Shown here: positions 1-64,000 of the stretch, one piece after another | How positions within the stretch are numbered: position 1 is the first letter of the stretch | Layout: every line of letters starts with the position of its first letter | Assembly (NCBI GenBank): GCA_018241125.1 | Contig: JAFEEL010000013.1 | Span: 94,043 to 158,042, forward strand | Reading direction: 5' to 3' | Origin: Pseudomonadota bacterium | GTDB lineage: Bacteria > Pseudomonadota > Gammaproteobacteria > Xanthomonadales > Xanthomonadaceae | Length of the DNA: 64,000 nt | Program-made: the position numbers and the translations under genes | The notes under the pieces: model-generated | Database searches by the model: none | What the model was told of the DNA's origin: nothing | Seen by the model: the letters and a program-made list of their open reading frames with translations, nothing else

Positions 1-2060
1 CTGAGCCATTGCGTGTAGGCCACGGCATCGTTCCAGCTCACGCACACCACCGGGTGATCGCCTGCTTGCGGGAACCCTGGCGAGCGCCAGTCGTGGTCGC
101 TCGGTGCCGGCGCGGGAACCTCGACCGACTGGCGGCGGAAGCCAAGCAAACGGCCGTGCCGCACGACCGGCTTTTCCCGCACTTGCGTGCGCTCGGCCAG
201 CTTGGGCGTGCCGCCACAGGCGACGCCCACGTGACTGGTTTCCTCGACGAACATCGAATACGCGCCGAGGGTGACCGACGTGACCGCGATGGCGCTGCCC
301 GGCGAGCCGCCTGCAGGCACTTGCAGGGCGACGAAACCCGGATCGGCTGCGCGCGGCGCCGATTTGGCTGCGGGCGCGGCCATCTGCGGCGGCGGAGTGA
401 AGGTCTGCGCCGGTGCCCGCGCAGGCGCCGGTGCGGGAGTCGGCGCGGGGGCCGGAGCTGCAGCGGCAATCGCGTCCGGGAACCCGAGCTTGGCCGACAG
501 CGCACGCGTGCGCGCAAAATCGGGCGATTTGGGCGCTTGGGCGGACGCGCGCGCGCGCAGGGCATCGGCGATGGCGTCACGGTGCTTTTGCCACACGCCC
601 GAGGTCGGGCCGACGGTGGCGTCGCCCAGCGTAACGGCCTTCTGGTCCAGCTCCGATGCGCGCGCATCCTGCCGCTCGGCGATGGCGCGCACTTCGGCGG
701 GCGTCAGTGCCTGCAACACGTTGGTCGCCAGCGTCTTGACCTCGTGGCTGCCCGGCGCCAGTTCGCCGGCGGCCAAGGTCAGGTCGACCGCGTTTTCCTT
801 GACTGGATCGATCAGGTTGCCGCGGCGGAGTGCATCGCGCGCCCGTTGCAGGGCCAGTTCGGCGGCCTGCATGGCCGGGGTGATCGCCGGCACTGGCGAG
901 GTCACCGGCGCTGGCGCGGGGCTCGTCGCGGTCGCTGGCGGCGGCGCTGGCGTGGCCGGCGCGGGTAGCTGGCGCGCAGGTGCAGCCGTCGATGTCGTTG
1001 CCGGCGCGGTCGGCGTGCTCGGCGCTGGCGCGGCAGCCGATCCACCCCAGGGCAAATGATCGCGCAGGGCATACCCGCCGGCACCCAGAGCGATCAACGC
1101 CGCGGCGGCGAGCATTCCCACGCGCTTGCCGGCGCCTGGAGCGCCCGCAGGACGCGAGGCGCGCGCGAAGGTCTGGCCGCTGCGGCGCTCGATGCGTTCG
1201 AGCGCTTCGAGCATGTCCTTGGCACTGGCATATCGCTGCGCCGGATCCTTGGCCATCGCCTTGTCGACGAACGCCTGCCAGTGCTTCTTCGCCGGCGGCA
1301 GGCGCGGGATTTCCTTTTGCGCGTGCATCAGCGCCAGCGCGAAGGCGTCGGTGGACCGGAACGGCAACTGCCCGGTGAGCAGTTCGTAGGTCAGCACGCC
1401 CACGCTGTACAGGTCGGCGCGGCCATCCACCGCATCGCCGCGCGCTTGCTCGGGCGCCATGTAGGCCGAACTGCCGACCGCGAAGCCGGCGGTGGTGATG
1501 CGCACGTCGTCGTTGCGCGACATGGCGATGCCGAAGTCCGCCAGCATCGGCCGGTTGTCGGCATCGAACAGCACGTTCTCCTGCTTCACGTCGCGATGCA
1601 CGACGCCGCGCGCGTGCGCGTATTCCAGTGCCGACAGCAGCGTTCGCAAGACCTCGAGGATGCGCGCGTCGTCGTGGTCGAGGTTGCGCTGCGCGAGATC
1701 GCCGTTGGGCAGGAAGGGCATCGAGAAATAAGCGCGCCCATCGTCGGTGCGGCCGATCTCGTGGATCGCCACGATGTTGGGGTGGCTGAGCTTGGCGACC
1801 GTGCGTGCTTCGTTCTCGAAGCGCTGCATGCTGGTCTCGTCGGCCAGTGCGCCGTGCTCCATCACCTTGATGCTGACGGTGCGATCCAGCGCCACCTGCA
1901 CGGCCTGATAGACCGCAGCCATGCCGCCTTGCCCGAGCTTCTTGACCACCTTGTAGCCGGGAATGCTCGGCAAGTCGTCGGCCTGCCCGGTGCTGGCCTC
2001 GGGGTTACCGGTGACATGCACCACCGTGGCGCGCGGGTCGGACGGATGCGTGGGGTTCAT
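1..2060 (-). CDS. Ser/Thr protein kinase fused to FGE/sulfatase-modifying-like domain (partial, runs off left edge)
   Basis: The minus-strand frame is open from an ATG at 2060 to the window edge, so the C-terminus is missing. The N-terminal third is a Hanks-type kinase: glycine loop LGQGGMAAVY, catalytic loop HRDVKQEN, DFG in LADFGIAM, APE in YMAPEQARG. The expected VAIK is VSIK. A Pro/Ala-rich juxtamembrane stretch follows, with one hydrophobic segment near residue 330 (GMLAAAALIALGAGGYAL), so the kinase is probably cytoplasmic and the rest periplasmic. The last visible residues, HPVVCVSWNDAVAYTQWL, match the start of formylglycine-generating-enzyme/SUMF1-fold domains (HPV-x-V-SW-x-DA-x-AY). 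Family knowledge: such kinase-FGE proteins occur in proteobacteria and planctomycetes, and the FGE part is often thought to be a binding module. Substrate unknown. No neighbour suggests a pathway. Confidence 0.85.
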   Translation of the reverse strand, partial: MNPTHPSDPRATVVHVTGNPEASTGQADDLPSIPGYKVVKKLGQGGMAAVYQAVQVALDRTVSIKVMEHGALADETSMQRFENEARTVAKLSHPNIVAIHEIGRTDDGRAYFSMPFLPNGDLAQRNLDHDDARILEVLRTLLSALEYAHARGVVHRDVKQENVLFDADNRPMLADFGIAMSRNDDVRITTAGFAVGSSAYMAPEQARGDAVDGRADLYSVGVLTYELLTGQLPFRSTDAFALALMHAQKEIPRLPPAKKHWQAFVDKAMAKDPAQRYASAKDMLEALERIERRSGQTFARASRPAGAPGAGKRVGMLAAAALIALGAGGYALRDHLPWGGSAAAPAPSTPTAPATTSTAAPARQLPAPATPAPPPATATSPAPAPVTSPVPAITPAMQAAELALQRARDALRRGNLIDPVKENAVDLTLAAGELAPGSHEVKTLATNVLQALTPAEVRAIAERQDARASELDQKAVTLGDATVGPTSGVWQKHRDAIADALRARASAQAPKSPDFARTRALSAKLGFPDAIAAAAPAPAPTPAPAPARAPAQTFTPPPQMAAPAAKSAPRAADPGFVALQVPAGGSPGSAIAVTSVTLGAYSMFVEETSHVGVACGGTPKLAERTQVREKPVVRHGRLLGFRRQSVEVPAPAPSDHDWRSPGFPQAGDHPVVCVSWNDAVAYTQWL

Positions 2061-2249
2061 GGGTGACGATCTGCGATCGAGCGGACGATCCATGGCGTAG
2101 GCGCCTTCCCCAGCATACGGCAGACGGGCCGGGGCGGAACAGCACCCGGACTGCCCGACGAACGTCGGGGGCGGGCAGCGGTTGACTCGGGCCGCACCGA
2201 CCCCGGGCGTTCGTTCAGGTTCGCCGATGCCGGACGCGACGGGTGCCGG

Positions 2250-3119
2250 TCAGAACAGCAACGAGGACATCTTGCGCCGGTAGGTGCCGATCAGGTCGGC
2301 GTCCTCGACGAGGCGAAAGGCTTCGATCAGGGCGCGCCGCGGCAAACCGTCTTCGTAGCCGCGATTTCGTCGCAGCATTTCGATGAACTGCTCCAGACCC
2401 GCGCCCGCGCGGCCCGCCAGCAGCCAGTGCGCGCCGAGCAGGTGGCGGGCCCGCAAGTCGTCCGGATTGGCGGCGATGGCCGCTTCCAGCACCGCAGTGG
2501 GCGGTGCATCCTTGATCACCGCCGCCAAAGCAAGATGCGCGCGCCCGCGCAGGGCCCGTTCGTCGGTGGCGAGGTTGGCCGGCAAGGCGTCGAGGATTTG
2601 TTCGGCCTCATGCGCCGCGCCGGTCTTGAGCAGGGCCAGCGCGAGGTCGAGCTTGAGCAAGTCCTGTGCGGGCTCGGCGGCCACGGCGGCACGCAGGCGC
2701 ATCACTTCGGCGTGCGGATCGAGCGGCGCGCTGGCGACCGCTGGCGGCGGTTCGGGCGGGGCTTGCGCGGGGGCCGGTTCGATGCCGTGCTGCTTGAGGA
2801 ACTGGCGAATCTGGCCTTCCGGCAAGGCGCCCTGAAAGCCGTCCACCGGCTGCCCGCCTTTCACCAGAATGACGGTGGGGATCGAGCGGATCTGGAAGGC
2901 CGCGGCCAGTTCCTGTTCCTTGTCCACGTCGATCTTGGCCAACCGGAACGCACCGTTGAACTCAGCCGCGAGCTTTTCCACGATCGGCCCGAGGGTCTTG
3001 CACGGCCCGCACCACGCCGCCCAGAAGTCGATCAATACCGGCGTGTGCACGGAAGCTTGCAGGACGTCGGCTTCGAAGTCGGCGATGGTCGGCGAAAAGA
3101 CGTGGGCGGTGGCGGTCAT
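2250..3119 (-). CDS. cnoX: CnoX/YbbN-type chaperedoxin (thioredoxin-TPR protein)
   Basis: A 289-residue cytoplasmic protein. Residues 1-115 form a thioredoxin fold with the active-site motif WAAWCGPCK and the cis-Pro in SIPTVIL. A Pro/Ala-rich linker (about 115-140) leads into a C-terminal helical region with TPR-like repeats (LDLALALLKTGAAHEAEQIL, RGRAHLALAAV, HLLGAHWLLAGRAGAGLEQF). That architecture and length match CnoX (YbbN), which protects unfolding proteins from oxidation and passes them to DnaK and GroEL. Unlike the enterobacterial form, which lacks the first cysteine, this copy keeps both cysteines and so should be redox active. It stands alone between the kinase and the amidohydrolase genes. 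The ATG at 3119 begins a natural thioredoxin N-terminus. The symbol rests on architecture. Confidence 0.87.
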   Translation of the reverse strand: MTATAHVFSPTIADFEADVLQASVHTPVLIDFWAAWCGPCKTLGPIVEKLAAEFNGAFRLAKIDVDKEQELAAAFQIRSIPTVILVKGGQPVDGFQGALPEGQIRQFLKQHGIEPAPAQAPPEPPPAVASAPLDPHAEVMRLRAAVAAEPAQDLLKLDLALALLKTGAAHEAEQILDALPANLATDERALRGRAHLALAAVIKDAPPTAVLEAAIAANPDDLRARHLLGAHWLLAGRAGAGLEQFIEMLRRNRGYEDGLPRRALIEAFRLVEDADLIGTYRRKMSSLLF

Positions 3120-3188
3120 GGGTATTGCGGGCAGGTGGGAACGCGGTGGATATGTGGCTGCAACGGCGGCAATGCAAGCGCGGGCGAA

Positions 3189-4580
<1,392 letters not shown>

Positions 4581-4708
4581 GGGCGGCGATCTCCGGAGCA
4601 CGAAAGCGGTCAATGTACCGTTCGGCGCCGGTCAGCGCACGGGTTCCGAGCCGGCGCACCGCGCAGGCGGAACGCGGCGGTGCTCGCCATGAGCGTTGGC
4701 TGGACGGC

Positions 4709-6721
4709 ATGATGCGCGCGATGGATGCCCCATCTGACAAGACCGACCCCGAAGGCGGCGCCCGCCCAGGTGCCGTGTTGGCCTGTGTCGGCGCCGGGGG
4801 GGCGTCCGCGGACGTGGTGCGCTGTGCCCACCGAATGGCGCAGGCGCAGGGCGCCCCATGGCTTGCCGTGTTCGTGGAGACCCCACGCCTGCAACGCCTG
4901 CCGCAGCCGCTGCGCGAGCGAGTCATCCGTACGCTCAAGCTCGCCGAGCGGCTGGGCGCGGAGGTCGTGACTTTGTCCGGTGAACGCATCGACGCCCAGT
5001 TGCTGGCGCTGGTGCGCGAGCGTGGCTGCAGAAGCGTCGTCCTCGGCAAGTCGCGCAGACCGCGGCGCCGGTACCTGCCGCGGCGCACGCTGGCCGGCGC
5101 ATTGCTGCGTGCCGATGTCGTCATCGACCTGCACGTGATCACCGGTGCCACCGCCGAGCCGCCGCCGCTGCTGTTGCGCGTGCTGGCGCCGAAGGCGCGC
5201 TGGATGGCCTATGTGAAGGCATCGTTGGTGGTGGCGGCAACCACCGTGGCAGCGGCGTTGCTGTCGCGATATACCGATCGCGTCACCCTGGTGATGGTGT
5301 TCCTGCTGGGAACGATGGCGGTGGCGTGGCGGTACGGGCGCGGGCCCTCGGTGCTGACCGCCATCGCCAGCGTGGTCTTGTTTGATTTCCTGTTTGTGCC
5401 GACCTATTTCAGCTTCATCCTCGAGAACACCGAGTATTTCTTCACGTTTGCCGCGATGCTGGGAACCGGCCTGAGCATCAGCGAACTGATCGCCTACGGC
5501 CGTCGTCAGGCCGACATCGCCCGCCATCGCGAGGCGCGCACGCGTGCGCTTTACCGGCTCAGTCGCGCGCTGGCCGAAGGCCGCAGCCTGGACGAGCTTG
5601 CGCAGACCCTGGCCAGCCACGTCATGGCGTGGATGGAGTGCTCGGCGGCGGTGCTGATGCCGGATGTGCACGGCCGCATCCAGGACCCGGGCGGCTTCGC
5701 GACCCGCGTATCGCCGAACTCGCCCGACGGGCGCTTGCCGGTTCCCGGCGACGAACTTCAGATCGCCCAACATGCGTTCGATTACCGCGATTCGGCCGGC
5801 TTGGGTACCGGCACGCTGGCCAGTGGCGATGTCTTGTACGTGCCGTTGAATGCGCTGGAGCGCTGCGTCGGCGTGCTCGCGGTGCGGCCGTTCGATCGGG
5901 GCCTGTCGATGGCGCCCGAGCAGGCGTTCGTGCTCGATGCGTTCGCAACCCAGGCCGCGGTCGCCATCGAACGCGTGCGGCTGGCCGAAGCGGCGCAGGC
6001 GGCGGGGGTTGCGGTCGAGGCCGAACGCATGCGCAACGTCGTGCTCAGTTCGATTTCGCACGATTTCCGCACGCCGCTGGCAACCATCGTCGGCTCGGCA
6101 TCGACGTTGCTGGACGACGATGCCGCTGCGATCGACCGCGTGCGCCGGCGTTCCCTCTTGCGCGGCGTGGTCGACGAAGCGCGCCGTTTGAATCGGCTGA
6201 TGACCGACCTGCTGGACATGACCCGCTGGAGCTCCGGACGAGTCAGTCTCAAGCTGGAGTGGGTGGCCATCGACGAACTGATCGGGGCGGTGCTGGTGCG
6301 CTTCGACGAGGCGCTGGGCGATCGCGAGGTCACCACCCGCATCGATCCGGACTTGCCGCTGGCGCGTTGCGACGAGGTGCTGATCGCGCAGTTGCTCGGC
6401 AACCTGCTCGACAACGCCGTCAAACATACCCGGGCGGGGACGGCGATCGCGATCGCCGCTGAACGCGCCGGTGAGGAGATTTTACTGTCCGTGCGCGATC
6501 ATGGCGACGGGTTGCCGGCCGGGCAGGAGGACAGCGTGTTCGAGAAATTCCATCGCGGGCGCAGCGAAGGCGCACAAAGCGGTTTCGGTCTGGGGTTGGC
6601 GTTGTGCAAGTACATCGTGCAGGCGCATGGCGGCAGCATCAGCGGCGTCAGCATGCCCGACGGCGGCGCGCGGTTCGAGGTCACGTTGCCGCTGCATCCG
6701 CAGGCGGACGTCGGCCCATGA
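4709..6721 (+). CDS. KdpD-like sensor histidine kinase lacking the N-terminal KdpD ATP-binding domain
   Basis: About 670 residues from the ATG at 4709 (upstream in-frame ATG at 4613 and downstream ones at 4712 and 4721 are alternatives; none has a strong ribosome site). Order: a universal-stress-protein-like domain (residues about 20-140), four membrane segments of the DUF4118 type (about 165-265; e.g. SLVVAATTVAAALL, FDFLFVPTYFSFI), a GAF region (about 285-425), HisKA with SSISHDFRTPLATIVGS (phosphorylated His near 450), then an ATPase domain with NLLDNAVKHT, DHGDGLP and GFGLGLALCKYIV. Full KdpD is near 890 residues and starts with a Walker-containing sensor domain; that domain is absent here. 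Its stop overlaps the response regulator start by 4 nt (ATGA), so they form a pair. No kdpFABC potassium pump genes are nearby, so a role in potassium sensing is inference. Confidence 0.85.
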   Translation: MMRAMDAPSDKTDPEGGARPGAVLACVGAGGASADVVRCAHRMAQAQGAPWLAVFVETPRLQRLPQPLRERVIRTLKLAERLGAEVVTLSGERIDAQLLALVRERGCRSVVLGKSRRPRRRYLPRRTLAGALLRADVVIDLHVITGATAEPPPLLLRVLAPKARWMAYVKASLVVAATTVAAALLSRYTDRVTLVMVFLLGTMAVAWRYGRGPSVLTAIASVVLFDFLFVPTYFSFILENTEYFFTFAAMLGTGLSISELIAYGRRQADIARHREARTRALYRLSRALAEGRSLDELAQTLASHVMAWMECSAAVLMPDVHGRIQDPGGFATRVSPNSPDGRLPVPGDELQIAQHAFDYRDSAGLGTGTLASGDVLYVPLNALERCVGVLAVRPFDRGLSMAPEQAFVLDAFATQAAVAIERVRLAEAAQAAGVAVEAERMRNVVLSSISHDFRTPLATIVGSASTLLDDDAAAIDRVRRRSLLRGVVDEARRLNRLMTDLLDMTRWSSGRVSLKLEWVAIDELIGAVLVRFDEALGDREVTTRIDPDLPLARCDEVLIAQLLGNLLDNAVKHTRAGTAIAIAAERAGEEILLSVRDHGDGLPAGQEDSVFEKFHRGRSEGAQSGFGLGLALCKYIVQAHGGSISGVSMPDGGARFEVTLPLHPQADVGP

Positions 6722-7440
6722 GTCCGGCTCGCTCGGGTCTGCTGGCGATCGAGGACGATCGCCGGATCCAGGAGTTTCTGGCTGCCGCACTGGCCGGACA
6801 CGGCTACGAGCTGCTGCATGCCGAGACCGCCGCGCAGGGCTTGCGGCTGGCCAACGCGAACAAACCCGACATCGTGCTGGTGGATCTGGGGCTGCCGGAT
6901 CGCTCGGGTCTGGAGGTGATCGCCGAACTTCGCCGTTGGCACCGTGGCGCGATCATCGTGTTGTCGGCGCGCAGTCAGGAGTCCGACAAGGTCGTCGCGC
7001 TGGATGCCGGTGCCGACGACTACCTGACCAAGCCGTTCGGGATCGGCGAGTTGCTCGCGCGCCTGCGCGTGGCCGAGCGTCACTTGCGTGCGCGTGGTGT
7101 CGATGCGTTGCCAAAGACGCTGGAGATCGGCGATCTGGCGATCAATCTTGAAGCCTACCGGGTGACCCGCGCCGGTGCCGATGTGCACCTGACCCCGCTC
7201 GAGTTCAAGTTGCTGGCGGTGCTGGCGCAGCAGCCGGGCAGGGTGGTCACCCACCGGCAGTTGTTGCGCGAGGTCTGGGGCTCGGCGTACGTCGAATCGG
7301 CACATTACCTGCGCATCTACATGCGCGCCTTGCGACGCAAGATCGAAGCCGACCCGGCGCGGCCGCGGGTGCTGCAGACGGAAGTGGGTGTGGGCTATCG
7401 ACTGGTCTTGCCTGCCGACGCGGTCGCGGGGCCGGACTGA
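6718..7440 (+). CDS. OmpR/KdpE-family response regulator
   Basis: A 240-residue regulator starting at the ATG that overlaps the sensor kinase stop. The receiver domain starts [14 protein letters not shown] (acidic pocket), has the phospho-acceptor Asp near residue 55 in [14 protein letters not shown], and the conserved Lys in [18 protein letters not shown]. The C-terminal winged helix spans about 135-235 ([40 protein letters not shown]). KdpE is the closest well-known relative by this sequence and by the partner kinase. Translational coupling with the kinase is expected. No KdpE-type target operon lies in the window. Confidence 0.9.
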
Positions 7441-7532
7441 AGAACCTGGGCACCGTCGCGTTCGGCTTTCCCCTTGTGCTGCACTGCGGTAGGCTGGACG
7501 GCCAACCGCGCACTTTTTCATCGTTTCCGCCC

Positions 7533-10325
7533 ATGCAAGACCGCCTCGAACCCACGCCCCCCGCGCCCGCCGCCAGCGGCTACGACCCCAAGACCGTCGA
7601 GGCCGCCGCGCAGGCGTTCTGGTCGCGCACGCGCGCGTTTGATGCCCGCGAGGACGATCCGAAGCCGAAGTTCTACTGCCTGTCGATGCTGCCGTACCCG
7701 TCGGGCGCGCTGCACATGGGGCACGTGCGCAACTACACCATCGGCGACGTCATCACCCGCTTCCAGCGCATGAACGGACGCAACGTGCTGCAGCCGATGG
7801 GTTGGGACGCATTCGGCCTGCCGGCCGAAAACGCCGCGATCAAGCACAAGACCGCGCCGGCGAAGTGGACCTACGCCAACATCGCGCACATGCGCGAGCA
7901 GTTGACCACGATGGGCTACGCGATCGACTGGACGCGCGAGTTTGCCACCTGCAAACCCGATTACTACGTGCACGAGCAGCGCATGTTCGTGCGCCTGTTC
8001 AACAAGGGCCTGGCCTATCGCAAGCAGTCGGTGGTGAACTGGGACCCGGTGGATCACACCGTGCTGGCCAACGAGCAGGTGATCGACGGGCGCGGCTGGC
8101 GCACCGGCGCGCTGGTGGAAAAGCGTGAGATCCCGCAGTGGTTTCTGAAGATCACCGATTACGCGCAGGAGCTGCTCGATGGGCTGGACGTGCTGCCGGG
8201 CTGGCCGGAATCGGTCAAGACCATGCAGCGCAACTGGATCGGCCGCAGCGAGGGCCTGGAAATCGATTTCGCGGTGGAAGGCCGCGCCGAAAAGCTGACG
8301 GTGTTCACCACCCGCCCGGACACGCTGATGGGCGTGAGCTTCATCTCCATCGCCGCCGAGCATCCGCTGGCGCTGGCGGCGGCCAAGGACAATGCCAAGA
8401 TCACCGCCTTCATCGACGAATGCCGCCACGGCGGCACCGCCACCGCACAGATCGAGACGCAGGAGAAGAAGGGCGTGGAGACCGGCTACCACGCCATCCA
8501 CCCGATCAGCGGCGAACGCTTGCCGGTGTGGGTCGCCAACTTCGTGCTGATGGGCTATGGCACCGGCGCGGTGATGGGCGTGCCCGGCCACGACCAGCGT
8601 GACTGGGAGTTCGCCAGCAAGTACGACCTGCTGATCAAGATGGTGATCGTCAGCGATCCGGTGCGCGAGGCAATCCTCGAACTGGGCCGTGACGCGGCCA
8701 GCAACGCCGACCCGATGACCGCCGCGCTGGGCGGCAGCGCCGCACTGGACGTGGTCGAGCCGGCCGGCGCGCTGGACATCGTGTCCGAGTTCGAACGCGC
8801 CATCGTCGAGGATGGTGCCTACACCGAGTACGGCACCTGCGTGAACTCGGGCGACATCGACGGCATGGAGTACGAGCAAGCCTTCGAGTTCCTCGCCGAC
8901 AAGCTCGCACGCGACGGCACGGGCCGGCGTCGCGTCAACTTCCGCCTGCGCGACTGGGGCGTGAGTCGGCAGCGCTACTGGGGCTGCCCGATCCCGATCA
9001 TCTACTGTGAAAAATGCGGCGCGGTACCGGTGCCGGAAGACCAGCTGCCGGTGTTGCTGCCCGAGGACGTGGCCTTCATGGGTACGGGTTCGCCGATCAA
9101 GGCCGATCCGAACTGGCGCAAGACCACCTGCCCGACCTGCGGGGCGGCCGCCGAGCGCGAGACCGACACCTTCGACACCTTCATGGAGTCGAGCTGGTAC
9201 TACGCCCGTTACGCCTGCCCCGGCGCGGCCGACATGGTCGATGCGCGCGCGCGCCACTGGCTGCCGGTGGATCAATACATCGGCGGCATCGAGCACGCGA
9301 TCTTGCACCTGCTGTATTTCCGCTTTTTCCACAAGCTGCTGCGCGATCAGGGGCTGGTGGATTCGGACGAGCCGGCAACGAATCTGCTGTGTCAGGGCAT
9401 GGTGATCGCCGATACCTACTACCGCGAGGACGAACACGGCGGCAAGGACTGGATCAATCCGTCCGAGGTGGAGATCGAGCGCAATGCGCGCGGCCACGCG
9501 ATCGGCGCCAAGTCGAAGGCCGATGGCCTGCCGGTGCAGATCGGCGGCATCGAGAAGATGTCCAAATCCAGGAACAACGGTGTCGATCCGCAGGAGATGG
9601 TCGGCAAGTACGGCGCCGATACGGTGCGATTGTTCTCGATGTTCGCCGCCCCGCCCGAGCAGTCGCTGGAGTGGTCGGAGGCGGGCGTGGAAGGCTGTGC
9701 GCGCTTCCTGCGCCGGGTGTGGAAGTTCTTCGAGGAGGTGTTCGCCGCCGGCCACCACAAGCAGCTGCCGGACATCGCCTGGGACCGCGCGCAGGCCGAC
9801 GCGGCCACGATTGCCGTACGCCGCGAAATCCACGCCCTGCTCAAGCAGGCGGTGTACGACTACCACCGCACCCAGTTCAATACCGTGGTGTCGGCGGCGA
9901 TGAAGATGCTCAATCAGTTGGAGTCGCTCGGCGCCGGCGACCCGCCGGGCGCCAGCGAAGCGGCCAACCGGCAGCGCGATTTCGCCCGCCGCGAAGGACA
10001 GAAGTTCCTGCTCAAGATCCTCAACCCGATCGCTCCGCACATCGCGCACGCGCTGTGGCAGCGGCTGAACCACGGCGAGGAACTGATCGAAAACCTGCGC
10101 TGGCCCGAGCCCGATGCCGACGCCCTGCGCCGCGACAGCGTGACCTTGGCGGTGCAGGTCAACGGCAAGCTGCGCGGCACCATCGAGGTCGCCGCCGATG
10201 CGCCGCGCGAGGCCATCGAGGCCGCAGCACAGGCCGAGCCGAACGTAGCGCGTTACCTCGACGGTCTGGCCGTGCGCAAGGTGATCGTGGTGCCCGGCAA
10301 GATCGTCAACATCGTCGCGGCGTGA
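7533..10325 (+). CDS. leuS: leucyl-tRNA synthetase
   Basis: Class I synthetase charging tRNA-Leu, cytoplasmic. The ATG at 7533 ([10 protein letters not shown]) is chosen over one 19 codons upstream because it gives the normal N-terminus length. Visible motifs: HIGH-type [12 protein letters not shown] near residue 60, the CP1 editing domain ([31 protein letters not shown]), two zinc-type pairs CEKC and CPTC near 490-540, KMSKS in [14 protein letters not shown] near 674, and an anticodon/C-terminal domain ending [16 protein letters not shown]. At about 930 residues it is longer than the 860 of E. coli; an extra segment ([20 protein letters not shown] onward, about 50 residues) sits between the editing and catalytic parts. 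It heads the lptE-holA-nadD-rsfS run. Confidence 0.97.
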
Positions 10326-10350
10326 TCTTTGCCCACTACGGAAGCCGTCC

Positions 10351-10863
10351 ATGCGCGCACGTCGATTTGCTGTTCCACTGGCCTGTACGGTAGCGCTCGC
10401 ATTGTCCGCTTGCGGCTTCCATCCGCGCGGGGAGATGACGCTTCCGGCCGGCATGGGCGCGGTGAAGGCGTTTTCGGTCGATCCCTACGATCCGCTGGTT
10501 GCGGTGCTCAACCGCGACCTGGCGCGCACCGGCGCGCAGGCCGGCGCCGATCCGGCGGCCAAGGGGCCCACGGTGGTGGTCGCCGGACAGACCTGGGAGC
10601 AATTGCCGCTCACCGTCAACGTGCACGCGCAGGCAACCGAATACAACATCAGCTATGTGGTGAAGTACGAGTTGCTCGGCGCCGATGGCAAGGCGATCGT
10701 GCCCATGCAGGAAGCGCGCCTGCAGCGCGATTTCCAGTACGACGCCGCGCACGCGCTGGGCTCGGCGCAGGAGCAGGACACGATCCGCGACGAGATGCGC
10801 CGCGACATGGCCGCGACCATCATCCGCCGTATCGACATCGTGCTGCGCAACTATCGCCCCTGA
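10351..10863 (+). CDS. lptE: LPS-assembly lipoprotein LptE
   Basis: A 170-residue outer-membrane lipoprotein. The signal peptide ends in the lipobox LSAC at residues 18-21, followed by GFHPRGEM, the hallmark CGFxLRG-type start of LptE. The rest is a small alpha/beta domain (NVHAQATEYNISYVVKYEL; MRRDMAATIIRRIDIVLR). LptE plugs the LptD barrel and helps insert lipopolysaccharide into the outer leaflet. Gene order leuS-lptE-holA is the classic gammaproteobacterial arrangement; it follows leuS by 25 nt and precedes holA by 21 nt, so all three are probably cotranscribed. Confidence 0.93.
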   Translation: MRARRFAVPLACTVALALSACGFHPRGEMTLPAGMGAVKAFSVDPYDPLVAVLNRDLARTGAQAGADPAAKGPTVVVAGQTWEQLPLTVNVHAQATEYNISYVVKYELLGADGKAIVPMQEARLQRDFQYDAAHALGSAQEQDTIRDEMRRDMAATIIRRIDIVLRNYRP

Positions 10864-10884
10864 GCCTGCGGCCGCTGACGCGCC

Positions 10885-12039
10885 ATGCAGTTCGAAGACG
10901 AATCCGCGTTTGTCCGCCAATTGGCCCGCACGCCGTTGCCGCCAGCCATCCTGATCGCCGGTGTGGACGATCTGCGGGTGATCGAGGCGGCCGACGCGGT
11001 GCGCGCCAAGGCGCGTGCCGATGGTTGCGAACGCACCATCTACGATGTCGATGGCCGCTTCGACTGGGACGTGCTGGTGGGCGATTTTTCCGCGCTGAGC
11101 CTGTTCGCCAGCGCGCGCCTGCTCGATGTGCGCGTGCCCGATGGCAAGGTCGGCAAGGAGGGCAGCGAGGTCATCGCGGGCTTCTGCAAGGATCCGCCGC
11201 CGGGTACCACCTTGCTCGTCACCTGCATGGAGTGGAGCAAGCGCCACGCCGAATCGGCGTGGGTCAAGGCCATCGGCAAGGCCGGGCAGGTGCTGGCGAT
11301 GTGGGCGCTGCCGCGCCACAAGCTGCCCGACTGGCTGCTGCGGCGGATGAGCGCGCGCGGCATCGACGCCAGCCACGAGGCCGCCGAGCTGCTGGCCGCT
11401 CGCGTTGAAGGCAACTTGCTGGCGGCCGCGCAGGAGGTGGACAAATTATGTTTGCTGCTTGCGCAAGAGCGGGCTTCCAGCCGCGCCTTGCGCGAACACG
11501 GCGACGGCGAAGCCGCCGCACGTGTTCCCGGCGAACGCGAGCGTTCGCCGGCCGGGACATTCATGTCCCGGAGCCCGAGTTCGGGTTCGCGAGTGCGCAT
11601 CGACGCACCGGAAATGCAACGATTGGTCGCCGATTCGGCGCGTTTCGACGTGTTCAAGCTGGCCGATGCCTGCGTTGCCGGCGAGCCGGTGCGGGCGCTG
11701 CGGATCGTGCGCACGCTGCGCGCCGAGGGCGAGGCGGTGCCGGCGGTGCTGGGCGGATTGATTCCGAGCTTGCTGCAACTGGCCGGCTTGGCGGCGCAAG
11801 CCGCGCGCGGCGACGATTTGCGTGCGGCGATGAATGCGCAGCGCATCTGGGATGCGCGGCAGGCACAGTTTCGGCGTGCGCTCGAACGCCACGACGCCGC
11901 GCGTTGGGAAGCGTTCGCGATCGAGGCCGGGCGCATCGATCGCATGTCCAAGGGCCGCGCGGACGGCGATCCGTGGGTCGCGATGGAACGTCTGCTGGCC
12001 GCGGTGGCCAGCGCGCGTGGCCGAGCGCTGGTGGCGTGA
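10885..12039 (+). CDS. holA: DNA polymerase III subunit delta, with an in-frame repeat insertion
   Basis: Clamp-loader delta subunit, which opens the beta sliding clamp. Recognised by position between lptE and nadD and by its typical N-terminus (MQFEDESAFVRQLAR; LPPAILIAGVDDLRVIEAAD), the central region and a C-terminal helical domain (SARFDVFKLADACVAGEPVR; IDRMSKGRADGDPWVAMERL). The family is near 340 residues; this one has 384. The surplus is about 46 residues (roughly 192-237; ASSRALREHGDG to SPSSGSRV) coded by a palindrome-rich segment, described separately. The segment lies between the lid region and the collar domain, at what is probably a surface loop, and the frame is kept on both sides, so the gene is likely functional. 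Confidence 0.93.
   Translation: MQFEDESAFVRQLARTPLPPAILIAGVDDLRVIEAADAVRAKARADGCERTIYDVDGRFDWDVLVGDFSALSLFASARLLDVRVPDGKVGKEGSEVIAGFCKDPPPGTTLLVTCMEWSKRHAESAWVKAIGKAGQVLAMWALPRHKLPDWLLRRMSARGIDASHEAAELLAARVEGNLLAAAQEVDKLCLLLAQERASSRALREHGDGEAAARVPGERERSPAGTFMSRSPSSGSRVRIDAPEMQRLVADSARFDVFKLADACVAGEPVRALRIVRTLRAEGEAVPAVLGGLIPSLLQLAGLAAQAARGDDLRAAMNAQRIWDARQAQFRRALERHDAARWEAFAIEAGRIDRMSKGRADGDPWVAMERLLAAVASARGRALVA
11458..11597 (+). repeat. palindromic repeat inserted in frame within holA
   Basis: About 140 bp of near-continuous hairpins inside holA. An inverted pair GCGCAAG (11461-11467) / CTTGCGC (11487-11493) is followed by a perfect 10-bp stem 11529-11538/11541-11550 with a 2-nt loop, a perfect 9-bp stem 11552-11560/11563-11571 (CCGGGACAT TC ATGTCCCGG), and a 5-bp stem 11574-11578/11581-11585. 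The encoded segment is low-complexity, Arg/Ser-rich and foreign to the DNA polymerase delta family. Its length is compatible with an intact frame. It resembles in principle the Rickettsia palindromic elements, which sit in frame in genes. The exact borders are estimated from where family-like protein sequence resumes. Confidence 0.75.
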
Positions 12040-12070
12040 TCGCATGCGATCGGATGGCGATGGCTGGTCG

Positions 12071-12724
12071 GTGAAGCTCACGATTCTCTACGGCGGCACC
12101 TTCGACCCGGTACACGCCGGCCACCTGGCGGTCGCCGACGCGGCCGCGACGTGCTTCGATGTGGACGTGGCATTGCTGCCGGCCGCCGATCCACCGCATC
12201 GGCCGCCACCCGGGGCCGATGCCAGCCAACGTGCGACGATGCTTGATCTGGCGGTGGTTGGACATCCGCGCCTGCGCGTGGATCGCCGCGAGCTGCATCG
12301 CACCGGGCCGTCGTACACGGTGGACACCCTCGCACAGGCACGCAGCCAACTGGGTGTCCAGGCGCCGCTGGCATGGCTGCTCGGTGCCGATGCCTTCGCG
12401 GGCCTGCCGCGCTGGCATCGCTGGCGGGAATTGTTCGATCTGGCGCACCTGATCGTGGCCTCGCGCCCCGGTCATGGGCTGGAAGCACTCGATCCGGAAC
12501 TGCGCACGGCGACCGAGCATCGCTGGACGACCGACCCGGCTGCACTGCACCGCTCGCCTTGCGCGAGGTTGTTTCGACTCGACTTGCCCTTGCGACCCGA
12601 AGCGGCCAGCGACTTGCGCGCCCGCATTGCCGCTGGCGATCGGTGGCAGGACGAAACCCCGCCCGCGGTGGCCGCCTACATCGGCGCGCAGCGTTTGTAT
12701 CAGCGCCACCGCTTGCCGTCCTGA
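12071..12724 (+). CDS. nadD: nicotinate-nucleotide adenylyltransferase
   Basis: About 217 residues; converts nicotinate mononucleotide to deamido-NAD in NAD synthesis, cytoplasmic. Motifs: YGGTFDPVHAGHLAVAD (nucleotidyltransferase (T/H)xGH), LGADAFAGLPRWHRW, and the C-terminal region normally carrying ISxTxxR, here replaced by LDLPLRPEAASDLRARIAAG, where the signature is weak. The GTG at 12071 puts the start 8 residues before GGTFDP as in relatives; an in-frame ATG at 12044 is the alternative. It starts 32 nt after holA and is followed by rsfS, the usual order. Confidence 0.92.
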   Translation: MKLTILYGGTFDPVHAGHLAVADAAATCFDVDVALLPAADPPHRPPPGADASQRATMLDLAVVGHPRLRVDRRELHRTGPSYTVDTLAQARSQLGVQAPLAWLLGADAFAGLPRWHRWRELFDLAHLIVASRPGHGLEALDPELRTATEHRWTTDPAALHRSPCARLFRLDLPLRPEAASDLRARIAAGDRWQDETPPAVAAYIGAQRLYQRHRLPS

Positions 12725-12791
12725 AGCGCCGGCGTGTCGGGCTGCCCAAGGGGTCATTGCAGGATCGTTCCCGCGCCCGCACGCTTGTGCC

Positions 12792-12797
12792 TATACT
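12792..12797 (+). promoter_or_regulatory. possible -10 element upstream of rsfS
   Basis: TATACT lies 38 nt before the proposed TTG start of rsfS, in the nadD-rsfS gap. A weak TTCCCG sits 17 nt upstream as a -35. This would give rsfS its own transcript besides readthrough from leuS. Confidence 0.35.
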
Positions 12798-12834
12798 CCG
12801 CCAAAGCCCTTTCGCCACCCGAGGATTCGTCCAC

Positions 12835-13224
12835 TTGAGCTCCCAGGCCGTCGTCATCAAGACCCGCATGCCCGAACCGCCACCGTCGCCGGAGGCCCTG
12901 CTCGGGCAGGTTCGCGCCGCTCTGGAGGAGATCAAGGCCAAGGACGCCGTGGAAATCGACGTGCGCGGCAAGACCGGCATCGCCGACTTCATGGTGGTGG
13001 TCTCCGGTACCTCCACCCGCCACGTCAAATCCATCGCCGACGAAGTGGTGCGCTTCGCCAAGAAAGTCGGGGTGATGCCGTTGGGCGTGGAGGGCGAACG
13101 CGAAGCCGAATGGGTGCTGGTGGATCTGGCCGACGTGATCGTCCACGTCATGCTGCCACGGGTGCGCGAGTTCTACGCCATCGAGCGGCTGTGGACGATC
13201 GGCGATCAGCCGCCGGAGGAGTGA
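12835..13224 (+). CDS. rsfS: ribosomal silencing factor RsfS
   Basis: About 129 residues of the RsfS/Iojap family, which binds ribosomal protein L14 and blocks subunit joining in starved cells. Family motifs: EIKAKDAVEIDVRGKTGIADFMVVVSG shortened here to its key parts (DVRGKT, FMVVVSGTSTRHVKSIAD), GVEGEREAEWVLVDL, and DVIVHVMLPRVREFYAIERLW. The TTG at 12835 is favoured because GAGG lies 10 nt upstream; an ATG 11 codons downstream (12868) is the alternative. It closes the leuS-rsfS run; the usual next gene rlmH is not found, and a repeat-filled spacer follows. Confidence 0.93.
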   Translation: MSSQAVVIKTRMPEPPPSPEALLGQVRAALEEIKAKDAVEIDVRGKTGIADFMVVVSGTSTRHVKSIADEVVRFAKKVGVMPLGVEGEREAEWVLVDLADVIVHVMLPRVREFYAIERLWTIGDQPPEE

Positions 13225-13228
13225 GGCA

Positions 13229-13385
13229 GAGGACTGGGAGCCGGGAGCCGGGAGCCGGAGCAGGGAGCCGGAGCAGGGAGCAGGGAGCCGGAGCAGGGAA
13301 CCGGGAGCCGGAGCAGGGAGCCGGAGCAGGGAGCCGGGAGCCGGAAGCAGGGAGCCGGAGCAGGGAGCCGGAACAGGGAGCGTTG
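13229..13385. repeat. purine-rich short-period tandem repeat (GGGAGCCGGAGCA-type)
   Basis: About 155 bp made almost entirely of GGGAGCCGG and AGCAGGGAGCCGG units in irregular alternation, starting 5 nt after the rsfS stop. The frame-wise translations are compositionally biased, so no gene is called. The region 13225-13598 otherwise holds only a second repeat fragment and the candidate tRNA-Pro promoter. Confidence 0.85.
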
Positions 13386-13394
13386 CTTCGCGCT

Positions 13395-13420
13395 GTCATC
13401 CTGAGCGCAGCGAAGGATCT
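13395..13420 (+). repeat. dispersed TCATCCTGAGCG...GAAGGATCT repeat fragment
   Basis: The 26-bp stretch begins GTCATCCTGAGCGC and ends GCGAAGGATCT. It resembles a short repeat I recall from intergenic regions of many unrelated bacteria. Recognition is from memory, and only one copy is in this window. Confidence 0.5.
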
Positions 13421-13476
13421 GCTGTTCGGACGGCGCCGCAATGGCCATCGTGCCTGCACGCCCCTTTCATCATTCG

Positions 13477-13506
13477 TTGCGATCAGCGGTGCATTGCGTG
13501 TTAAAC
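13477..13506 (+). promoter_or_regulatory. candidate promoter for tRNA-Pro
   Basis: TTGCGA (13477-13482) and TTAAAC (13501-13506) are separated by 18 nt, about 93 nt before the tRNA-Pro gene. The sequence downstream is GC-rich with no open frame of note. Confidence 0.5.
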
Positions 13507-13598
13507 TGCGCGGCTCGCACGGCACGGGTCGCACGGTGCCGGGCCGCGCGGAAAACTGCCGCGCGAGCGCAAGGCAACGCGGACGCGGCAACTGAATG

Positions 13599-13675
13599 CG
13601 GGGTATAGCGCAGTCTGGTAGCGCGCCTGCTTTGGGAGCAGGATGTCGGGGGTTCGAATCCCTCTACCCCGACCA
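13599..13675 (+). tRNA. tRNA-Pro (anticodon TGG)
   Basis: A 77-nt cloverleaf with acceptor CGGGGTA/TACCCCG, TTTGGGA anticodon loop, GGTTCGAATCC T-arm and an encoded CCA end. First of five tRNA genes in a cluster. Confidence 0.97.
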
Positions 13676-13750
13676 CCTTCTGCGCACGTCCGCAGTGGTG
13701 GGTTCGGCGTGCGTGCGTGGATGGGTGCGTGGTCGGTATCATCGGCGTAC

Positions 13751-13826
13751 GCGCCCGTAGCTCAATGGATAGAGCACCGGCCTTCTAAGCCGGTGGTTGC
13801 AGGTTCGATCCCTGCCGGGCGCGCCA
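13751..13826 (+). tRNA. tRNA-Arg (anticodon TCT)
   Basis: A 76-nt cloverleaf: acceptor GCGCCCG/CGGGCGC, anticodon loop CTTCTAA, GGTTCGATCC T-arm, encoded CCA. A TATCAT at 13737-13742 is a possible -10 only 9 nt upstream. Immediately followed by a purine-rich repeat arm. Confidence 0.97.
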
Positions 13827-13827
13827 G

Positions 13828-13869
13828 CCGGAGGACGGAAGACAGAGGACGGAGGACGGAAGACAGAGG
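13828..13869. repeat. purine-rich repeat, left arm of an inverted pair
   Basis: GGAGGACGGAAGACAGAGG-type units. Positions 13844-13869 match the reverse complement of 14063-14088 at 24 of 26 bases, and both differences are compatible with G-U pairing in RNA. It begins 2 nt after tRNA-Arg. Confidence 0.8.
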
Positions 13870-13935
13870 GTGATCAGTAGTCGGTAACCAGTACCAGCCA
13901 GCGATCGCTGGACTCATGGAAGTACAAGAACGGGA

Positions 13936-14020
13936 GCACAAAAACGCGGAAGCACAAAAGCGCGGAGGCACAAAAGCGCGGAAGCACAAAAGCGCGGAAG
14001 CACAAAAGCGCGGAAGCACA
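13936..14020. repeat. 16-bp tandem repeat, about five copies
   Basis: Five head-to-tail near-identical units of GCACAAAAGCGCGGAA, ending at a degenerate sixth. It lies between the two complementary arms in the tRNA-Arg/tRNA-His spacer. There are no unique spacers, so it is not a CRISPR array. Confidence 0.85.
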
Positions 14021-14049
14021 GACGCCAGCGGACAGATGACTGTGGACAG

Positions 14050-14090
14050 ACTACCTTTCTGTCCTCTGTCTTCTGTCCTCTGTCCTCTGA
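14050..14090. repeat. pyrimidine-rich repeat, right arm of an inverted pair
   Basis: CTGTCCTCTGTCTTCTGTCC-type units ending 3 nt before tRNA-His. Positions 14063-14088 are the reverse complement of 13844-13869 with two mismatches. Confidence 0.8.
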
Positions 14091-14093
14091 ACG

Positions 14094-14170
<77 letters not shown>

Positions 14171-14225
14171 GTTACCGGATGCGGCATAATGCCGTGTCCG
14201 CTGCCCGAGGCGGCAGGAAGAGATT

Positions 14226-14301
14226 GGGCCGTTAGCTCAGTTGGTAGAGCAGTTGACTCTTAATCAATAGGTCGTAGGTTCGAATCCTACACGGCCCACC
14301 A
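14226..14301 (+). tRNA. tRNA-Lys (anticodon CTT)
   Basis: A 76-nt cloverleaf: GGGCCGT/ACGGCCC acceptor, CTCTTAA anticodon loop, GGTTCGAATCC T-arm, encoded CCA. A CATAAT in the tRNA-His/tRNA-Lys gap could be a -10. Confidence 0.97.
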
Positions 14302-14337
14302 ACTCTTCCTCGCTCGTGGCAGCCACCCGCGGCAATC

Positions 14338-14422
14338 GCGAAAGTGGCGAAACTGGTAGACGCGCCAGATTTAGGTTCTGGTGGGGCAACCCGTGAGAGT
14401 TCGAGTCTCTCCTTTCGCACCA
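14338..14422 (+). tRNA. tRNA-Leu (anticodon TAG)
   Basis: An 85-nt class II tRNA with long variable arm (TGGGGCAACCCGTG), acceptor GCGAAAG/CTTTCGC, TTTAGGT anticodon loop, encoded CCA. It precedes tig, an arrangement common in gammaproteobacteria. Confidence 0.96.
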
Positions 14423-14494
14423 GCGCGGTCGCCGGCGTGATTTCCTGCCACGAACCCCGTGCGCGCCGCTTGGTACGCACCCACTGGAGTGAAC

Positions 14495-15796
14495 ATGCAA
14501 GTCTCGGTCGAAAACGTCAGCAATCTCGAACGCCGCGTCACCGTCAGCCTCCCGAGCGATCGCTTCAACGCGATCGCCGGCTCGCGCCTGGGTGAGATCG
14601 CGCGCAGCGTGCGCATCAAGGGCTTCCGTCCCGGCAAAGTGCCGGCCAAGATCATCGAGCAGCGCTACGGCCCGCAGGTACGCGACGAGGTGTTCGGTGA
14701 CCTGGTGCGCGAAAGCTTCGACGAGGCCGTGCGCAAGGAAAACCTGCGCCCGGCCGGCGCCCCGCGGATCGAGGTCACGCCGCCGGCGGAAGGGCAGATG
14801 GGCTATGTGGCCACCTTCGAGGTGGTTCCGGAGTTCGGTGCGATCGACGTGACCACCTTGCCGATCGTGCGCGCCACATCCGAAGTGCTGGAAGCGGACG
14901 TGGACAACATGGTCGAGACCTTGCGCACGCAGCGGCGCACCTGGAGCCCGGTCGAGCGCGCCGCGCAGGCCGGCGATCTGGTGATGGTGGAGATGGTCAC
15001 CCAGGCCGAGGGTCTGCGTCGACCGGCCGAGGGCGAAGATCGCACCGCGACCGTCATCGGTTCGGGCATGCTCGACAATGAACTGGAGATGCGCCTGGTC
15101 GGCCAGTCGGCTGGCGCCGACGTCCATGTGGAAACCTCCTACGCGGCCGATTGGGCCGATCCGGCGCTGGCCGGCAAGACCGCCACCATCGACGCGCGCG
15201 TGGTGCGCGTTTCCGAACCGCACATGCCGCAGGTGGATGCCGAGTTCATCCGTGCCTTCGGCGTGCGCAGCGGTCAGGCCGAGGATTTCCGCATCGAAGT
15301 GCGCGCCAACCTCGAGCGTGAGCTCAAGGGCGCGCTGATGGCGCGCCTGCGTGCCGAGGTGCTGGACAAGCTGCTGGCGCAGTTCGCGCACGTCGAATTG
15401 CCGGCGCGCCTGATCGAAAGTGAGGCGCAGGTGCAAGCGCGCATGGCTGAACAAAATGCCCGCGAAGCCGGGCAGACCGATCCGCACTTCCCGATCGAAG
15501 GCTTCCTTCCGGTGGCCCGGCAACGCGTGGCCACGGTGTTGCTGATCAACGAGATTTCACGTCAGCACAACATCCGCCTCGAACCGCAGCGGGTCAACGA
15601 GATGCTGCGCCTGATCGCCTCGACCTACGAGGAGCCCAAGCAGGTGCTGGATCTGTACCGCGACAATCCGCGGATGATGCAGGAGTTGCAGGGGCGGGTG
15701 ATGGAGGAGCAGGTGATCGACTGGATCGCCGAGCAGGCGCACGCCACCGAACACCGCCTGAGTTTTGCCGACGCGATGCAGCAGCGGCGCGGTTGA
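14495..15796 (+). CDS. tig: trigger factor
   Basis: A 433-residue ribosome-bound chaperone and peptidyl-prolyl isomerase at the polypeptide exit. The ATG at 14495 has TGGAGTGA upstream and gives the standard N-terminus [20 protein letters not shown]. The ribosome-binding signature [19 protein letters not shown] is near residue 45. The FKBP-type isomerase domain spans about 150-230 ([34 protein letters not shown]) and the C-terminal helical arms follow to the end. It opens the tig-clpP-clpX-lon-hup-ppiD block of protein-quality genes, all on the same strand. Confidence 0.97.
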
Positions 15797-15871
15797 TTTG
15801 CGGCACTTGCACCCCATTTGGGCGTGATGCAACGCAAGTCGCGTCGCAGGGATGCCAATATTGCGGAACGT

Positions 15872-15913
15872 CGCCCCTCACCCCAACCCCTATCCCGGGG
15901 GGGAGAGGGGCTT
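15872..15913 (+). repeat. hairpin repeat upstream of clpP, relative of the ileS insertion
   Basis: CCCCTCACCCCAACCCC followed by TATCCC, then GGGGGGGAGAGGGG. The stem CCCCTATCCC (15887-15896) pairs with GGGAGAGGGG (15901-15910) with one mismatch. The same core recurs at 54633-54670 inside ileS with few changes. It lies about 25 nt before the clpP start and could fold in the clpP leader RNA. Confidence 0.75.
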
Positions 15914-15936
15914 GTAGTTTCCTGTTCCAGCCGGAG

Positions 15937-16566
15937 ATGCTTGTGATCCCGACCCAAAACCTCAACCTCGTGCCGATGGTGGTCGAGCAGACCAGCCGCG
16001 GCGAGCGCGCCTACGACATCTATTCGCGCCTGCTCAAGGAGCGCGTGATTTTCTGCGTCGGCCCGATCGACGACTACATGGCCAACGTGATCGTCGCGCA
16101 GATGCTGTTCCTGGAGGCCGACAATCCCGAGAAGGACATCAGCCTGTACATCAACTCGCCCGGCGGCATCGTCACCGCCGGCATGGCGATCTACGACACC
16201 ATGCAGTTCATCAAGCCCGAGGTGGGCACGATCTGCATCGGCCAGGCCGCCAGCATGGGTTCGTTGCTGCTGGCCGCCGGCGCTCACGGCAAGCGCTACG
16301 CGCTGCCCAACTCGCGGGTGATGATCCACCAGCCGCTGGGTGGCTTCCAGGGCCAGGCCACCGACATCGAGATCCACGCCCGCGAGATCCTCTCGCTGAA
16401 GGCTCGCCTGAATGAGATCCTCGCCCAGCATACCGGGCAGTCGGTGGCCACCATCGCCTCCGACACCGAGCGCGACAACTTCAAGAGCGCCGAGGAAGCC
16501 CGCGCCTACGGGTTGATCGACCAGGTGATCGCCCGCCGCCCCGACGAGTCGGTGCAGGCGTCCTGA
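15937..16566 (+). CDS. clpP: ATP-dependent Clp protease proteolytic subunit
   Basis: A serine protease of about 209 residues forming the two-ring degradation chamber with ClpX. Catalytic Ser in [16 protein letters not shown], His in [19 protein letters not shown], Asp in ASDTERDNF. The body starts [20 protein letters not shown]. Start choice is open: ATG at 15937 has GGAG only directly adjacent, while the GTG two codons later (15943) has the same GGAG at a good 6-nt spacing; the open frame also runs upstream through the repeat to 15793, which is not a plausible start. Followed by clpX after about 104 nt. Confidence 0.96.
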
Positions 16567-16670
16567 TCGCGCCGGCCCAGGCCCGCGCCCGGCATCACGT
16601 TTCCCGCGCGCAAGCCTGCGTGCGGGCTGTGTTATTCTGAAAGGGCATTTCCGCCCGGAGCCCGAGATTC

Positions 16671-17957
16671 ATGAGCGACGACCGCAGCGGCCGATCCAGC
16701 GACGGCGGCAAGATCCTTTACTGCTCGTTCTGCGGCAAGAGCCAGCACGAAGTCCGCAAGTTGATCGCCGGCCCGTCGGTATTCATCTGCGACGAATGTG
16801 TCGAGCTGTGCAACGACATCATCCGCGAGGAACTCGAGGAAAAGGCGCAGGCCGCCGGCAGCCACCTGCCCAAGCCGCGTGAGATCCTCGACGTGCTCGA
16901 TCAGTACGTGATCGGCCAGCAACGCGCCAAGAAGACGCTCTCGGTGGCGGTGTACAACCACTACAAGCGCATCGAGAGCCGCGGCAAGGGCGACGACGTC
17001 GAGCTGAGCAAGTCCAACATCCTGCTGGTCGGCCCGACCGGTTCGGGCAAGACGCTGCTGGCCGAGACGCTGGCGCGCCTGCTCAACGTGCCCTTCACGA
17101 TCGCCGATGCCACCACCCTCACCGAAGCCGGTTACGTCGGCGAGGACGTGGAAAACATCATCCAGAAGCTGCTGCAAAAGTGCGAGTACGACGTCGAGAA
17201 GGCGCAGACCGGCATCGTCTACATCGACGAGATCGACAAAATTTCGCGCAAGTCCGAAAACCCGTCCATCACCCGTGATGTGTCCGGCGAGGGCGTGCAG
17301 CAGGCGCTGCTCAAGCTGATCGAGGGCACCATCGCCTCGGTACCGCCGCAGGGCGGGCGCAAGCATCCGCAGCAGGAGTTCCTGCAGGTCGATACGAAGA
17401 ATATCCTTTTCATCTGCGGCGGCGCGTTCGCCGGGCTGGAGAAGATCGTCCAGCAACGCAGCACCGATGCCGGCGGGATCGGTTTCGGCGCCAAGGTGAA
17501 GAGCAAGTCCCGCAAGGCCGAAGTCGGTCGCCTGCTCGCCGACGTGGAACCTGAAGACCTGATCAAGTTCGGCCTGATCCCCGAGTTCGTCGGCCGCCTG
17601 CCGGTGGTGGCTACGCTGGAAGAACTCGACGAAGCCGCGCTGGTGAAGATTCTCACCCAGCCCAGGAACGCGCTGTCCAAGCAGTTCCGCAAGCTGTTTG
17701 ACATGGAAGGCGTGGAACTCGAGCTGCGCCCGGAAGCGTTGGCGGCGGTGGCGCGCAAGGCGCTCAAGCGCAAGACCGGCGCGCGCGGCCTGCGCACCAT
17801 CCTGGAGTCGGTGCTGCTCGACACCATGTTCGACCTGCCGTCGTTGCAGAACGTGAGCAAGGTGGTGGTCGACGAATCGGTGATCGAGAACCAGACCGAG
17901 CCGTTCCTGATCTACTCCAACACCGCCGAACCCAAGCGCGCCGCTTCCTCGGAGTGA
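16671..17957 (+). CDS. clpX: ATP-dependent Clp protease ATP-binding subunit ClpX
   Basis: A 428-residue AAA+ unfoldase that recognises and feeds substrates to ClpP. N-terminal zinc-binding domain [16 protein letters not shown] with the second pair CDECVELC; Walker [17 protein letters not shown]; Walker [18 protein letters not shown]-loop region for ClpP docking [10 protein letters not shown]; sensor 2 [12 protein letters not shown]. Length and order are normal. A TATTCT at 16633-16638 could be a -10 but no -35 at proper spacing is seen. Confidence 0.97.
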
Positions 17958-18038
17958 GCCCGGCGGCCGTTGGTGGCCGTCGCGGCAATGCGCAAGTCGT
18001 TGATTCTTCGTTCGGTCGGCGCTTGCGCGCCGGTCAGG

Positions 18039-18067
18039 CTTGCAAGCGCGCCCGGCAAGCCCCATAA
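18039..18067 (+). promoter_or_regulatory. heat-shock (sigma-32) type promoter of lon
   Basis: CTTGCAA (18039-18045) and CCCCATAA (18060-18067) are separated by 14 nt, close to the sigma-32 consensus CTTGAAA and CCCCATNT. It lies about 37 nt before the lon start, the expected place for a heat-shock promoter. lon is a heat-shock gene in relatives. Confidence 0.6.
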
Positions 18068-18103
18068 CCGCTTCCGTCAGCCCTCGCGCAACCGGAGTCC
18101 GCG

Positions 18104-20542
<2,439 letters not shown>

Positions 20543-20620
20543 ACTCCGCGCGCGCCCACCCAAACCGTGCCGGGAGTTTCGAAATCCGCTGAAAACCGCG
20601 TCGTTGCTGGATTTTCCGTG

Positions 20621-20650
20621 TTGCGCGGCATCGGTTGCGCTGGTATAAAT
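20621..20650 (+). promoter_or_regulatory. promoter of the HU gene
   Basis: TTGCGC (20621-20626), 17-nt spacer, then TATAAA (20644-20649) preceded by TG as an extended -10. It lies about 126 nt before the HU start, leaving a long leader. Confidence 0.7.
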
Positions 20651-20775
20651 CGCTACGACCTCGCCGCCCGCCGATTCGGCCCGCGGTGGGGCCCAGGTCG
20701 ATCGGGCGTGCAGGGGATCATGGCGCGCCCGGATTGAAGCCAATTGCAGGTCCCATTTGCCCCCAGGAGCATTCA

Positions 20776-21048
20776 ATGAACAAGGCTGATTTCATCGCGT
20801 CGGTTGCCGATATCGCGGAGCTGTCCAAGGCCGACGCTGGTCGCGCCGTCGACGCGATGGTGGAGACCATCACCAAGTCCCTGAAGAAGGGCACGAGCGT
20901 GACGCTCGTGGGTTTCGGCACGTTCTCGATCCGCAAGCGCGCCGCGCGCACCGGGCGCAATCCGCGCACCGGCGCCACGATCAAGATCAAGGCTTCGAAG
21001 AACCCCGCGTTCAAGGCTGGCAAGGCTCTGAAGGATGCCGTAAACTAA
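20776..21048 (+). CDS. hupB: DNA-binding protein HU
   Basis: A 90-residue histone-like protein that bends and compacts DNA. It has the HU fold signature [21 protein letters not shown] and the arm region [18 protein letters not shown]; the N-terminus [20 protein letters not shown] is typical. Start fixed by CAGGAG 7 nt upstream. Placement right after lon is the common gammaproteobacterial order for the beta-type gene. It has its own promoter and is followed by tRNA-Val. Confidence 0.97.
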
Positions 21049-21100
21049 GCGGCTCGGTGGGAAGCTAGGCCGTTCGCCCGGCTTCCCGCGGTCGCCTTGC

Positions 21101-21175
21101 GGGTGCTTAGCTCAGCGGTAGAGCGTCGCCCTTACAAGGCGAGGGTCGGGGGTTCGAAACCCTCAGCACCCACCA
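21101..21175 (+). tRNA. tRNA-Val (anticodon TAC)
   Basis: A 75-nt cloverleaf with acceptor GGGTGCT/AGCACCC, CTTACAA anticodon loop, GGTTCGAAACC T-arm, encoded CCA. A GGGAAGC/GCTTCCC inverted pair (21059-21087) lies between HU and this gene. Confidence 0.97.
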
Positions 21176-21279
21176 GTGTCGGTCGGACGCGGTTTCGTCA
21201 ACGCCGCCTGTCTGGACGCCCGGAAGAGTAGTGCGGGCCATCCGGCGACGGGTGGTTGCCGCAAGGAGAGTTTCAGCGC

Positions 21280-21356
21280 GGAGTGGTAGTTCAGTCGGTT
21301 AGAATGCTGGCCTGTCACGCCGGAGGTCGCGGGTTCGAGTCCCGTCCACTCCGCCA
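21280..21356 (+). tRNA. tRNA-Asp (anticodon GTC)
   Basis: A 77-nt cloverleaf: GGAGTGG/CCACTCC acceptor, CTGTCAC anticodon loop, GGTTCGAGTCC T-arm, encoded CCA. Confidence 0.97.
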
Positions 21357-21366
21357 TTTTTCGCCA

Positions 21367-21392
21367 GGGCGCCGCAAGGCGCCCTTGTCTTG
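21367..21392 (+). terminator. terminator after tRNA-Asp
   Basis: Stem GGGCGCC (21367-21373), loop GCAA, GGCGCCC (21378-21384), then TTGTCTTGT. It lies just after the tRNA and before ppiD. Confidence 0.6.
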
Positions 21393-21454
21393 TCGGGGGT
21401 CGCCTTGACGATCGGGCACCCGCGGCGGGCGCATTCGTCGAGAGCCCTCACAGC

Positions 21455-23425
21455 ATGCTGCAAAAAATCCGCAACGCGAGCACCGGCTGGGTTGCCGGCA
21501 TCATCATGGGCCCGCTGATCCTGTTCTTCGGCCTGTGGGGTATCGACGGGTATTTCCAGGGGCGCATCGAGACCTACGCGGCGCGCATCACCCTCCAGCG
21601 CGGCTGGTTCGGCACCGACTTCGGCGCCAAGTTCAAGGACATCTCCGTAGACGACTTCCGGCGCCGCCTCGAAAGCGAGCGCGAAGCGCAGCGGCAACAG
21701 TTGGGCGATGCCTTCGATCAAGCCACGTTCGACACGCCCGCCACCAAGCGCAAGGTGATCGATCGCATGGTGATGCGGGAACTGCTGTTGGCCGCCGCCG
21801 GGCGTGATGGACTGGCGGTGTCCGGGCAGCAACTGTTCGACGCCATTGCCAGCGACCCGATGTTCCAGTCGGCCGGCAAGTTCGATCCGCTGCGCTACAA
21901 GATGGCGCTGCAAAGCGTGAATCCACCGATGTCGCCCGAACAATACGAGGCGACCAAGCGCGACGATCTGCTGATCCAGTCGCTTGCGCAGGAAATCAGT
22001 TTCTCGGGCATCGCCTCGGACAAGGAGGTGGACGAAGCGATTCGACTGGGTGGGCAAAAGCGCGACATGCGCATCCTGACGCTGCCGGTGCCCGCCGATG
22101 GCCCGGCGCCGAGCGATGCGCAAATCGCCGCGTGGTACAAGGCGCACCCGAAGTCGTATCAAACCGAAGAACAGGTCGCGTTGGAATATCTGGAACTGGA
22201 CGCGGCAACGATGCCGCCGCCGGCGCCGATCGACGAGGCGACCTTGCGCCAGCGCTACGACGACCAGAAAGATCGCTACGTCGAACCCGAGCAGCGCGAA
22301 GCCTCGCACATCCTGCTCAACGTGCCGGCCAATGCCACCCCGGCGCAAGAGAAAGCGGTGCAGGCCAAAGCGGCGGCGCTGGTCGCAAAAGCACGTGCGC
22401 CCGGCGCAGATTTCGCAGCGCTGGCCAAGGCGCAGTCCGACGACATCGGTTCGAAGAACCAGGGTGGCGATCTGGGCTGGCTGACCGAAAAGGCCGTCAG
22501 CCAGAAGGCGTTCGCCACCGCGCTGTTCGCCCTGCAAAAAGGGCAGGTGTCCGATCCGGTGCGTACCGACGAGGGCTGGCACGTGATCTTGCTGCGCGAC
22601 ATCAAGCCCGGTGAGCGCATTCCGTTCGCGCAGGTGCGCGACCAGATTTCTGCCGATGCGTTGAAGGAAGAACGCGAGAAGGATTTCTCCGACCAGTCCG
22701 GCAAGCTCGTCGACCTGACCCTCAAGGACCCGACCACCCTGGCCAGTGCTGCCAAGCAGATGGGCCTGACGGTGCAAAAGACACCGCTGTTCACGCGCAC
22801 CACGGCAACCGGTATCGCCGCCAACCCGGCGGTGCTCAAGGCGGCGTTCTCCAGTTCGTTGATCGACAGCGGCCAGAACAGCGACGAGATCGATCTGGAC
22901 AAGAAAAACCACGAGCACATGGTGGTCATTCGCGTCGCCGAGCATCACCCGGTCAAGGTGATGCCGCTGGCGCAAGTGCACGACCGCGTGGTTGCCGACA
23001 TCCAGGCCGATGCGCGCGCCAAGGCCGCCAAGGCCGCCGCTGATGCGATGCTCACGCGTGCGCAAAAAGGCGAGACGCTCGAAGCCCTCGCCACCTCGAT
23101 CGGTACCGGCGTGCAGACGCTGACGCAGGTCGGTCGCGGGCAAACCACCCCTTCGGCGGACATCGTCGATGCCGCGTTCCGCATGCCGCACCCGGTGCAG
23201 GGCAAGCCCGATCCGTTGGCGATCGCCGATTTGACGCCCGATCACTACGTGCTGATCGAGTTGACCCGGGTCGTCGATGGGGACCTGTCGGCAGTGGATG
23301 CGGCGACCCGCGCCAGCTACCGCAAGCAGTTCGCGCGCGATGCCCGCGGCGGGCTGGAAGTGCGCAACTACATCGACGCCCTGCGCAAGCAGTTCCCGGT
23401 CAAAATCGCCGAGGATCGCTTGTAA
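21455..23425 (+). CDS. ppiD: periplasmic folding chaperone/peptidyl-prolyl isomerase PpiD
   Basis: A 656-residue inner-membrane-anchored periplasmic protein that helps proteins leaving the SecYEG translocon. N-terminal anchor [20 protein letters not shown] (residues 11-30), SurA-like N-terminal chaperone helices, and a parvulin-type PPIC domain near 285-390 ([43 protein letters not shown]). The C-terminal chaperone lobe ends with [20 protein letters not shown]. Gene order hup-tRNA-ppiD and length match PpiD. Confidence 0.94.
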
Positions 23426-23435
23426 GCCGCGACGC

Positions 23436-23481
23436 CGCGTCCGTCGCCCGTCTCCCGTCTCCCGTTTCTCGTCTCCCGGAG
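23436..23481. repeat. pyrimidine-rich short-period tract in the mdh leader
   Basis: CCCGTCTCCCGTCTCCCGTT-type units between ppiD and mdh. Its last bases supply the mdh ribosome-binding GGAG. A single arm; no purine-rich partner is seen nearby. Confidence 0.7.
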
Positions 23482-23489
23482 TTCCAGTC

Positions 23490-24473
23490 ATGAAATCCCC
23501 CGTTCGCGTTGCAGTCACCGGCGCCGCCGGCCAGATCGGTTATGCCCTGTTGTTCCGCATCGCCGCCGGCGACATGCTCGGCCCGGATCAGCCGGTGATC
23601 CTGCACCTGCTGGAGATCACCCCGGCGCTGGGCGCATTGTCGGGCGTGGTGATGGAGCTCAACGACTGCGCGTTCCCGACGCTGGCCGGCATCGTCGCCA
23701 CCGACGACGCCAACGTGGCGTTCAAGGATGTCGATTACGCCCTGCTGGTCGGCGCGCGCCCGCGTGGTCCGGGCATGGAGCGCAAGGATCTGCTGGAAGC
23801 CAACGGCGCGATCTTCGGGCCGCAAGGCCGCGCGTTGAATGCACACGCCAAGCGCGACGTGAAGGTGCTGGTGGTCGGCAACCCGGCCAACACCAATGCG
23901 CTGATCGCGCAGCAAAACGCGCCCGACCTCGACCCGCGCTGTTTCACCGCGATGGTGCGCCTGGACCACAACCGCGCCAAGTCGCAACTCGCCGAGAAGA
24001 CCGGTGCGCACAACACCGATGTCGCCAAAATGATCATCTGGGGCAACCATTCATCGACCCAGTTCCCGGACCTCCACCACGCCTCCGTCAAGGGCGCGGC
24101 GGCGCTGGGTCAGGTCGATGCGACGTGGTACGAGAAGGAGTTCATCCCGACCGTGCAGCAGCGTGGCGCGGCGATCATCAAGGCGCGCGGTGCGTCCTCG
24201 GCCGCATCGGCCGCTTCGGCGGCGATCGACCACATGCGCTCGTGGGCGCTGGGCACCGCCGAGGGCGACTGGGTGTCGATGGGCGTGCCGTCCGACGGCA
24301 GCTACGGCATCGCCCCGGGCGTGATCTACGGCTACCCGTGCACCTGCAAGGGCGGCCAATACGCCATCGTGCAGGGGCTTGCGATCAACGACTTCTCGCG
24401 TGCGCGCATGGACGCCACCGACAAGGAACTGCGCGAAGAGCGCGCCGGCGTGGAGCATTTGTTCGCGAAGTGA
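23490..24473 (+). CDS. mdh: malate dehydrogenase
   Basis: A 327-residue NAD-dependent enzyme of the tricarboxylic acid cycle, malate to oxaloacetate. N-terminal dinucleotide loop [18 protein letters not shown]; substrate arginines in [16 protein letters not shown] and [13 protein letters not shown]; catalytic His in [31 protein letters not shown] near the C-terminus. Length fits the LDH-like type-2 MDH clade. The ATG at 23490 has CGGAG at 9 nt spacing, inside a pyrimidine-rich repeat tract. It is followed at a distance by convergent tamB. Confidence 0.97.
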
Positions 24474-24641
24474 GGTTTTCGTGCGGGCGCAGCAGCGCTG
24501 AATGCTACCGGCCCGTCTGCTTCCCCCGCAAGCGCGGGAACGTCTGGAGGGTGGCGACAAGAAGTGTGGCCGCAAGAAGCGTGGCGAGGCAAGTACGGTC
24601 ATGCCGGTCGTCGGCCGCCGCGGACGCGTAACCGATGCGGC

Positions 24642-27600
24642 TCACCGCTCGATCCGCCAGTTCACCGACGCGCGGTTTTCCTTCGCCGATTCGATGCTCA
24701 CGTCGAAGCCTTTGCGCAGCAGGTACTTGAGCGTGAGCACTTCGCCGGTGCCGGCCAGTGCCACGCCGTAGCTGACGAACAAGCGCGGCGAGAGGTACTT
24801 GCCGACGGTGAAGGTCTCGCCGCCGAGCGCGCGCGACTGGCCCACGCCGGCGCTGTCCAGCCCAAGGCGCGTGGCGACCTTCTGCGCCAGCAAGTTGCTG
24901 CCCACCGCCAGTGCCGCCGAGGCCGCGCCGATCTGTTTGGTCTCGTTGGCGTCGGCCGATTGCAGCGGGCGACCGATCACGAGGTAGGCCAGCGCGTTGC
25001 TCGGATCCATCGCCGGGGTGGACACGATCTGCGTCTGCGGCCGTCGCGCGCTGCCGCGCACGCGCACGCCGACGGTGACGCCATCGTCGAACTGCCGCTG
25101 CGCGAGCACGTCCAGCGCCGGGTCGTCGAAGCCGCCGCCGTTGTACGTCAGGCGGCCACGCTCGATCTCCAGTTGTTGGCCGTAAGCCGCGTAACGACCG
25201 CCGACATCCAGCGCGCCGTTGGCGGTCATGCCCGCGCCTGCCGGCTTGCGCACGCGCAAGGCGCCGCCCAACGTGCCGTCGAGACCAAAGCCCTTGAGGG
25301 TGACGTGTTTGCCCAGCGCCAGTTGCAGGTCGACATCGACCTTCAGCGGCGAGCGCGGCTGCTTCTGGCGCGGATCGAGCACGACCACGTCCGGCGATGG
25401 CGAGATGGTGCTGTCGAGGCGTTCCAGATCCAGCTTGGCGGTGGGCACGTCCACGTTGCCGCGCACGGTGAGCGTGCCGGCGGCGAAGCCCAGTTGCAGA
25501 TCCGGCGCAGCGACCGCTTCCAGTTCCGGGGTGTCGGCGATGCGCAGATTGTCGCCTTTGAGTGTCACCGTCAGCGGCGCGTCGAAGTCGTCCCAGCGCC
25601 AGCCGCCGCCGATGGCGAGCGAGCCGTCGCCGGATTTGAGTGCGCCGCTGATCGTCGCCGCGCCGCTGGCATCGGCATCGATCTGCACGTGGCCGTCCTT
25701 GAGCGCGACGCCAAGCGCCGGCAGTTCGGCGGCGAAGTCGGCCAGTTGCAAGCGCCCGGAAAGCTGCGGATGCGCGAGGCTGCCGGCCAGCGCAAGCTGC
25801 CCGCCGAAGCGGCCGGAGGGCGCGGCGATGTCGGTGGAGAACAATTCCAGCCAGGTGACGTCGCGCAGGTCGATGCTCGCCTCACCTTGCAGCGGCGCAT
25901 CGGCGGCAAGCCCGCCGGTCACTTGCGCCTGCACGTGGCCGCCGGCGGACAGGTCGCTGGACAGGGTGGCCTGCACGCGCGGCCCGTCGAGTGCGGCGTG
26001 CACGCTCAGGTTGCTGTAGCCCAGCAACGGATGTGCCGGTTGCGACGGCAGGCGCAACGCGCCTTGCGCCGAGCGCAGTTGCGCGCTGCCGGTGAAACCG
26101 CCGCGTGCCGGCGCGATGTTTACGTCGAGGTCGGTCACGCCATCGGCATGCGCATCGAAATCGGGCCGTGCGATCCACGCATCCAGCCACCCCATCGGGA
26201 TGCTCCGCGCTTGCGCGCTGGCGCGGCGCGGCCAGTCGGCCTGCGCGCAGAGCGATGCCGCTGCCGACTGCAAACACGCCGAGGGCAGGGCGATGCTGCC
26301 GCGCGCGTCGATGCGCAGGTTGGCCGGCGCGCTCAGCGTCCATGCCGCGCCTCGCGTCGGTGCGTAGCGCAGGGTGGCGATTTGCGCGTTCCACACGTCT
26401 TTCGTTCGCTGTGCGCTGGCAGAAAGCTCGAGCGATCCGAGCGATCCGGCGAGGTTGCCGGTTACGCGCGGTTGCGTGGGTGAACCGTTGAACTGCAAGT
26501 GCGCTTGCGTGATCGCCGCAAGCCCGCCGATGCCATCGGCATCCACGCGCAGCGCACCATATTTCCCGGAATCGTCGATGCGTCCGTCCAGCGCCAGATG
26601 CGCGGCGGCGTACTGTCGCCATTGCAGGCCGCTGCCGGTGAGTTGGCCTTGCAGCGCCGGCAGCGGCAGCGCGCCTTGCATAACGATGCGGCCACTCACG
26701 CTGCCGCGCGCATCCAGCAGCAGATCATCCAGTCGCAACGGATCCAGGTGCGTAACCAGATCGAAGCGCGAACCGAACGTGCCCTTCGCCTGCACGTGGC
26801 TGCCGCCGATGCGCAGGTCGATATCGGCTTTTCCGGTGTCGTGCGCCCATTCCAGCGTGCCGCTGCCGCCGAGCGCGCGTTTGCGCAACGTCCCGGACAG
26901 CCCGTCGATGGCTGCGCGCAGCGCCATTCCAGCGAGTGCGTCGTGCGCGCCGCTGGCCTGCAAGCGCGCCGACACCGCGCCGTCGAAACCCGGTGCGAGA
27001 TAGCCCGGATCGAAACGATCGAGCGTGGCGTCGGCGTTCCATTGCAGCGCTGGCGACCAACGCAGATGACCGTTGGCGTGCAGCTTGCCGGCTGGTGTCG
27101 TGGCATCCAGCGAGTGGATCGTGGCCTGCGTGCCATCGCCGTCGAGCGCCAGCGCGAGCCGCGCCGCTTCGCCGCTGCGCCGCAGGTCGAGCATGCCATT
27201 GGTCTGCCACGCCGCGAGCGTGCCGCGCACGCTCAGCGTGCCGCTGGCGCGTACCGGTTCGGCGCTCGGATCGGCGCGCCACGCGATGCGATCCAGATCG
27301 ACCGTGGCGTCCAGCGTCGGCGCAGCGGGCTTGAAATCGGCGCGGCCGGTGACTCGCACGCGGCCGTCCAGCATGTCCAGCGCCAGCGGGTGGGCGGACA
27401 GCACGCCGTTCTCGTAATCCAGTTGCGACGGCGCGATGGTCAACGCGCGTTCGCCTTGGGCGATGCGGCCGCGCAACTTCGCCGCGCCGCCGGTGCCGTT
27501 GGCGGTGAGGTCGATGTGCCACGGTGCGACTGCGGCCGCTGCGTCATGATCGGCGGCGCCGGCCAGTGCAGCCACGCGTTGCGTATCGAGCCCGTGGGCC

Positions 27601-28406
27601 GTCGCCGACAGCGACCAGTCCGGCACGCGCTGGCCGTTGTCCAGCGTCAGCTTGACCGCCAGCGGAGCCGGCGCATGCCCGGACACCGAGAGCACGAAGT
27701 GTTGCAAATCGCCGCCGGCGATCAGGTGCAGATCGGCCGCATCGGCACCCGCCGGTGCTTGCCACTGCGCGGCGATCCGCGTGGCGTACGACCGCCGCGC
27801 ATTCATCGCCCCGTCGATGCGGAACTCACCGCGATCGGTGCTGGCGATGAGCCGGTCGATGCGCAAGCGTCCCGGTGCCAGCAGCGCGCCGCCGTGCGCG
27901 GTGGCGATGGTGAGCAACGGCGTGCGTTCGCGACTGATGCGCACAGTACGAACGTCGATCTGTGCCACGTCAAGCGTGATCGGCAGATCGAACTTCGGCA
28001 GCACATCCGGCCAACGCGGTGGCGGCTGCGGGGTGTGGTCGATGGGCAGATCGAGCGTGGCGTCGTCCACGCGCAACGCATCCAACCGCACGCGGTCGCG
28101 CAGCAGCGGCAGCCAACGCGGCTCGAGTGACACACGCTTGGCGCTGAAGGTCACGCCGTCGTGTTGAAAACGCAGCCCGTGCAGGGTGAGCGAGCGGCCC
28201 AGCACGCCATCAGCGCGTTGCCATGTCAATGAGCCTTTCGGCAGAAAACGTGCAGTGATGCCCAGTGCCGCATCGCGGCCGCTGGTTGTCAGCAGCAGCC
28301 ATGCGAGCAGCAGCGCTGTTGTCGCGATGAGCACGACGATGGCGAACACCCATCGGCGCCAGCGCCTGCGTGTGCGCGGAACTGCTTGCGCGGCTGGCGT
28401 GCTCAC
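24642..28406 (-). CDS. tamB: translocation and assembly module protein TamB
   Basis: A 1254-residue inner-membrane-anchored periplasmic protein. One N-terminal membrane segment (WVFAIVVLIATTALLLAWLL, residues about 18-38), then a long repetitive beta-rich region with the AsmA/TamB-type pattern, and the C-terminal DUF490 domain (ISPSPDVVVLDPRQ, VTVGVRVRGSARRPQTQIVS, NALAYLVIGRPLQSA, LKYLLRKGFDVSIESAKENR). Length fits the family (about 1250). TamB bridges inner and outer membranes and helps move lipids or assemble outer-membrane proteins with TamA. Its start overlaps the tamA stop by 4 nt, so the pair is coupled. Confidence 0.95.
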   Translation of the reverse strand: MSTPAAQAVPRTRRRWRRWVFAIVVLIATTALLLAWLLLTTSGRDAALGITARFLPKGSLTWQRADGVLGRSLTLHGLRFQHDGVTFSAKRVSLEPRWLPLLRDRVRLDALRVDDATLDLPIDHTPQPPPRWPDVLPKFDLPITLDVAQIDVRTVRISRERTPLLTIATAHGGALLAPGRLRIDRLIASTDRGEFRIDGAMNARRSYATRIAAQWQAPAGADAADLHLIAGGDLQHFVLSVSGHAPAPLAVKLTLDNGQRVPDWSLSATAHGLDTQRVAALAGAADHDAAAAVAPWHIDLTANGTGGAAKLRGRIAQGERALTIAPSQLDYENGVLSAHPLALDMLDGRVRVTGRADFKPAAPTLDATVDLDRIAWRADPSAEPVRASGTLSVRGTLAAWQTNGMLDLRRSGEAARLALALDGDGTQATIHSLDATTPAGKLHANGHLRWSPALQWNADATLDRFDPGYLAPGFDGAVSARLQASGAHDALAGMALRAAIDGLSGTLRKRALGGSGTLEWAHDTGKADIDLRIGGSHVQAKGTFGSRFDLVTHLDPLRLDDLLLDARGSVSGRIVMQGALPLPALQGQLTGSGLQWRQYAAAHLALDGRIDDSGKYGALRVDADGIGGLAAITQAHLQFNGSPTQPRVTGNLAGSLGSLELSASAQRTKDVWNAQIATLRYAPTRGAAWTLSAPANLRIDARGSIALPSACLQSAAASLCAQADWPRRASAQARSIPMGWLDAWIARPDFDAHADGVTDLDVNIAPARGGFTGSAQLRSAQGALRLPSQPAHPLLGYSNLSVHAALDGPRVQATLSSDLSAGGHVQAQVTGGLAADAPLQGEASIDLRDVTWLELFSTDIAAPSGRFGGQLALAGSLAHPQLSGRLQLADFAAELPALGVALKDGHVQIDADASGAATISGALKSGDGSLAIGGGWRWDDFDAPLTVTLKGDNLRIADTPELEAVAAPDLQLGFAAGTLTVRGNVDVPTAKLDLERLDSTISPSPDVVVLDPRQKQPRSPLKVDVDLQLALGKHVTLKGFGLDGTLGGALRVRKPAGAGMTANGALDVGGRYAAYGQQLEIERGRLTYNGGGFDDPALDVLAQRQFDDGVTVGVRVRGSARRPQTQIVSTPAMDPSNALAYLVIGRPLQSADANETKQIGAASAALAVGSNLLAQKVATRLGLDSAGVGQSRALGGETFTVGKYLSPRLFVSYGVALAGTGEVLTLKYLLRKGFDVSIESAKENRASVNWRIER

Positions 28407-30136
28407 AGCTCCGATCCGATGTTCAGGTGCAGGTGCACCGGCGAGCCGGATTGGAATCCATGCGCGAGGTCGATCCGCACCGGCCCCACCGGCGAGCGCC
28501 AGCGCAGTCCGAAGCCAACGCCCAGATGCGAACGCGGCGCGTGCTCGAAGGCATCACCGTCGTCGGCGAACACCGCCGCGCCCCAGGTGTGCGTGAAGCG
28601 GTGCTCGAACTCCACGCTGCCGATCAACAGGTTCGGCGCGCCCACGTTCTGCCCGTTCACGCGCGGGCCGATTTCCTGATAGCTGTAGCCGCGTACGGAG
28701 TTGTCGCCGCCGGCGTAATAGCGCAGCGACGGCGGCAGTTGGTTGAAGCTGCCGGTGAACACATGGCCGAACTCGCCGCGCAACAGCAGACGGTTGCGAT
28801 CACCCAACGGATGCATCCACGCCGCACGTGCGTGCAGTTGTGCGAAGTCCACGTCCGAGCCGATCGCGGTCGCGCCGCCGCTGGCATCGATGCCGAAGCT
28901 CCAGCCGCGCGTCGGATACAGCTTGTCGTCGGTGCGCGTGGTCTGCGCCGAAATCGACGGAAACACCAGCGTCGCAAAACGATCCAGCCCCGGGAACGCG
29001 GCATCCTGATACCGCTCGCGTTGCATGTGCACGGCCGTGGTGAGGTTCCAGTGGTGCAGGCGACCGCTGCGGCTACCGACGATTTCAGCCAGCCGCGTAT
29101 GCCCGGCGTCGGTGGTTTCGTCGCGCAGTTGCGTGGACAGCGCGTACCATCCATCCAGCCAGCCGAACGCCGGGATGCGATAGCGCGCCGTGACCAGCTT
29201 GCGGTTCTGCGCCCATTCCAGTTGCGAATCGAACTTGTCGCCGCGCGCATTCAACCAGCGCCGCTCGTAGCCCAGCGTCACGCCGGCGCCGCTGTCGGTC
29301 CCGTAGCTCAGGCCTGCGCTGTACACGTTGCGCTTGGCCGGCGTGGTCGTCACCGTGATCGGCACTTGGCCATCGGCGCGGTGTTCGACATCCGGCGATA
29401 CGTCGACCGAACCGAAGTAATCCAGGTCGGCCAGCGCCTGCTGGAAATCGAGCAGGCGGTCGGCGCGATAAGGCTGACCGGGCTTCCAGCGCAGCAACGG
29501 GTCGAGCGCGCCGGGCTTGAGTTGATTGGCAGCGAACGTGGTCGCGCCGAAGCGATAGCGCGGCCCGCTGTCCCAGTTCAAGTCGATGTCCGCTGAATGC
29601 GCGGCGCGCGTGACCTCGACGCGATGCGTGGTGGCATCCGCATCGAAGTAGCCGCGCTCGTTGAGGCGTCGCTCGACCTCCTGCTTGCTGTCTTCGTAAC
29701 GACGGTGGTCGAGGACTTGCCCGATGTTCGGCTTGAAGGCAGCCACCGCCGGCGCGACCACGGCATCGCTGGCCGCATCGCCGCGCACCGCGACGTGCTT
29801 GGCCGTCACCCGCACCGGCGCGCCCATCTGCACGGTGAATGTCACGTTGGTGGTTTGTTCCTCGCGCTGCACCTGCGCATCGACACTGGCGTCGTAATAA
29901 CCGAAGGGTTCCAGCGCCGTGCGGATCTCCTGGGGTGCTGCACGCAGCAGGAAGGCCAGCCGTTCCTCGCTGACATCTTTGCCCTGTGTGCGCCGCAGCG
30001 ACACCGACATCTCGGCGTTGCGCAGTTCATCGGCATCGGCGATGCCGACGATGCGTACCTGCCCGACCTGCACCGCGTGGGCGCAGGGGGTGGTGAGTAG
30101 CAGGAGGAGGATGGTGAATCGGGATCCGCGGGTCAT
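28403..30136 (-). CDS. tamA: autotransporter assembly outer-membrane protein TamA
   Basis: About 577 residues. The ATG at 30136 begins a signal peptide (SRFTILLLLLTTPCAHA); an open frame to 30301 has no signal and is not used. N-terminal POTRA repeats (VGQVRIVGIADADELRNAEM; VTAKHVAVRGDAASDAVVAP; RVEVTRAAHSADIDLNW) are followed by a 16-stranded Omp85 barrel with the lid-lock motif region FYA..RGY-like RYYAGGDNSVRGYSYQEIG, and the C-terminal strand SPVHLHLNIGSEL. It inserts outer-membrane proteins together with TamB. No strong ribosome site is seen. Divergent from vapBC across about 140 nt. Confidence 0.93.
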   Translation of the reverse strand: MTRGSRFTILLLLLTTPCAHAVQVGQVRIVGIADADELRNAEMSVSLRRTQGKDVSEERLAFLLRAAPQEIRTALEPFGYYDASVDAQVQREEQTTNVTFTVQMGAPVRVTAKHVAVRGDAASDAVVAPAVAAFKPNIGQVLDHRRYEDSKQEVERRLNERGYFDADATTHRVEVTRAAHSADIDLNWDSGPRYRFGATTFAANQLKPGALDPLLRWKPGQPYRADRLLDFQQALADLDYFGSVDVSPDVEHRADGQVPITVTTTPAKRNVYSAGLSYGTDSGAGVTLGYERRWLNARGDKFDSQLEWAQNRKLVTARYRIPAFGWLDGWYALSTQLRDETTDAGHTRLAEIVGSRSGRLHHWNLTTAVHMQRERYQDAAFPGLDRFATLVFPSISAQTTRTDDKLYPTRGWSFGIDASGGATAIGSDVDFAQLHARAAWMHPLGDRNRLLLRGEFGHVFTGSFNQLPPSLRYYAGGDNSVRGYSYQEIGPRVNGQNVGAPNLLIGSVEFEHRFTHTWGAAVFADDGDAFEHAPRSHLGVGFGLRWRSPVGPVRIDLAHGFQSGSPVHLHLNIGSEL

Positions 30137-30218
30137 CAGGGTGAGGATATACGGCAACTCGCGCGAAGTGTTTCGTGGGCGTCGAGCCGGTGGGCAGCAC
30201 CCGTTTGCACGAACGATT

Positions 30219-30252
30219 TTGACATCGATCAGTATACCGTAATACGATACTC
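30219..30252 (+). promoter_or_regulatory. promoter and probable operator of vapBC
   Basis: A consensus TTGACA (30219-30224) is followed by TAATAC or ATACGA at 15-17 nt. Across the -10 lies an inverted repeat: AGTAT (30231-30235) and ATACT (30247-30251), with GTAT/ATAC nested inside. This is where VapBC autoregulation normally acts. Operator function is inferred. Confidence 0.5.
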
Positions 30253-30276
30253 TGGTCGATCGAGCGGGGGCAGTGC

Positions 30277-30483
30277 ATGACTTCGGTTCGAGTGTCTCCA
30301 AAATATCAAGTGGTCATTCCGCAGGCGGTGCGCGAAGCGTTGGGGCTCGAAGCTGGCACCCGGCTGGAGGTCATGCCCTACGAAAATCGCATCGAGATGA
30401 TTCCGGTGCGGCCGGCCAGGAGCCTGCGCGGGAGCCTGCGCGGAATCGACACGTCCGTGCCACGCGAGCGCGATCGCACGTGA
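30277..30483 (+). CDS. vapB: AbrB/MazE-fold antitoxin (VapB-type)
   Basis: A 68-residue DNA-binding antitoxin. SpoVT-AbrB swapped-hairpin fold: VSPKYQVVIPQAVREALGL, then GTRLEVMPYENRIEMIPV. The C-terminal tail (SLRGSLRGIDTSVPRERD) is the part that wraps the toxin in relatives. The stop overlaps the PIN toxin start by 4 nt (GTGA), typical for toxin-antitoxin pairs. An inverted repeat just upstream is the probable operator. Confidence 0.9.
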   Translation: MTSVRVSPKYQVVIPQAVREALGLEAGTRLEVMPYENRIEMIPVRPARSLRGSLRGIDTSVPRERDRT

Positions 30484-30854
30484 ACGTGATCGACTCGTCG
30501 GCTTGGCTGGAGTATTTTGCCGACGGATCCAATGCCAAGCATTTCGCGGCGGTCATCGAAAGGCCGGACTCGCTGCTGGTGCCTGCGATCACCTTGCTGG
30601 AAGTGTTCAAGCGCATCGCCGGACAGCGTGACGAATCCATCGCGCTGCAATATGTGGCGGTGATGCGCCAGAGTGCGGTGGCAGATCTGGATGCCGCGCT
30701 GGCGTTGCGCGCTGCGGCGCTCGGCCTGCGCTACAAGTTGCCGCTGGCTGACAGCGTCGTGTACGCGACTGCGCAGTCCGCAGATGCGCTGGTGTGGACG
30801 CAGGACGCGGATTTCGAGGGCCTTCCCGGCGTGAAATTCTGGTGCAAGTCCTAG
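30480..30854 (+). CDS. vapC: PIN-domain toxin VapC-type ribonuclease
   Basis: A 124-residue PIN-domain nuclease starting at a GTG that overlaps the antitoxin stop. Conserved acidic residues: Asp in VIDSSAWLEYF, Glu in ITLLEVFKR, Asp in LPLADSVVYATAQ, and Asp in WTQDADFEGL. VapC toxins cleave initiator tRNA or rRNA loops when free of VapB. Target not predictable. The 38-nt gap to the next gene leaves that gene possibly cotranscribed by readthrough. Confidence 0.92.
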   Translation: MNVIDSSAWLEYFADGSNAKHFAAVIERPDSLLVPAITLLEVFKRIAGQRDESIALQYVAVMRQSAVADLDAALALRAAALGLRYKLPLADSVVYATAQSADALVWTQDADFEGLPGVKFWCKS

Positions 30855-30892
30855 AGCTGCGGCGGGCGACGGCTGTTCGGATCGGGGGCGCG

Positions 30893-32707
30893 ATGACGGA
30901 GTTCTTGCAGCGCTTGAAGGAACCCAAGCTGGTGCAGTGGGCGCTGGCCTACGTCGCCGCTGCGTTCGCGCTGATCCAGGTGCTGGATGTGGTCGCGCAG
31001 CGCTTCGGCTGGCCCGATGCATTGGAGAAGCTGCTGATCGTGGCGCTGGGGGTGGGGTTCTTCGTCGCCCTCGTGCTGGCGTGGTACCACGGCGAGAAGG
31101 GCGAGCAGAAGGTCACCCGGCGCGAGCTGCTGGCGCTGGCGGTGGTGCTGGCGGCCGGCGGCGGGGTGTTGTGGCACTTCGGACACCCGGCCGCAGGCCC
31201 CATCAGCGGCACCGATGGTGCGCGCCACGATGCGGTGCGCGCCGATGCCGGAAGGGCCAGCGCAGCGGCTTCCTCGGGCGCGCGCGATGCCAGCGCGCAG
31301 GCCATTCCCTCCAAGTCGATCGCGGTGTTGCCGTTCGCCAACGAAAGCGGTGAGAAAGACCAGCAGTATTTTTCCGATGGATTATCGGAAGACCTGATCA
31401 ACGCGCTGTCGCAGTTCGACGGGTTGAAGGTCATCAGCCGCAACTCGTCGTTCCAGTTCCGCGACAGCACCGACAGCAGCGCGGTGATCGGCATGAAACT
31501 GGGTGTGGCGCATCTGCTGGAGGGCAGCGTGCGGCGCGTGGGCAACAAGGTTCGCATCAGTGCGGAACTGGTCAACGCGGCAGATGGCAGAAACTTGTGG
31601 TCGCAAAAGTACGATCGGCCCTACGAAAGCCTGTTTGCGTTGCAGGACGAGATCACGAAATCCGTTGCCGATGTGCTGAAGGCGAAGTTGCTCGAAGGCG
31701 GTGGCGCGGTCGTGCAAAGCGATCGTCCACCCAGTGGCGACCTTGCCGCTTATGCCGCTTACATCAAGGGGCGTTCGTTGGATCGGCAGCTTGGCGAAAC
31801 GCAATTGCGGCAGGCGATCGCGCACTTCGGGGATGCCGTCCGGATCGACCCGGAATATGCCGCCGCGTATGCGGCAATGGCGCGTGCGTGGGTGCAGCTG
31901 GCCGCATACAACCTGGGCGGGTCCGCGGCGCGACAGGCTTACGCCAGCGCACGACTGGCTGCGGGAAAGGCCCTGCTGCTCGATCCCGACCTCGCATCGG
32001 GACACGATGCGCGAGGAATGCTCGTGCAGTTTGCGGACTTCGACTGGATCGGCGCGGAGGCCGACTTCAGGCGCGCGTTGCAACTGGCACCGAACGACGA
32101 ACAGGCCAAGGCCGATCTGGCGTTTGTGGTGGCTGCACTGGGGCATCCGCAGCAGGCCATTCCGTTGGCGCGGCAGGCGGTCGCCAGCAATCCACGTTCC
32201 AGCGACGCGAACTACACGCTGGCCTGGTTGCTGGCCGTGACCGGCGAGTTGGACAGCGCGGAACAGTTGCTGGTCGAAGCGACCAACCAGATGCCCGGCG
32301 AGGACTATCTGCGCTATGGGCTCATGATCATCCAGGTGCAGCGAGGCGATGCGCGCGGCGCTGTGCATTCCGCGCAGAGCCTCGCGCCCGGCTTCATTCG
32401 TGATACGGCCATGGCGATGGCCTTGTACGCCGCGCATGACCAGGCGGCAGCCGATGCTGCGCTGAAGACGCTGATCGCCAAGGACGCAGTGCCATCGGCG
32501 TACCAGATCGCCGAGGTCTACGCGTTGCGTCAGGATCCGGACAATGCATTCGTGTGGCTGGATCGCGCCTGGGCCAATCGCGATCCGGGAATCGGACTGC
32601 TGCTGTTCGATCCGTTCATCCTGCGCTACCGGCACGACCCGCGTTTTGCCGCGATCTGCAAGAAAGTCGGTTTGCCGAACACCACCGAGGCCAAGGCGAT
32701 GCCGTAG
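30893..32707 (+). CDS. membrane protein with FlgO/TolB-like and TPR domains
   Basis: About 604 residues; ATG at 30893 preferred (MTEFLQRLKEPKLVQWAL), with the frame open upstream to 30794. Two membrane segments near residues 15-75 (WALAYVAAAFALIQVLD; LLIVALGVGFFVALVLAW) and a third near 85-100. Then an FlgO-type domain (SIAVLPFANESGEKDQQYFS, GLSEDLINALSQFDGLKVIS, VAHLLEGSVRRVGNKVRISA) and a C-terminal run of TPR units (RIDPEYAAAYAAMARAWVQ, ARGMLVQFADFDWIGAEADF). The architecture is common in Xanthomonadaceae-type signalling proteins that in other species carry a cyclase or DNA-binding domain in front; here that domain is replaced by membrane helices. Function unknown. Confidence 0.85.
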   Translation: MTEFLQRLKEPKLVQWALAYVAAAFALIQVLDVVAQRFGWPDALEKLLIVALGVGFFVALVLAWYHGEKGEQKVTRRELLALAVVLAAGGGVLWHFGHPAAGPISGTDGARHDAVRADAGRASAAASSGARDASAQAIPSKSIAVLPFANESGEKDQQYFSDGLSEDLINALSQFDGLKVISRNSSFQFRDSTDSSAVIGMKLGVAHLLEGSVRRVGNKVRISAELVNAADGRNLWSQKYDRPYESLFALQDEITKSVADVLKAKLLEGGGAVVQSDRPPSGDLAAYAAYIKGRSLDRQLGETQLRQAIAHFGDAVRIDPEYAAAYAAMARAWVQLAAYNLGGSAARQAYASARLAAGKALLLDPDLASGHDARGMLVQFADFDWIGAEADFRRALQLAPNDEQAKADLAFVVAALGHPQQAIPLARQAVASNPRSSDANYTLAWLLAVTGELDSAEQLLVEATNQMPGEDYLRYGLMIIQVQRGDARGAVHSAQSLAPGFIRDTAMAMALYAAHDQAAADAALKTLIAKDAVPSAYQIAEVYALRQDPDNAFVWLDRAWANRDPGIGLLLFDPFILRYRHDPRFAAICKKVGLPNTTEAKAMP

Positions 32708-32865
32708 GCTTGCTGTGACGTGGATTCGCGTGGCAAGGCAGTTGTCCGGCGGGCAATCACCATCTGGTCGCGTCGTCTTCGATGCTTGCCGATCCAGTCG
32801 GTACATCATTGCCTATCGAAGCGGCAGCGATGCGCTAAAATGCGCGTTTGCATCCGGGGGAACCC

Positions 32866-33759
32866 ATGACTGTCACCGCGTCCGCGGGAGCGCGCTTCCG
32901 CGCCGTGCTCGCCGCCGAGTCGCCGCTTCAGGTGGTCGGCGCGATCACCGCCTATGCCGGCTTGATGGCCAAGCGCGTGGGCTATCGCGCGTTGTATCTA
33001 TCCGGCGGCGGGGTCGCGGCCAATTCGCTGGGCATGCCCGATCTGGGCATCTCGACCATGGAAGACGTGCTCACCGACGCGCGCCGCATCGTCGAGGCCA
33101 CGCAGTTGCCGCTGCTGGTGGACATCGATACCGGCTGGGGAGGGGCGTTCAACATCGGTCGCACGATCCGCAGCTTCGAGCGCGCCGGTGTCGCCGCCGT
33201 GCACATGGAGGACCAGGTCGGACAGAAGCGCTGCGGCCATCGCCCCGGCAAGGAAGTGGTGACGAAGGACGAGATGGTCGACCGCGTCAAGGCGGCGGTG
33301 GATGCGCGCACCGATGCCGGCTTCGTCGTCATGGCGCGCACCGATGCTGCCGCCGTAGAAGGCATCGACGCGGCGATCGAGCGCGCCTGCGCCTATGTGG
33401 AAGCCGGCGCCGACATGATCTTCCCCGAGGCGATGAAAACGCTGGACGACTACCGCAAGTTCAAGGCGGCGGTAAAGGTGCCGATCCTGGCCAATCTCAC
33501 CGAGTTCGGCTCGACCCCGTTCTTCACCACCGAGGAATTGCGCGACGCCGGCGTGAACATCGCGCTTTACTGCTGCGGCGCGTATCGGGCGATGAACAAG
33601 GCCGCGCTGAACTTCTACGAAACCGTGCGTCGCGAAGGCACGCAAAAAAACATCATCGACACCTTGCAGACGCGCGCCGAGCTGTACGACTTCCTCGGCT
33701 ATCACGCCTACGAGGACAAGCTCGACGCGCTGTTTGCTGGCAACAAGACCGGCGCATGA
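32866..33759 (+). CDS. prpB: methylisocitrate lyase
   Basis: A 297-residue member of the isocitrate lyase/PEP mutase superfamily, splitting 2-methylisocitrate to pyruvate and succinate in propionate catabolism. Signature motifs: [19 protein letters not shown], the metal site [17 protein letters not shown], catalytic loop [13 protein letters not shown] (KRCGH form of PrpB), [11 protein letters not shown], and [13 protein letters not shown]. Start [11 protein letters not shown] at 32866 has GGGGGA upstream. Adjacent prpC (33 nt gap) confirms the pathway. prpD or acnD/prpF and prpR are not in the window. Confidence 0.95.
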
Positions 33760-33791
33760 ATGCGTGAATCGAATCGAATCGGAGACAAGCA

Positions 33792-34943
33792 ATGACTGAA
33801 CCCGCTACGCCCTTCAAGCCCAAGAAATCCGTCGCCCTGTCGGGTGTGGCCGCCGGCAACACCGCGCTGTGCACGGTCGGCCGCAGCGGGAATGATCTTC
33901 ATTACCGCGGCTACGACATCCTCGATTTCGCCACGACGAGCGAGTTCGAGGAGATCGCGCACCTGCTGGTGCACGGCAAGCTGCCTAACGCCGCCGAACT
34001 GGCCGCGTACAAGGGCAAGCTGAAGTCGCTGCGCGGCATTCCGGCATCGGTGAAGGCGGTGCTGGAACAGCTTCCGGCATCCGCGCATCCGATGGACGTG
34101 ATGCGTACCGCGGTGTCGGCGCTGGGTTGCGCGCTGCCGGAAAAAGACGACCACAACCATCCGGGCGCGAAGGACATCGCCGATCGCCTGATGGCGAGTC
34201 TGGGTTCGATCCTGCTGTATTGGTACCACTTCGCAGTCAACGGCAAGCGCATCGAGGTCGAAACCGACGACGATTCCATCGGCGGACATTTCCTTCACCT
34301 GCTGCATGGCAAGGCGCCGAGCGTGCTGTGGGTGCGCGCCATGCACACCTCGTTGATTCTTTACGCCGAGCACGAGTTCAACGCCAGCACCTTCGCCGCG
34401 CGCGTGATCGCCGGCACTGGCTCGGACATGTATTCGGCCATCGCCGGTGCGATCGGTGCGCTGCGCGGGCCCAAGCACGGCGGCGCCAATGAGGTCGCGT
34501 TCGAAATCCAGAAGCGCTACGACACGCCGGATGAGGCCGAGACCGACATCCGCGCGCGCGTCGAGCGCAAGGAAGTCGTGATCGGCTTCGGGCATCCGGT
34601 CTACACCACCGGCGACCCGCGCAATCAGGTCATCAAGCAGGTGGCGCACGAGCTGTCGCTGGATCAGAAGAACACCAAGATGTTCGACATCGCCGCGCGG
34701 TTGGAGTCGGTGATGTGGGAGATCAAGAAGATGTTTCCGAACCTGGACTGGTTCAGTGCGGTGAGCTACCACATGATGGGCGTGCCGACCGCGATGTTCA
34801 CGCCGCTGTTCGTGATCTCGCGCACCAGCGGCTGGAGCGCGCACGTGATCGAGCAACGCATTGACGGCAAGATCATCCGTCCGAGCGCGAACTACACCGG
34901 GCCGGAGAACCTGGCCTTCGTGCCGCTGGCAAAGCGCGGCTGA
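33792..34943 (+). CDS. prpC: 2-methylcitrate synthase
   Basis: A 383-residue citrate-synthase-fold enzyme condensing propionyl-CoA with oxaloacetate. Signature regions: GLHYRGYDI-like [19 protein letters not shown], catalytic His in [14 protein letters not shown], Asp in [30 protein letters not shown]. The prpC assignment over citrate synthase gltA rests on length, the N-terminus ([20 protein letters not shown]) and on the adjacent prpB. ATG at 33792, preceded by GGAGACAAGCA. Confidence 0.95.
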
Positions 34944-35000
34944 TCCCGCGTAGCACACCGGGTTATCCTGCCGACGGCGCGAGTCGGGGCAGGGGGGCGA

Positions 35001-36773
35001 GTGGCAGGCTTCGGTGTGATGCGGCAGGACGCGATGTTCGGCGCGGTACAGCGGGCGTGGTGGCCGGTCGCGATGGCTGCCGTGCTGGCGTTGGCCGCCG
35101 TTTCCTTCGCCGCCGTGCTGCTGGCGCAGGGCCCGCTTCCGTCGGCCGATGCGACGGCACCGGTGCAGGCGATCGGCTGGTTGCGGCCGACCCGCGATGG
35201 CCAGCCCGTGCATTGGTTCGTGGATACCGATGGGGGCCGCCTCGAGCGTTTGCCTCGCGATGGATCACCGGTACAGGTAGCCCTGCTGCTGGCCGATCGA
35301 CCGTCCGGGGTGGGGCGCACACGGTTGTTCCTGCCCGCCGCGGCCGGCGTGCCGGAGGTGTTCGTCAATGGCGCGAGCGTGCCGGTCGATGCGGACGTCG
35401 GCGCCGCTTATCCGGCGGCACCGCGGATGCGGCCCGTCAGCATCGGCATACCGGCAGCGTTCTTTCGCCCGGGTTTGAATCGGGTGGATGCGGTTTTTGG
35501 CGATCCCGATGGGCCGGTGCTGATGTCTCCGCCGTTGCTCGGCAATGAAACGCGCATGGTTGCTGCCGCACGGCGGTCGTCGGCATGGATCGGGCCCCTG
35601 CGTGGAATCGCCGTTCCGTTGACGCTGGTTGCCGCCCTGCTGGCGGTGGCTGCCGCGGCGTTTTCGCCGCAGCGCGGCTGGTTTGTCGGCGTGTCGGCGG
35701 CCGCGGCGGCGGCGGGTTGTCGCCTGTTGCTGGCCGGCGCGGGCGTGCCGCAGTGGCCGGCGACGTGGCACGTGCCGCTCGATCACGCGCTGCTGGCTGC
35801 GGCGCTGGCGTCGCTGGTTTGCGCGGTGGTGAACCGACCGCGCCTGCGGGGAATGGGCGCACGCATCGTTGCGGGTGCGTTGGGTGCTTTGCTGTGCGCG
35901 GCGATGACCATCGCGATGTACGAGGCCTTCGAACCGTTTTCGGGTGCGCGGATGCCGCAGATGGAGGCTTTCCACGGCGTGTGCGTGATCGTGCTCTCCG
36001 CCGTTCTCGCGTGGGCCGCGGCATGGACGTTCGTCAGCGGTGCGGTGCACTTCGCGCGCGAGCGCCTGAATCTGGCACGCACGGTGCGTGTGCAGAAGTT
36101 CGAACTCGAACGGACCGCCCGGGCACTCGAGTTTCAGACGCGCCGTGCGGTGATGCTCGAAGAACGCCAGCGGCTCGCGCGCGACGTGCACGACGGCGTC
36201 GGCGGCACGCTGGCCTCGCTGCTGGCGCGCATTCGCATGCGCCGCATCGACATCGGCCAGATCGAGGACGAACTGGTCGGCGGCCTGGCCGACCTGCGCC
36301 TGATCGTGGATTCGATGGACGCGGCCGGCGAGAACCTGGCGGCGGCGCTGGCGATGTTCCGCGTGCGGATCGCCCCACAGGTCCAACAGGCTGGCATGGC
36401 GCTGCGCTGGGAACAGGCCGACGACCTCGGCGCCGCCGCCGACGATCCGCAGTGGTTGCTGCACCTGTACCGGCTGATGCAGGAAGCGGCGAACAATGCC
36501 ATGCGCCATTCGGGCGGAACCGAGCTACGGATCGTGGTGCGTTCCCTCGACGCGCGCAGGCTGCACATTGAGATCTCCGACGACGGCGTCGGCCTGCCCA
36601 CACCACCCTCCAAGACCGGCAAAGGGCTTGCGAACATGGCCTGGCGTGCGCGACGAATGGGTGCGCAGTTGCGCTTTGACGCGTCTGCGGTGGGTGGCAC
36701 TCGGGTCATCGTCGAGGCGGCGTTGCCGGCGGTGGATGCGGCTCAATCCCGCGGCGCCATCAATCCGAGCTGA
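35001..36773 (+). CDS. membrane sensor histidine kinase (NarL/DesK type)
   Basis: 590 residues from a GTG start with GGGGGG upstream (ATG at 35019 is an alternative). One N-terminal membrane segment (WWPVAMAAVLALAAVSFAAV), a periplasmic region of about 150 residues resembling sensor folds of the 7TMR-DISM type, then about seven membrane helices (GIAVPLTLVAALLAVAAAAF onward, residues 195-350). HisKA_3 with LARDVHDGVGGTLASLLARI (phospho-His near 395) and a HATPase domain (EAANNAMRHSGGTE, EISDDGVGLP, GKGLANMAWRARRMGAQL). It pairs by type with the LuxR regulator that converges on it: the two 3' ends overlap by 31 nt on opposite strands, an unusual arrangement. Ligand unknown. Confidence 0.87.
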   Translation: MAGFGVMRQDAMFGAVQRAWWPVAMAAVLALAAVSFAAVLLAQGPLPSADATAPVQAIGWLRPTRDGQPVHWFVDTDGGRLERLPRDGSPVQVALLLADRPSGVGRTRLFLPAAAGVPEVFVNGASVPVDADVGAAYPAAPRMRPVSIGIPAAFFRPGLNRVDAVFGDPDGPVLMSPPLLGNETRMVAAARRSSAWIGPLRGIAVPLTLVAALLAVAAAAFSPQRGWFVGVSAAAAAAGCRLLLAGAGVPQWPATWHVPLDHALLAAALASLVCAVVNRPRLRGMGARIVAGALGALLCAAMTIAMYEAFEPFSGARMPQMEAFHGVCVIVLSAVLAWAAAWTFVSGAVHFARERLNLARTVRVQKFELERTARALEFQTRRAVMLEERQRLARDVHDGVGGTLASLLARIRMRRIDIGQIEDELVGGLADLRLIVDSMDAAGENLAAALAMFRVRIAPQVQQAGMALRWEQADDLGAAADDPQWLLHLYRLMQEAANNAMRHSGGTELRIVVRSLDARRLHIEISDDGVGLPTPPSKTGKGLANMAWRARRMGAQLRFDASAVGGTRVIVEAALPAVDAAQSRGAINPS

Positions 36774-37414
36774 CGCGCCTCGAAGATCGCCTCGGTGCAC
36801 GAATGCACGTCGAGCTTGCGATAGATCGCCTTCACGTGGTCACCGATGGTGTGTGCGGAAATGCCCAACGTAGCGGCGACTTCGCGGTAGCTCAGGCCGC
36901 GCGAGAACAACCCGAGCACTTCGACCTCGCGCGCGGTCAACGCGACCTCGGGCCGCAGCTTGGTGGCGGCCGGGGTCGAGCGCCAGATCTCCAGCAGGTA
37001 GCCGGCCGCGCGCGGACTCAGCGGGGTTTCGCCGACCAGGGTGGCGAGCATCGCGCGCCGCAGAGGTTCGGGCGGGGTGTCCTTGAGCAGGTAGCCGTCC
37101 GCGCCCGAGCGCAGCGCGGCCAGCACGCTTTCGCGGTCGCCGAGCACGGTCAGGATCAGGCAGCGCGCAGGCGATGCCGTCGCTTTCAGCGCGGCGATGA
37201 AGTCCAGCCCGCTGCCGTCGGGCAGTTGCAGATCGACCAGGCACAGGTCGGGATGCGCGGGTTCGATATGCGCGATGGCATCGGCGACGCTGCCGGCGGA
37301 AAACGCCAATGTCAGTGCATCGCTCCCGCCGACGATCTGCTCCAGGTACAGGCGCAGGTCGGGGTCGTCCTCGAGGATGCCGACGCGGTGGACGCTGGCG
37401 GGCGCGGCGTGCAT
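36743..37414 (-). CDS. LuxR/NarL-family response regulator
   Basis: A 223-residue response regulator. Receiver with acidic start GILEDDPDLRLYLEQIV, phospho-acceptor Asp in LCLVDLQLPDGSGLDFI, and the Lys in GYLLKDTPPEPLRRAM. C-terminal HTH of the GerE/LuxR type: LTAREVEVLGLFSRGLSYRE, TLGISAHTIGDHVKAIYRKL. The ATG at 37414 follows the stop of the upstream gene (37416-37418) by 1 nt, so it is translationally coupled to that membrane protein. Its 3' end overlaps the NarL-type kinase gene on the other strand by 31 nt; this kinase is its likely partner. Confidence 0.9.
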   Translation of the reverse strand: MHAAPASVHRVGILEDDPDLRLYLEQIVGGSDALTLAFSAGSVADAIAHIEPAHPDLCLVDLQLPDGSGLDFIAALKATASPARCLILTVLGDRESVLAALRSGADGYLLKDTPPEPLRRAMLATLVGETPLSPRAAGYLLEIWRSTPAATKLRPEVALTAREVEVLGLFSRGLSYREVAATLGISAHTIGDHVKAIYRKLDVHSCTEAIFEARQLGLMAPRD

Positions 37415-37415
37415 C

Positions 37416-38519
37416 TCAGCGCGTCCAGCAGGTGGCGTAGGGCTGGTTGACTTCGTCCACCCACGCGCGCACCGGCGCTGGCGGCTGCCGGCCGGCACCG
37501 GCGGCGCCGACGTTGGGTTCCCCTTCGTGGGCGGCCAGGGTGCGCCAGCCCGCGCCGAACTGCGCGGCGCAGAAGGCATCGACGTCGCCGATGGCGCGGA
37601 ACGTCGTCGCCGCCACCGGCGCGGTGAAGGCGATCCGGCCGCCGGTCCAGCCCGCCACGTTGGAGGCGCCCGTACGTTCGCGCGGCGGCGGTTGCCGGCC
37701 CGGCAGCAGGCAGGCCACGGGCAGTTCGGTTTCGCACGGCGTGTCGCCGGTATACGGGTCGCAGATGGGCCAGTCCGGCGGCCCGTTGCGGCAGCTCAGG
37801 GCGACGATGCCCGCCGCCGGTTGGGCCTCGGATGTCATCAAGGTCACGCCCTTGCCGCGCGGCGGCTCCACGCAGGCGGCCAAACCGATGAAATCCACGC
37901 TGGTGTCGTCCTCCACCATCACGTCCAGCCAGTGCGTTTGCGCGCCCTCGCGCAGCCAGTCGAGCAGGCTGCGTCGATCGGTCTGCCCGGGAGCGTTGAG
38001 GATGACGTTACCCAGCGCCGCGGAGTGCAGCACCCCGTCGACGTTCCACCCCAGTCCGGGCAAGTCGGCGATGAGGTGGCTGAAGCGGTTGGGCGAGGTC
38101 AGGTCGCCCAGCGCCAGGATGTCGTTGCCGCTGTCGCTGACCGGCAACGCCTTCAGGCCGATGACGAACAGGCCGTCGTGGACGTGGGCAGGGATTTGCA
38201 GCGAATCGTGGAATTCGCGGTCGGGCTGGCTCTGGTCGTAGCGGCCCGCGCCGATGGAGCGCCAGCGTGCCTTGTCCAACCCCGGCCGCAGGAAGCCCGG
38301 CTCGTTGCCGGCCGGTGCGAAGCCGTCTTCCACGCCTTTCACCAGCACCACCTTGGTTTCGGTGCGGCGGCACGGGTAGGTGCGCAGCAGGTCCATGCCG
38401 GTGTGGCGCGCGGGCGGCGGCGCCTGAGCGCGCCCGCGCCACGCCGCCGCCAGCACGACCGCGCACAGGCACAGCACCGCGACCGGCACGATCCACGACA
38501 GCCGCATCCTCGTCCCCAC
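37416..38519 (-). CDS. membrane-anchored unknown protein coupled to the response regulator
   Basis: 367 residues (ATG at 38519; a second at 38507). An N-terminal membrane segment or uncleaved signal (LSWIVPVAVLCLCAVVLAAA) suggests a periplasmic body. No family recognised. Features: several Cys, Gly/Pro-rich loops, patterns such as VDGVLHSAALGNVIL and GLAACVEPPRGKGVTLMTS, and a C-terminal CWTR end. The stop lies 1 nt before the LuxR regulator start, so the two are cotranscribed and coupled; it may be the sensor or output of that system, but this is inference from position only. Confidence 0.75.
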   Translation of the reverse strand: MGTRMRLSWIVPVAVLCLCAVVLAAAWRGRAQAPPPARHTGMDLLRTYPCRRTETKVVLVKGVEDGFAPAGNEPGFLRPGLDKARWRSIGAGRYDQSQPDREFHDSLQIPAHVHDGLFVIGLKALPVSDSGNDILALGDLTSPNRFSHLIADLPGLGWNVDGVLHSAALGNVILNAPGQTDRRSLLDWLREGAQTHWLDVMVEDDTSVDFIGLAACVEPPRGKGVTLMTSEAQPAAGIVALSCRNGPPDWPICDPYTGDTPCETELPVACLLPGRQPPPRERTGASNVAGWTGGRIAFTAPVAATTFRAIGDVDAFCAAQFGAGWRTLAAHEGEPNVGAAGAGRQPPAPVRAWVDEVNQPYATCWTR

Positions 38520-38659
38520 AGGTCAGGTTGCCTCCAACGGCGAGCCTAGCACCGCGCACGTCGGCGCCGCGCAGGTTCGCCCCCCACGATCATGGGATGC
38601 CCTGCGCGGCGCCATCGGGGCAAGGTGTCTCCACGAAGTCGACACGAAAGGAGCGTTCC

Positions 38660-39046
38660 ATGAAGCGTTCGATCTGGAGGGTGGCGGTTCTGGCGGCGTG
38701 TGCCGTGGGTTGCTCCGGCACCGCCTTCGCAGAGAAGTTTCATTACCCGACGAAAGACGGTGGATGTGCGGCGGGTGACACCGATTCCCTCAGTGGTGGC
38801 CCGTACAACCACCACAACTTTTTTCCGGCGGGTGGGTGGGGCGGATGCCTGCTTGTCGTGAACTCCGGTCGGTTGGTGCATTCGGTGCTGCGCGATCCGC
38901 ATACCGGCGATGTCTTCGGAACGGTCACGACGCCCGTCGCGGCCAAAACGGCGGCTGGTGCGCGGGCGGATAAAGAGGCCGGGACGGACTGCAAGCCCGG
39001 TCAGGACAAGGGCTGCGTGCTGCGGCCATCCAAGCCGTTACCGTAA
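38660..39046 (+). CDS. small exported unknown protein
   Basis: 128 residues. Signal peptide KRSIWRVAVLAACAVGCSGTAFA; the mature part, beginning EKFHYPTKDGGC, holds four Cys (two pairs likely disulfides) and a His/Asn/Gly patch (GGPYNHHNFFPAGGWGGC). Start fixed by AAAGGAG at 6 nt. No recognised family. First of three short exported genes in a row on the plus strand, with gaps of 54 and 75 nt, facing away from the unknown membrane protein gene. Confidence 0.8.
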   Translation: MKRSIWRVAVLAACAVGCSGTAFAEKFHYPTKDGGCAAGDTDSLSGGPYNHHNFFPAGGWGGCLLVVNSGRLVHSVLRDPHTGDVFGTVTTPVAAKTAAGARADKEAGTDCKPGQDKGCVLRPSKPLP

Positions 39047-39100
39047 CGACCGGCGATCGCCGCCATGCGCCACCCGCAAAGCAACCATCGGAGAACCGAC

Positions 39101-39838
39101 ATGAACTCGCTTGCATCGACCTTGCCGATCGGCAGGAGCTTGGCCGTCTTCGTTCTGGCAGCGCTGTGCGCGCTGCCCGCGTCGGCGCAACGCCGACATC
39201 CGCCGGTGGTGGATGGCGGCGCGCGCCAGGCGTATTACCCGGGGGCCGTTCGTCCCGGGCCGCACCCGAAGGGCATCGATGTGCCTGAGTGCCGGTTTGC
39301 CGGTGCGCAAAATCGCGTTGACCTGGGCACCCGGAATGGCTCGTGGTCGGTGACCGGGCCGGCGCAGATTGGCTTGGGTGGACCCACGTCGGTCACCGCA
39401 TCGGCTTGGTCGGCCAATGCCAACGACTGGATTCAGCCGTTTTCCTCGACATCGGTCAATGGCACCGCTGCGACCGGCACCTACACCTACACGCTCGTCT
39501 TCAACTTGCCGTGTGCGCCGAGCAGCTACCAGACGCTTTCCCTGGTCGGGTCGATCGCGGCAGACAACACCTTCACCGCCGACCTCAACGGCCAGCCGAT
39601 CGCCAGTTGTTCCAACCCGAGCACTTGCGTGAGCACAGCCACGGCGGTGACGACGCAACCCGGATGGTTTCGGCAAGGACAGAACGTGCTCACGGTCGCC
39701 GTCAAGAACTGGCCCACGTCGGCAGATCCCAAGAACGGAGGATCCACGGGGCTTGCCGGCAGCCTGTACCTGCGCGTGCAGTGCGGCAAGATGTGCTGCA
39801 AGGATTTGCCCAGTCGCGGCGACTACCCGACGAATTGA
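39101..39838 (+). CDS. exported unknown protein with beta-sandwich-like sequence
   Basis: 245 residues. Signal peptide GRSLAVFVLAALCALPASAQ. The mature part is rich in Ser, Thr, Asn and Gly with alternating hydrophobics (TGTYTYTLVFNLPC, SYQTLSLVGSIAADNTFTAD, GQNVLTVAVKNW), a composition typical of carbohydrate-binding or adhesin beta-sandwiches; this is inference. Cysteines pair by spacing (ECRF, PCAP, SCSNPSTC, CGKMCCKD). The Arg/His/Pro-rich segment after the signal (RRHPPVVDGG) is unusual. Ribosome site GGAGAA at about 9 nt. No family recognised. Confidence 0.8.
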   Translation: MNSLASTLPIGRSLAVFVLAALCALPASAQRRHPPVVDGGARQAYYPGAVRPGPHPKGIDVPECRFAGAQNRVDLGTRNGSWSVTGPAQIGLGGPTSVTASAWSANANDWIQPFSSTSVNGTAATGTYTYTLVFNLPCAPSSYQTLSLVGSIAADNTFTADLNGQPIASCSNPSTCVSTATAVTTQPGWFRQGQNVLTVAVKNWPTSADPKNGGSTGLAGSLYLRVQCGKMCCKDLPSRGDYPTN

Positions 39839-39913
39839 GTTGGGTCGTTGGGCAGCATCCGTGAACGAAACGGCGCAACTAGCCGTGGCATCCATCCAAT
39901 GGGAGAGAATTTT

Positions 39914-40396
39914 ATGAAACGATCAACGGCTTCCACGATCGTCGCGATGACCCTTGGTTGCGTGGCCAGTACGGCGGGAGCGAGAATCATGGACTGCGAC
40001 AGCCGCCCTGATACCCGGGTGTGCCGCTTCCTGGTCTCCGAATGGAGGTGCGATCTGAGTCCGGCCGGTGGCGATACGCACGAGGACGGTGGATGGGACT
40101 GCGGGTTGGTGGGCGGTAACCCATTGGTCGTCGCGAATGGCAACGGAACGTTCTCTGCCGTCATCCACGGCAACAAAGTGCAGATCGCATCGGATGCCTT
40201 GATCGCGTTGCATCACCGGATGCTGGAAGCAAAGGGCGAGGAACGTAAAGTGCTGCAACAAGAGTACCGGAAGCGGTTCTGGTCGGATGATGGACACATT
40301 TCCGAAGCGACATTGCGAAAACTCAACTATCGGCCGACCAAGGGTGATGGCCGCTTCGAACGCGCTGCGACGGAATCCCGGCGCGCACGACCCTGA
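39914..40396 (+). CDS. small exported unknown protein
   Basis: 160 residues. Weak signal peptide KRSTASTIVAMTLGCVASTAGA. The mature part starts RIMDCDSRPDTRVCRFLVSE with Cys pairs and a C-terminal charged helix (LEAKGEERKVLQQEYRKRFW). Start fixed by GGGAGAG about 7 nt upstream. It ends near a strong hairpin (40423-40449). Same orientation and export as the two genes before it, so one operon is likely. Confidence 0.75.
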   Translation: MKRSTASTIVAMTLGCVASTAGARIMDCDSRPDTRVCRFLVSEWRCDLSPAGGDTHEDGGWDCGLVGGNPLVVANGNGTFSAVIHGNKVQIASDALIALHHRMLEAKGEERKVLQQEYRKRFWSDDGHISEATLRKLNYRPTKGDGRFERAATESRRARP

Positions 40397-40422
40397 CGGG
40401 CGCGCAACCATTCGGGCAAAAC

Positions 40423-40449
40423 AGGCACTTCGCGTGATTCGAAGTGCCT
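40423..40449. terminator. bidirectional terminator between the exported-protein genes and gst
   Basis: A perfect 10-bp stem AGGCACTTCG (40423-40432) / CGAAGTGCCT (40440-40449) with a 7-nt loop. On the minus strand it is followed by TGTTTTG, so it should end gst transcripts; on the plus strand the U-run is weak. Confidence 0.6.
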
Positions 40450-40483
40450 ACGCCGATTGATTTTCGGCGATCTGCCCGGTCGG

Positions 40484-41092
40484 TCACGCCAGCCCTTCGG
40501 CCTTCAATGCGCGTTGTACGCCCGTATCGGACTCCATGCGTGCCTTGAAGCCGGCCAGGTGGCTCAGGCCATCGAGGTTGACGCCCACCAGCGGCGCCCA
40601 GCGCAGAGTGACATACAGGTACGGATCGGCGATCGAACGGCTGCCGGCGATCCAGTCGCGGCCTTCGAGTTGCTTGTCGGCGCGCTCGTACATGCCGCGC
40701 AGCTTCTTGCGCGCCGCTTCCTTGGTCTGCTCGACTTCAGCGTGCGGCAGGAAGCTGGTGCTGCCGAACAGCGGCCAGTAGGTCGGGTGGATATCGGAGT
40801 TGGCAAAACCCAACCAGCGGTTCACCTCGGCGCGATCCTTGGCGCTGCCGTTGCCGGCGAGCTGGGCCTCAGGGTGCTGGTCGGCGATGTAGTGCAGGAT
40901 GGCGGTGTTCTGGGTGAGAGTGAAATCACCGTCCACCAGCGCCGGCACCTGGCCGGAAGGATTGAGCTTGAGAAATTCGGGCTGCTTGGTGGCCTTGGCG
41001 TCGACCAGTTCGACCTCGTAAGGCTTGCCGGTCCATTCCAGGGCGATGTGATCGGCCAGCGAGCAGGCACCGGGTTTGGAGTAGAGCTTCAT
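40484..41092 (-). CDS. gst: glutathione S-transferase (beta-class-like)
   Basis: 202 residues, cytoplasmic. N-terminal thioredoxin-like domain MKLYSKPGACSLADHIALEW with the catalytic-type Cys near residue 10 as in proteobacterial beta-class enzymes, the glutathione-binding SGQVPALV (residues 46-53) and QNTAILHYIADQHP. The C-terminal helical domain spans about 85-200 (RAEVNRWLGFANSDIHPTYW; IADPYLYVTLRWAPLVG). A truncated second copy lies at 42130-42297. Conjugates electrophiles to glutathione; substrate unknown. Minus-strand GGAGA-like leader. Confidence 0.92.
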   Translation of the reverse strand: MKLYSKPGACSLADHIALEWTGKPYEVELVDAKATKQPEFLKLNPSGQVPALVDGDFTLTQNTAILHYIADQHPEAQLAGNGSAKDRAEVNRWLGFANSDIHPTYWPLFGSTSFLPHAEVEQTKEAARKKLRGMYERADKQLEGRDWIAGSRSIADPYLYVTLRWAPLVGVNLDGLSHLAGFKARMESDTGVQRALKAEGLA

Positions 41093-41212
41093 GCGACGGT
41101 TCTCCGTGTGGGGAACCTTTCACATGGCGTCGCGTTGACGCGTTCACCAGTGCCGCAAACAGGATGCTGTGTCGCGTTGTTCCGAGTGGGGTGCGCGCTG
41201 CGACGATTACCG

Positions 41213-41662
41213 TCAACGCGCCGCCAGTGCACCTGCTCGGTAGAAGGTGTGCGCGCCGATACGGCGGATCACGCGGGCGTGCCCTGCGCTGGAGTCGATC
41301 GCGCCGGGGGTGAACGCATTGGCACCGGGAACGACATCGTGGCGTTCACGTACCGGCAGCGACCAGTTCCAGCTCGTCTGCAGCGCGATACTCAACGCGG
41401 TCAGGCCGGCCGCCGGCTCGCGCAGGCGCTGGTTCGGATTGAGCAGCGCCATCGCGAACTGCCCGGGCGCGGTGGCCACATCACACACCGAATCGCCCCA
41501 GCGGCCGCTGTCGCGGCGACGCAGGACGACTTCGGCGATCGCGCGTTGACCGATGGCGGGTTGCCCACGGGCTTCGAGATACACGGTGGTCGCCAGACAC
41601 ATCGGGTCGGCGACCGGCTGGGGCAGGGTGTGCGCCAGCCAGAGAATCAATGCCAGTTTCAT
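41213..41662 (-). CDS. exported SleB-like cell-wall hydrolase
   Basis: About 149 residues from the ATG at 41662 (MKLALILWLAHTLPQPVAD), preceded by AAGGAA. The Hydrolase_2 (SleB) fold is seen in MCLATTVYLEARGQPAIGQR (with the catalytic-type Glu in YLEARGQ), AIAEVVLRRRDS, and GANAFTPGAIDSSAGHARVI, HTFYRAG. Members cleave peptidoglycan; other members act in spore germination or phage lysis. The usual long N-terminal part is absent. It lies between the two gst copies. A candidate promoter lies about 145 nt upstream. Confidence 0.8.
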   Translation of the reverse strand: MKLALILWLAHTLPQPVADPMCLATTVYLEARGQPAIGQRAIAEVVLRRRDSGRWGDSVCDVATAPGQFAMALLNPNQRLREPAAGLTALSIALQTSWNWSLPVRERHDVVPGANAFTPGAIDSSAGHARVIRRIGAHTFYRAGALAAR

Positions 41663-42129
41663 TGCGGAGGTTCCTTGCTGCGTTGGCCGGCGCAATCGCC
41701 TCGATGGCTCAAGGTCGATCACGGTGGCGTGGCGTCCTGGGGGACACGCTGAATGGATCGCTTCGTCTGGCGCGGGCCGGCGGCCCGGAGTGGTCGGGGG
41801 GCGAACCGTAACACGGGTTTTTCGGGCGAATGTAAAGGAAGCGTCAGGCGACAACGTCGCGCTGACGCGGCTTCGAGCCCGTCGGTCGGAGACAATCGCA
41901 ATGACTTGTGGTCGCGAGCGCTTGCGAGTGGAAGATGTGGGGTTGGACGGATCTGAACTCCACTCGTGGTGAGCGGCCCGCGTCGAGATCGGAGATCGAG
42001 CAAGGGCGTGTCGAACCATGCGCTTGCCATCACGGCGTGAGCATTCAAGCGCGTGGTTCGATCGCGGCCGCGGGCCCGCAAGCGGCGCGGGCCCTCGATC
42101 CGCGCCTCACCGCGAACGGAGTGTTGCGA
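41663..42129. other. gene-free spacer between hydrolase and gst remnant
   Basis: 467 nt with no convincing gene on either strand. It contains the candidate minus-strand promoter of the SleB-like gene. Short open frames here have no ribosome site, no family resemblance and look compositionally like antisense or random GC-rich sequence. A CCGCGGGCCCGCAAGCGGCG inverted stretch lies near 42070-42090. Confidence 0.6.
41808..41836 (-). promoter_or_regulatory. candidate promoter for the SleB-like hydrolase
   Basis: Reading on the minus strand, TTTACA (41836-41831), a 17-nt spacer and TGTTAC (41813-41808). The transcript would start about 140 nt before the hydrolase ATG. Confidence 0.35.
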
Positions 42130-42297
42130 TCAACGGGTGACTCGATCTACAGCCCGGTCGGCGGGGTTGATCTTCAAGTACTCGGGCTGCTTGGTTTCCG
42201 CCGCACAGACCAACTGCACCTCGAACGGCTGGCCGGTCCATTGCAGGACGAAGTGGTCGGCGAGCGAGCAGGCGCCGGGCTTGCTGTAGAGCTTCAT
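42130..42297 (-). pseudogene. 5' fragment of a second glutathione S-transferase gene
   Basis: The frame starts MKLYSKPGACSLADHFVLQW, continues through QPFEVQLVCAAETKQPEYL and KINP, matching residues 1-46 of the intact gst at 40484-41092 (about two thirds identical), then diverges to ADRAVDRVTR and stops. The glutathione-binding VPALV and the whole helical domain are missing. It is therefore a truncated duplicate. The junction lies at NP/A, about position 42160. The segment after it ends in CTGTAGATCGAGTCA, also found at the fadH stop near 45475-45490. Confidence 0.8.
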
Positions 42298-42380
42298 GGC
42301 TGGAGTCCGTCGTGGGCCCTCCTGCCCTGGTGCAGGTAGCCGGTGGCATTGGCGAGGATGCGCCCCGGGAACGATGCGGC

Positions 42381-44684
42381 TCACTGCGGTGGAGTCACAG
42401 GCGAGCCTGCCGTCGATGCACGGTGGCGTGGCCACGGCACTGGTTCGGCGGTCACGAAGTCGGTCGGCGCCTCGACCGGGATGTGCTGCGCGCGCAGCAG
42501 TGCCTGGTAATAGGCGTACTGGCCATGTTCGCGCTGGAGCCGGACGTGGGTGGCAGGATCGACGTCCTGGCGGGACACCGGCAACTGCGAGCGCGCGGAA
42601 AGCACCCAGCGCACGTTTCGCCAGTTCTGCTCGGCCCATTTCCGCATGCTGGGATCGTCGGAGCCTTGCAGGACGCTCTGCGGAGCGTACAAGGCGCTGA
42701 ACAGGGACTTGTCGTGCGCGGCGGTGATGTGCTGGAAGACATCGGCGCAGGCGCGATCCATGGCCGGTGCATCGCGCAAGGTCTGCGAGCGGTAGCAGTA
42801 GCTCCTCAGGTTGAACATCCAGTCGTGCGAACGCATGTGGTCGATTTCCAGCGCGAAGGCATCAGGATCCATGCCGGTCTGGAGCCGGTGGGAGCGGCCG
42901 AACGCGAGGGCGGCGTCGAGGATCTCGCCGGTGGCCTGATCCATCCTCGGTGATCGTGCGGCTCGCAGCAATTGCGGGTCCCCACCAGCAGCACCCAACG
43001 ACCAATGCAGGCCGTAGAGCCATGAGAAGCCGTTGTCGGGGTCCAGCTCTTGAAGACGCCGTATGACGGCTGCACAGGCCGGGTTGCCGTCGAAGTCGTT
43101 GCACGATTCGGCCAGCAGGCGTACCTGCCAGCGCTGGTCGATACGCGGTGCTGCCTGTTCCAGCCAGAATTGCAGGACGCGCGAGTCGGCATCGGCCGGG
43201 TCCACGGTGCCGGCCCGCAGGGTATAAGCGAAGATCAGGCCGTTCGTTTCTCCCGTTGCCGCCAGCGTTCGAGCCATCTGCGGGCGATCGCGGTCGCGCT
43301 CGATGTCCGACAGCAAGGCGGCGAGTTGGAGATTCAATTCGCCGATATGCGGGCCGGACGTCTCGGCAGCAAAGGCCCGCAGCGCCCTCGCGAAGCGAGC
43401 ATCGTCCTCAGCCAAGTACGTCCATTGCGCCCAGGGCGGCCTCCTGCGGATTCCGCCATTGCACCCCATGATCATCAAGGCACAGTCGATCAGCGGCAGT
43501 CGCAGGTAGTCTTCGTCCTTTTGCTTCAGGAAGCGCGGCCCGGTCTGCGTTTGTGCTGTCAAGATCGCCACCATGGCGTTTGCTCCTGCACGCTGGAGGG
43601 ATGCTTGGTGGTAGAGCCAGGAGGTCACGACCGCGGCAGCCATGGCCAAGTTCAGCAGCGCCGTCATCGCCAGCGCAAACCTCGGCTCGCGCACATACCA
43701 CCGCTGCATCCGTTCACGCAGCCCCGGCCGGCGGACGCTGACCGGCAGTCCGTTCGCGTAGTGCCGCAGATCCTCGGCCAGTGCCTCGACGCTGGCGTAG
43801 CGGTCGGCGGCACGCAGGGCGAGGCACTTCATCGCGATGGCTTCCAAGTCGCGCGGTGGCCGCGGCAGGAACTCGCGCGGCGGGCGGATCTGGCCGGCCA
43901 GGGCGCGCTGCATCACGTCGGCGGGATTGCCGGTGCCGTGCGGCGAGATGCCGCACAGCATTTCGTAGGCGATCGCGCCCAGCGCGTAGATGTCGGTCTG
44001 GGCACTCAGGCGGTACTGCTTGATCAGCACCTGCTCGGGCGCCATGTAGGCCGGTGTGCCGGAGACTTCCTGGGCCTGGACCTGGCCTTTGTCATCCATC
44101 GCGCGCGCCAGGCCGAAGTCGGCGACCAGCGGCTCGCCGCGTTCGTCGAGCAGGATGTTGGAGGGCTTCAGGTCCAGGTGCAGCAGGTGCAGGCGGTGGG
44201 CGTAGCCGACCGCTTCGCACAGCCGCAGCAGCAGGGCCACGGTGCGCTGCGGCGACGGCCGCTCTTCGCGCAGGCTGGCCGCGAGGGTCTTGCCACGCAC
44301 CAGTTGCATGGCGATGAAGGCGATGCCCTGTTGTTGGCCGATCTCGTAGACCTGGACGATGTTCGGATGGTTGAGGGCGGCGGCACTGCGGGCCTCGAAG
44401 CGGAAACGCGCCTGTGCCTGCTCGTCCGCACCGAGGTGGAGGTTGAGCAGCTTGATCGCCACGTCGCGTTCCAGGCTTTCCTGGCGGGCGCGATAGACCA
44501 CGCCCATGCCGCCACCGCCGAGGCGCTCGATCAGGGTGTAGGCCCCGAACCGGCATTGCTCCGGGTCGGACAGGTCGATCTCGACTTCGCCGAGGGAAAC
44601 GCCGGAGGCGAGCGCGAGGGACAGCGCGGCGAGGGTGCGGTTGGCGGGGGCTTCGCCGTCGGACCAGGTGGGATCGGTGTTCAT
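42381..44684 (-). CDS. Ser/Thr protein kinase with C-terminal domain, ECF-associated type
   Basis: 767 residues. Kinase domain about 48-320: glycine loop RLGGGGMGVVYRARQ, VAIKLLN (Lys near 74), catalytic loop HLDLKPSNILLD (HLD instead of HRD, a non-RD kinase), DFG in VADFGLARAMDD, APE in AYMAPEQVLIKQ. One membrane segment near 345-365 (FALAMTALLNLAMAAAVVTSWL) and a 400-residue C-terminal region without recognised family. Divergent from an ECF sigma gene across 79 nt; such kinase-ECF43 pairs are known, where the kinase phosphorylates the sigma factor. That relation here is inference from position and type. Confidence 0.87.
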   Translation of the reverse strand: MNTDPTWSDGEAPANRTLAALSLALASGVSLGEVEIDLSDPEQCRFGAYTLIERLGGGGMGVVYRARQESLERDVAIKLLNLHLGADEQAQARFRFEARSAAALNHPNIVQVYEIGQQQGIAFIAMQLVRGKTLAASLREERPSPQRTVALLLRLCEAVGYAHRLHLLHLDLKPSNILLDERGEPLVADFGLARAMDDKGQVQAQEVSGTPAYMAPEQVLIKQYRLSAQTDIYALGAIAYEMLCGISPHGTGNPADVMQRALAGQIRPPREFLPRPPRDLEAIAMKCLALRAADRYASVEALAEDLRHYANGLPVSVRRPGLRERMQRWYVREPRFALAMTALLNLAMAAAVVTSWLYHQASLQRAGANAMVAILTAQTQTGPRFLKQKDEDYLRLPLIDCALMIMGCNGGIRRRPPWAQWTYLAEDDARFARALRAFAAETSGPHIGELNLQLAALLSDIERDRDRPQMARTLAATGETNGLIFAYTLRAGTVDPADADSRVLQFWLEQAAPRIDQRWQVRLLAESCNDFDGNPACAAVIRRLQELDPDNGFSWLYGLHWSLGAAGGDPQLLRAARSPRMDQATGEILDAALAFGRSHRLQTGMDPDAFALEIDHMRSHDWMFNLRSYCYRSQTLRDAPAMDRACADVFQHITAAHDKSLFSALYAPQSVLQGSDDPSMRKWAEQNWRNVRWVLSARSQLPVSRQDVDPATHVRLQREHGQYAYYQALLRAQHIPVEAPTDFVTAEPVPWPRHRASTAGSPVTPPQ

Positions 44685-44763
44685 GACGGGCTTCCAGTGG
44701 GGGCCTCGTCTTTACAATACGTCCAGCGTGGTGGATCTGACCGGGCGCGCAACGAGGGCCGTC

Positions 44764-45408
44764 ATGGGGTTTCCGGAGACGCAATGGAGCCTGATTCTCG
44801 CCAGCGGCGATGCCGCGGTGGCGCGGGCGGCCTGGGGTGAACTGGCCACCCGCTACCGCGCACCGATCCATGCCTGGTTCCGCTGCCGCTTCGGAGCCGA
44901 CCGCGCCGATGACCTGACCGCGGCCTTCCTCACCGCGTCCATCGCCGATGGCTGGTGGGCGCGGGCGGATGCCGATCGCGGCAGTTTCCGCACCTACCTG
45001 CGCGTGCTGCTGACCCGGTTCGGCGCCCGCCATGCGCAGGATCTGTGCAGCCAGGGTGACGCGGATGCGTTGGAAGCCATCGGCGATCCGGACGGCGGCC
45101 CGGAAGCGGCCTACGAACGCGCGTTCGCACAGGCCGTGGTAGGCAGGGCGCTGGCGGCGCTGCGCGTGGAAGCCGGGGATGGCGACGACGGACTGTGGTT
45201 CTTGCTGCTCGAACGCGGCGATCCCGGTGCGGTCGGCCAGCTTGCGAGCCGGCTGGGCGTGAGTCCGAATGTCGTTTCGCAGCGCCTGCGGCGGATGAAA
45301 CTGCGCCTGCGCGAGTTGCTGCGCGCGGAGTTCGCCGCACTCGTGGCCGCGCCGACTGCGATCGACGCGGAGCTGCGATGCCTGCGCGGGGTGCTGGAAG
45401 GTCGGTGA
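44764..45408 (+). CDS. ECF43-type sigma factor (Ser/Thr kinase-associated)
   Basis: A 214-residue extracytoplasmic-function sigma. The start MGFPETQWSLILASGD (ATG at 44764) is the FPETxWSLI signature of the ECF43-like group; then region 2 (HAWFRCRFGADRADDLTAAF, SFRTYLRVLLTRFGARHAQD), and region 4 near 160-195 (GQLASRLGVSPNVVSQRLRR, KLRLRELLRAEF). No anti-sigma gene is adjacent; the divergent kinase fits this group, whose members are activated by phosphorylation. Its targets are unknown. Confidence 0.85.
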   Translation: MGFPETQWSLILASGDAAVARAAWGELATRYRAPIHAWFRCRFGADRADDLTAAFLTASIADGWWARADADRGSFRTYLRVLLTRFGARHAQDLCSQGDADALEAIGDPDGGPEAAYERAFAQAVVGRALAALRVEAGDGDDGLWFLLLERGDPGAVGQLASRLGVSPNVVSQRLRRMKLRLRELLRAEFAALVAAPTAIDAELRCLRGVLEGR

Positions 45409-45454
45409 CCACGGTGGGGGCATAGCGCCTGCCAGCCCTGGTCCGGTCACGGTC

Positions 45455-45474
45455 GGGCTGCCAGCCGGCAGCCC
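45455..45474. terminator. possible hairpin between ECF sigma and fadH
   Basis: Stem GGGCTGCC (45455-45462) / GGCAGCCC (45467-45474), 4-nt loop, in the convergent gap. No T-run follows, so factor-independent termination is doubtful. Confidence 0.35.
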
Positions 45475-45483
45475 TGACTCGAT

Positions 45484-47637
<2,154 letters not shown>

Positions 47638-48321
47638 CTATTGCGAATACGGCTGCAACGCGCTTGGCAAGGTACTCAGCACTACCGGGGTGGACGCGGG
47701 CAGGGTGGAGTCGAAGGGAATCCGCAGATGACCTTGCGTGTCGGTCGTCCATGCATGCTCGCTCGCGCCAGTGCCGACGGTGACCCGTTGCGCGGTTCCG
47801 GGAGGCCACGCCAGTTCGACTCCCTGTGGTGGCTGCGTCGGCAGCCCGCCGATGCGCAGCGGTTGCGTCGCGAGGCGCTCGATCACCGGCAGGCTTTCCA
47901 TCAACTGCCCATAGCTGATGTGGGTGGCGGTCGGCGTGCGCATGGCGAATGCCTCGACCAGCTTCACGGCTTGTCTGGGCTGGTTGATCCAGATCTCCGC
48001 GTCACTGACTGCCCCGCCGACGCGCGGCGGCAGAGTGATGCAGTCGTGCGCGTCCAGCGGCAAGGGATGGTGGCCTGCGGCGTCGCGCAGTTCGACTTTC
48101 AAATCGCCCGGCAGCGGTACGTCGGCCTGCGCGGATTCGGCGCACACCGAGCTGGTCACGATGCCCAGCGGATCGGCTTGCTTGACCGCTGCCAGGGGTG
48201 CGTACAGCGCGGCGTACGGGATGGTGCGGCCGCCGTCCTGCGCGATTGCAGCGGGCGCAGCGGTGGCGAGCGCGAACCCGAACAGGCACGGCAGGGTGGA
48301 GGCTGGCAGGCGCATCGGCAT
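47638..48321 (-). CDS. exported unknown protein
   Basis: 227 residues with a signal peptide (ASTLPCLFGFALATAAPAAIA, residues about 7-27). Mature part: an N-terminal DGGRTIPYAALYAPLAAVKQ, a beta-rich centre (DAEIWINQPRQAVKLVEAFA), and a C-terminal GHLRIPFDSTLPASTPVVL. No recognised family. It stands alone between fadH and rplU; the ribosome site on the minus strand is weak. Divergent from the rplU operon. Confidence 0.75.
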   Translation of the reverse strand: MPMRLPASTLPCLFGFALATAAPAAIAQDGGRTIPYAALYAPLAAVKQADPLGIVTSSVCAESAQADVPLPGDLKVELRDAAGHHPLPLDAHDCITLPPRVGGAVSDAEIWINQPRQAVKLVEAFAMRTPTATHISYGQLMESLPVIERLATQPLRIGGLPTQPPQGVELAWPPGTAQRVTVGTGASEHAWTTDTQGHLRIPFDSTLPASTPVVLSTLPSALQPYSQ

Positions 48322-48473
48322 TCCTCGGCGGGTGTGTGGACATCGCGGGGCGATTGTAGCGGCGCCAGGGGGCGTGGCTCGATCCGTGCCGGAACCGATG
48401 GGGCGTCCGGCCCCGCCCGCGTATGGGACGCGGAAGCGGACGGCCCCGTTGCTCGAATCGACGGTCGAAGCAT

Positions 48474-48502
48474 TTGACCTGAAAGGATTTTTCCGTCATA
48501 AT
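48474..48502 (+). promoter_or_regulatory. promoter of rplU-rpmA
   Basis: TTGACC (48474-48479), 17-nt spacer, CATAAT (48497-48502). It lies about 65 nt before rplU and is among the best housekeeping-type promoters in the window. Confidence 0.75.
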
Positions 48503-48566
48503 CCCGCTTCTGTCTGCGTCATGCGGGCAGGTGAGCCGAAAAATAACTACTAAAGGACAACCGGTC

Positions 48567-48878
48567 ATGTACGCAGTTTTGGTCACGGGCGGCAAGCAGT
48601 ACCGTGTGATGCAGGGGCAGACCCTGCGTGTGGAGAAGCTCGAAGGCGAAGTCGGTGGTACGGTGAAGTTCGACCAAGTGTTGATGCTCGCTGACGGTGA
48701 GCACGTCCATGCTGGCGAGGCCGCAAAAGGCGCGTCGGTGACGGCGACGATCAAGTCGCACGGTCGCGCGGACAAGATCCGCATCGTCAAGTTCCGTCGG
48801 CGCAAGCACTATCGCAAGCAGATGGGCCACCGCCAGCATTACACCGAAGTCGAAATCACCGGCATTGCCGGCAAGTAA
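48567..48878 (+). CDS. rplU: 50S ribosomal protein L21
   Basis: 103 residues. [20 protein letters not shown] and the conserved C-terminal [20 protein letters not shown] are diagnostic. Start fixed by AAAGGACA at 7 nt. The order rplU-rpmA-obgE is conserved. Confidence 0.97.
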
Positions 48879-48890
48879 GGAGAAGCAGCC

Positions 48891-49151
48891 ATGGCACACA
48901 AAAAGGCAGGCGGCAGTACCCGCAACGGCCGCGACTCCAACCCCAAGTTTCTGGGCGTCAAGCTGTATGGCGGTCAGGCGGTGGCGGCCGGCAACATCAT
49001 CATTCGCCAGCGTGGCACCGAGTACCACCCCGGCATGGGCGTGGGCATCGGCCGCGACCACACGCTGTACGCGCTGCGCGATGGCGTGGTCGATTTTTCC
49101 GTGAAGGGCCCGAAGTCGCGTCGCACGGTGAGCGTGGTCGGCGGCGAGTAA
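48891..49151 (+). CDS. rpmA: 50S ribosomal protein L27
   Basis: 86 residues: [20 protein letters not shown] and the peptidyl-transfer-site tail [20 protein letters not shown]. The usual N-terminal cleavage extension of Firmicutes is absent. Ribosome site AAGGAG at 8 nt. Followed by a terminator. Confidence 0.98.
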
Positions 49152-49177
49152 GTTGCACGACACGCCAGTCGCACGAG

Positions 49178-49203
49178 GCCCCGCGCACTGCGGGGCTTTT
49201 CGT
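49178..49203 (+). terminator. terminator after rpmA
   Basis: Stem GCCCCGC (49178-49184), loop GCACT, GCGGGGC (49190-49196), then TTTTCGTTT. This separates the ribosomal genes from obgE. Confidence 0.8.
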
Positions 49204-49205
49204 TT

Positions 49206-49250
49206 GTGAATCGTGAATCGTGAGCAGGTAGCAGGTAGCAGAGAATCGTG
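49206..49250. repeat. short-period repeat, left arm (GTGAATC units)
   Basis: GTGAATCGTGAATCGTGAG followed by two AGCAGGT units. The left part is roughly the reverse complement of the 49307-49335 tract (16 of 19 positions), forming an inverted pair across the rpmA-obgE spacer. Confidence 0.7.
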
Positions 49251-49251
49251 A

Positions 49252-50403
<1,152 letters not shown>

Positions 50404-50460
50404 TGGACGATCAAGGTCGTGCGCGGCGCCCGACGCACACGCGGGTCAAGCTCATGAATG

Positions 50461-50486
50461 CAAAAGCCGGCTTGCGCCGGCTTTTG
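50461..50486. terminator. bidirectional terminator of obgE and rpsT
   Basis: CAAAAGCCGGC / GCCGGCTTTTG with a short loop TTGC, giving an A-run before and a T-run after the stem, between the convergent genes. Confidence 0.85.
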
Positions 50487-50510
50487 TCGAGCTTGGACAA
50501 ACGCGAAACG

Positions 50511-50780
50511 TCAAGCGGCCTTGAGTGCCTTGATGCGCGCGGTCAGGCGGCTCTTGTGGCGGGCCGCCTTGTTCTTGTGGATCAGGCCACGCGCCGAGTA
50601 GCGGTCGAGGATGGGCTGGGCGATGGCAAAGGCGGTCTGCGCGGCGGTCTGGTCGCCGGCGTTGATCGCCTTGAGCACCTTCTTGACGGCGGTGCGCAGC
50701 ATGGAACGGGCGCTGGCGTTGCGGGCGCGATGAACCTCGGCCTGCTTGGCGCGCTTTTTGGCGGACTTGATGTTGGCCAA
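50511..50780 (-). CDS. rpsT: 30S ribosomal protein S20
   Basis: 89 residues: [20 protein letters not shown] and [20 protein letters not shown] are diagnostic. Divergent from murJ, the common arrangement. Its promoter lies inside the murJ start (50861-50889). Confidence 0.98.
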
Positions 50781-50860
50781 GGGAAAACTCCTGGAAGTAA
50801 CTTCGGGTGGAACCGGCCGCGGCGCGGCGCGGACGATGGAACCGCGTGAAAAGACTGCAC

Positions 50861-50889
50861 ATTATGGAGATGCCGTGGGCATGAGTCAA
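50861..50889 (-). promoter_or_regulatory. promoter of rpsT, overlapping the murJ start
   Basis: On the minus strand, TTGACT (50889-50884), 17-nt spacer, CATAAT (50866-50861). About 80 nt before rpsT. The -35 element lies inside the first codons of murJ. Confidence 0.65.
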
Positions 50890-52605
50890 ACCCCCGCGCC
50901 GGTTGACGCGGATGCCAAAGTCGGCGGCAAGCGCCCGTCGATGCTGCGCTCGGTCGCGTCGTTCAGCAGCATGACCATGATCAGCCGCGTGTTCGGGCTG
51001 GTGCGCGACATGGTCATCAGCCGCGTGTTCGGCGCCAACGCGGCCACCGATGCCTTCTGGGTCGCGTTCCGCATTCCCAACTTCATGCGCCGTCTGTTCG
51101 CCGAAGGCTCGTTCACCACCGCCTTCGTGCCGGTGTTCACGCAGATCAAGGAAACCCGCAGCCACGCCGATCTGAAGGAACTGGTCGCGCGCACCGCCGG
51201 ATCGCTCAGCGCGCTGCTGATTCTGGTCGTTGGGCTGGGCATGGTGTTTGCGCCGCAAGTGGCCACGGTGTTTTCGCCGGGCGCGCTGCAGGACCCGGAA
51301 AAACTCGAACTCACCGTGCACCTGCTGCGGCTGACGTTTCCCTTCATCCTGCTGGTGTCGCTGACCGCGCTGGCCGGCGGGGCGCTCAACAGCTTCCATC
51401 GTTTCGCGATGCCGGCGCTGGTGCCGGTGCTGTTGAACCTGAGCATGATCGGCTGCGCGCTATGGCTCACCCCGTTGTTGGGCCCGCCGCCGGCGCCGCA
51501 CGCGATGGACGTGCGCATCGTTTCGTTGGGTTGGGCGATCGTGATCGGCGGCGTGGTGCAACTGCTGTGCCTGTTGCCGGAAATGGCCAAGCTCGACTTG
51601 CTGTCGCTGCCGCGGTTGGGCTTCACCCATCCGGACGTGCGCAAGGTGATGAAGCTGATGGTGCCCACGCTGTTCGGCTCGTCCATCGCGCAGGTCAACC
51701 TGTTGCTCGATACGGTCATCGCGTCCTTGCTGTTCGTCGGATCGCAGAGCTGGCTGTCGCAGGCCGACCGTTTCCTCGAACTGCCGCTGGGGGTGTTCGG
51801 CATCGCACTGGGCACGGTGATCTTGCCGACGCTGGCCCGGCACCACGTCAACACCGATCAGGCCGGCTTCTCCAGATCGCTCGACTGGGGCTTGCGCACG
51901 ACCCTGATGATCGCGGTGCCGGCGATGTTCGGGCTGATGTTCCTGTGCGAGCCGCTGGTGGCGACGTTATTCCAGTACGGGCGCTTCCACGCGTTCGATA
52001 CCCACATGGCGGCGCTGAGCGTGTTCGGTCTGAGCTTCGGGTTGCCGGCGTTCGCGCTGGTGAAAGTCGTGCTGCCGGCGTTCTATGCGCGGCAGGACAC
52101 GCGCACGCCGGTGAAGGCCGGCGTGGCGGCGCTGATTGCCAACATGGCTTTCAACTTTGCGTTCCTCGGATTGCTGTATTGGTTGGTGGTGCGTGGAACC
52201 TGGGTGCCGGCAGGGGCGAACAATCTGACGGCGGACATCGCCGCCGCGCAGTCCAGTTCCACCATCGAGGCGTTCGGCAAGCTGCCCGGGTTGCACTTCG
52301 CCTTGGGCATGGCCAGCGCGCTGTCGAGTTACCTCAACCTGATGCTGCTCTGGCATTGGCTGCGCCGTGCTGGCGTGTTCCAGCGTCAGCCGGGCTGGGC
52401 GCGCTTCTGGCTGCGGCTGGCGCTGGCTTGCGCGGCGATGGTCGGTGTGTTGCTGGTCGGCCAGCACGTCGGCCCGGATTTCACGCAGGTCGGTTTCCCG
52501 ACGCGCATCGTCTGGCTGATCGTGCTCGTCGGCGGCGGTGCGGCCACTTACGGGCTGGCGATGGTCGCGCTGGGCTTTCGTCCGCGTGAGCTGCGCGAGC
52601 ATTGA
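50881..52605 (+). CDS. murJ: lipid II flippase MurJ
   Basis: 574 residues with about 14 membrane helices, MOP superfamily, moving lipid II across the inner membrane for peptidoglycan synthesis. Landmarks: MTMISRVFGLVRDMVISRVF, GANAATDAFWVAFRIPNF, RRLFAEGSFTTAFVPVF, ALSVFGLSFGLPAFALVKVV, RQDTRTPVKAGVAALIANM. The ATG at 50881 is used; a later ATG at 50941 would give a normal-length protein without the variable lead (SQTPAPVDADAKVGGKRPS). Precedes ribF, as in relatives. Confidence 0.95.
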   Translation: MSQTPAPVDADAKVGGKRPSMLRSVASFSSMTMISRVFGLVRDMVISRVFGANAATDAFWVAFRIPNFMRRLFAEGSFTTAFVPVFTQIKETRSHADLKELVARTAGSLSALLILVVGLGMVFAPQVATVFSPGALQDPEKLELTVHLLRLTFPFILLVSLTALAGGALNSFHRFAMPALVPVLLNLSMIGCALWLTPLLGPPPAPHAMDVRIVSLGWAIVIGGVVQLLCLLPEMAKLDLLSLPRLGFTHPDVRKVMKLMVPTLFGSSIAQVNLLLDTVIASLLFVGSQSWLSQADRFLELPLGVFGIALGTVILPTLARHHVNTDQAGFSRSLDWGLRTTLMIAVPAMFGLMFLCEPLVATLFQYGRFHAFDTHMAALSVFGLSFGLPAFALVKVVLPAFYARQDTRTPVKAGVAALIANMAFNFAFLGLLYWLVVRGTWVPAGANNLTADIAAAQSSSTIEAFGKLPGLHFALGMASALSSYLNLMLLWHWLRRAGVFQRQPGWARFWLRLALACAAMVGVLLVGQHVGPDFTQVGFPTRIVWLIVLVGGGAATYGLAMVALGFRPRELREH

Positions 52606-52636
52606 CGGGCGCGCCTGCGGTTATGATGCAAGGTTC

Positions 52637-53605
52637 ATGAATCGCCCCTCCGCTCGCCTGTTTCGCGACCCCGACCGCGCCGCCATCGGCGCCGGCGGCA
52701 GCGTGTTGTGCATCGGTGCGTTCGACGGCCTGCACTTGGGCCATCGCGCGTTGGTGCGCCGGGCGGTGGCGCGCGCGCGGCAGTTGCAGTGCGAAGCGGT
52801 GGCCTTGAGCTTCGAGCCGCTGCCGCGCGAGTTCTTCGCCCGCGACCTGCCGCCCGCACGCCTGACCGCACCGCGGGCCAAGGTGGAAGGGTTGCTGGCG
52901 CTGGGCGTCGATCGGGTTGGCTTGCTGCGTTTCGATGCGCGCATGGCGGCAATGACGGCGCGCCAGTTCATCGAGCGGGTGCTGGTCGATGTGCTGCGAG
53001 CGCGCGAAGTCTGGGTTGGCCCGGGGTTCGCCTTCGGGCAGGGTCGGCAGGGCGATCTGGCGCTGTTGCAAGCCGTCGGCGCCGCGCATGGGTTTGCTGC
53101 GCACGCGATCGAACCGGTGCTGCTCGATGGGCAGCGGGTCTCCAGCTCGGATGTCCGCGAACGTTTGGCGCGTGGCGATCTGGTGGGGGCGGGTAGGCAA
53201 TTGGGCCGCCCCTTCGCGATGTCCGGTCGCGTCGTGCGCGGTCGGCAACTGGGTCGCACGCTCGGCTTTCCGACCGCGAACCTGCGCTGCGGGCGCTTGC
53301 GGCCGGCGTTACATGGCATCTTCGCCACCCGCGTGCACGCTGATGGGTGCAACGGCTGGCCGAGCGTGGCCAGCCTCGGCACGCGGCCGATGGTGGATGG
53401 CGTGGAGCCATTGCTCGAAGTGCATCTGCTGGACTTCGATGGCGACCTGTATGGCCGGCGCATCGAAGTGGAGTTCGTGGCCAGGCTGCGCGACGAACAG
53501 CGCTTTGCCGACCTGCCGGCGATGACGGCGCAGATGCAGCGCGACGCCGAACAGGCGCGCGCGATTTTGGGATTGCAGGAAACGAAACGTGGAGTGATGG
53601 CGTGA
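52637..53605 (+). CDS. ribF: bifunctional riboflavin kinase/FAD synthetase
   Basis: 322 residues. N-terminal FAD synthetase (nucleotidyltransferase) with [18 protein letters not shown] and the SSSDVRERL motif (residues 155-165); C-terminal riboflavin kinase [16 protein letters not shown] and [26 protein letters not shown]. It makes FMN and FAD. Start 52637 follows TATGAT (52622-52627), with TTGACG 14 nt upstream, a short-spaced promoter possibility. The stop overlaps the ileS GTG by 4 nt. Confidence 0.96.
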
Positions 53606-56595
53606 ACGATTCGGAAAAGGGCGGCGCCGACGGCCGCTACAAGGACACGATCAACCTGCCGCAGACGCAGTTCGCGATGAAGGCCGACTTGCCAAAACGC
53701 GAGCCGGGCATGCTCGCCGATTGGGAGCAGCGCGGGCGCTATGCGCAGGTGCAGGCGCATACCGCCGGGCGCGAACACGCCTTCATCCTGCACGATGGCC
53801 CGCCGTATGCGAACGGTGCGATCCACCTCGGGCACGCGGTCAACAAGATCCTCAAGGACATCGTCGTCCGTTCCAAGCTGCTGGGCGGTTTCCGCTCGCC
53901 GTTCGTGCCCGGTTGGGACTGCCACGGATTGCCGATCGAGATCGCGGTCGAGAAAAAACACGGCAAGGTCGGGCAGAAAGTCGATGCCGCGCAGTTCCGC
54001 AAGCTCTGTCGCGAATACGCCGGAAAGCAGATCGACCTGCAACGCACCGACTTCAAGCGCCTGGGGGTGCTGGGCGAGTGGGAGAACCCGTACCAGACGA
54101 TGGATTTCCGCTACGAGGCCGACATGCTGCGCGCGCTGGCGAAGATCGTCGCGCGCGGGCACGTCACTCGCGGCTTCAAGCCGGTGCACTGGTGCTTCGA
54201 CTGCGGCTCGGCGCTGGCCGAGGCGGAGATCGAATATCAGGACAAGACCTCGCCAGCGGTGGACGTGGCCTATGACGCGCTCGACGCGCGCGCGCTGGCG
54301 GCGAAGTTCGGTGCGAGTGTGGGCGATGGGGACATCGTGGCGGTGCCGATCTGGACCACCACACCGTGGACGCTGCCGGCGAGTTTTGCGGTCACCCTCG
54401 GCCCCGAGTTGGACTACGTGCTGGTCGAAGGCCCGCAGCGCGATGGCCGCCGGGTGTTGCTGGTGGTCGCCGAGGCGTTGGTCGAACGCGTGCTGGCGCG
54501 CTACGGCATCGATGGTGTGACCATCATGGGCCGCGCCAAGGGCGACGCATTGGATTCCCTTCTCCCTTCGGGAGAAGGTGCCCGCAGGGCGGATGAGGGC
54601 CAGAAGAACGACGAATCCTCGCGCGAGTCCGACCCCTCACCCCCACCCCTCTCCCGCCGGGAGAGGGGCTTGAAGCACCCCTTCTACGACGATCGCGAAA
54701 TCCCGATCATCCTCGGCGACCACGTCTCCGCCGACGACGGCACCGGCGCGGTACACACCGCGCCCGGCCACGGCGCGGAAGACTTCGCGGTCGGCAAACT
54801 CTACGGGCTGGTCGATGCCATCCCGCCGTCCGAACTCAACCCGGTCGGGCCCAATGGCGTGTACCTGCCGGGCACGCCGATTTTCGCCGGGCAATACATC
54901 TGGAAGGCCAACGACGCCGTCGTCGAGCTGCTGCGCGAACGCGGCGTGCTGCTGGCGCAGGCGAAGATCACCCACAGCTACCCGCATTGCTGGCGGCACC
55001 GCACGCCAGTTGCGTTTCGCACCACGCCGCAGTGGTTCATCGCGATGGATCAGGCCGGGCTGCGCAAGGACTCGCTCAAGGCGATCCACACCGATGTGAC
55101 CTGGTACCCGGCGTGGGGCGAGGAGCGCATCGCCAACATGGTCGAAGGCCGGCCCGACTGGTGCATCTCGCGCCAGCGCACCTGGGGCGTGCCGATCGCG
55201 TTGTTCGTGGACAAGCAAAGCCAGCAACCACATCCGCGCAGCGTGGAGCTGATGGAAGCCGTTGCGCTGCGCGTCGAAAAGCAGGGCGCCGATGCGTGGT
55301 ACGCGCTGGATGCGCGCGAGCTGCTCGGCGACGAAGCGCAGCACTACGAGAAGGTCACCGACATCCTCGATGTGTGGTTCGATTCGGGCGTTACGCACTA
55401 CTGCGTGCTCGACCAGCGCGAGAACCTCACCCGCGGCCCGGGCGACAAGGTGATTTATCTGGAAGGTTCCGACCAGCACCGCGGCTGGTTCCATTCCTCG
55501 CTGCTCACGTCGGTGGCCATGCACGGCACCGCGCCTTACGACGAGGTGCTCACCCACGGCTTCACCGTGGACGAGCAGGGTCGCAAGATGTCCAAGTCGT
55601 TGGGCAATGGCATCGAGCCGCAGGACGTGATGAAGGACTACGGCGCCGACATCCTGCGCCTGTGGATCGCATCCACCGATTACCGCAACGAGATGGCGCT
55701 GTCGCCGACCATCCTCAAGCGCGTGGCCGACGTGTATCGGCGCATCCGCAACACCGCGCGCTTCCTGCTCGGCAATCTGCACGGTTTCGATCCGGCACAG
55801 CACTTGCTGAACGTGAAGGACTGTCTGCTGCTCGACCAGTGGGCGGTGCAGCAGGCGCACGACACGCAGCAGGCGATCCTCGCCGCGTATGCGCGCTACG
55901 ACTTCCCCGAGATCGTGCAACGCATCGGCAACTTCTGCACCAATCAGATGGGCTCGCTGTATCTGGACATCACCAAGGATCGCCTGTACACGATGCGCGC
56001 GGACAGCCATGGCCGGCGCAGCGCGCAAAGTGCGATGTACCGCATCGCCGAGGCGCTGGTGCGCTGGCTGGCGCCGATGCTGGCGTTCACCGCCGAGGAG
56101 ATCTGGCAGCACCTGCCCGGCGAGCGTGGCGAATCGGTGTTGTTCGAAACGTGGTACGACGGGCTGCAAGCCACGCAGGACTCGCCGGAACAGCGCGCGT
56201 TCTGGGACGACCTGCTGGCGATCCGCGCCGGTGCTTCCAAACTGCTCGAAGGCATGCGCAACGCCGGCGCCATCGGCGCGGCGCTGGATGCAGAAGTGGC
56301 GTTGCATACCGATGCGGCGCGGCAAGCGCGTTTTGCAAGTGTGGCCGACGAGTTGCGATTTTTCTTCATCGTGTCCGAGCTGCATATTTCGAGCGAGGCC
56401 GCGCCCGAACACGCCGAAGTGGTGGATGTATCCGGCGGCAAGGTCGCCATCGCCGCCAGCGTGAGCCCGCACCGCAAGTGCATCCGCTGCTGGCATCACC
56501 GCGCCGACGTCGGCTCACATCCTGAGCACCCTGACATCTGCGGTCGTTGTGTCGGCAACGTCGAAGGGCCGGGCGAAAACAGGCAGTTCTTCTGA
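53602..56595 (+). CDS. ileS: isoleucyl-tRNA synthetase, with an in-frame repeat insertion
   Basis: Class I synthetase for tRNA-Ile. GTG start at 53602 overlapping the ribF stop ([20 protein letters not shown]). HIGH-type [19 protein letters not shown] near residue 65, CP1 editing region with [23 protein letters not shown] in [16 protein letters not shown], and a C-terminal zinc knuckle [27 protein letters not shown]. About 997 residues against roughly 940 for relatives: the difference is explained by about 38 foreign residues (about 319-356; [15 protein letters not shown] to SRRERG) coded by a hairpin repeat in the editing domain. The frame resumes correctly at [20 protein letters not shown]. 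Confidence 0.96.
54557..54670 (+). repeat. hairpin repeat inserted in frame within ileS
   Basis: A perfect stem CCTTCTCCC (54558-54566) / GGGAGAAGG (54570-54578) at one end and CCCCTCTCCC (54646-54655) / GGGAGAGGGG (54659-54668) at the other, with about 67 bp between. The right half matches the element at 15872-15913 before clpP. It encodes Pro/Ser/Arg-rich sequence foreign to the synthetase. The outer pattern, a TTCTCCC hairpin then a GGGCGGATGAGGG segment and a CCCCTCTCCC hairpin, resembles an intergenic repeat I recall from high-GC proteobacteria; that is memory, not a search. Confidence 0.82.
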
Positions 56596-57095
56596 TGCCC
56601 GTATCGGCCAAACCCAACGCACTGCCGTGGCTGCTGCTCTCGGCCGCGATCATCGCCCTCGACCAGTGGACGAAGTGGCTGGTCGTGAGTCATCTGGACT
56701 TGCACCGCCCGGTAGCCTTCATCGCCGGCTGCTGGAACTGGATGCTTGCCTACAATCAGGGCGCGGCCTTCAGCATGTTGGGCGACGCCTCGGGCTGGCA
56801 GCGCTGGCTGTTCGGCGGGCTGGCGGTAGCGGTCAGCGGTGGCATGGCGTTCTGGCTGGCGCGCACCCCACGTGGCGATTGGCGCACCGCGTTGCCGTTC
56901 GCGCTGGTGATCGGCGGCGCGCTGGGCAACCTGATCGACCGCATCCGCATCGGTCATGTGGTGGATTTCATCCAGTGGTACTGGCGCGATCACTACTGGC
57001 CCACCTTCAACGTCGCCGACTCGGCCATCGTCGCCGGCGCGGTCGCGATGCTGTTGTTCGGCATGCGCAAGCCAGACAAGGAGCCGCACGCATGA
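56595..57095 (+). CDS. lspA: lipoprotein signal peptidase II
   Basis: 166 residues, four membrane helices. Active-site Asp pair in [20 protein letters not shown] and [13 protein letters not shown]-terminus [22 protein letters not shown] at 56595 overlaps the ileS stop by 1 nt (TGATG). Cleaves signal peptides of lipidated prolipoproteins in the inner membrane. Confidence 0.96.
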
Positions 57096-57553
57096 AAGCC
57101 ATTATGGCGATGGATCTACCCGCACGCAGCGGCACGTTTTACCCCGAGCCTTTTCGTTCGCGCGTGCTGCCGCGCGACAAGCGGGCGCTCGGCGATGCAT
57201 TTGGGTTGACGAAGATCGGCGTGAACCTCACCGTGCTGCATCCTGGCGTGGAATCGTCGATGCGGCACTGGCACGACTGCGAAGACGAGCTGGTGTATGT
57301 CCTGGAAGGCGAACTGGTGCTGGTGAGCGATTCCGGCGAGCAAACGCTCAGCGCCGGCATGGTCGTCGGTTGCCGTGCCGGCGATTCTGACGCGCATCAG
57401 CTGGTCAATCGCAGTAGGCGAGCTGCGGTGTACCTGGAGATCGCCAATCGCGACGCGGCCGATGCGGCCTTCTATCCGGATATCGACATGGCCTGCGGCA
57501 AGGATGCGCAAGGCCGCTTCGTGTTCACCCACAAGGACGGCACGCCGTACTGA
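57092..57553 (+). CDS. cupin-domain protein in the lspA-ispH operon
   Basis: 153 residues; the ATG at 57092 overlaps the lspA stop (ATGA). A single cupin barrel: [20 protein letters not shown] (metal-binding HxH with Glu), [40 protein letters not shown]. The N-terminal part ([20 protein letters not shown]) and C-terminal [20 protein letters not shown] fit small single-domain cupins of the COG3837 type. Its place normally belongs to fkpB in enterobacteria. Function unknown; a metal-dependent sugar or small-molecule enzyme is only a guess. Confidence 0.88.
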
Positions 57554-57568
57554 CGTAAAATACCCAGC

Positions 57569-58522
57569 ATGGATGTCCTGTTAGCCAACCCACGCGGTTT
57601 CTGCGCCGGGGTCGATCGCGCCATCGAGATCGTCAAGCGCGCGCTGGAGACTTACGGTGCGCCGATCTACGTGCGCCACGAAGTCGTGCACAACCGTTTC
57701 GTGGTCGATGATCTCAAGCGTCGCGGCGCGGTGTTCGTCGAAGAACTGCACGAAGTGCCCGACGGCGCGACGGTGATCTTCTCCGCGCACGGTGTGTCGC
57801 AGGCGGTGCGCAAAGAAGCTGCGCGGCGCGGACTGAAGGTGTTCGACGCCACCTGCCCGCTGGTGACCAAGGTGCACATGGAGGTCACGCGCCACAACCG
57901 CAAGGGCGCCGACATGGTGCTGATCGGCCACGCCGGCCACCCGGAGGTGGAGGGCACGATGGGGCAGTGGGACGCCGCAGCGTCCGGTGGCTCGATCTAC
58001 TTGGTCGAAAACGTGGACGACGTCGCCGCGCTGACGGTATCGCAACCGGACAACCTGGCCTACACCACGCAGACCACGCTGTCGGTGGACGACACGCGAT
58101 TGGTCATCGCCGCCTTGCGCACGAAATATCCAAATATCCACGGCCCGAAGAACGAAGACATCTGCTACGCCACCCAGAACCGTCAGGACGCGGTGCGCAA
58201 ACTGGCGCAAGAGTGCGATCTGGTGCTGGTGGTCGGCTCGATCAACAGTTCCAACTCCAACCGTCTGCGCGAACTGGCCGAAAAGCAGGGCGTGCCGGCC
58301 TATCTGATCGATGGCGCCGACGACATCGATCCGGCGTGGGTGCGGGGCAGGGCGCGCATCGGCGTGACCGCCGGCGCCTCCGCGCCCGAGGTGCTGGTGG
58401 AAGGCGTGCAAGCGCGCCTGCGTGAACTGGGCGCGGCGCACATCGACAGCCTGCTGGGCGAGCCTGAGGACATGGTGTTCGCCCTGCCCAGAGAACTGCG
58501 GCAGATCGCCCTGAACGATTGA
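57569..58522 (+). CDS. ispH: 4-hydroxy-3-methylbut-2-enyl diphosphate reductase
   Basis: 317 residues; last step of the MEP isoprenoid pathway. The 4Fe-4S cysteines are in [34 protein letters not shown] and [14 protein letters not shown]; catalytic [13 protein letters not shown] and [14 protein letters not shown] are present. ATG at 57569 follows TAAAAT (57556-57561), perhaps a minor promoter. Closes the ribF-ileS-lspA-cupin-ispH run. Confidence 0.97.
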
Positions 58523-58547
58523 CCCGACGCCGCGCCGCGCCTACACT
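58519..58547 (+). promoter_or_regulatory. promoter of tRNA-Thr
   Basis: TTGACC (58519-58524) overlapping the ispH stop, 17-nt spacer, TACACT (58542-58547). About 60 nt before the tRNA. Confidence 0.55.
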
Positions 58548-58608
58548 TTGCGGCCCGCATGGGCCATCGCGGCCCGGTGGGTGAAAGCTCCAAGGTACAG
58601 ACAACATC

Positions 58609-58684
58609 GCCGGAATAGCTCAGTTGGTAGAGCGGCGCATTCGTAATGCGTAGGTCGCAGGTTCGACTCCTGTTTCCGGCACCA
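58609..58684 (+). tRNA. tRNA-Thr (anticodon CGT)
   Basis: A 76-nt cloverleaf with acceptor GCCGGAA/TTCCGGC, TTCGTAA anticodon loop, GGTTCGACTCC T-arm, encoded CCA. Confidence 0.97.
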
Positions 58685-58743
58685 TCTACCCTTCCCCCGG
58701 CATCCCGCAACCCCGGCTGCTGCCAGCGCCGGTGGTCGGCGTT

Positions 58744-59253
58744 TCAACGGCGCTTGCCCTTTTTTCGCGGCGGCGTGACGGCCTTGTCCGGCAGGGTCGA
58801 CAGGTGCTGTAGTTCAGCGGGCATCCGCGCTTGCAACTGGCGCAGCAGATCGAGCGCGGCGGTGCTGGTATCGGGCTTGCCGTCCGCTCCGGTGGCTTGC
58901 ACCAGCGTGCTGGGATCGTGCGTGCCGGCATCCAGAACATGCGCACGGGTGAGCAGCAGGATGCGTTGGCCGCGGTACTCCACGTCGTACAGGCCCATCA
59001 TCTGCGAGCGGCTGCGATAGGTCACGCCGGGCGTGTTCACCAGCAATTGCCCGAGTGCATTCCACGCATCGAGCATCACCGCAGCGATGGCGAACTCGGG
59101 GGCCGCAGCGGCAGCAATCGCCGGTGCCGGTGGCGGTGGGGGTGTCGGGGTCGTGGCGCAGCCCGAAGCCAGCAATACCCAGATCAAGAGGCCGACGGGC
59201 AGGCGTTCTGTGCGGCGCGGGGCGCGAGCTGACCGTGGCGTGTGCTCGCGCAT
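58744..59253 (-). CDS. predicted lipoprotein, unknown function
   Basis: About 169 residues from the ATG at 59253 (MREHTPRSARAPRRTERL). Lipobox LASGC near residue 33 followed by ATTPTPPPPPAP. The mature part is helical (IAAVMLDAWNALGQLLVNTP), with YDVEYRGQRILLLTRAHVL and a basic C-terminus (PDKAVTPPRKKGKRR). No recognised family. It shares its direction with the next two minus-strand genes, but each is probably separate. Confidence 0.7.
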   Translation of the reverse strand: MREHTPRSARAPRRTERLPVGLLIWVLLASGCATTPTPPPPPAPAIAAAAAPEFAIAAVMLDAWNALGQLLVNTPGVTYRSRSQMMGLYDVEYRGQRILLLTRAHVLDAGTHDPSTLVQATGADGKPDTSTAALDLLRQLQARMPAELQHLSTLPDKAVTPPRKKGKRR

Positions 59254-59334
59254 CGGTCGATCGACGTGCGCGGCCGAATCGCGGGTGCCGATCGAGCCCA
59301 CCGGCGCGGCGCGGCGGTGGGCTCGTGGCAAGGG

Positions 59335-59694
59335 TTACTGGCCAGCCGGAACGGTGAACTTGCTCACCGGCGGATTGACGATCGTGTGATCGTCGGCGTG
59401 GCTGATGCGGCCCTCGCCCTTGGCGTGCGCGTGATGCTTCTTGCCGTGGTGCTTGGCAGCGGGCTTGGCGCCGGCGTCGGCAGCGCCCGAATCGGCGGCG
59501 GCGCTACCGGCAGCATCCTTGGCGGCGGCATCGTGATGGGCGGCGGCCTTGTGGTGCGATGCGCCCTTGTGATGGGCGGCCTTGGCCGGGGCATCGGCGG
59601 CGGCCGAGCCGGCCGGCGAGGCGGCATCTTGCGCGAATGCGGGGGCGGCGCAGGCGAGTGCGAGGCAGGCGGCGATCAACAGGGTGGACTTCAT
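59335..59694 (-). CDS. small exported His/Ala/Lys-rich protein
   Basis: 119 residues. Signal peptide MKSTLLIAACLALACAAPAFA. The mature part is low-complexity, with HHKGASHHKAAAHHDAAA, AAKHHGKKHHAHAKGEG and no Cys, ending in a globular-looking tail (ISHADDHTIVNPPVSKFTVP). Composition resembles acid-shock (Asr-like) proteins or metal-sequestering periplasmic proteins; that is inference. A ribosome site, GAGGAGAA, is present on the minus strand. Confidence 0.72.
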   Translation of the reverse strand: MKSTLLIAACLALACAAPAFAQDAASPAGSAAADAPAKAAHHKGASHHKAAAHHDAAAKDAAGSAAADSGAADAGAKPAAKHHGKKHHAHAKGEGRISHADDHTIVNPPVSKFTVPAGQ

Positions 59695-59917
59695 GGGTGG
59701 TTCTCCTCGTGGGTGGCATGGGCATCACGGCCGTGATGGCCGCGATGGCTGGATTTTATACCACGCAGCGGGGTTGACCCCGAAACGCCGCAGCCCGTTC
59801 CCGCTGCGGCCAAGGTCGGTTCCGCCCCGTTCAGGCAATCGGCGATGCGGTGCGCAGGGCCCTGCCGCGACGTGCGACGGCAGGGCGGCGAACATCAGCG
59901 CGATCCGATCGCGCCGA

Positions 59918-61153
59918 TCAAGCGGCCGGCGGTTCGGCGCGCACCACCTTGTTGCGGCCGGTCTCCTTGGCCACGTACAGGGCCTTGTCGGCGCGGGTGA
60001 TCATCGCGTGCCCGTCTTCCTTGTGATCCCACTCGGCCACGCCGAAGCTGGCGCTCACCGTACCCACGTCGCCGAACGGGGCGTCGGCGATCTTGGCGCG
60101 CGCCGCCTCGGCCAGCGCCGCGGCGGCGTCGATGCGGGTTTCCCGCAGCAGCAGGACGAACTCCTCGCCGCCGAAACGTGCCGCACAGTCCGAGCTGCGC
60201 AGCAGCTCGCGCACGCGCAATGCCGCGTTTTTCAGCACCATGTCGCCGCTGTCGTGGCCGTAGGTGTCGTTGATGCGCTTGAAGAAGTCCAGATCGAGCA
60301 TCACCACCGAAAGCCCGAGTTTTTTCACGCGCGCTTCGGTCATCGCCGTCTCCAGCTGCTCGAAAAAGCGGCGGCGGTTGACCAGATCGGTGAGGAAGTC
60401 CTTGGTCGCCAGATCTTCGAGCTTGCGGTTCAGGCGCGCCATCGGCCCGATCACGAATCCCGACAGCGCCACGTTCATCGCCAGGAACATCACCGCGAAG
60501 ATCACCAGCAGCGACAGCATGAAGCTGTAGAAGGTCTGCCGCGCTTTTTCCAGCGGGTAGAACACCGGCACCTGCACGAGCTGGATGCCGATGACATCGC
60601 CGAGCTTCCAGCCGAAACCGTTGCTCGCACCGTAGACCTTGAGCATCGACGGTGGGGCTGCTTGCGGCGTGCTGTGGCAGGCCAGGCAGGCCGGGTTGGT
60701 GACCTTGATCGGGCGCGCCACGTACAGCGTGCGCGCCATGCCCTCGCCGTGGAAGCCGGTGACTTCCGTGCCGCCCTGATTGCGGAACTGCTCGATGATG
60801 CGCGCTTCCCAATCGGATGCGCGGTCGCGCGGATTGGTCGGATCGATCACCGCTTCCTTGTAGTCGTAGCCGACATAGCGATCGCGCAGCCGACGCACCA
60901 CTTCGGTGGCGGAGAACGCGGGCACGGTTTCCGGAAGGAAAGTTTCGACGTTGAGTGGATCCAGATGCGGCTTGATGTTGTCCGATGTGTATCCACGCAC
61001 CGCAATGGCGGTCGCCATCAGCACCTGCGAGTTCTGGCGCACGTTGTCGAGCGCGTATTCTTCGAGGTAACGGTCGTAGTAGATGGCCGCGCCGACGCTG
61101 CCGAGCACGAACACGATCACCAGCACCAGATTGAACTTCAAGCGCAGCGACAT
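59918..61153 (-). CDS. diguanylate cyclase with DUF3365 haem-type sensor domain
   Basis: 411 residues. Membrane segment LVLVIVFVLGSVGAAIYY (residues about 9-26); a periplasmic DUF3365 (Tll0287-like) domain with a c-type haem motif CLACHSTPQAAP near residue 155; a second membrane segment near 215-235 (FYSFMLSLLVIFAVMFLAMN); then a GGDEF domain with the active-site GGEEF in CAARFGGEEFVLLLRE, metal-binding DLDFFKRINDTYGHDSGD, and an I-site-type RxxD not seen (HKEDGHAMITRADKALY closes the domain). It should make cyclic di-GMP under control of a redox or haem-ligand signal. Sensor specificity is inference. Confidence 0.9.
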   Translation of the reverse strand: MSLRLKFNLVLVIVFVLGSVGAAIYYDRYLEEYALDNVRQNSQVLMATAIAVRGYTSDNIKPHLDPLNVETFLPETVPAFSATEVVRRLRDRYVGYDYKEAVIDPTNPRDRASDWEARIIEQFRNQGGTEVTGFHGEGMARTLYVARPIKVTNPACLACHSTPQAAPPSMLKVYGASNGFGWKLGDVIGIQLVQVPVFYPLEKARQTFYSFMLSLLVIFAVMFLAMNVALSGFVIGPMARLNRKLEDLATKDFLTDLVNRRRFFEQLETAMTEARVKKLGLSVVMLDLDFFKRINDTYGHDSGDMVLKNAALRVRELLRSSDCAARFGGEEFVLLLRETRIDAAAALAEAARAKIADAPFGDVGTVSASFGVAEWDHKEDGHAMITRADKALYVAKETGRNKVVRAEPPAA

Positions 61154-61252
61154 GCGGGCCCCCGGTAGCGGCCACGCCCGGTGCGGGCAGGCTTTCCCGC
61201 GGCATCATAGCCGAAGGCGTATGCTGGCAAAGCAGGACTGCGGAGACGGGCG

Positions 61253-61519
61253 ATGGCCACCGGTTGGGCCGGCGATGGCGCGGTGCAAGATCAAATCGAT
61301 GCGACCGTCAAGGACGCCATCGCGCGGGCGCGCAGCCGTCTGCCCAAGGGTGCCGGGCGTGCGAACTGCGAGGAGTGTGACGCGCCGATCCCCGAAGCGC
61401 GGCGCAAGGCGATGCCCGGCGTGCGCCTGTGCGTGGCCTGCCAGGAGGCGGTCGACCGCGGGCACGACGTCGTTGGCGGCATCAATCGCCGGGGCAGCAA
61501 GGACAGCCAGTTGCGGTGA
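61253..61519 (+). CDS. TraR/DksA-family zinc-finger protein
   Basis: 88 residues. C4-type zinc finger CEECDAPIPEARRKAMPG with the second pair CVACQEAVD, preceded by a short helix (QDQIDATVKDAIARARSRLP). Lacks the long coiled-coil arm of DksA, like TraR or YbiI. TraR-type proteins bind the RNA polymerase secondary channel. Possible start ATG at 61253; the downstream gene's alternative ATG overlaps its stop. Confidence 0.88.
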   Translation: MATGWAGDGAVQDQIDATVKDAIARARSRLPKGAGRANCEECDAPIPEARRKAMPGVRLCVACQEAVDRGHDVVGGINRRGSKDSQLR

Positions 61520-61593
61520 TGGCGCACGCCTGCAACCGACACTCGAAGCCGCGCAGTGGACGTGCTGCGCGCAGTCGCCAACGGAGGGGCCCC

Positions 61594-62151
61594 GTGCAAA
61601 CGCTGTGGGCGACCGGGATCGCCGCGACGCTGGCCGCCGCACTCGTCGGTTCGGAGCGCGGGGCCGGCACGGCCATGACGCTCAGGTCGCCAGCGGTAGC
61701 CGATGGCGATCGCTTGCCGACCCAGTACACGTGTGACGGTGCCGGCGTGTCGCCGCCGCTGGCGTGGCACGATGTGCCGGGCAATGCGAAGAGCCTGGCC
61801 CTGCTGGTCGTCGATCCCGACGCACCCGATCCGGCCGCGCCGCAACGCATTTGGACGCATTGGGTTCTGTATGACCTTCCCCCGGCATCGTCCGGCTTGG
61901 CCGAAGGGGTCGCCGTCGCCGCCTTGCCGCCCGGAACCCGGCAAGGTCACAACGACTGGGGACGCAGCGGCTACGGTGCGGCTTGTCCGCCGATCGGGTC
62001 GCATCGCTACATTTTCACCGTGTATGCGCTCGACACGGTTCTGGCCGATCTGCGCATGCCCGATCGCATCGCGCTGGAGCGGGCGATGGGTGGCCACATC
62101 GTGGCGCGAGCGCAACTGGTGGCCCGTTACGCCAAGCGCACGGGAGGTTGA
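61594..62151 (+). CDS. exported YbhB/YbcL-family (PEBP-like) protein
   Basis: About 185 residues from a GTG at 61594 with GGAGG at 6 nt. That start begins an apparent signal (QTLWATGIAATLAAALVGS); an ATG at 61519 overlapping the previous stop is an alternative without one. The phosphatidylethanolamine-binding fold is clear: PTQYTCDGAGVSPPLAWHDV, LVVDPDAPDP, WTHWVLYDLP, YGAACPPIGSHRYIFTVYAL. Ligand unknown. Confidence 0.88.
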   Translation: MQTLWATGIAATLAAALVGSERGAGTAMTLRSPAVADGDRLPTQYTCDGAGVSPPLAWHDVPGNAKSLALLVVDPDAPDPAAPQRIWTHWVLYDLPPASSGLAEGVAVAALPPGTRQGHNDWGRSGYGAACPPIGSHRYIFTVYALDTVLADLRMPDRIALERAMGGHIVARAQLVARYAKRTGG

Positions 62152-62221
62152 ACCGGGGCAGGGGCGCAGCTACCGACCACGTCGAATGTGCAGCAAACCG
62201 TGCGCATGCGAGCGGAAAAAA

Positions 62222-62250
62222 TTGACGCCGGATCGGCGTCCGTGGACAAT
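62222..62250 (+). promoter_or_regulatory. promoter of tRNA-Met
   Basis: TTGACG (62222-62227), 17-nt spacer, GACAAT (62245-62250), about 77 nt before the tRNA, preceded by an A-rich stretch. Confidence 0.5.
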
Positions 62251-62326
62251 GTGCGGCTCCCGTGGCCCGTCGCAGCAGACGGCGCCAACGCCCGTGCTGA
62301 CATGCCAGTGCCGGGCTCCAGATATT

Positions 62327-62403
62327 GGCTATGTAGCTCAGCCGGTTAGAGCGTGGCACTCATAATGCCGAGGTCGGTGGTTCGAGTCCACCCATAGCCA
62401 CCA
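62327..62403 (+). tRNA. tRNA-Met (anticodon CAT), probable integration site
   Basis: A 77-nt cloverleaf: GGCTATG/CATAGCC acceptor, CTCATAA anticodon loop, GGTTCGAGTCC T-arm, encoded CCA. Elongator type; a tRNA-Ile2 (modified CAT) cannot be excluded. A P4-type integrase gene follows by 178 nt in the same direction, so the tRNA 3' end is the probable attachment site. Confidence 0.95.
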
Positions 62404-62436
62404 AACACCATTCCCGCCATACCCCGCAACACCCCT

Positions 62437-62466
62437 GAAACCGCGCTACGAAGCGGTTTCTTCTTG
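62437..62466 (+). terminator. terminator after tRNA-Met
   Basis: Stem GAAACCGC (62437-62444) / GCGGTTTC (62453-62460), then TTCTTGT. The loop is CGCTACGAA-like. Confidence 0.7.
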
Positions 62467-62504
62467 TCCGCACGTCTGGCAAGGCATCGGAACATCCCTA
62501 GACT

Positions 62505-62575
62505 ACCGCCAAGTTTGGCGGTACGGTTAGCGGTAGGTTGGCAGCCGCCCGGCCGCCTACCGCCAAAAAAGGATG
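62505..62575. repeat. inverted TACCGCCA repeats upstream of the integrase
   Basis: TACCGCCAAGTTTGGCGGTA is a perfect palindrome near 62507-62526, followed by further GCGGTAGG and CTACCGCC copies up to the integrase ribosome site. They are candidate regulator or integrase-arm binding sites. Confidence 0.55.
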
Positions 62576-62580
62576 CTGCC

Positions 62581-63861
62581 ATGCCCAAGCGCCTGAACCC
62601 GCTTTCCCCGTCGGCGATCGCCAACGCCAAGCCGAAGGATTCCCCATACGCTGTCCGTGATGGTCTGGGCCTGTTCGTGATGGTCAACCCCGACGGCGCC
62701 AAGCTATGGCGCTTCGACTACCGCAGGCCCGTAACTGCCAAGCGCAACACCCTGAGCCTAGGCACCTACCCCGACGTGTCCTTGAAGCGTGCGCGCGAAA
62801 AGCGCGACGAAGCCCGCAAGCTGCTGGCCGATGGCATCGACCCGGGCGTGAAGCGGCAGGCAGAGAAAACCGCCGCCGTCGAGCGTGCTGCTAACAGCTT
62901 TGAGGCGGTCGCGCGGGAATGGCTGCTGGTGCGCAAGCCCGGCTGGACGGAAAAACAGCACGACAAGGAAGCGAAGCGGCTGGAAAAGCACGCATTCCCC
63001 TACGTCGGCCACCGCGCCATTGCCGAGCTCGACGTGGACGATATCCGCCCCTTGATCGAGCGCGTATGGAATGCCGGATACCTGGAACAGGCACATCGGC
63101 TGCGGTTCCAGTTGAGCCGCGTCTACCGCTTCGCCATCGGCACCAAGCGCGCCAAGCATGACCCTGCCGCCGCCCTGAGCGAAGTCTTGCCCAGTCGCCG
63201 CGACATGGTGAAGTCGCGCATGCCCACAATTACGGACACGGCGCGCGTGGCCGAGCTGCTGCGCGCAATGGATGGATTCACCGGCTCGCCCATCGTCGCC
63301 GCCGCCCTGAAGCTGGCACCGCTGTGGTTTTGCCGCCCCGGCGAGATTCGCATGGCCGAATGGGTGAACTTCGACTTGGACGGCGAGCATCCCACCTACC
63401 GCGTGCCGCCGATCATCCGCAAGTTGAAGAAGCGCGAGAAGTTGCACCCCGACACCCCGCCGCACGTCATCCCGTTGTCCTCGCAAGCGCTGGCGATCTT
63501 GCGCGAGCTGCAACCGCTGACCGGGCGCGGCCAGTGCTTGTTCCCCGGCGCGCGCAGTGCCAAGCGATCCATGAGCGACGGTGCAGTGAACGCCGCGCTG
63601 GCCCGGATGGGTTTCAAGGGCGAGATGGTCGGGCACGGATTCCGCGACATGGCGAGCACCATGCTCCGCGAGATGGGATGGTCGCGCGAAGCCGTCGAAG
63701 CGCAGTTGTCGCACAAGGTCGGCGGAACCGAAGGCGTCTACAACATGGCACAGCACCTGCCCGAACGCCGCAAGATGATGCAGGCATGGGGCGACTATCT
63801 GGATGCGCTGCGCACCGGCTCGAACGTGGTTCCGTTCAGGCGCGACGCTGCCAGCGCATAA
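62581..63861 (+). CDS. int: tyrosine-type integrase (P4/DUF4102 family)
   Basis: About 426 residues from the ATG at 62581 with AAGGA 11 nt upstream (an open frame runs to 62464). N-terminal DUF4102 arm (LGLFVMVNPDGAKLWRFDYR, LGTYPDVSLKRAREKRDEA), a SAM-like core-binding domain, and the catalytic domain: Arg in LWFCRPGEIRMAEW, HxxR in VGHGFRDMASTML, His in AQLSHKVGGTEGV, and the Tyr nucleophile in VYNMAQHLPERR. P4-type integrases insert islands at tRNA 3' ends; the adjacent tRNA-Met fits. The rest of the element lies beyond the window. Confidence 0.95.
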   Translation: MPKRLNPLSPSAIANAKPKDSPYAVRDGLGLFVMVNPDGAKLWRFDYRRPVTAKRNTLSLGTYPDVSLKRAREKRDEARKLLADGIDPGVKRQAEKTAAVERAANSFEAVAREWLLVRKPGWTEKQHDKEAKRLEKHAFPYVGHRAIAELDVDDIRPLIERVWNAGYLEQAHRLRFQLSRVYRFAIGTKRAKHDPAAALSEVLPSRRDMVKSRMPTITDTARVAELLRAMDGFTGSPIVAAALKLAPLWFCRPGEIRMAEWVNFDLDGEHPTYRVPPIIRKLKKREKLHPDTPPHVIPLSSQALAILRELQPLTGRGQCLFPGARSAKRSMSDGAVNAALARMGFKGEMVGHGFRDMASTMLREMGWSREAVEAQLSHKVGGTEGVYNMAQHLPERRKMMQAWGDYLDALRTGSNVVPFRRDAASA

Positions 63862-63877
63862 TCGAACCGCCACGCCT

Positions 63878-63991
63878 AGCAGGCTGTTGAAAAACAGCCT
63901 GCTGATGCGATCCATGGACGGATCGCACGCCAATCAAACACGCAAGTGTTTGATTTGGCGGAGCCGAGTACGGGCATGTACCGGACTCGGC
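63878..63991. repeat. array of four consecutive perfect hairpins
   Basis: Stem 1: 63878-63887 with 63894-63903 (the pair AGCAGGCTGTT/AACAGCCTGCT, 11 bp). Stem 2: TGCGATCC 63906-63913 / GGATCGCA 63920-63927. Stem 3: AATCAAACAC 63932-63941 / GTGTTTGATT 63946-63955. Stem 4: GCCGAGT 63963-63969 / ACTCGGC 63985-63991. They follow each other with 2-10 nt gaps directly after the integrase stop. The last bases, GCGTTGAAA, may start another unit. No open frame is supported here. Confidence 0.8.
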
Positions 63992-64000
63992 GCGTTGAAA

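Follow-up and report, generated by a model that had tools for sequence, protein, structure and literature searches.

The extra segment in holA described here is very probably one copy of a small non-coding repeat family, about 115 bp long and built of several hairpins, which is dispersed in the order and often found at gene ends; in this instance the copy lies at a tight turn between two helices of the encoded protein, where it adds 41 net codons and leaves the frame open. As far as comparison of sequences reaches, structure and common motifs demonstrate that the segment belongs to such a dispersed family. Positions refer to the window, meaning the whole 64,000-nucleotide stretch that was analysed, and the genome from which it comes is called the own genome.

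The insert in holA

The host gene, an essential one for DNA replication, is identified by comparison of its product with E. coli delta (phmmer, E 4.6e-25), while Pfam PF14840 scored 25.4 bits, slightly below its cut-off of 27.3; in a first search holA was present in 59 of 60 genomes. The insert site is not close to the end of the contig, which measures 158 kb. A stretch of 174 nt in four congeners corresponds to 297 nt here, an excess of 123 nt or 41 codons, and in all four of those shorter genes K-L-x-L-L runs directly into the next helix. Against E. coli delta, residues 192 and 239 of the product pair with residues 192 and 197, leaving 46 residues where E. coli has 4. The figure of about 46 added residues given in the original prediction is to be corrected to a net gain of 41 codons over congeners. 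The stretch missing from congeners runs from about 11458 to 11590 with the frame kept; the modelled element takes up 11458–11572 (Table 1) and is followed by some 18 nt, including a fifth short hairpin, before holA homology restarts.

Table 1. Coordinates of the holA insert, its hairpins and a second repeat in the window, with in-frame copies inside genes of other genomes.
Feature	Position or genome	Strand or orientation	Basis
holA (DNA polymerase III delta subunit), which carries the insert	10885–12039	+	Open ORF, 384 aa
Multi-hairpin repeat element in holA, in frame	11458–11572	+	R2 92.6 bits, E 2.9e-14; R3 85.3 bits, E 1.7e-14 in 1.10 Mb; both models built without the holA copy
Hairpin A: outer stem and GGGC-TTCCA-GCC core	11458–11493	+	R2 alignment; consensus fold of 13 copies
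Hairpin B: outer stem GAACACG/CGTGTTC, inner GACGGC-GAA-GCCGCC	11494–11527	+	R2 alignment
Hairpin C: perfect 11-bp stem, 2-nt loop	11528–11551	+	Inverted repeat
Hairpin D: perfect 9-bp stem, 2-nt loop (CCGGGACAT-TC-ATGTCCCGG)	11552–11571	+	Inverted repeat; R2 alignment
Fifth short hairpin: 5-bp stem, 2-nt loop (CCCGA-GT-TCGGG)	11574–11585	+	Outside the modelled element, within the stretch absent from congeners
159-bp MITE-like repeat, copy cut by the window end	63877–64000	-	99.2% identical to consensus over query 36–158; kinship to the holA element suggested, not firm
Copy in lhr-type helicase gene	G003	Antisense	Pfam; relative aligns on both sides
Copies in purL	G183 and G236, same place	Antisense	Pfam; relative aligns on both sides of the G236 insert
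Copy in SBP_bac_5 protein gene	G251	In frame	Pfam; OppA-like relative aligns on both sides

Wider sampling agrees with the absence from related holA genes that had been expected of an insertion: among 30 loci examined at the site, the own one included, the segment is missing from 29 of 29 relatives. A 118-residue HolA query across the site found matches in 229 of 395 genomes of the taxonomic family and, among the matches listed, only the own genome covers the full query; G011 covers residues 5–115 at 55% identity. The holA gene of G011 (locus L007) has, at the same site, a different and independent low-complexity loop of about 22 residues, for which a search with covariance model R1 (described below) gave no match. 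Taken together, comparison with relatives supports an insertion that keeps the frame in a gene that is otherwise intact, as had been claimed: the ORF is open, and E. coli delta aligns up to residue 192 and again from 239.

No stop comes with the 41 net codons, so that holA remains open, and an extra loop, predicted to be mostly disordered, is most likely part of the delta subunit. These codons are presumably translated, in which case the loop would include the peptide LAQERASSRALREHGDGEAAARVPGERERSPAGTFMSRS. An AlphaFold2 model of HolA (17 sequences; mean pLDDT 88.2) has a helix up to residue 210 and pLDDT below 50 at residues 214–232 in an otherwise confident fold. At the place of the suggested surface loop the model shows a lengthened helix followed by the low-confidence stretch.

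The perfect inverted repeats reported within holA are present in frame. The stems of 9 and 5 bp with 2-nt loops stand as described and the one given as 10 bp is in fact the 11-bp stem of hairpin C; a nested inverted-repeat pair does occur around 11491–11530, 5' of hairpin C, and the segment as a whole consists of several hairpins in succession, not of a single palindrome. Its folding energy is -79.0, against -60.0 +/- 4.9 for 500 synonymous recodings, none of which folds as low (0/500), so the hairpins exceed chance and are no by-product of the peptide. Four other holA stretches, recoded in the same way as a control, gave z values of -1.1 to +0.8. By a simple hairpin score the holA stretch ranked third in a 415-kb sample of the own genome.

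Structural evidence for a dispersed family

Searches at the level of nucleotides returned little from the own genome or from phages. BLAST of the insert found no second copy in the own genome at E <= 0.001 (best other piece, E 0.0155) and no family in phages, and in 1.10 Mb of that genome no 10-mer of the insert both occurred at least 8 times and was enriched fourfold over expectation. The left hairpin has a REP-like match to GTGGGAGCGGCTTCTAGCCGCG, which was dropped as too short. When 395 genomes of the taxonomic family were searched with the segment, DNA matches at E <= 0.01 appeared in 242; 14 of these loci were aligned and three long matches, in other genera (L116, L118 and L120), were followed, the others being judged short GC-rich chance matches by length alone. 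The same order of hairpins as in these three is found in a hairpin cluster of the own genome, L080, which lies between what we take to be rplA and rplJ (gene names read by eye) and is antisense to both; with L080 as lead, related matches were found in all four congeners.

Thirteen copies, holA included, were aligned with MAFFT and share a fold of 44 pairs, 30 of which have at least one sequence changed on both sides with the pair kept. These copies gave the covariance model R1. A second model, R2, was built from 23 copies without holA, its alignment being aided by R1, which had seen holA; a third, R3, was built from 25 copies, all from other genera, in a fresh MAFFT alignment, with an RNAalifold structure of 22 pairs that is confined to hairpins A and D. 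Two-sided changes affect 36 of the 44 pairs in the 23-copy set, where 93.6% of cells pair, with a covariation of 0.581 against 0.173 in shuffled alignments; shifting the partners by 1 to 3 columns reduces pairing to 31–42%.

Applied to the window, R2 returned the holA segment as its sole strong match, at 92.6 bits, the next reaching 14.2 bits. Across 61 sources of the own genome (1,100,949 bases), R3 ranked L080 first and holA second (85.3 bits, E 1.7e-14), followed by L094, L044 and L062, with the next match at E 0.012. The further genomic copies that the original prediction called for are accordingly missing at the level of sequence, where BLAST found none, and present at the level of structure, where R2 and R3 find them. 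Absence of other copies was one half of the case that would have told against an insertion, and the BLAST null alone would have supplied it; that null is offset because the covariance models find further members in the own genome. The lesson is that a BLAST-based search for copies may overlook a hairpin family of this kind.

Some other repeats in the own genome were noted in passing. They include a hairpin-rich 123-bp unit in 3.2 tandem copies (L051:11852–12247), a CRISPR-like array with the repeat GTCGCCCGCTTCAACCGAAGCGGGCGCGGATTGAAAC (L044, about 9200–14400), and REP-like repeats of GGGAG plus a hairpin in small tandem groups (L036:16069–16224, L047:28–185 and L055:19451–19531).

Placement of the copies and possible routes of spread

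At E <= 0.001, R2 places copies in at least 37 of 297 genomes and at least 17 of 54 genera of the taxonomic family, in at least 24 of 299 genomes and at least 18 of 85 genera of the order (own family included), and finds at least 8 copies in the own genome; the genome counts are lower bounds because 12 candidates were scored per genome. The position survey covered 92 copies in 85 loci. Forty-five of them start between -15 and +6 nt from the stop codon of a coding-like sense frame, as do 107 of 9200 random positions (1.2%), with coding calls made by a home-made hexamer score; these 45 starts are not independent, because some copies occupy orthologous places. For 5 of the 92, the stop of an antisense gene lies at the opposite end. 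The adjoining stop is TAG or TAA in 26 of the 45, as compared with 200 of 714 ORFs in a baseline from the own genome alone (p 7e-5), an excess that fits a TA-containing target. A tRNA gene lies about 5 nt from the copy in 7 of 20 scanned loci (L171, L174, L203, L210, L229, L236 and L259), and NuoA-like C-termini (named by eye) are followed by a copy at seemingly orthologous places in L178, L180, L183, L205 and L207. Bacterial stem-loops in general are reported to concentrate downstream of stop codons (PMC1590033).

The holA copy is placed mid-gene, unlike the gene-end position that is common, though not universal, in the family. Among the copies surveyed 422 of 552 frames are open, against 63% in dinucleotide shuffles, and random landing should often be tolerated in frame because most copy frames are open. 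Confirmed in-frame intragenic copies number 5 of 92: that in holA, one in an lhr-type helicase, two in purL in two genera, and one in an SBP_bac_5 oligopeptide-binding protein, Pfam having named these three further host types across four proteins. Alignment to solved relatives that lack the insert locates the extra residues in each kind of protein: query residues 484 and 538 pair with 597 and 606 for PurL of G236, 491 and 534 with 1050 and 1052 for the Lhr-type helicase, and 355 and 412 with 286 and 290 for the OppA-like protein.

The PurL site invites separate comment. A 180-residue PurL query against the 395 family genomes gave at least 106 end-to-end alignments among the matches listed, with differing lengths. 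At twelve purL loci (L286–L297) the hairpin-rich sequence that occupies the loop in frame differs from genus to genus; 10 of the 12 were readable, and other hairpin-rich inserts were seen by eye in, for example, L293, L294, L295 and L297. R2 gave two strong matches at 59–68 bits, 14.1 bits (E 0.4) at L288 and none there in the others, and the idea that the loop is generally filled by the holA-element family was rejected, since R2 is strong in only 2 of 12 loci. Palindromic DNA seems to have a hot spot at this site.

A near-identical 159-bp repeat of the own genome, one copy of which is cut by the window end, argues for recent spread but is loosely tied to the hairpin family. Its consensus recovered 12 pieces at least 96.8% identical in the own sample, six of them (nearly) full length, among 22 rows in all; the pieces occupy separate loci, with sharp borders and imperfect terminal inverted repeats (CTAACAGGTTGTTGAAAAA / TTAGCAGGCTGTTGAAAAA), and CTA-like letters flank several copies at both ends. 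The copy at the window end adjoins an apparent integrase C-terminus, read by eye. On 12 copies R2 scored six at 34–53 bits and one at 21 bits and left five undetected, R3 scored only one (24.4 bits, E 0.022), and neither model matched the window-end copy; with scores so low or absent, the models suggest kinship with the holA element but do not make it firm. At the holA site no terminal inverted repeat or target duplication was read. Several contig ends (the end of L077 and the starts of L078, L082 and L094) carry the terminal letters common to the 159-bp repeat, as expected of a collapsed multi-copy transposon. No transposase tied to the hairpin family was identified, including at the contig ends with similar terminal letters. 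Y1_Tnp genes were found in G000, G001 and G003 but neither in G002, which has 6 copies, nor in G004, which is incomplete and has 4; Y1_Tnp as sole mobiliser is unsupported, given the 6 copies of G002.

Copies of the family could have spread as mobile DNA, perhaps MITE-like and aided in trans at TA-containing targets, and the holA copy would have arrived as one such mobile repeat. As regards the loop from a mobile repeat that had been proposed, the covariance models confirm the repeat family, and we infer the mobile arrival of the holA copy. Pairing may be maintained at the DNA level. Cells with G-U do not clearly outnumber those with A-C (114 and 108 in the 92 copies; 30 and 20 in the better set of 23 copies, p 0.10), which weakly suggests pairing kept in DNA. 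A bolder and quite tentative possibility is that the hairpins are selfish DNA which has become adapted to coding sequence. Most frames of a copy would then be nearly free of stops, insertion would take place at gene ends or, with the frame kept, within loops of core proteins, and the DNA itself would preserve Watson-Crick pairing, by template-switch correction or through transposition that depends on hairpins, even in translated copies. If this were true, PurL-like proteins would be long-lived hot spots for different hairpin families.

Selection could instead act on RNA, the segment being a conserved functional cis-acting element (for attenuation at gene ends, or for the stability or processing of mRNA there) that is active in the holA message, which would be compatible with mobility. 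We consider this improbable, although the strong covariation in the 23-copy set, the excess of sense copies right after stops over antisense ones (45 against 5 of 92) and the seemingly orthologous NuoA-like sites across genera all speak for it; against it stand the G-U cells, not clearly above A-C cells, the antisense orientation of the own L080 copy to both flanking genes, and Rfam, in which tRNA alone reached the gathering score on five copy-bearing loci. Still less probable, and by a wide distance, are palindromes made de novo by template switching (snap-back copying) in replication, with no inserted element. Perfect stems with 2-nt loops and the absence of a near-identical second copy are what such switching would give, but the order of four hairpins and the core motifs are common to other genera (R3, 85.3 bits), and local switching would not rebuild them in that order; after insertion, template switching may keep the arms matched. 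An ordinary diverged HolA loop, hairpin-rich by coincidence, is hardly credible: in its favour G011 has a loop of its own at the same place, but that loop has no R1 match, while the holA segment is matched by R2 and R3, is absent in 4/4 congeners and has a folding energy that 0/500 synonymous recodings reach.

Comparison with known repeats

Palindromes that code for protein have been reported from Rickettsia and Wolbachia and, in some instances, from other organisms. In the open-licence literature we found no description of such a family for Xanthomonas-like bacteria. With a dispersed repeat family, parts of which may be translated, one can study how protein sequence arises from repeats and why structure persists in coding DNA, and also whether it is selection on RNA or the processing of DNA that maintains the pairing.

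Intragenic copies as such are on record for RPE, ERIC/RU, Coxiella MITEs and tagged REPs (PMC2229807, PMC10969869, PMC2759123, PMC5896051, PMC3733652). With the MITEs (QMITE1 and QMITE2 of Coxiella, ERIC/RU) the holA-type family shares small size, multiple copies and lack of coding function; QMITE2 is reported mainly from intergenic DNA and 3' untranslated regions, and some of its copies form in-frame fusions (PMC5896051, PMC2759123). The holA-type family differs in its strongly covarying row of hairpins, and in that no terminal inverted repeat was seen at the holA copy and no partner transposase was found. REPs with GTAG or CGTC tags are likewise hairpin repeats with known intragenic units (PMC3733652), whereas the present elements measure about 115 bp against 20–40 bp for REPs. 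Any of four GTAG/CGTC-type tetramers lies within 8 nt of an end, on either strand, in just 16 of 92 copies, short of what a REP tag would imply, and copies occur in G002, where no Y1_Tnp (RAYT) was found, which separates the family further from REPs with RAYT.

A parallel in behaviour exists with the Rickettsia palindromic elements (RPEs), as the original prediction proposed. These are palindromic repeats of 105–150 bp, reported both between genes and in frame within genes for unrelated proteins (PMC2229807, PMC10969869), and the holA-type family is likewise found in frame in unrelated proteins, three kinds besides HolA. By analogy this supports a common behaviour, not proof of membership: the present family belongs to another lineage and consists of a row of four separate hairpins, often adjoining stops or tRNA genes. 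The present case is a separate hairpin family, of another order than that of Rickettsia, with in-frame copies in proteins as different as a clamp-loader subunit and a helicase, or a purine enzyme and a binding protein.

Follow-up and report, generated by a model that had tools for sequence, protein, structure and literature searches.

The holA gene of this bacterium raises the question of how the delta subunit of DNA polymerase III came to contain residues that are foreign to its family and encoded by a run of palindromes. The gene (positions 10885-12039, forward strand, of the window, by which is meant the whole stretch of 64,000 nucleotides analysed) encodes 384 amino acids, matches NCBIfam TIGR01128 with 208 bits (cutoff 80), and lies among leuS, an LptE-like gene (below the NCBIfam cutoff), nadD and rsfS; it is the single holA match genome-wide, and its reading frame is open along the whole length. 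The answer favoured here, with a probability of roughly 0.8 for the explanation as a whole, including entry, tolerance and upkeep, is that the palindromic segment belongs, as a single copy, to an old and dispersed family of multi-hairpin elements of about 115 bp.

The inserted segment of holA

Codon-level comparison with holA of the genus (L010-L013) places an in-frame insertion of 46 codons at 11458-11595 (forward strand): the first atypical codon is CTT (11458-11460), and homology within the genus returns at CGC (11596-11598). These 138 nt correspond to five codons (VDRKT) in L011 of genome G003, a net gain of 123 nt or 41 codons, so that the first-pass annotation was right about the position, length and frame of the segment and about its 46 or so family-atypical residues. 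The segment is presumably translated, judging from the open frame. Aligned with solved delta chains (8vam_A, with 1jqj_C giving the same first stretch; we take both to be E. coli delta), the insert maps between residues 192 and 197, in what is presumably an exposed loop, a placement made by sequence alignment to these chains alone. An AlphaFold2 model of HolA, from a two-row alignment, was too poor (mean pLDDT 44) and carries no claim.

holA is present in 59 of the 60 relatives searched. Among 29 relatives' holA loci, L024 and L028 (wrong ORF) were excluded, and the segment is missing from 26 of the remaining 27 genes read (in a few of which the loop is longer by up to about 9 aa); none of the other four genomes of the genus (G001-G004) has it. 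The alignment with related holA genes that had been proposed as a check therefore finds the segment absent from the relatives read, and the combination that would mark it as normal protein sequence, namely relatives carrying it as such and no other copy in the genome, is not what is found. The holA gene of G011 (L014) has a different expansion at the same loop, rich in G, S and A and exceeding L011 by 23 aa, in which neither of two models of the repeat described below (R1 and R3) reported an element.

As DNA, the segment folds into five hairpins in succession, all on the forward strand. Two longer, imperfect hairpins, absent from the first-pass annotation, come first: hairpin 1 (11461-11493), whose apical part GGGC..TCC..GCC is conserved and which shows two-sided covariation in the family, and hairpin 2 (11494-11527), whose stem GAACACG/CGTGTTC covaries in alignments A2 and A4 and is not recovered in the A5 consensus. 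Three perfect stems with loops of 2 nt follow, namely hairpin 3 (11528-11551; 11 bp, outside the family consensus structure), hairpin 4 (11552-11571; 9 bp, CCGGGACAT..ATGTCCCGG) and hairpin 5 (about 11573-11586, stem 11574-11585; 5 bp, outside the core model). The perfect inverted repeats reported earlier are thus present, including the 9-bp and 5-bp stems with their 2-nt loops, but they stand in tandem rather than nested, and the stem given as 10 bp has 11. The conserved part of the repeat family corresponds to hairpins 1 and 4. In the RNA fold, the ends of the segment are able to pair with each other.

Folding of 11450-11600 gives z-scores of -6.2 (DNA) and -6.0 (RNA), with none of 200 shuffles as good; when 45 codons of the insert are recoded synonymously, 2 of 500 versions fold equally well. 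Two abutting perfect palindromes (stem at least 8, loop at most 4, at most 5 nt apart) occur at one place in the real window, while among 100 first-order Markov shuffles of the 64 kb one contains any; single perfect palindromes with a stem of at least 9, of which the window has 15 against 2-13 in 20 shuffles, are by themselves less special than the abutting pair. Elsewhere in the window, two perfect palindromes with stems of 11 and 10 bp lie close together at the edge (63878-63955), a GGGAGCC-type minisatellite follows rsfS (13236-13381) with further short arrays at 13829-13869 and 13918-14020, and two nearby CTCTCCC/GGGAGAG hairpins (54558-54668) represent a different repeat type.

A dispersed repeat family and its placement

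With blastn, the segment has 43 matches in its own genome, those outside the segment being weak pieces (the best at E 0.02), and 40 of 149 genomes of the family have a match at E of 0.001 or less, mostly short; the best non-self match of a peptide search in six frames has E 0.0012. Three of the best four blastn matches could be aligned and served as seeds (L055, short and with unalignable flanks, was left out); all three lie outside genes in other genera, and together with holA they show two-sided changes at 15 of 35 pairs. Model R1, made from holA and these seeds, finds 2-6 copies in each of five genomes of the genus at E of 0.01 or less, with 12 of 40 genomes positive; three other families of the order also have R1 copies, 25 of them in G038. 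Two-sided changes affect 21 of 28 pairs in alignment A4 (24 rows, holA included) and 16 of 21 pairs in A5 (35 rows, without holA). The pattern CCGGNNCATNCATGNNCCGG matched mainly the holA segment and a separate triple array. This array (L041, about 1416-1800, on contig C48 of the same genome at about 11.86-12.24 kb) repeats a palindromic unit of 123 bp, with CCGGCGCATCCATGTGCCGG-like cores, three times head to tail; the R2 matches to it are weak (26-28 bits).

Because R2 was trained with the holA row, only R3, the covariance model built from A5 with holA excluded, counts as independent. The full length of the R3 model matches the segment at 11457-11571 (forward strand), the core of the dispersed element, with 70.5 bits and a window E-value of 2.6e-11, the next scores in the window being 23.2 bits (a match truncated by the window edge) and 15.0. 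At E of 1e-6 or less, it finds at least 68 copies in 23 of the 149 family genomes, 10 of them in the genome of the holA insert; these counts are lower bounds, since the large surveys scored limited candidates per genome (24 and 13) under strict filters. The genome search proposed with the first-pass annotation thus yields nine copies besides holA, too diverged for blastn and visible with the structure model only. The core is 106-124 nt long across copies, typically about 115 bp. In a class-wide sample, with few candidates per genome scored, the same genome alone is positive (1 of 274), which is a specificity check more than proof of absence; the family belongs to Lysobacteraceae-type bacteria. 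Rfam 15 gives no family match at gathering score, tRNAs only, for window positions 11300-11750 or for eight loci (seven with copies of the family, plus L041 with its separate array), and a search of the open-licence literature found no description of such a repeat. The family is real, structurally distinct from the palindromic elements of Rickettsia though similar to them, has one copy inside holA, and is apparently undescribed.

Many copies are found at the ends of genes. Of the 68 copies, 35 begin between -6 and +12 nt past a same-strand stop codon that closes a coding-like open frame of 300 nt or more, against 0-3 copies at nine control offsets and 3 of 68 on the opposite side, and 57 of 68 have the end of a coding-like ORF at most 250 nt before the copy on either side. 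Twenty-nine of the 35 stop-adjacent copies have a co-directional coding-like start within 200 nt, some starts overlapping the last bases of the element. These 35 are not independent: once genes with equal last residues are pooled, about 23 different gene ends are left. Host genes ending in KKGAL[EQ]WE recur across three genera, in five genomes (in that of the holA insert the gene is nuoA-like, below the curated cutoff), and those ending in [KQ]TGKPLRN in four genomes of four genera. Scanning of ten upstream genes, over their last 330 codons at most, identified three above the curated cutoff (ftsA, a yicC-type endoribonuclease and prs), and the other seven show likeness only, to nuoA, FadB, cyanophycin synthetase, GcvT, YceI, CdsA and GspE/PilB. 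Elements directly follow ftsA and the nuoA-like gene at L194 and L186, respectively; ftsA and nuoA are usually in tight operons. At 5 of 60 loci scanned (L117, L105, L188, L054 and L199), a copy has a tRNA gene no more than about 40 nt away. L117 (G002:C40:21449-21829) has three tandem copies of the element next to a tRNA-Gln gene, and neighbouring copies were also seen at G150:C18, G150:C123 and G047:C23. With so many copies behind stop codons, the family is not primarily protein-coding, and the stop-adjacent copies probably act as intercistronic structure.

In-frame copies, stem upkeep and rival explanations

Frames spanning a copy with at least 25 codons on each side number 121, in 57 of the 68 copies, and in 11 of them GC3-GC2 reaches at least about 0.2 on each side. 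Four of these were accepted because protein families are recognizable on both flanks, giving in-frame copies at three loci: holA, an OppA-like gene (in the same genome and in G001) and a gene for an Lhr-type helicase (G003). The remaining seven, all antisense to the element and three of them behind KKGAL[EQ]WE genes, were not counted as in-frame. The OppA-like (SBP_bac_5) insert has PF00496 matches on both sides, and its site is empty in G002, G003, G004 and G015. In the helicase gene, where it is flanked by Lhr domains on either side, the element is antisense, and the site is empty in six aligned relatives from other genera; within the genus, the sole further lhr match, in G001, has a shorter filler at the site (63 nt less), so that this comparison is not clean. 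The net gains are 123, 117 and 123 nt for holA, the OppA-like gene and the helicase gene, respectively. Ribosome hopping across the insert was set aside as an explanation, since all three inserts keep the frame and contain no stops.

Reading frames or strands differ among the three loci, and thus no shared peptide is carried. Open frames across all copies (304 of 408 versus 256 expected from shuffles) are in mild excess, which helps in-frame tolerance. The two OppA-like inserts differ by 3 synonymous and 14 nonsynonymous changes over 38 codons, with no third-position excess, whereas the flanks (the right sample including about 12 codons of the insert edge) differ by 48 synonymous and 28 nonsynonymous changes (Fisher p 0.0009). 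In the same pair, 5 of 7 changed stem pairs are altered on both sides and still paired; pairing has therefore been maintained, and the peptide has not. A selfish element like those of Rickettsia, carrying a peptide suited to insertion into proteins, would agree with in-frame copies at three loci and with the excess of open frames; it is quite improbable in view of the three different frames or strands, the preponderance of nonsynonymous differences in the OppA-like peptide and the position of about half of the copies behind stop codons.

Stem pairing is also kept across the family. In A5, with 35 copies and 21 pairs, 96.2% of cells are paired, compared with 73.8% in shuffles and 29-41% when the partner is slid, and 153 cells are two-sided and 13 one-sided, compared with 38.7 two-sided cells in shuffles and 11-29 in slid controls; none of 500 shuffles matches A5 in either paired percentage or two-sided cells, although rows partly share descent and cells are not events. 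Of about 688 paired cells, only 15 are G-U. In what PMC3733652 says of REP stems, frequent G-T pairs are taken as a sign of an RNA role. The rarity of G-U and one-sided cells in A5 favours pairing kept at the DNA level. At six orthologous loci of the element, 13 pairwise comparisons give 45 two-sided and 21 one-sided changes that keep pairing, 20 one-sided and 6 two-sided changes that break it, 450 unchanged pairs and 17 gapped, while a control with the 3' partner slid gives 5, 47.5, 77 and 11 for the four kinds of change; the comparisons share branches and are not independent, and the nuoA-like locus alone accounts for 21 of the 45. Conversion could have overwritten a copy at an orthologous locus with the sequence of another, and at two of the six loci the right flanks are 65-81% alike, below the left flanks. 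Template switching can create and maintain the stems of RNA genes, as PMC8794818 argues. Across inverted arms it can keep pairing without selection, and selection can keep it too.

A structure acting in the mRNA or DNA of holA, in processing, pausing or stability, with stems kept by selection and not by mutation bias, is unlikely: it would fit the dominance of two-sided changes at orthologous loci, a placement behind stop codons that suggests an RNA role for the family, and the recurrent host gene ends in five and four genomes, yet G-U pairs are few, in-frame copies are few, in unrelated genes and in one case antisense, and relatives manage without the insert. It is hardly credible that the segment is an ordinary loop expansion with palindromes made on the spot by template switching and no repeat family involved, because holA matches in full length a model built without it and the apical parts of hairpins 1, 2 and 4 are common to intergenic copies, even if the loop of G011 expanded independently and hairpins 3 and 5 lie outside the family consensus. 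The insertion in holA is known from one draft assembly of 67 contigs, as an artefact or chimera might be; against this very improbable origin, the frame is kept, both flanks have a normal codon pattern, and the analogous OppA-like insert is common to two separate genomes.

Under the preferred explanation of a dispersed element, one copy would have entered holA in the lineage of this genome, at the short loop after residue 192 (as aligned), displacing about five codons. Tolerance of the insertion would follow from a net gain divisible by three, a frame free of stops and a loop that accepts length changes, the last point being indicated by the different expansion of G011 at the same spot. The encoded peptide may be a spacer without sequence constraint, a property measured on the OppA-like copy and not on holA. 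The stems would stay perfect because both arms change; template switching across them as the DNA is replicated is the most likely cause, and selection on structure is the alternative. The elements appear to be mobile from the presence and absence of copies. Tentatively, they might constitute a new class of structured, stop-adjacent repeats whose arms are kept complementary by a DNA-level process (template switching) even when translated, in which case stretches of HolA and the OppA-like protein would be dictated by hairpin upkeep and not by protein function. The present case is a coding palindromic insertion outside Rickettsia, in a single-copy replication gene, accompanied by its whole family, by empty sites and by an orthologous coding pair that has retained stem pairing but not the peptide. 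With this pair and the empty sites, the choice between selection and mutation mechanics as the source of perfect stems becomes testable, and the placement behind stop codons points to an unstudied intercistronic structure.

Comparison with known systems

Rickettsia is the best-known source of palindromic insertions in protein-coding sequence, according to parts of PMC10969869. The parallel with Rickettsia palindromic elements drawn in the first-pass annotation holds for in-frame insertion and for empty sites at three loci, and fails for a conserved peptide. Those elements, as portrayed in portions of PMC10969869 and PMC3733652, are likewise palindromic (about 150 bp), inserted in frame within conserved genes, and outside genes in about half of their copies. 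The present elements differ in occurring in other bacteria, in consisting of several separate hairpins, in directly following a stop codon in many copies, in their strong two-sided stem changes, and in lacking a conserved peptide or frame.

REPs of the GTAG/CGTC type are also short palindromes near gene 3' ends, some of them within replication or repair genes such as recB of Xanthomonas, but the REP is a unit of 20-40 bp with an end tag (all from passages of PMC3733652), whereas the present element is a composite of about 115 bp. Within 8 nt of the ends, the tags GTAG/CTAC, CGTC and GACG occur in 0, 1 and 0 of the 68 copies, respectively, and no strong element (best 20 bits) was found within about 1.5 kb of 30 RAYT loci (PF01797), these being 30 of the 32 matches listed, from 26 genomes. 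BOX, ERIC and Correia elements, which are MITE-like, are similarly non-autonomous dispersed repeats able to fuse to reading frames, as parts of PMC10969869 relate; they have terminal inverted repeats and target duplications, neither of which was established for the present elements, where the flank profiles of the 68 copies yielded no common border motif, target-site duplication or exact border. The coding palindromes of Nematomorpha mitochondria, as described in PMC6649704, are comparable in that perfect inverted repeats are kept within protein-coding genes; there, both arms encode conserved protein regions, whereas here the encoded peptide is an extra loop.
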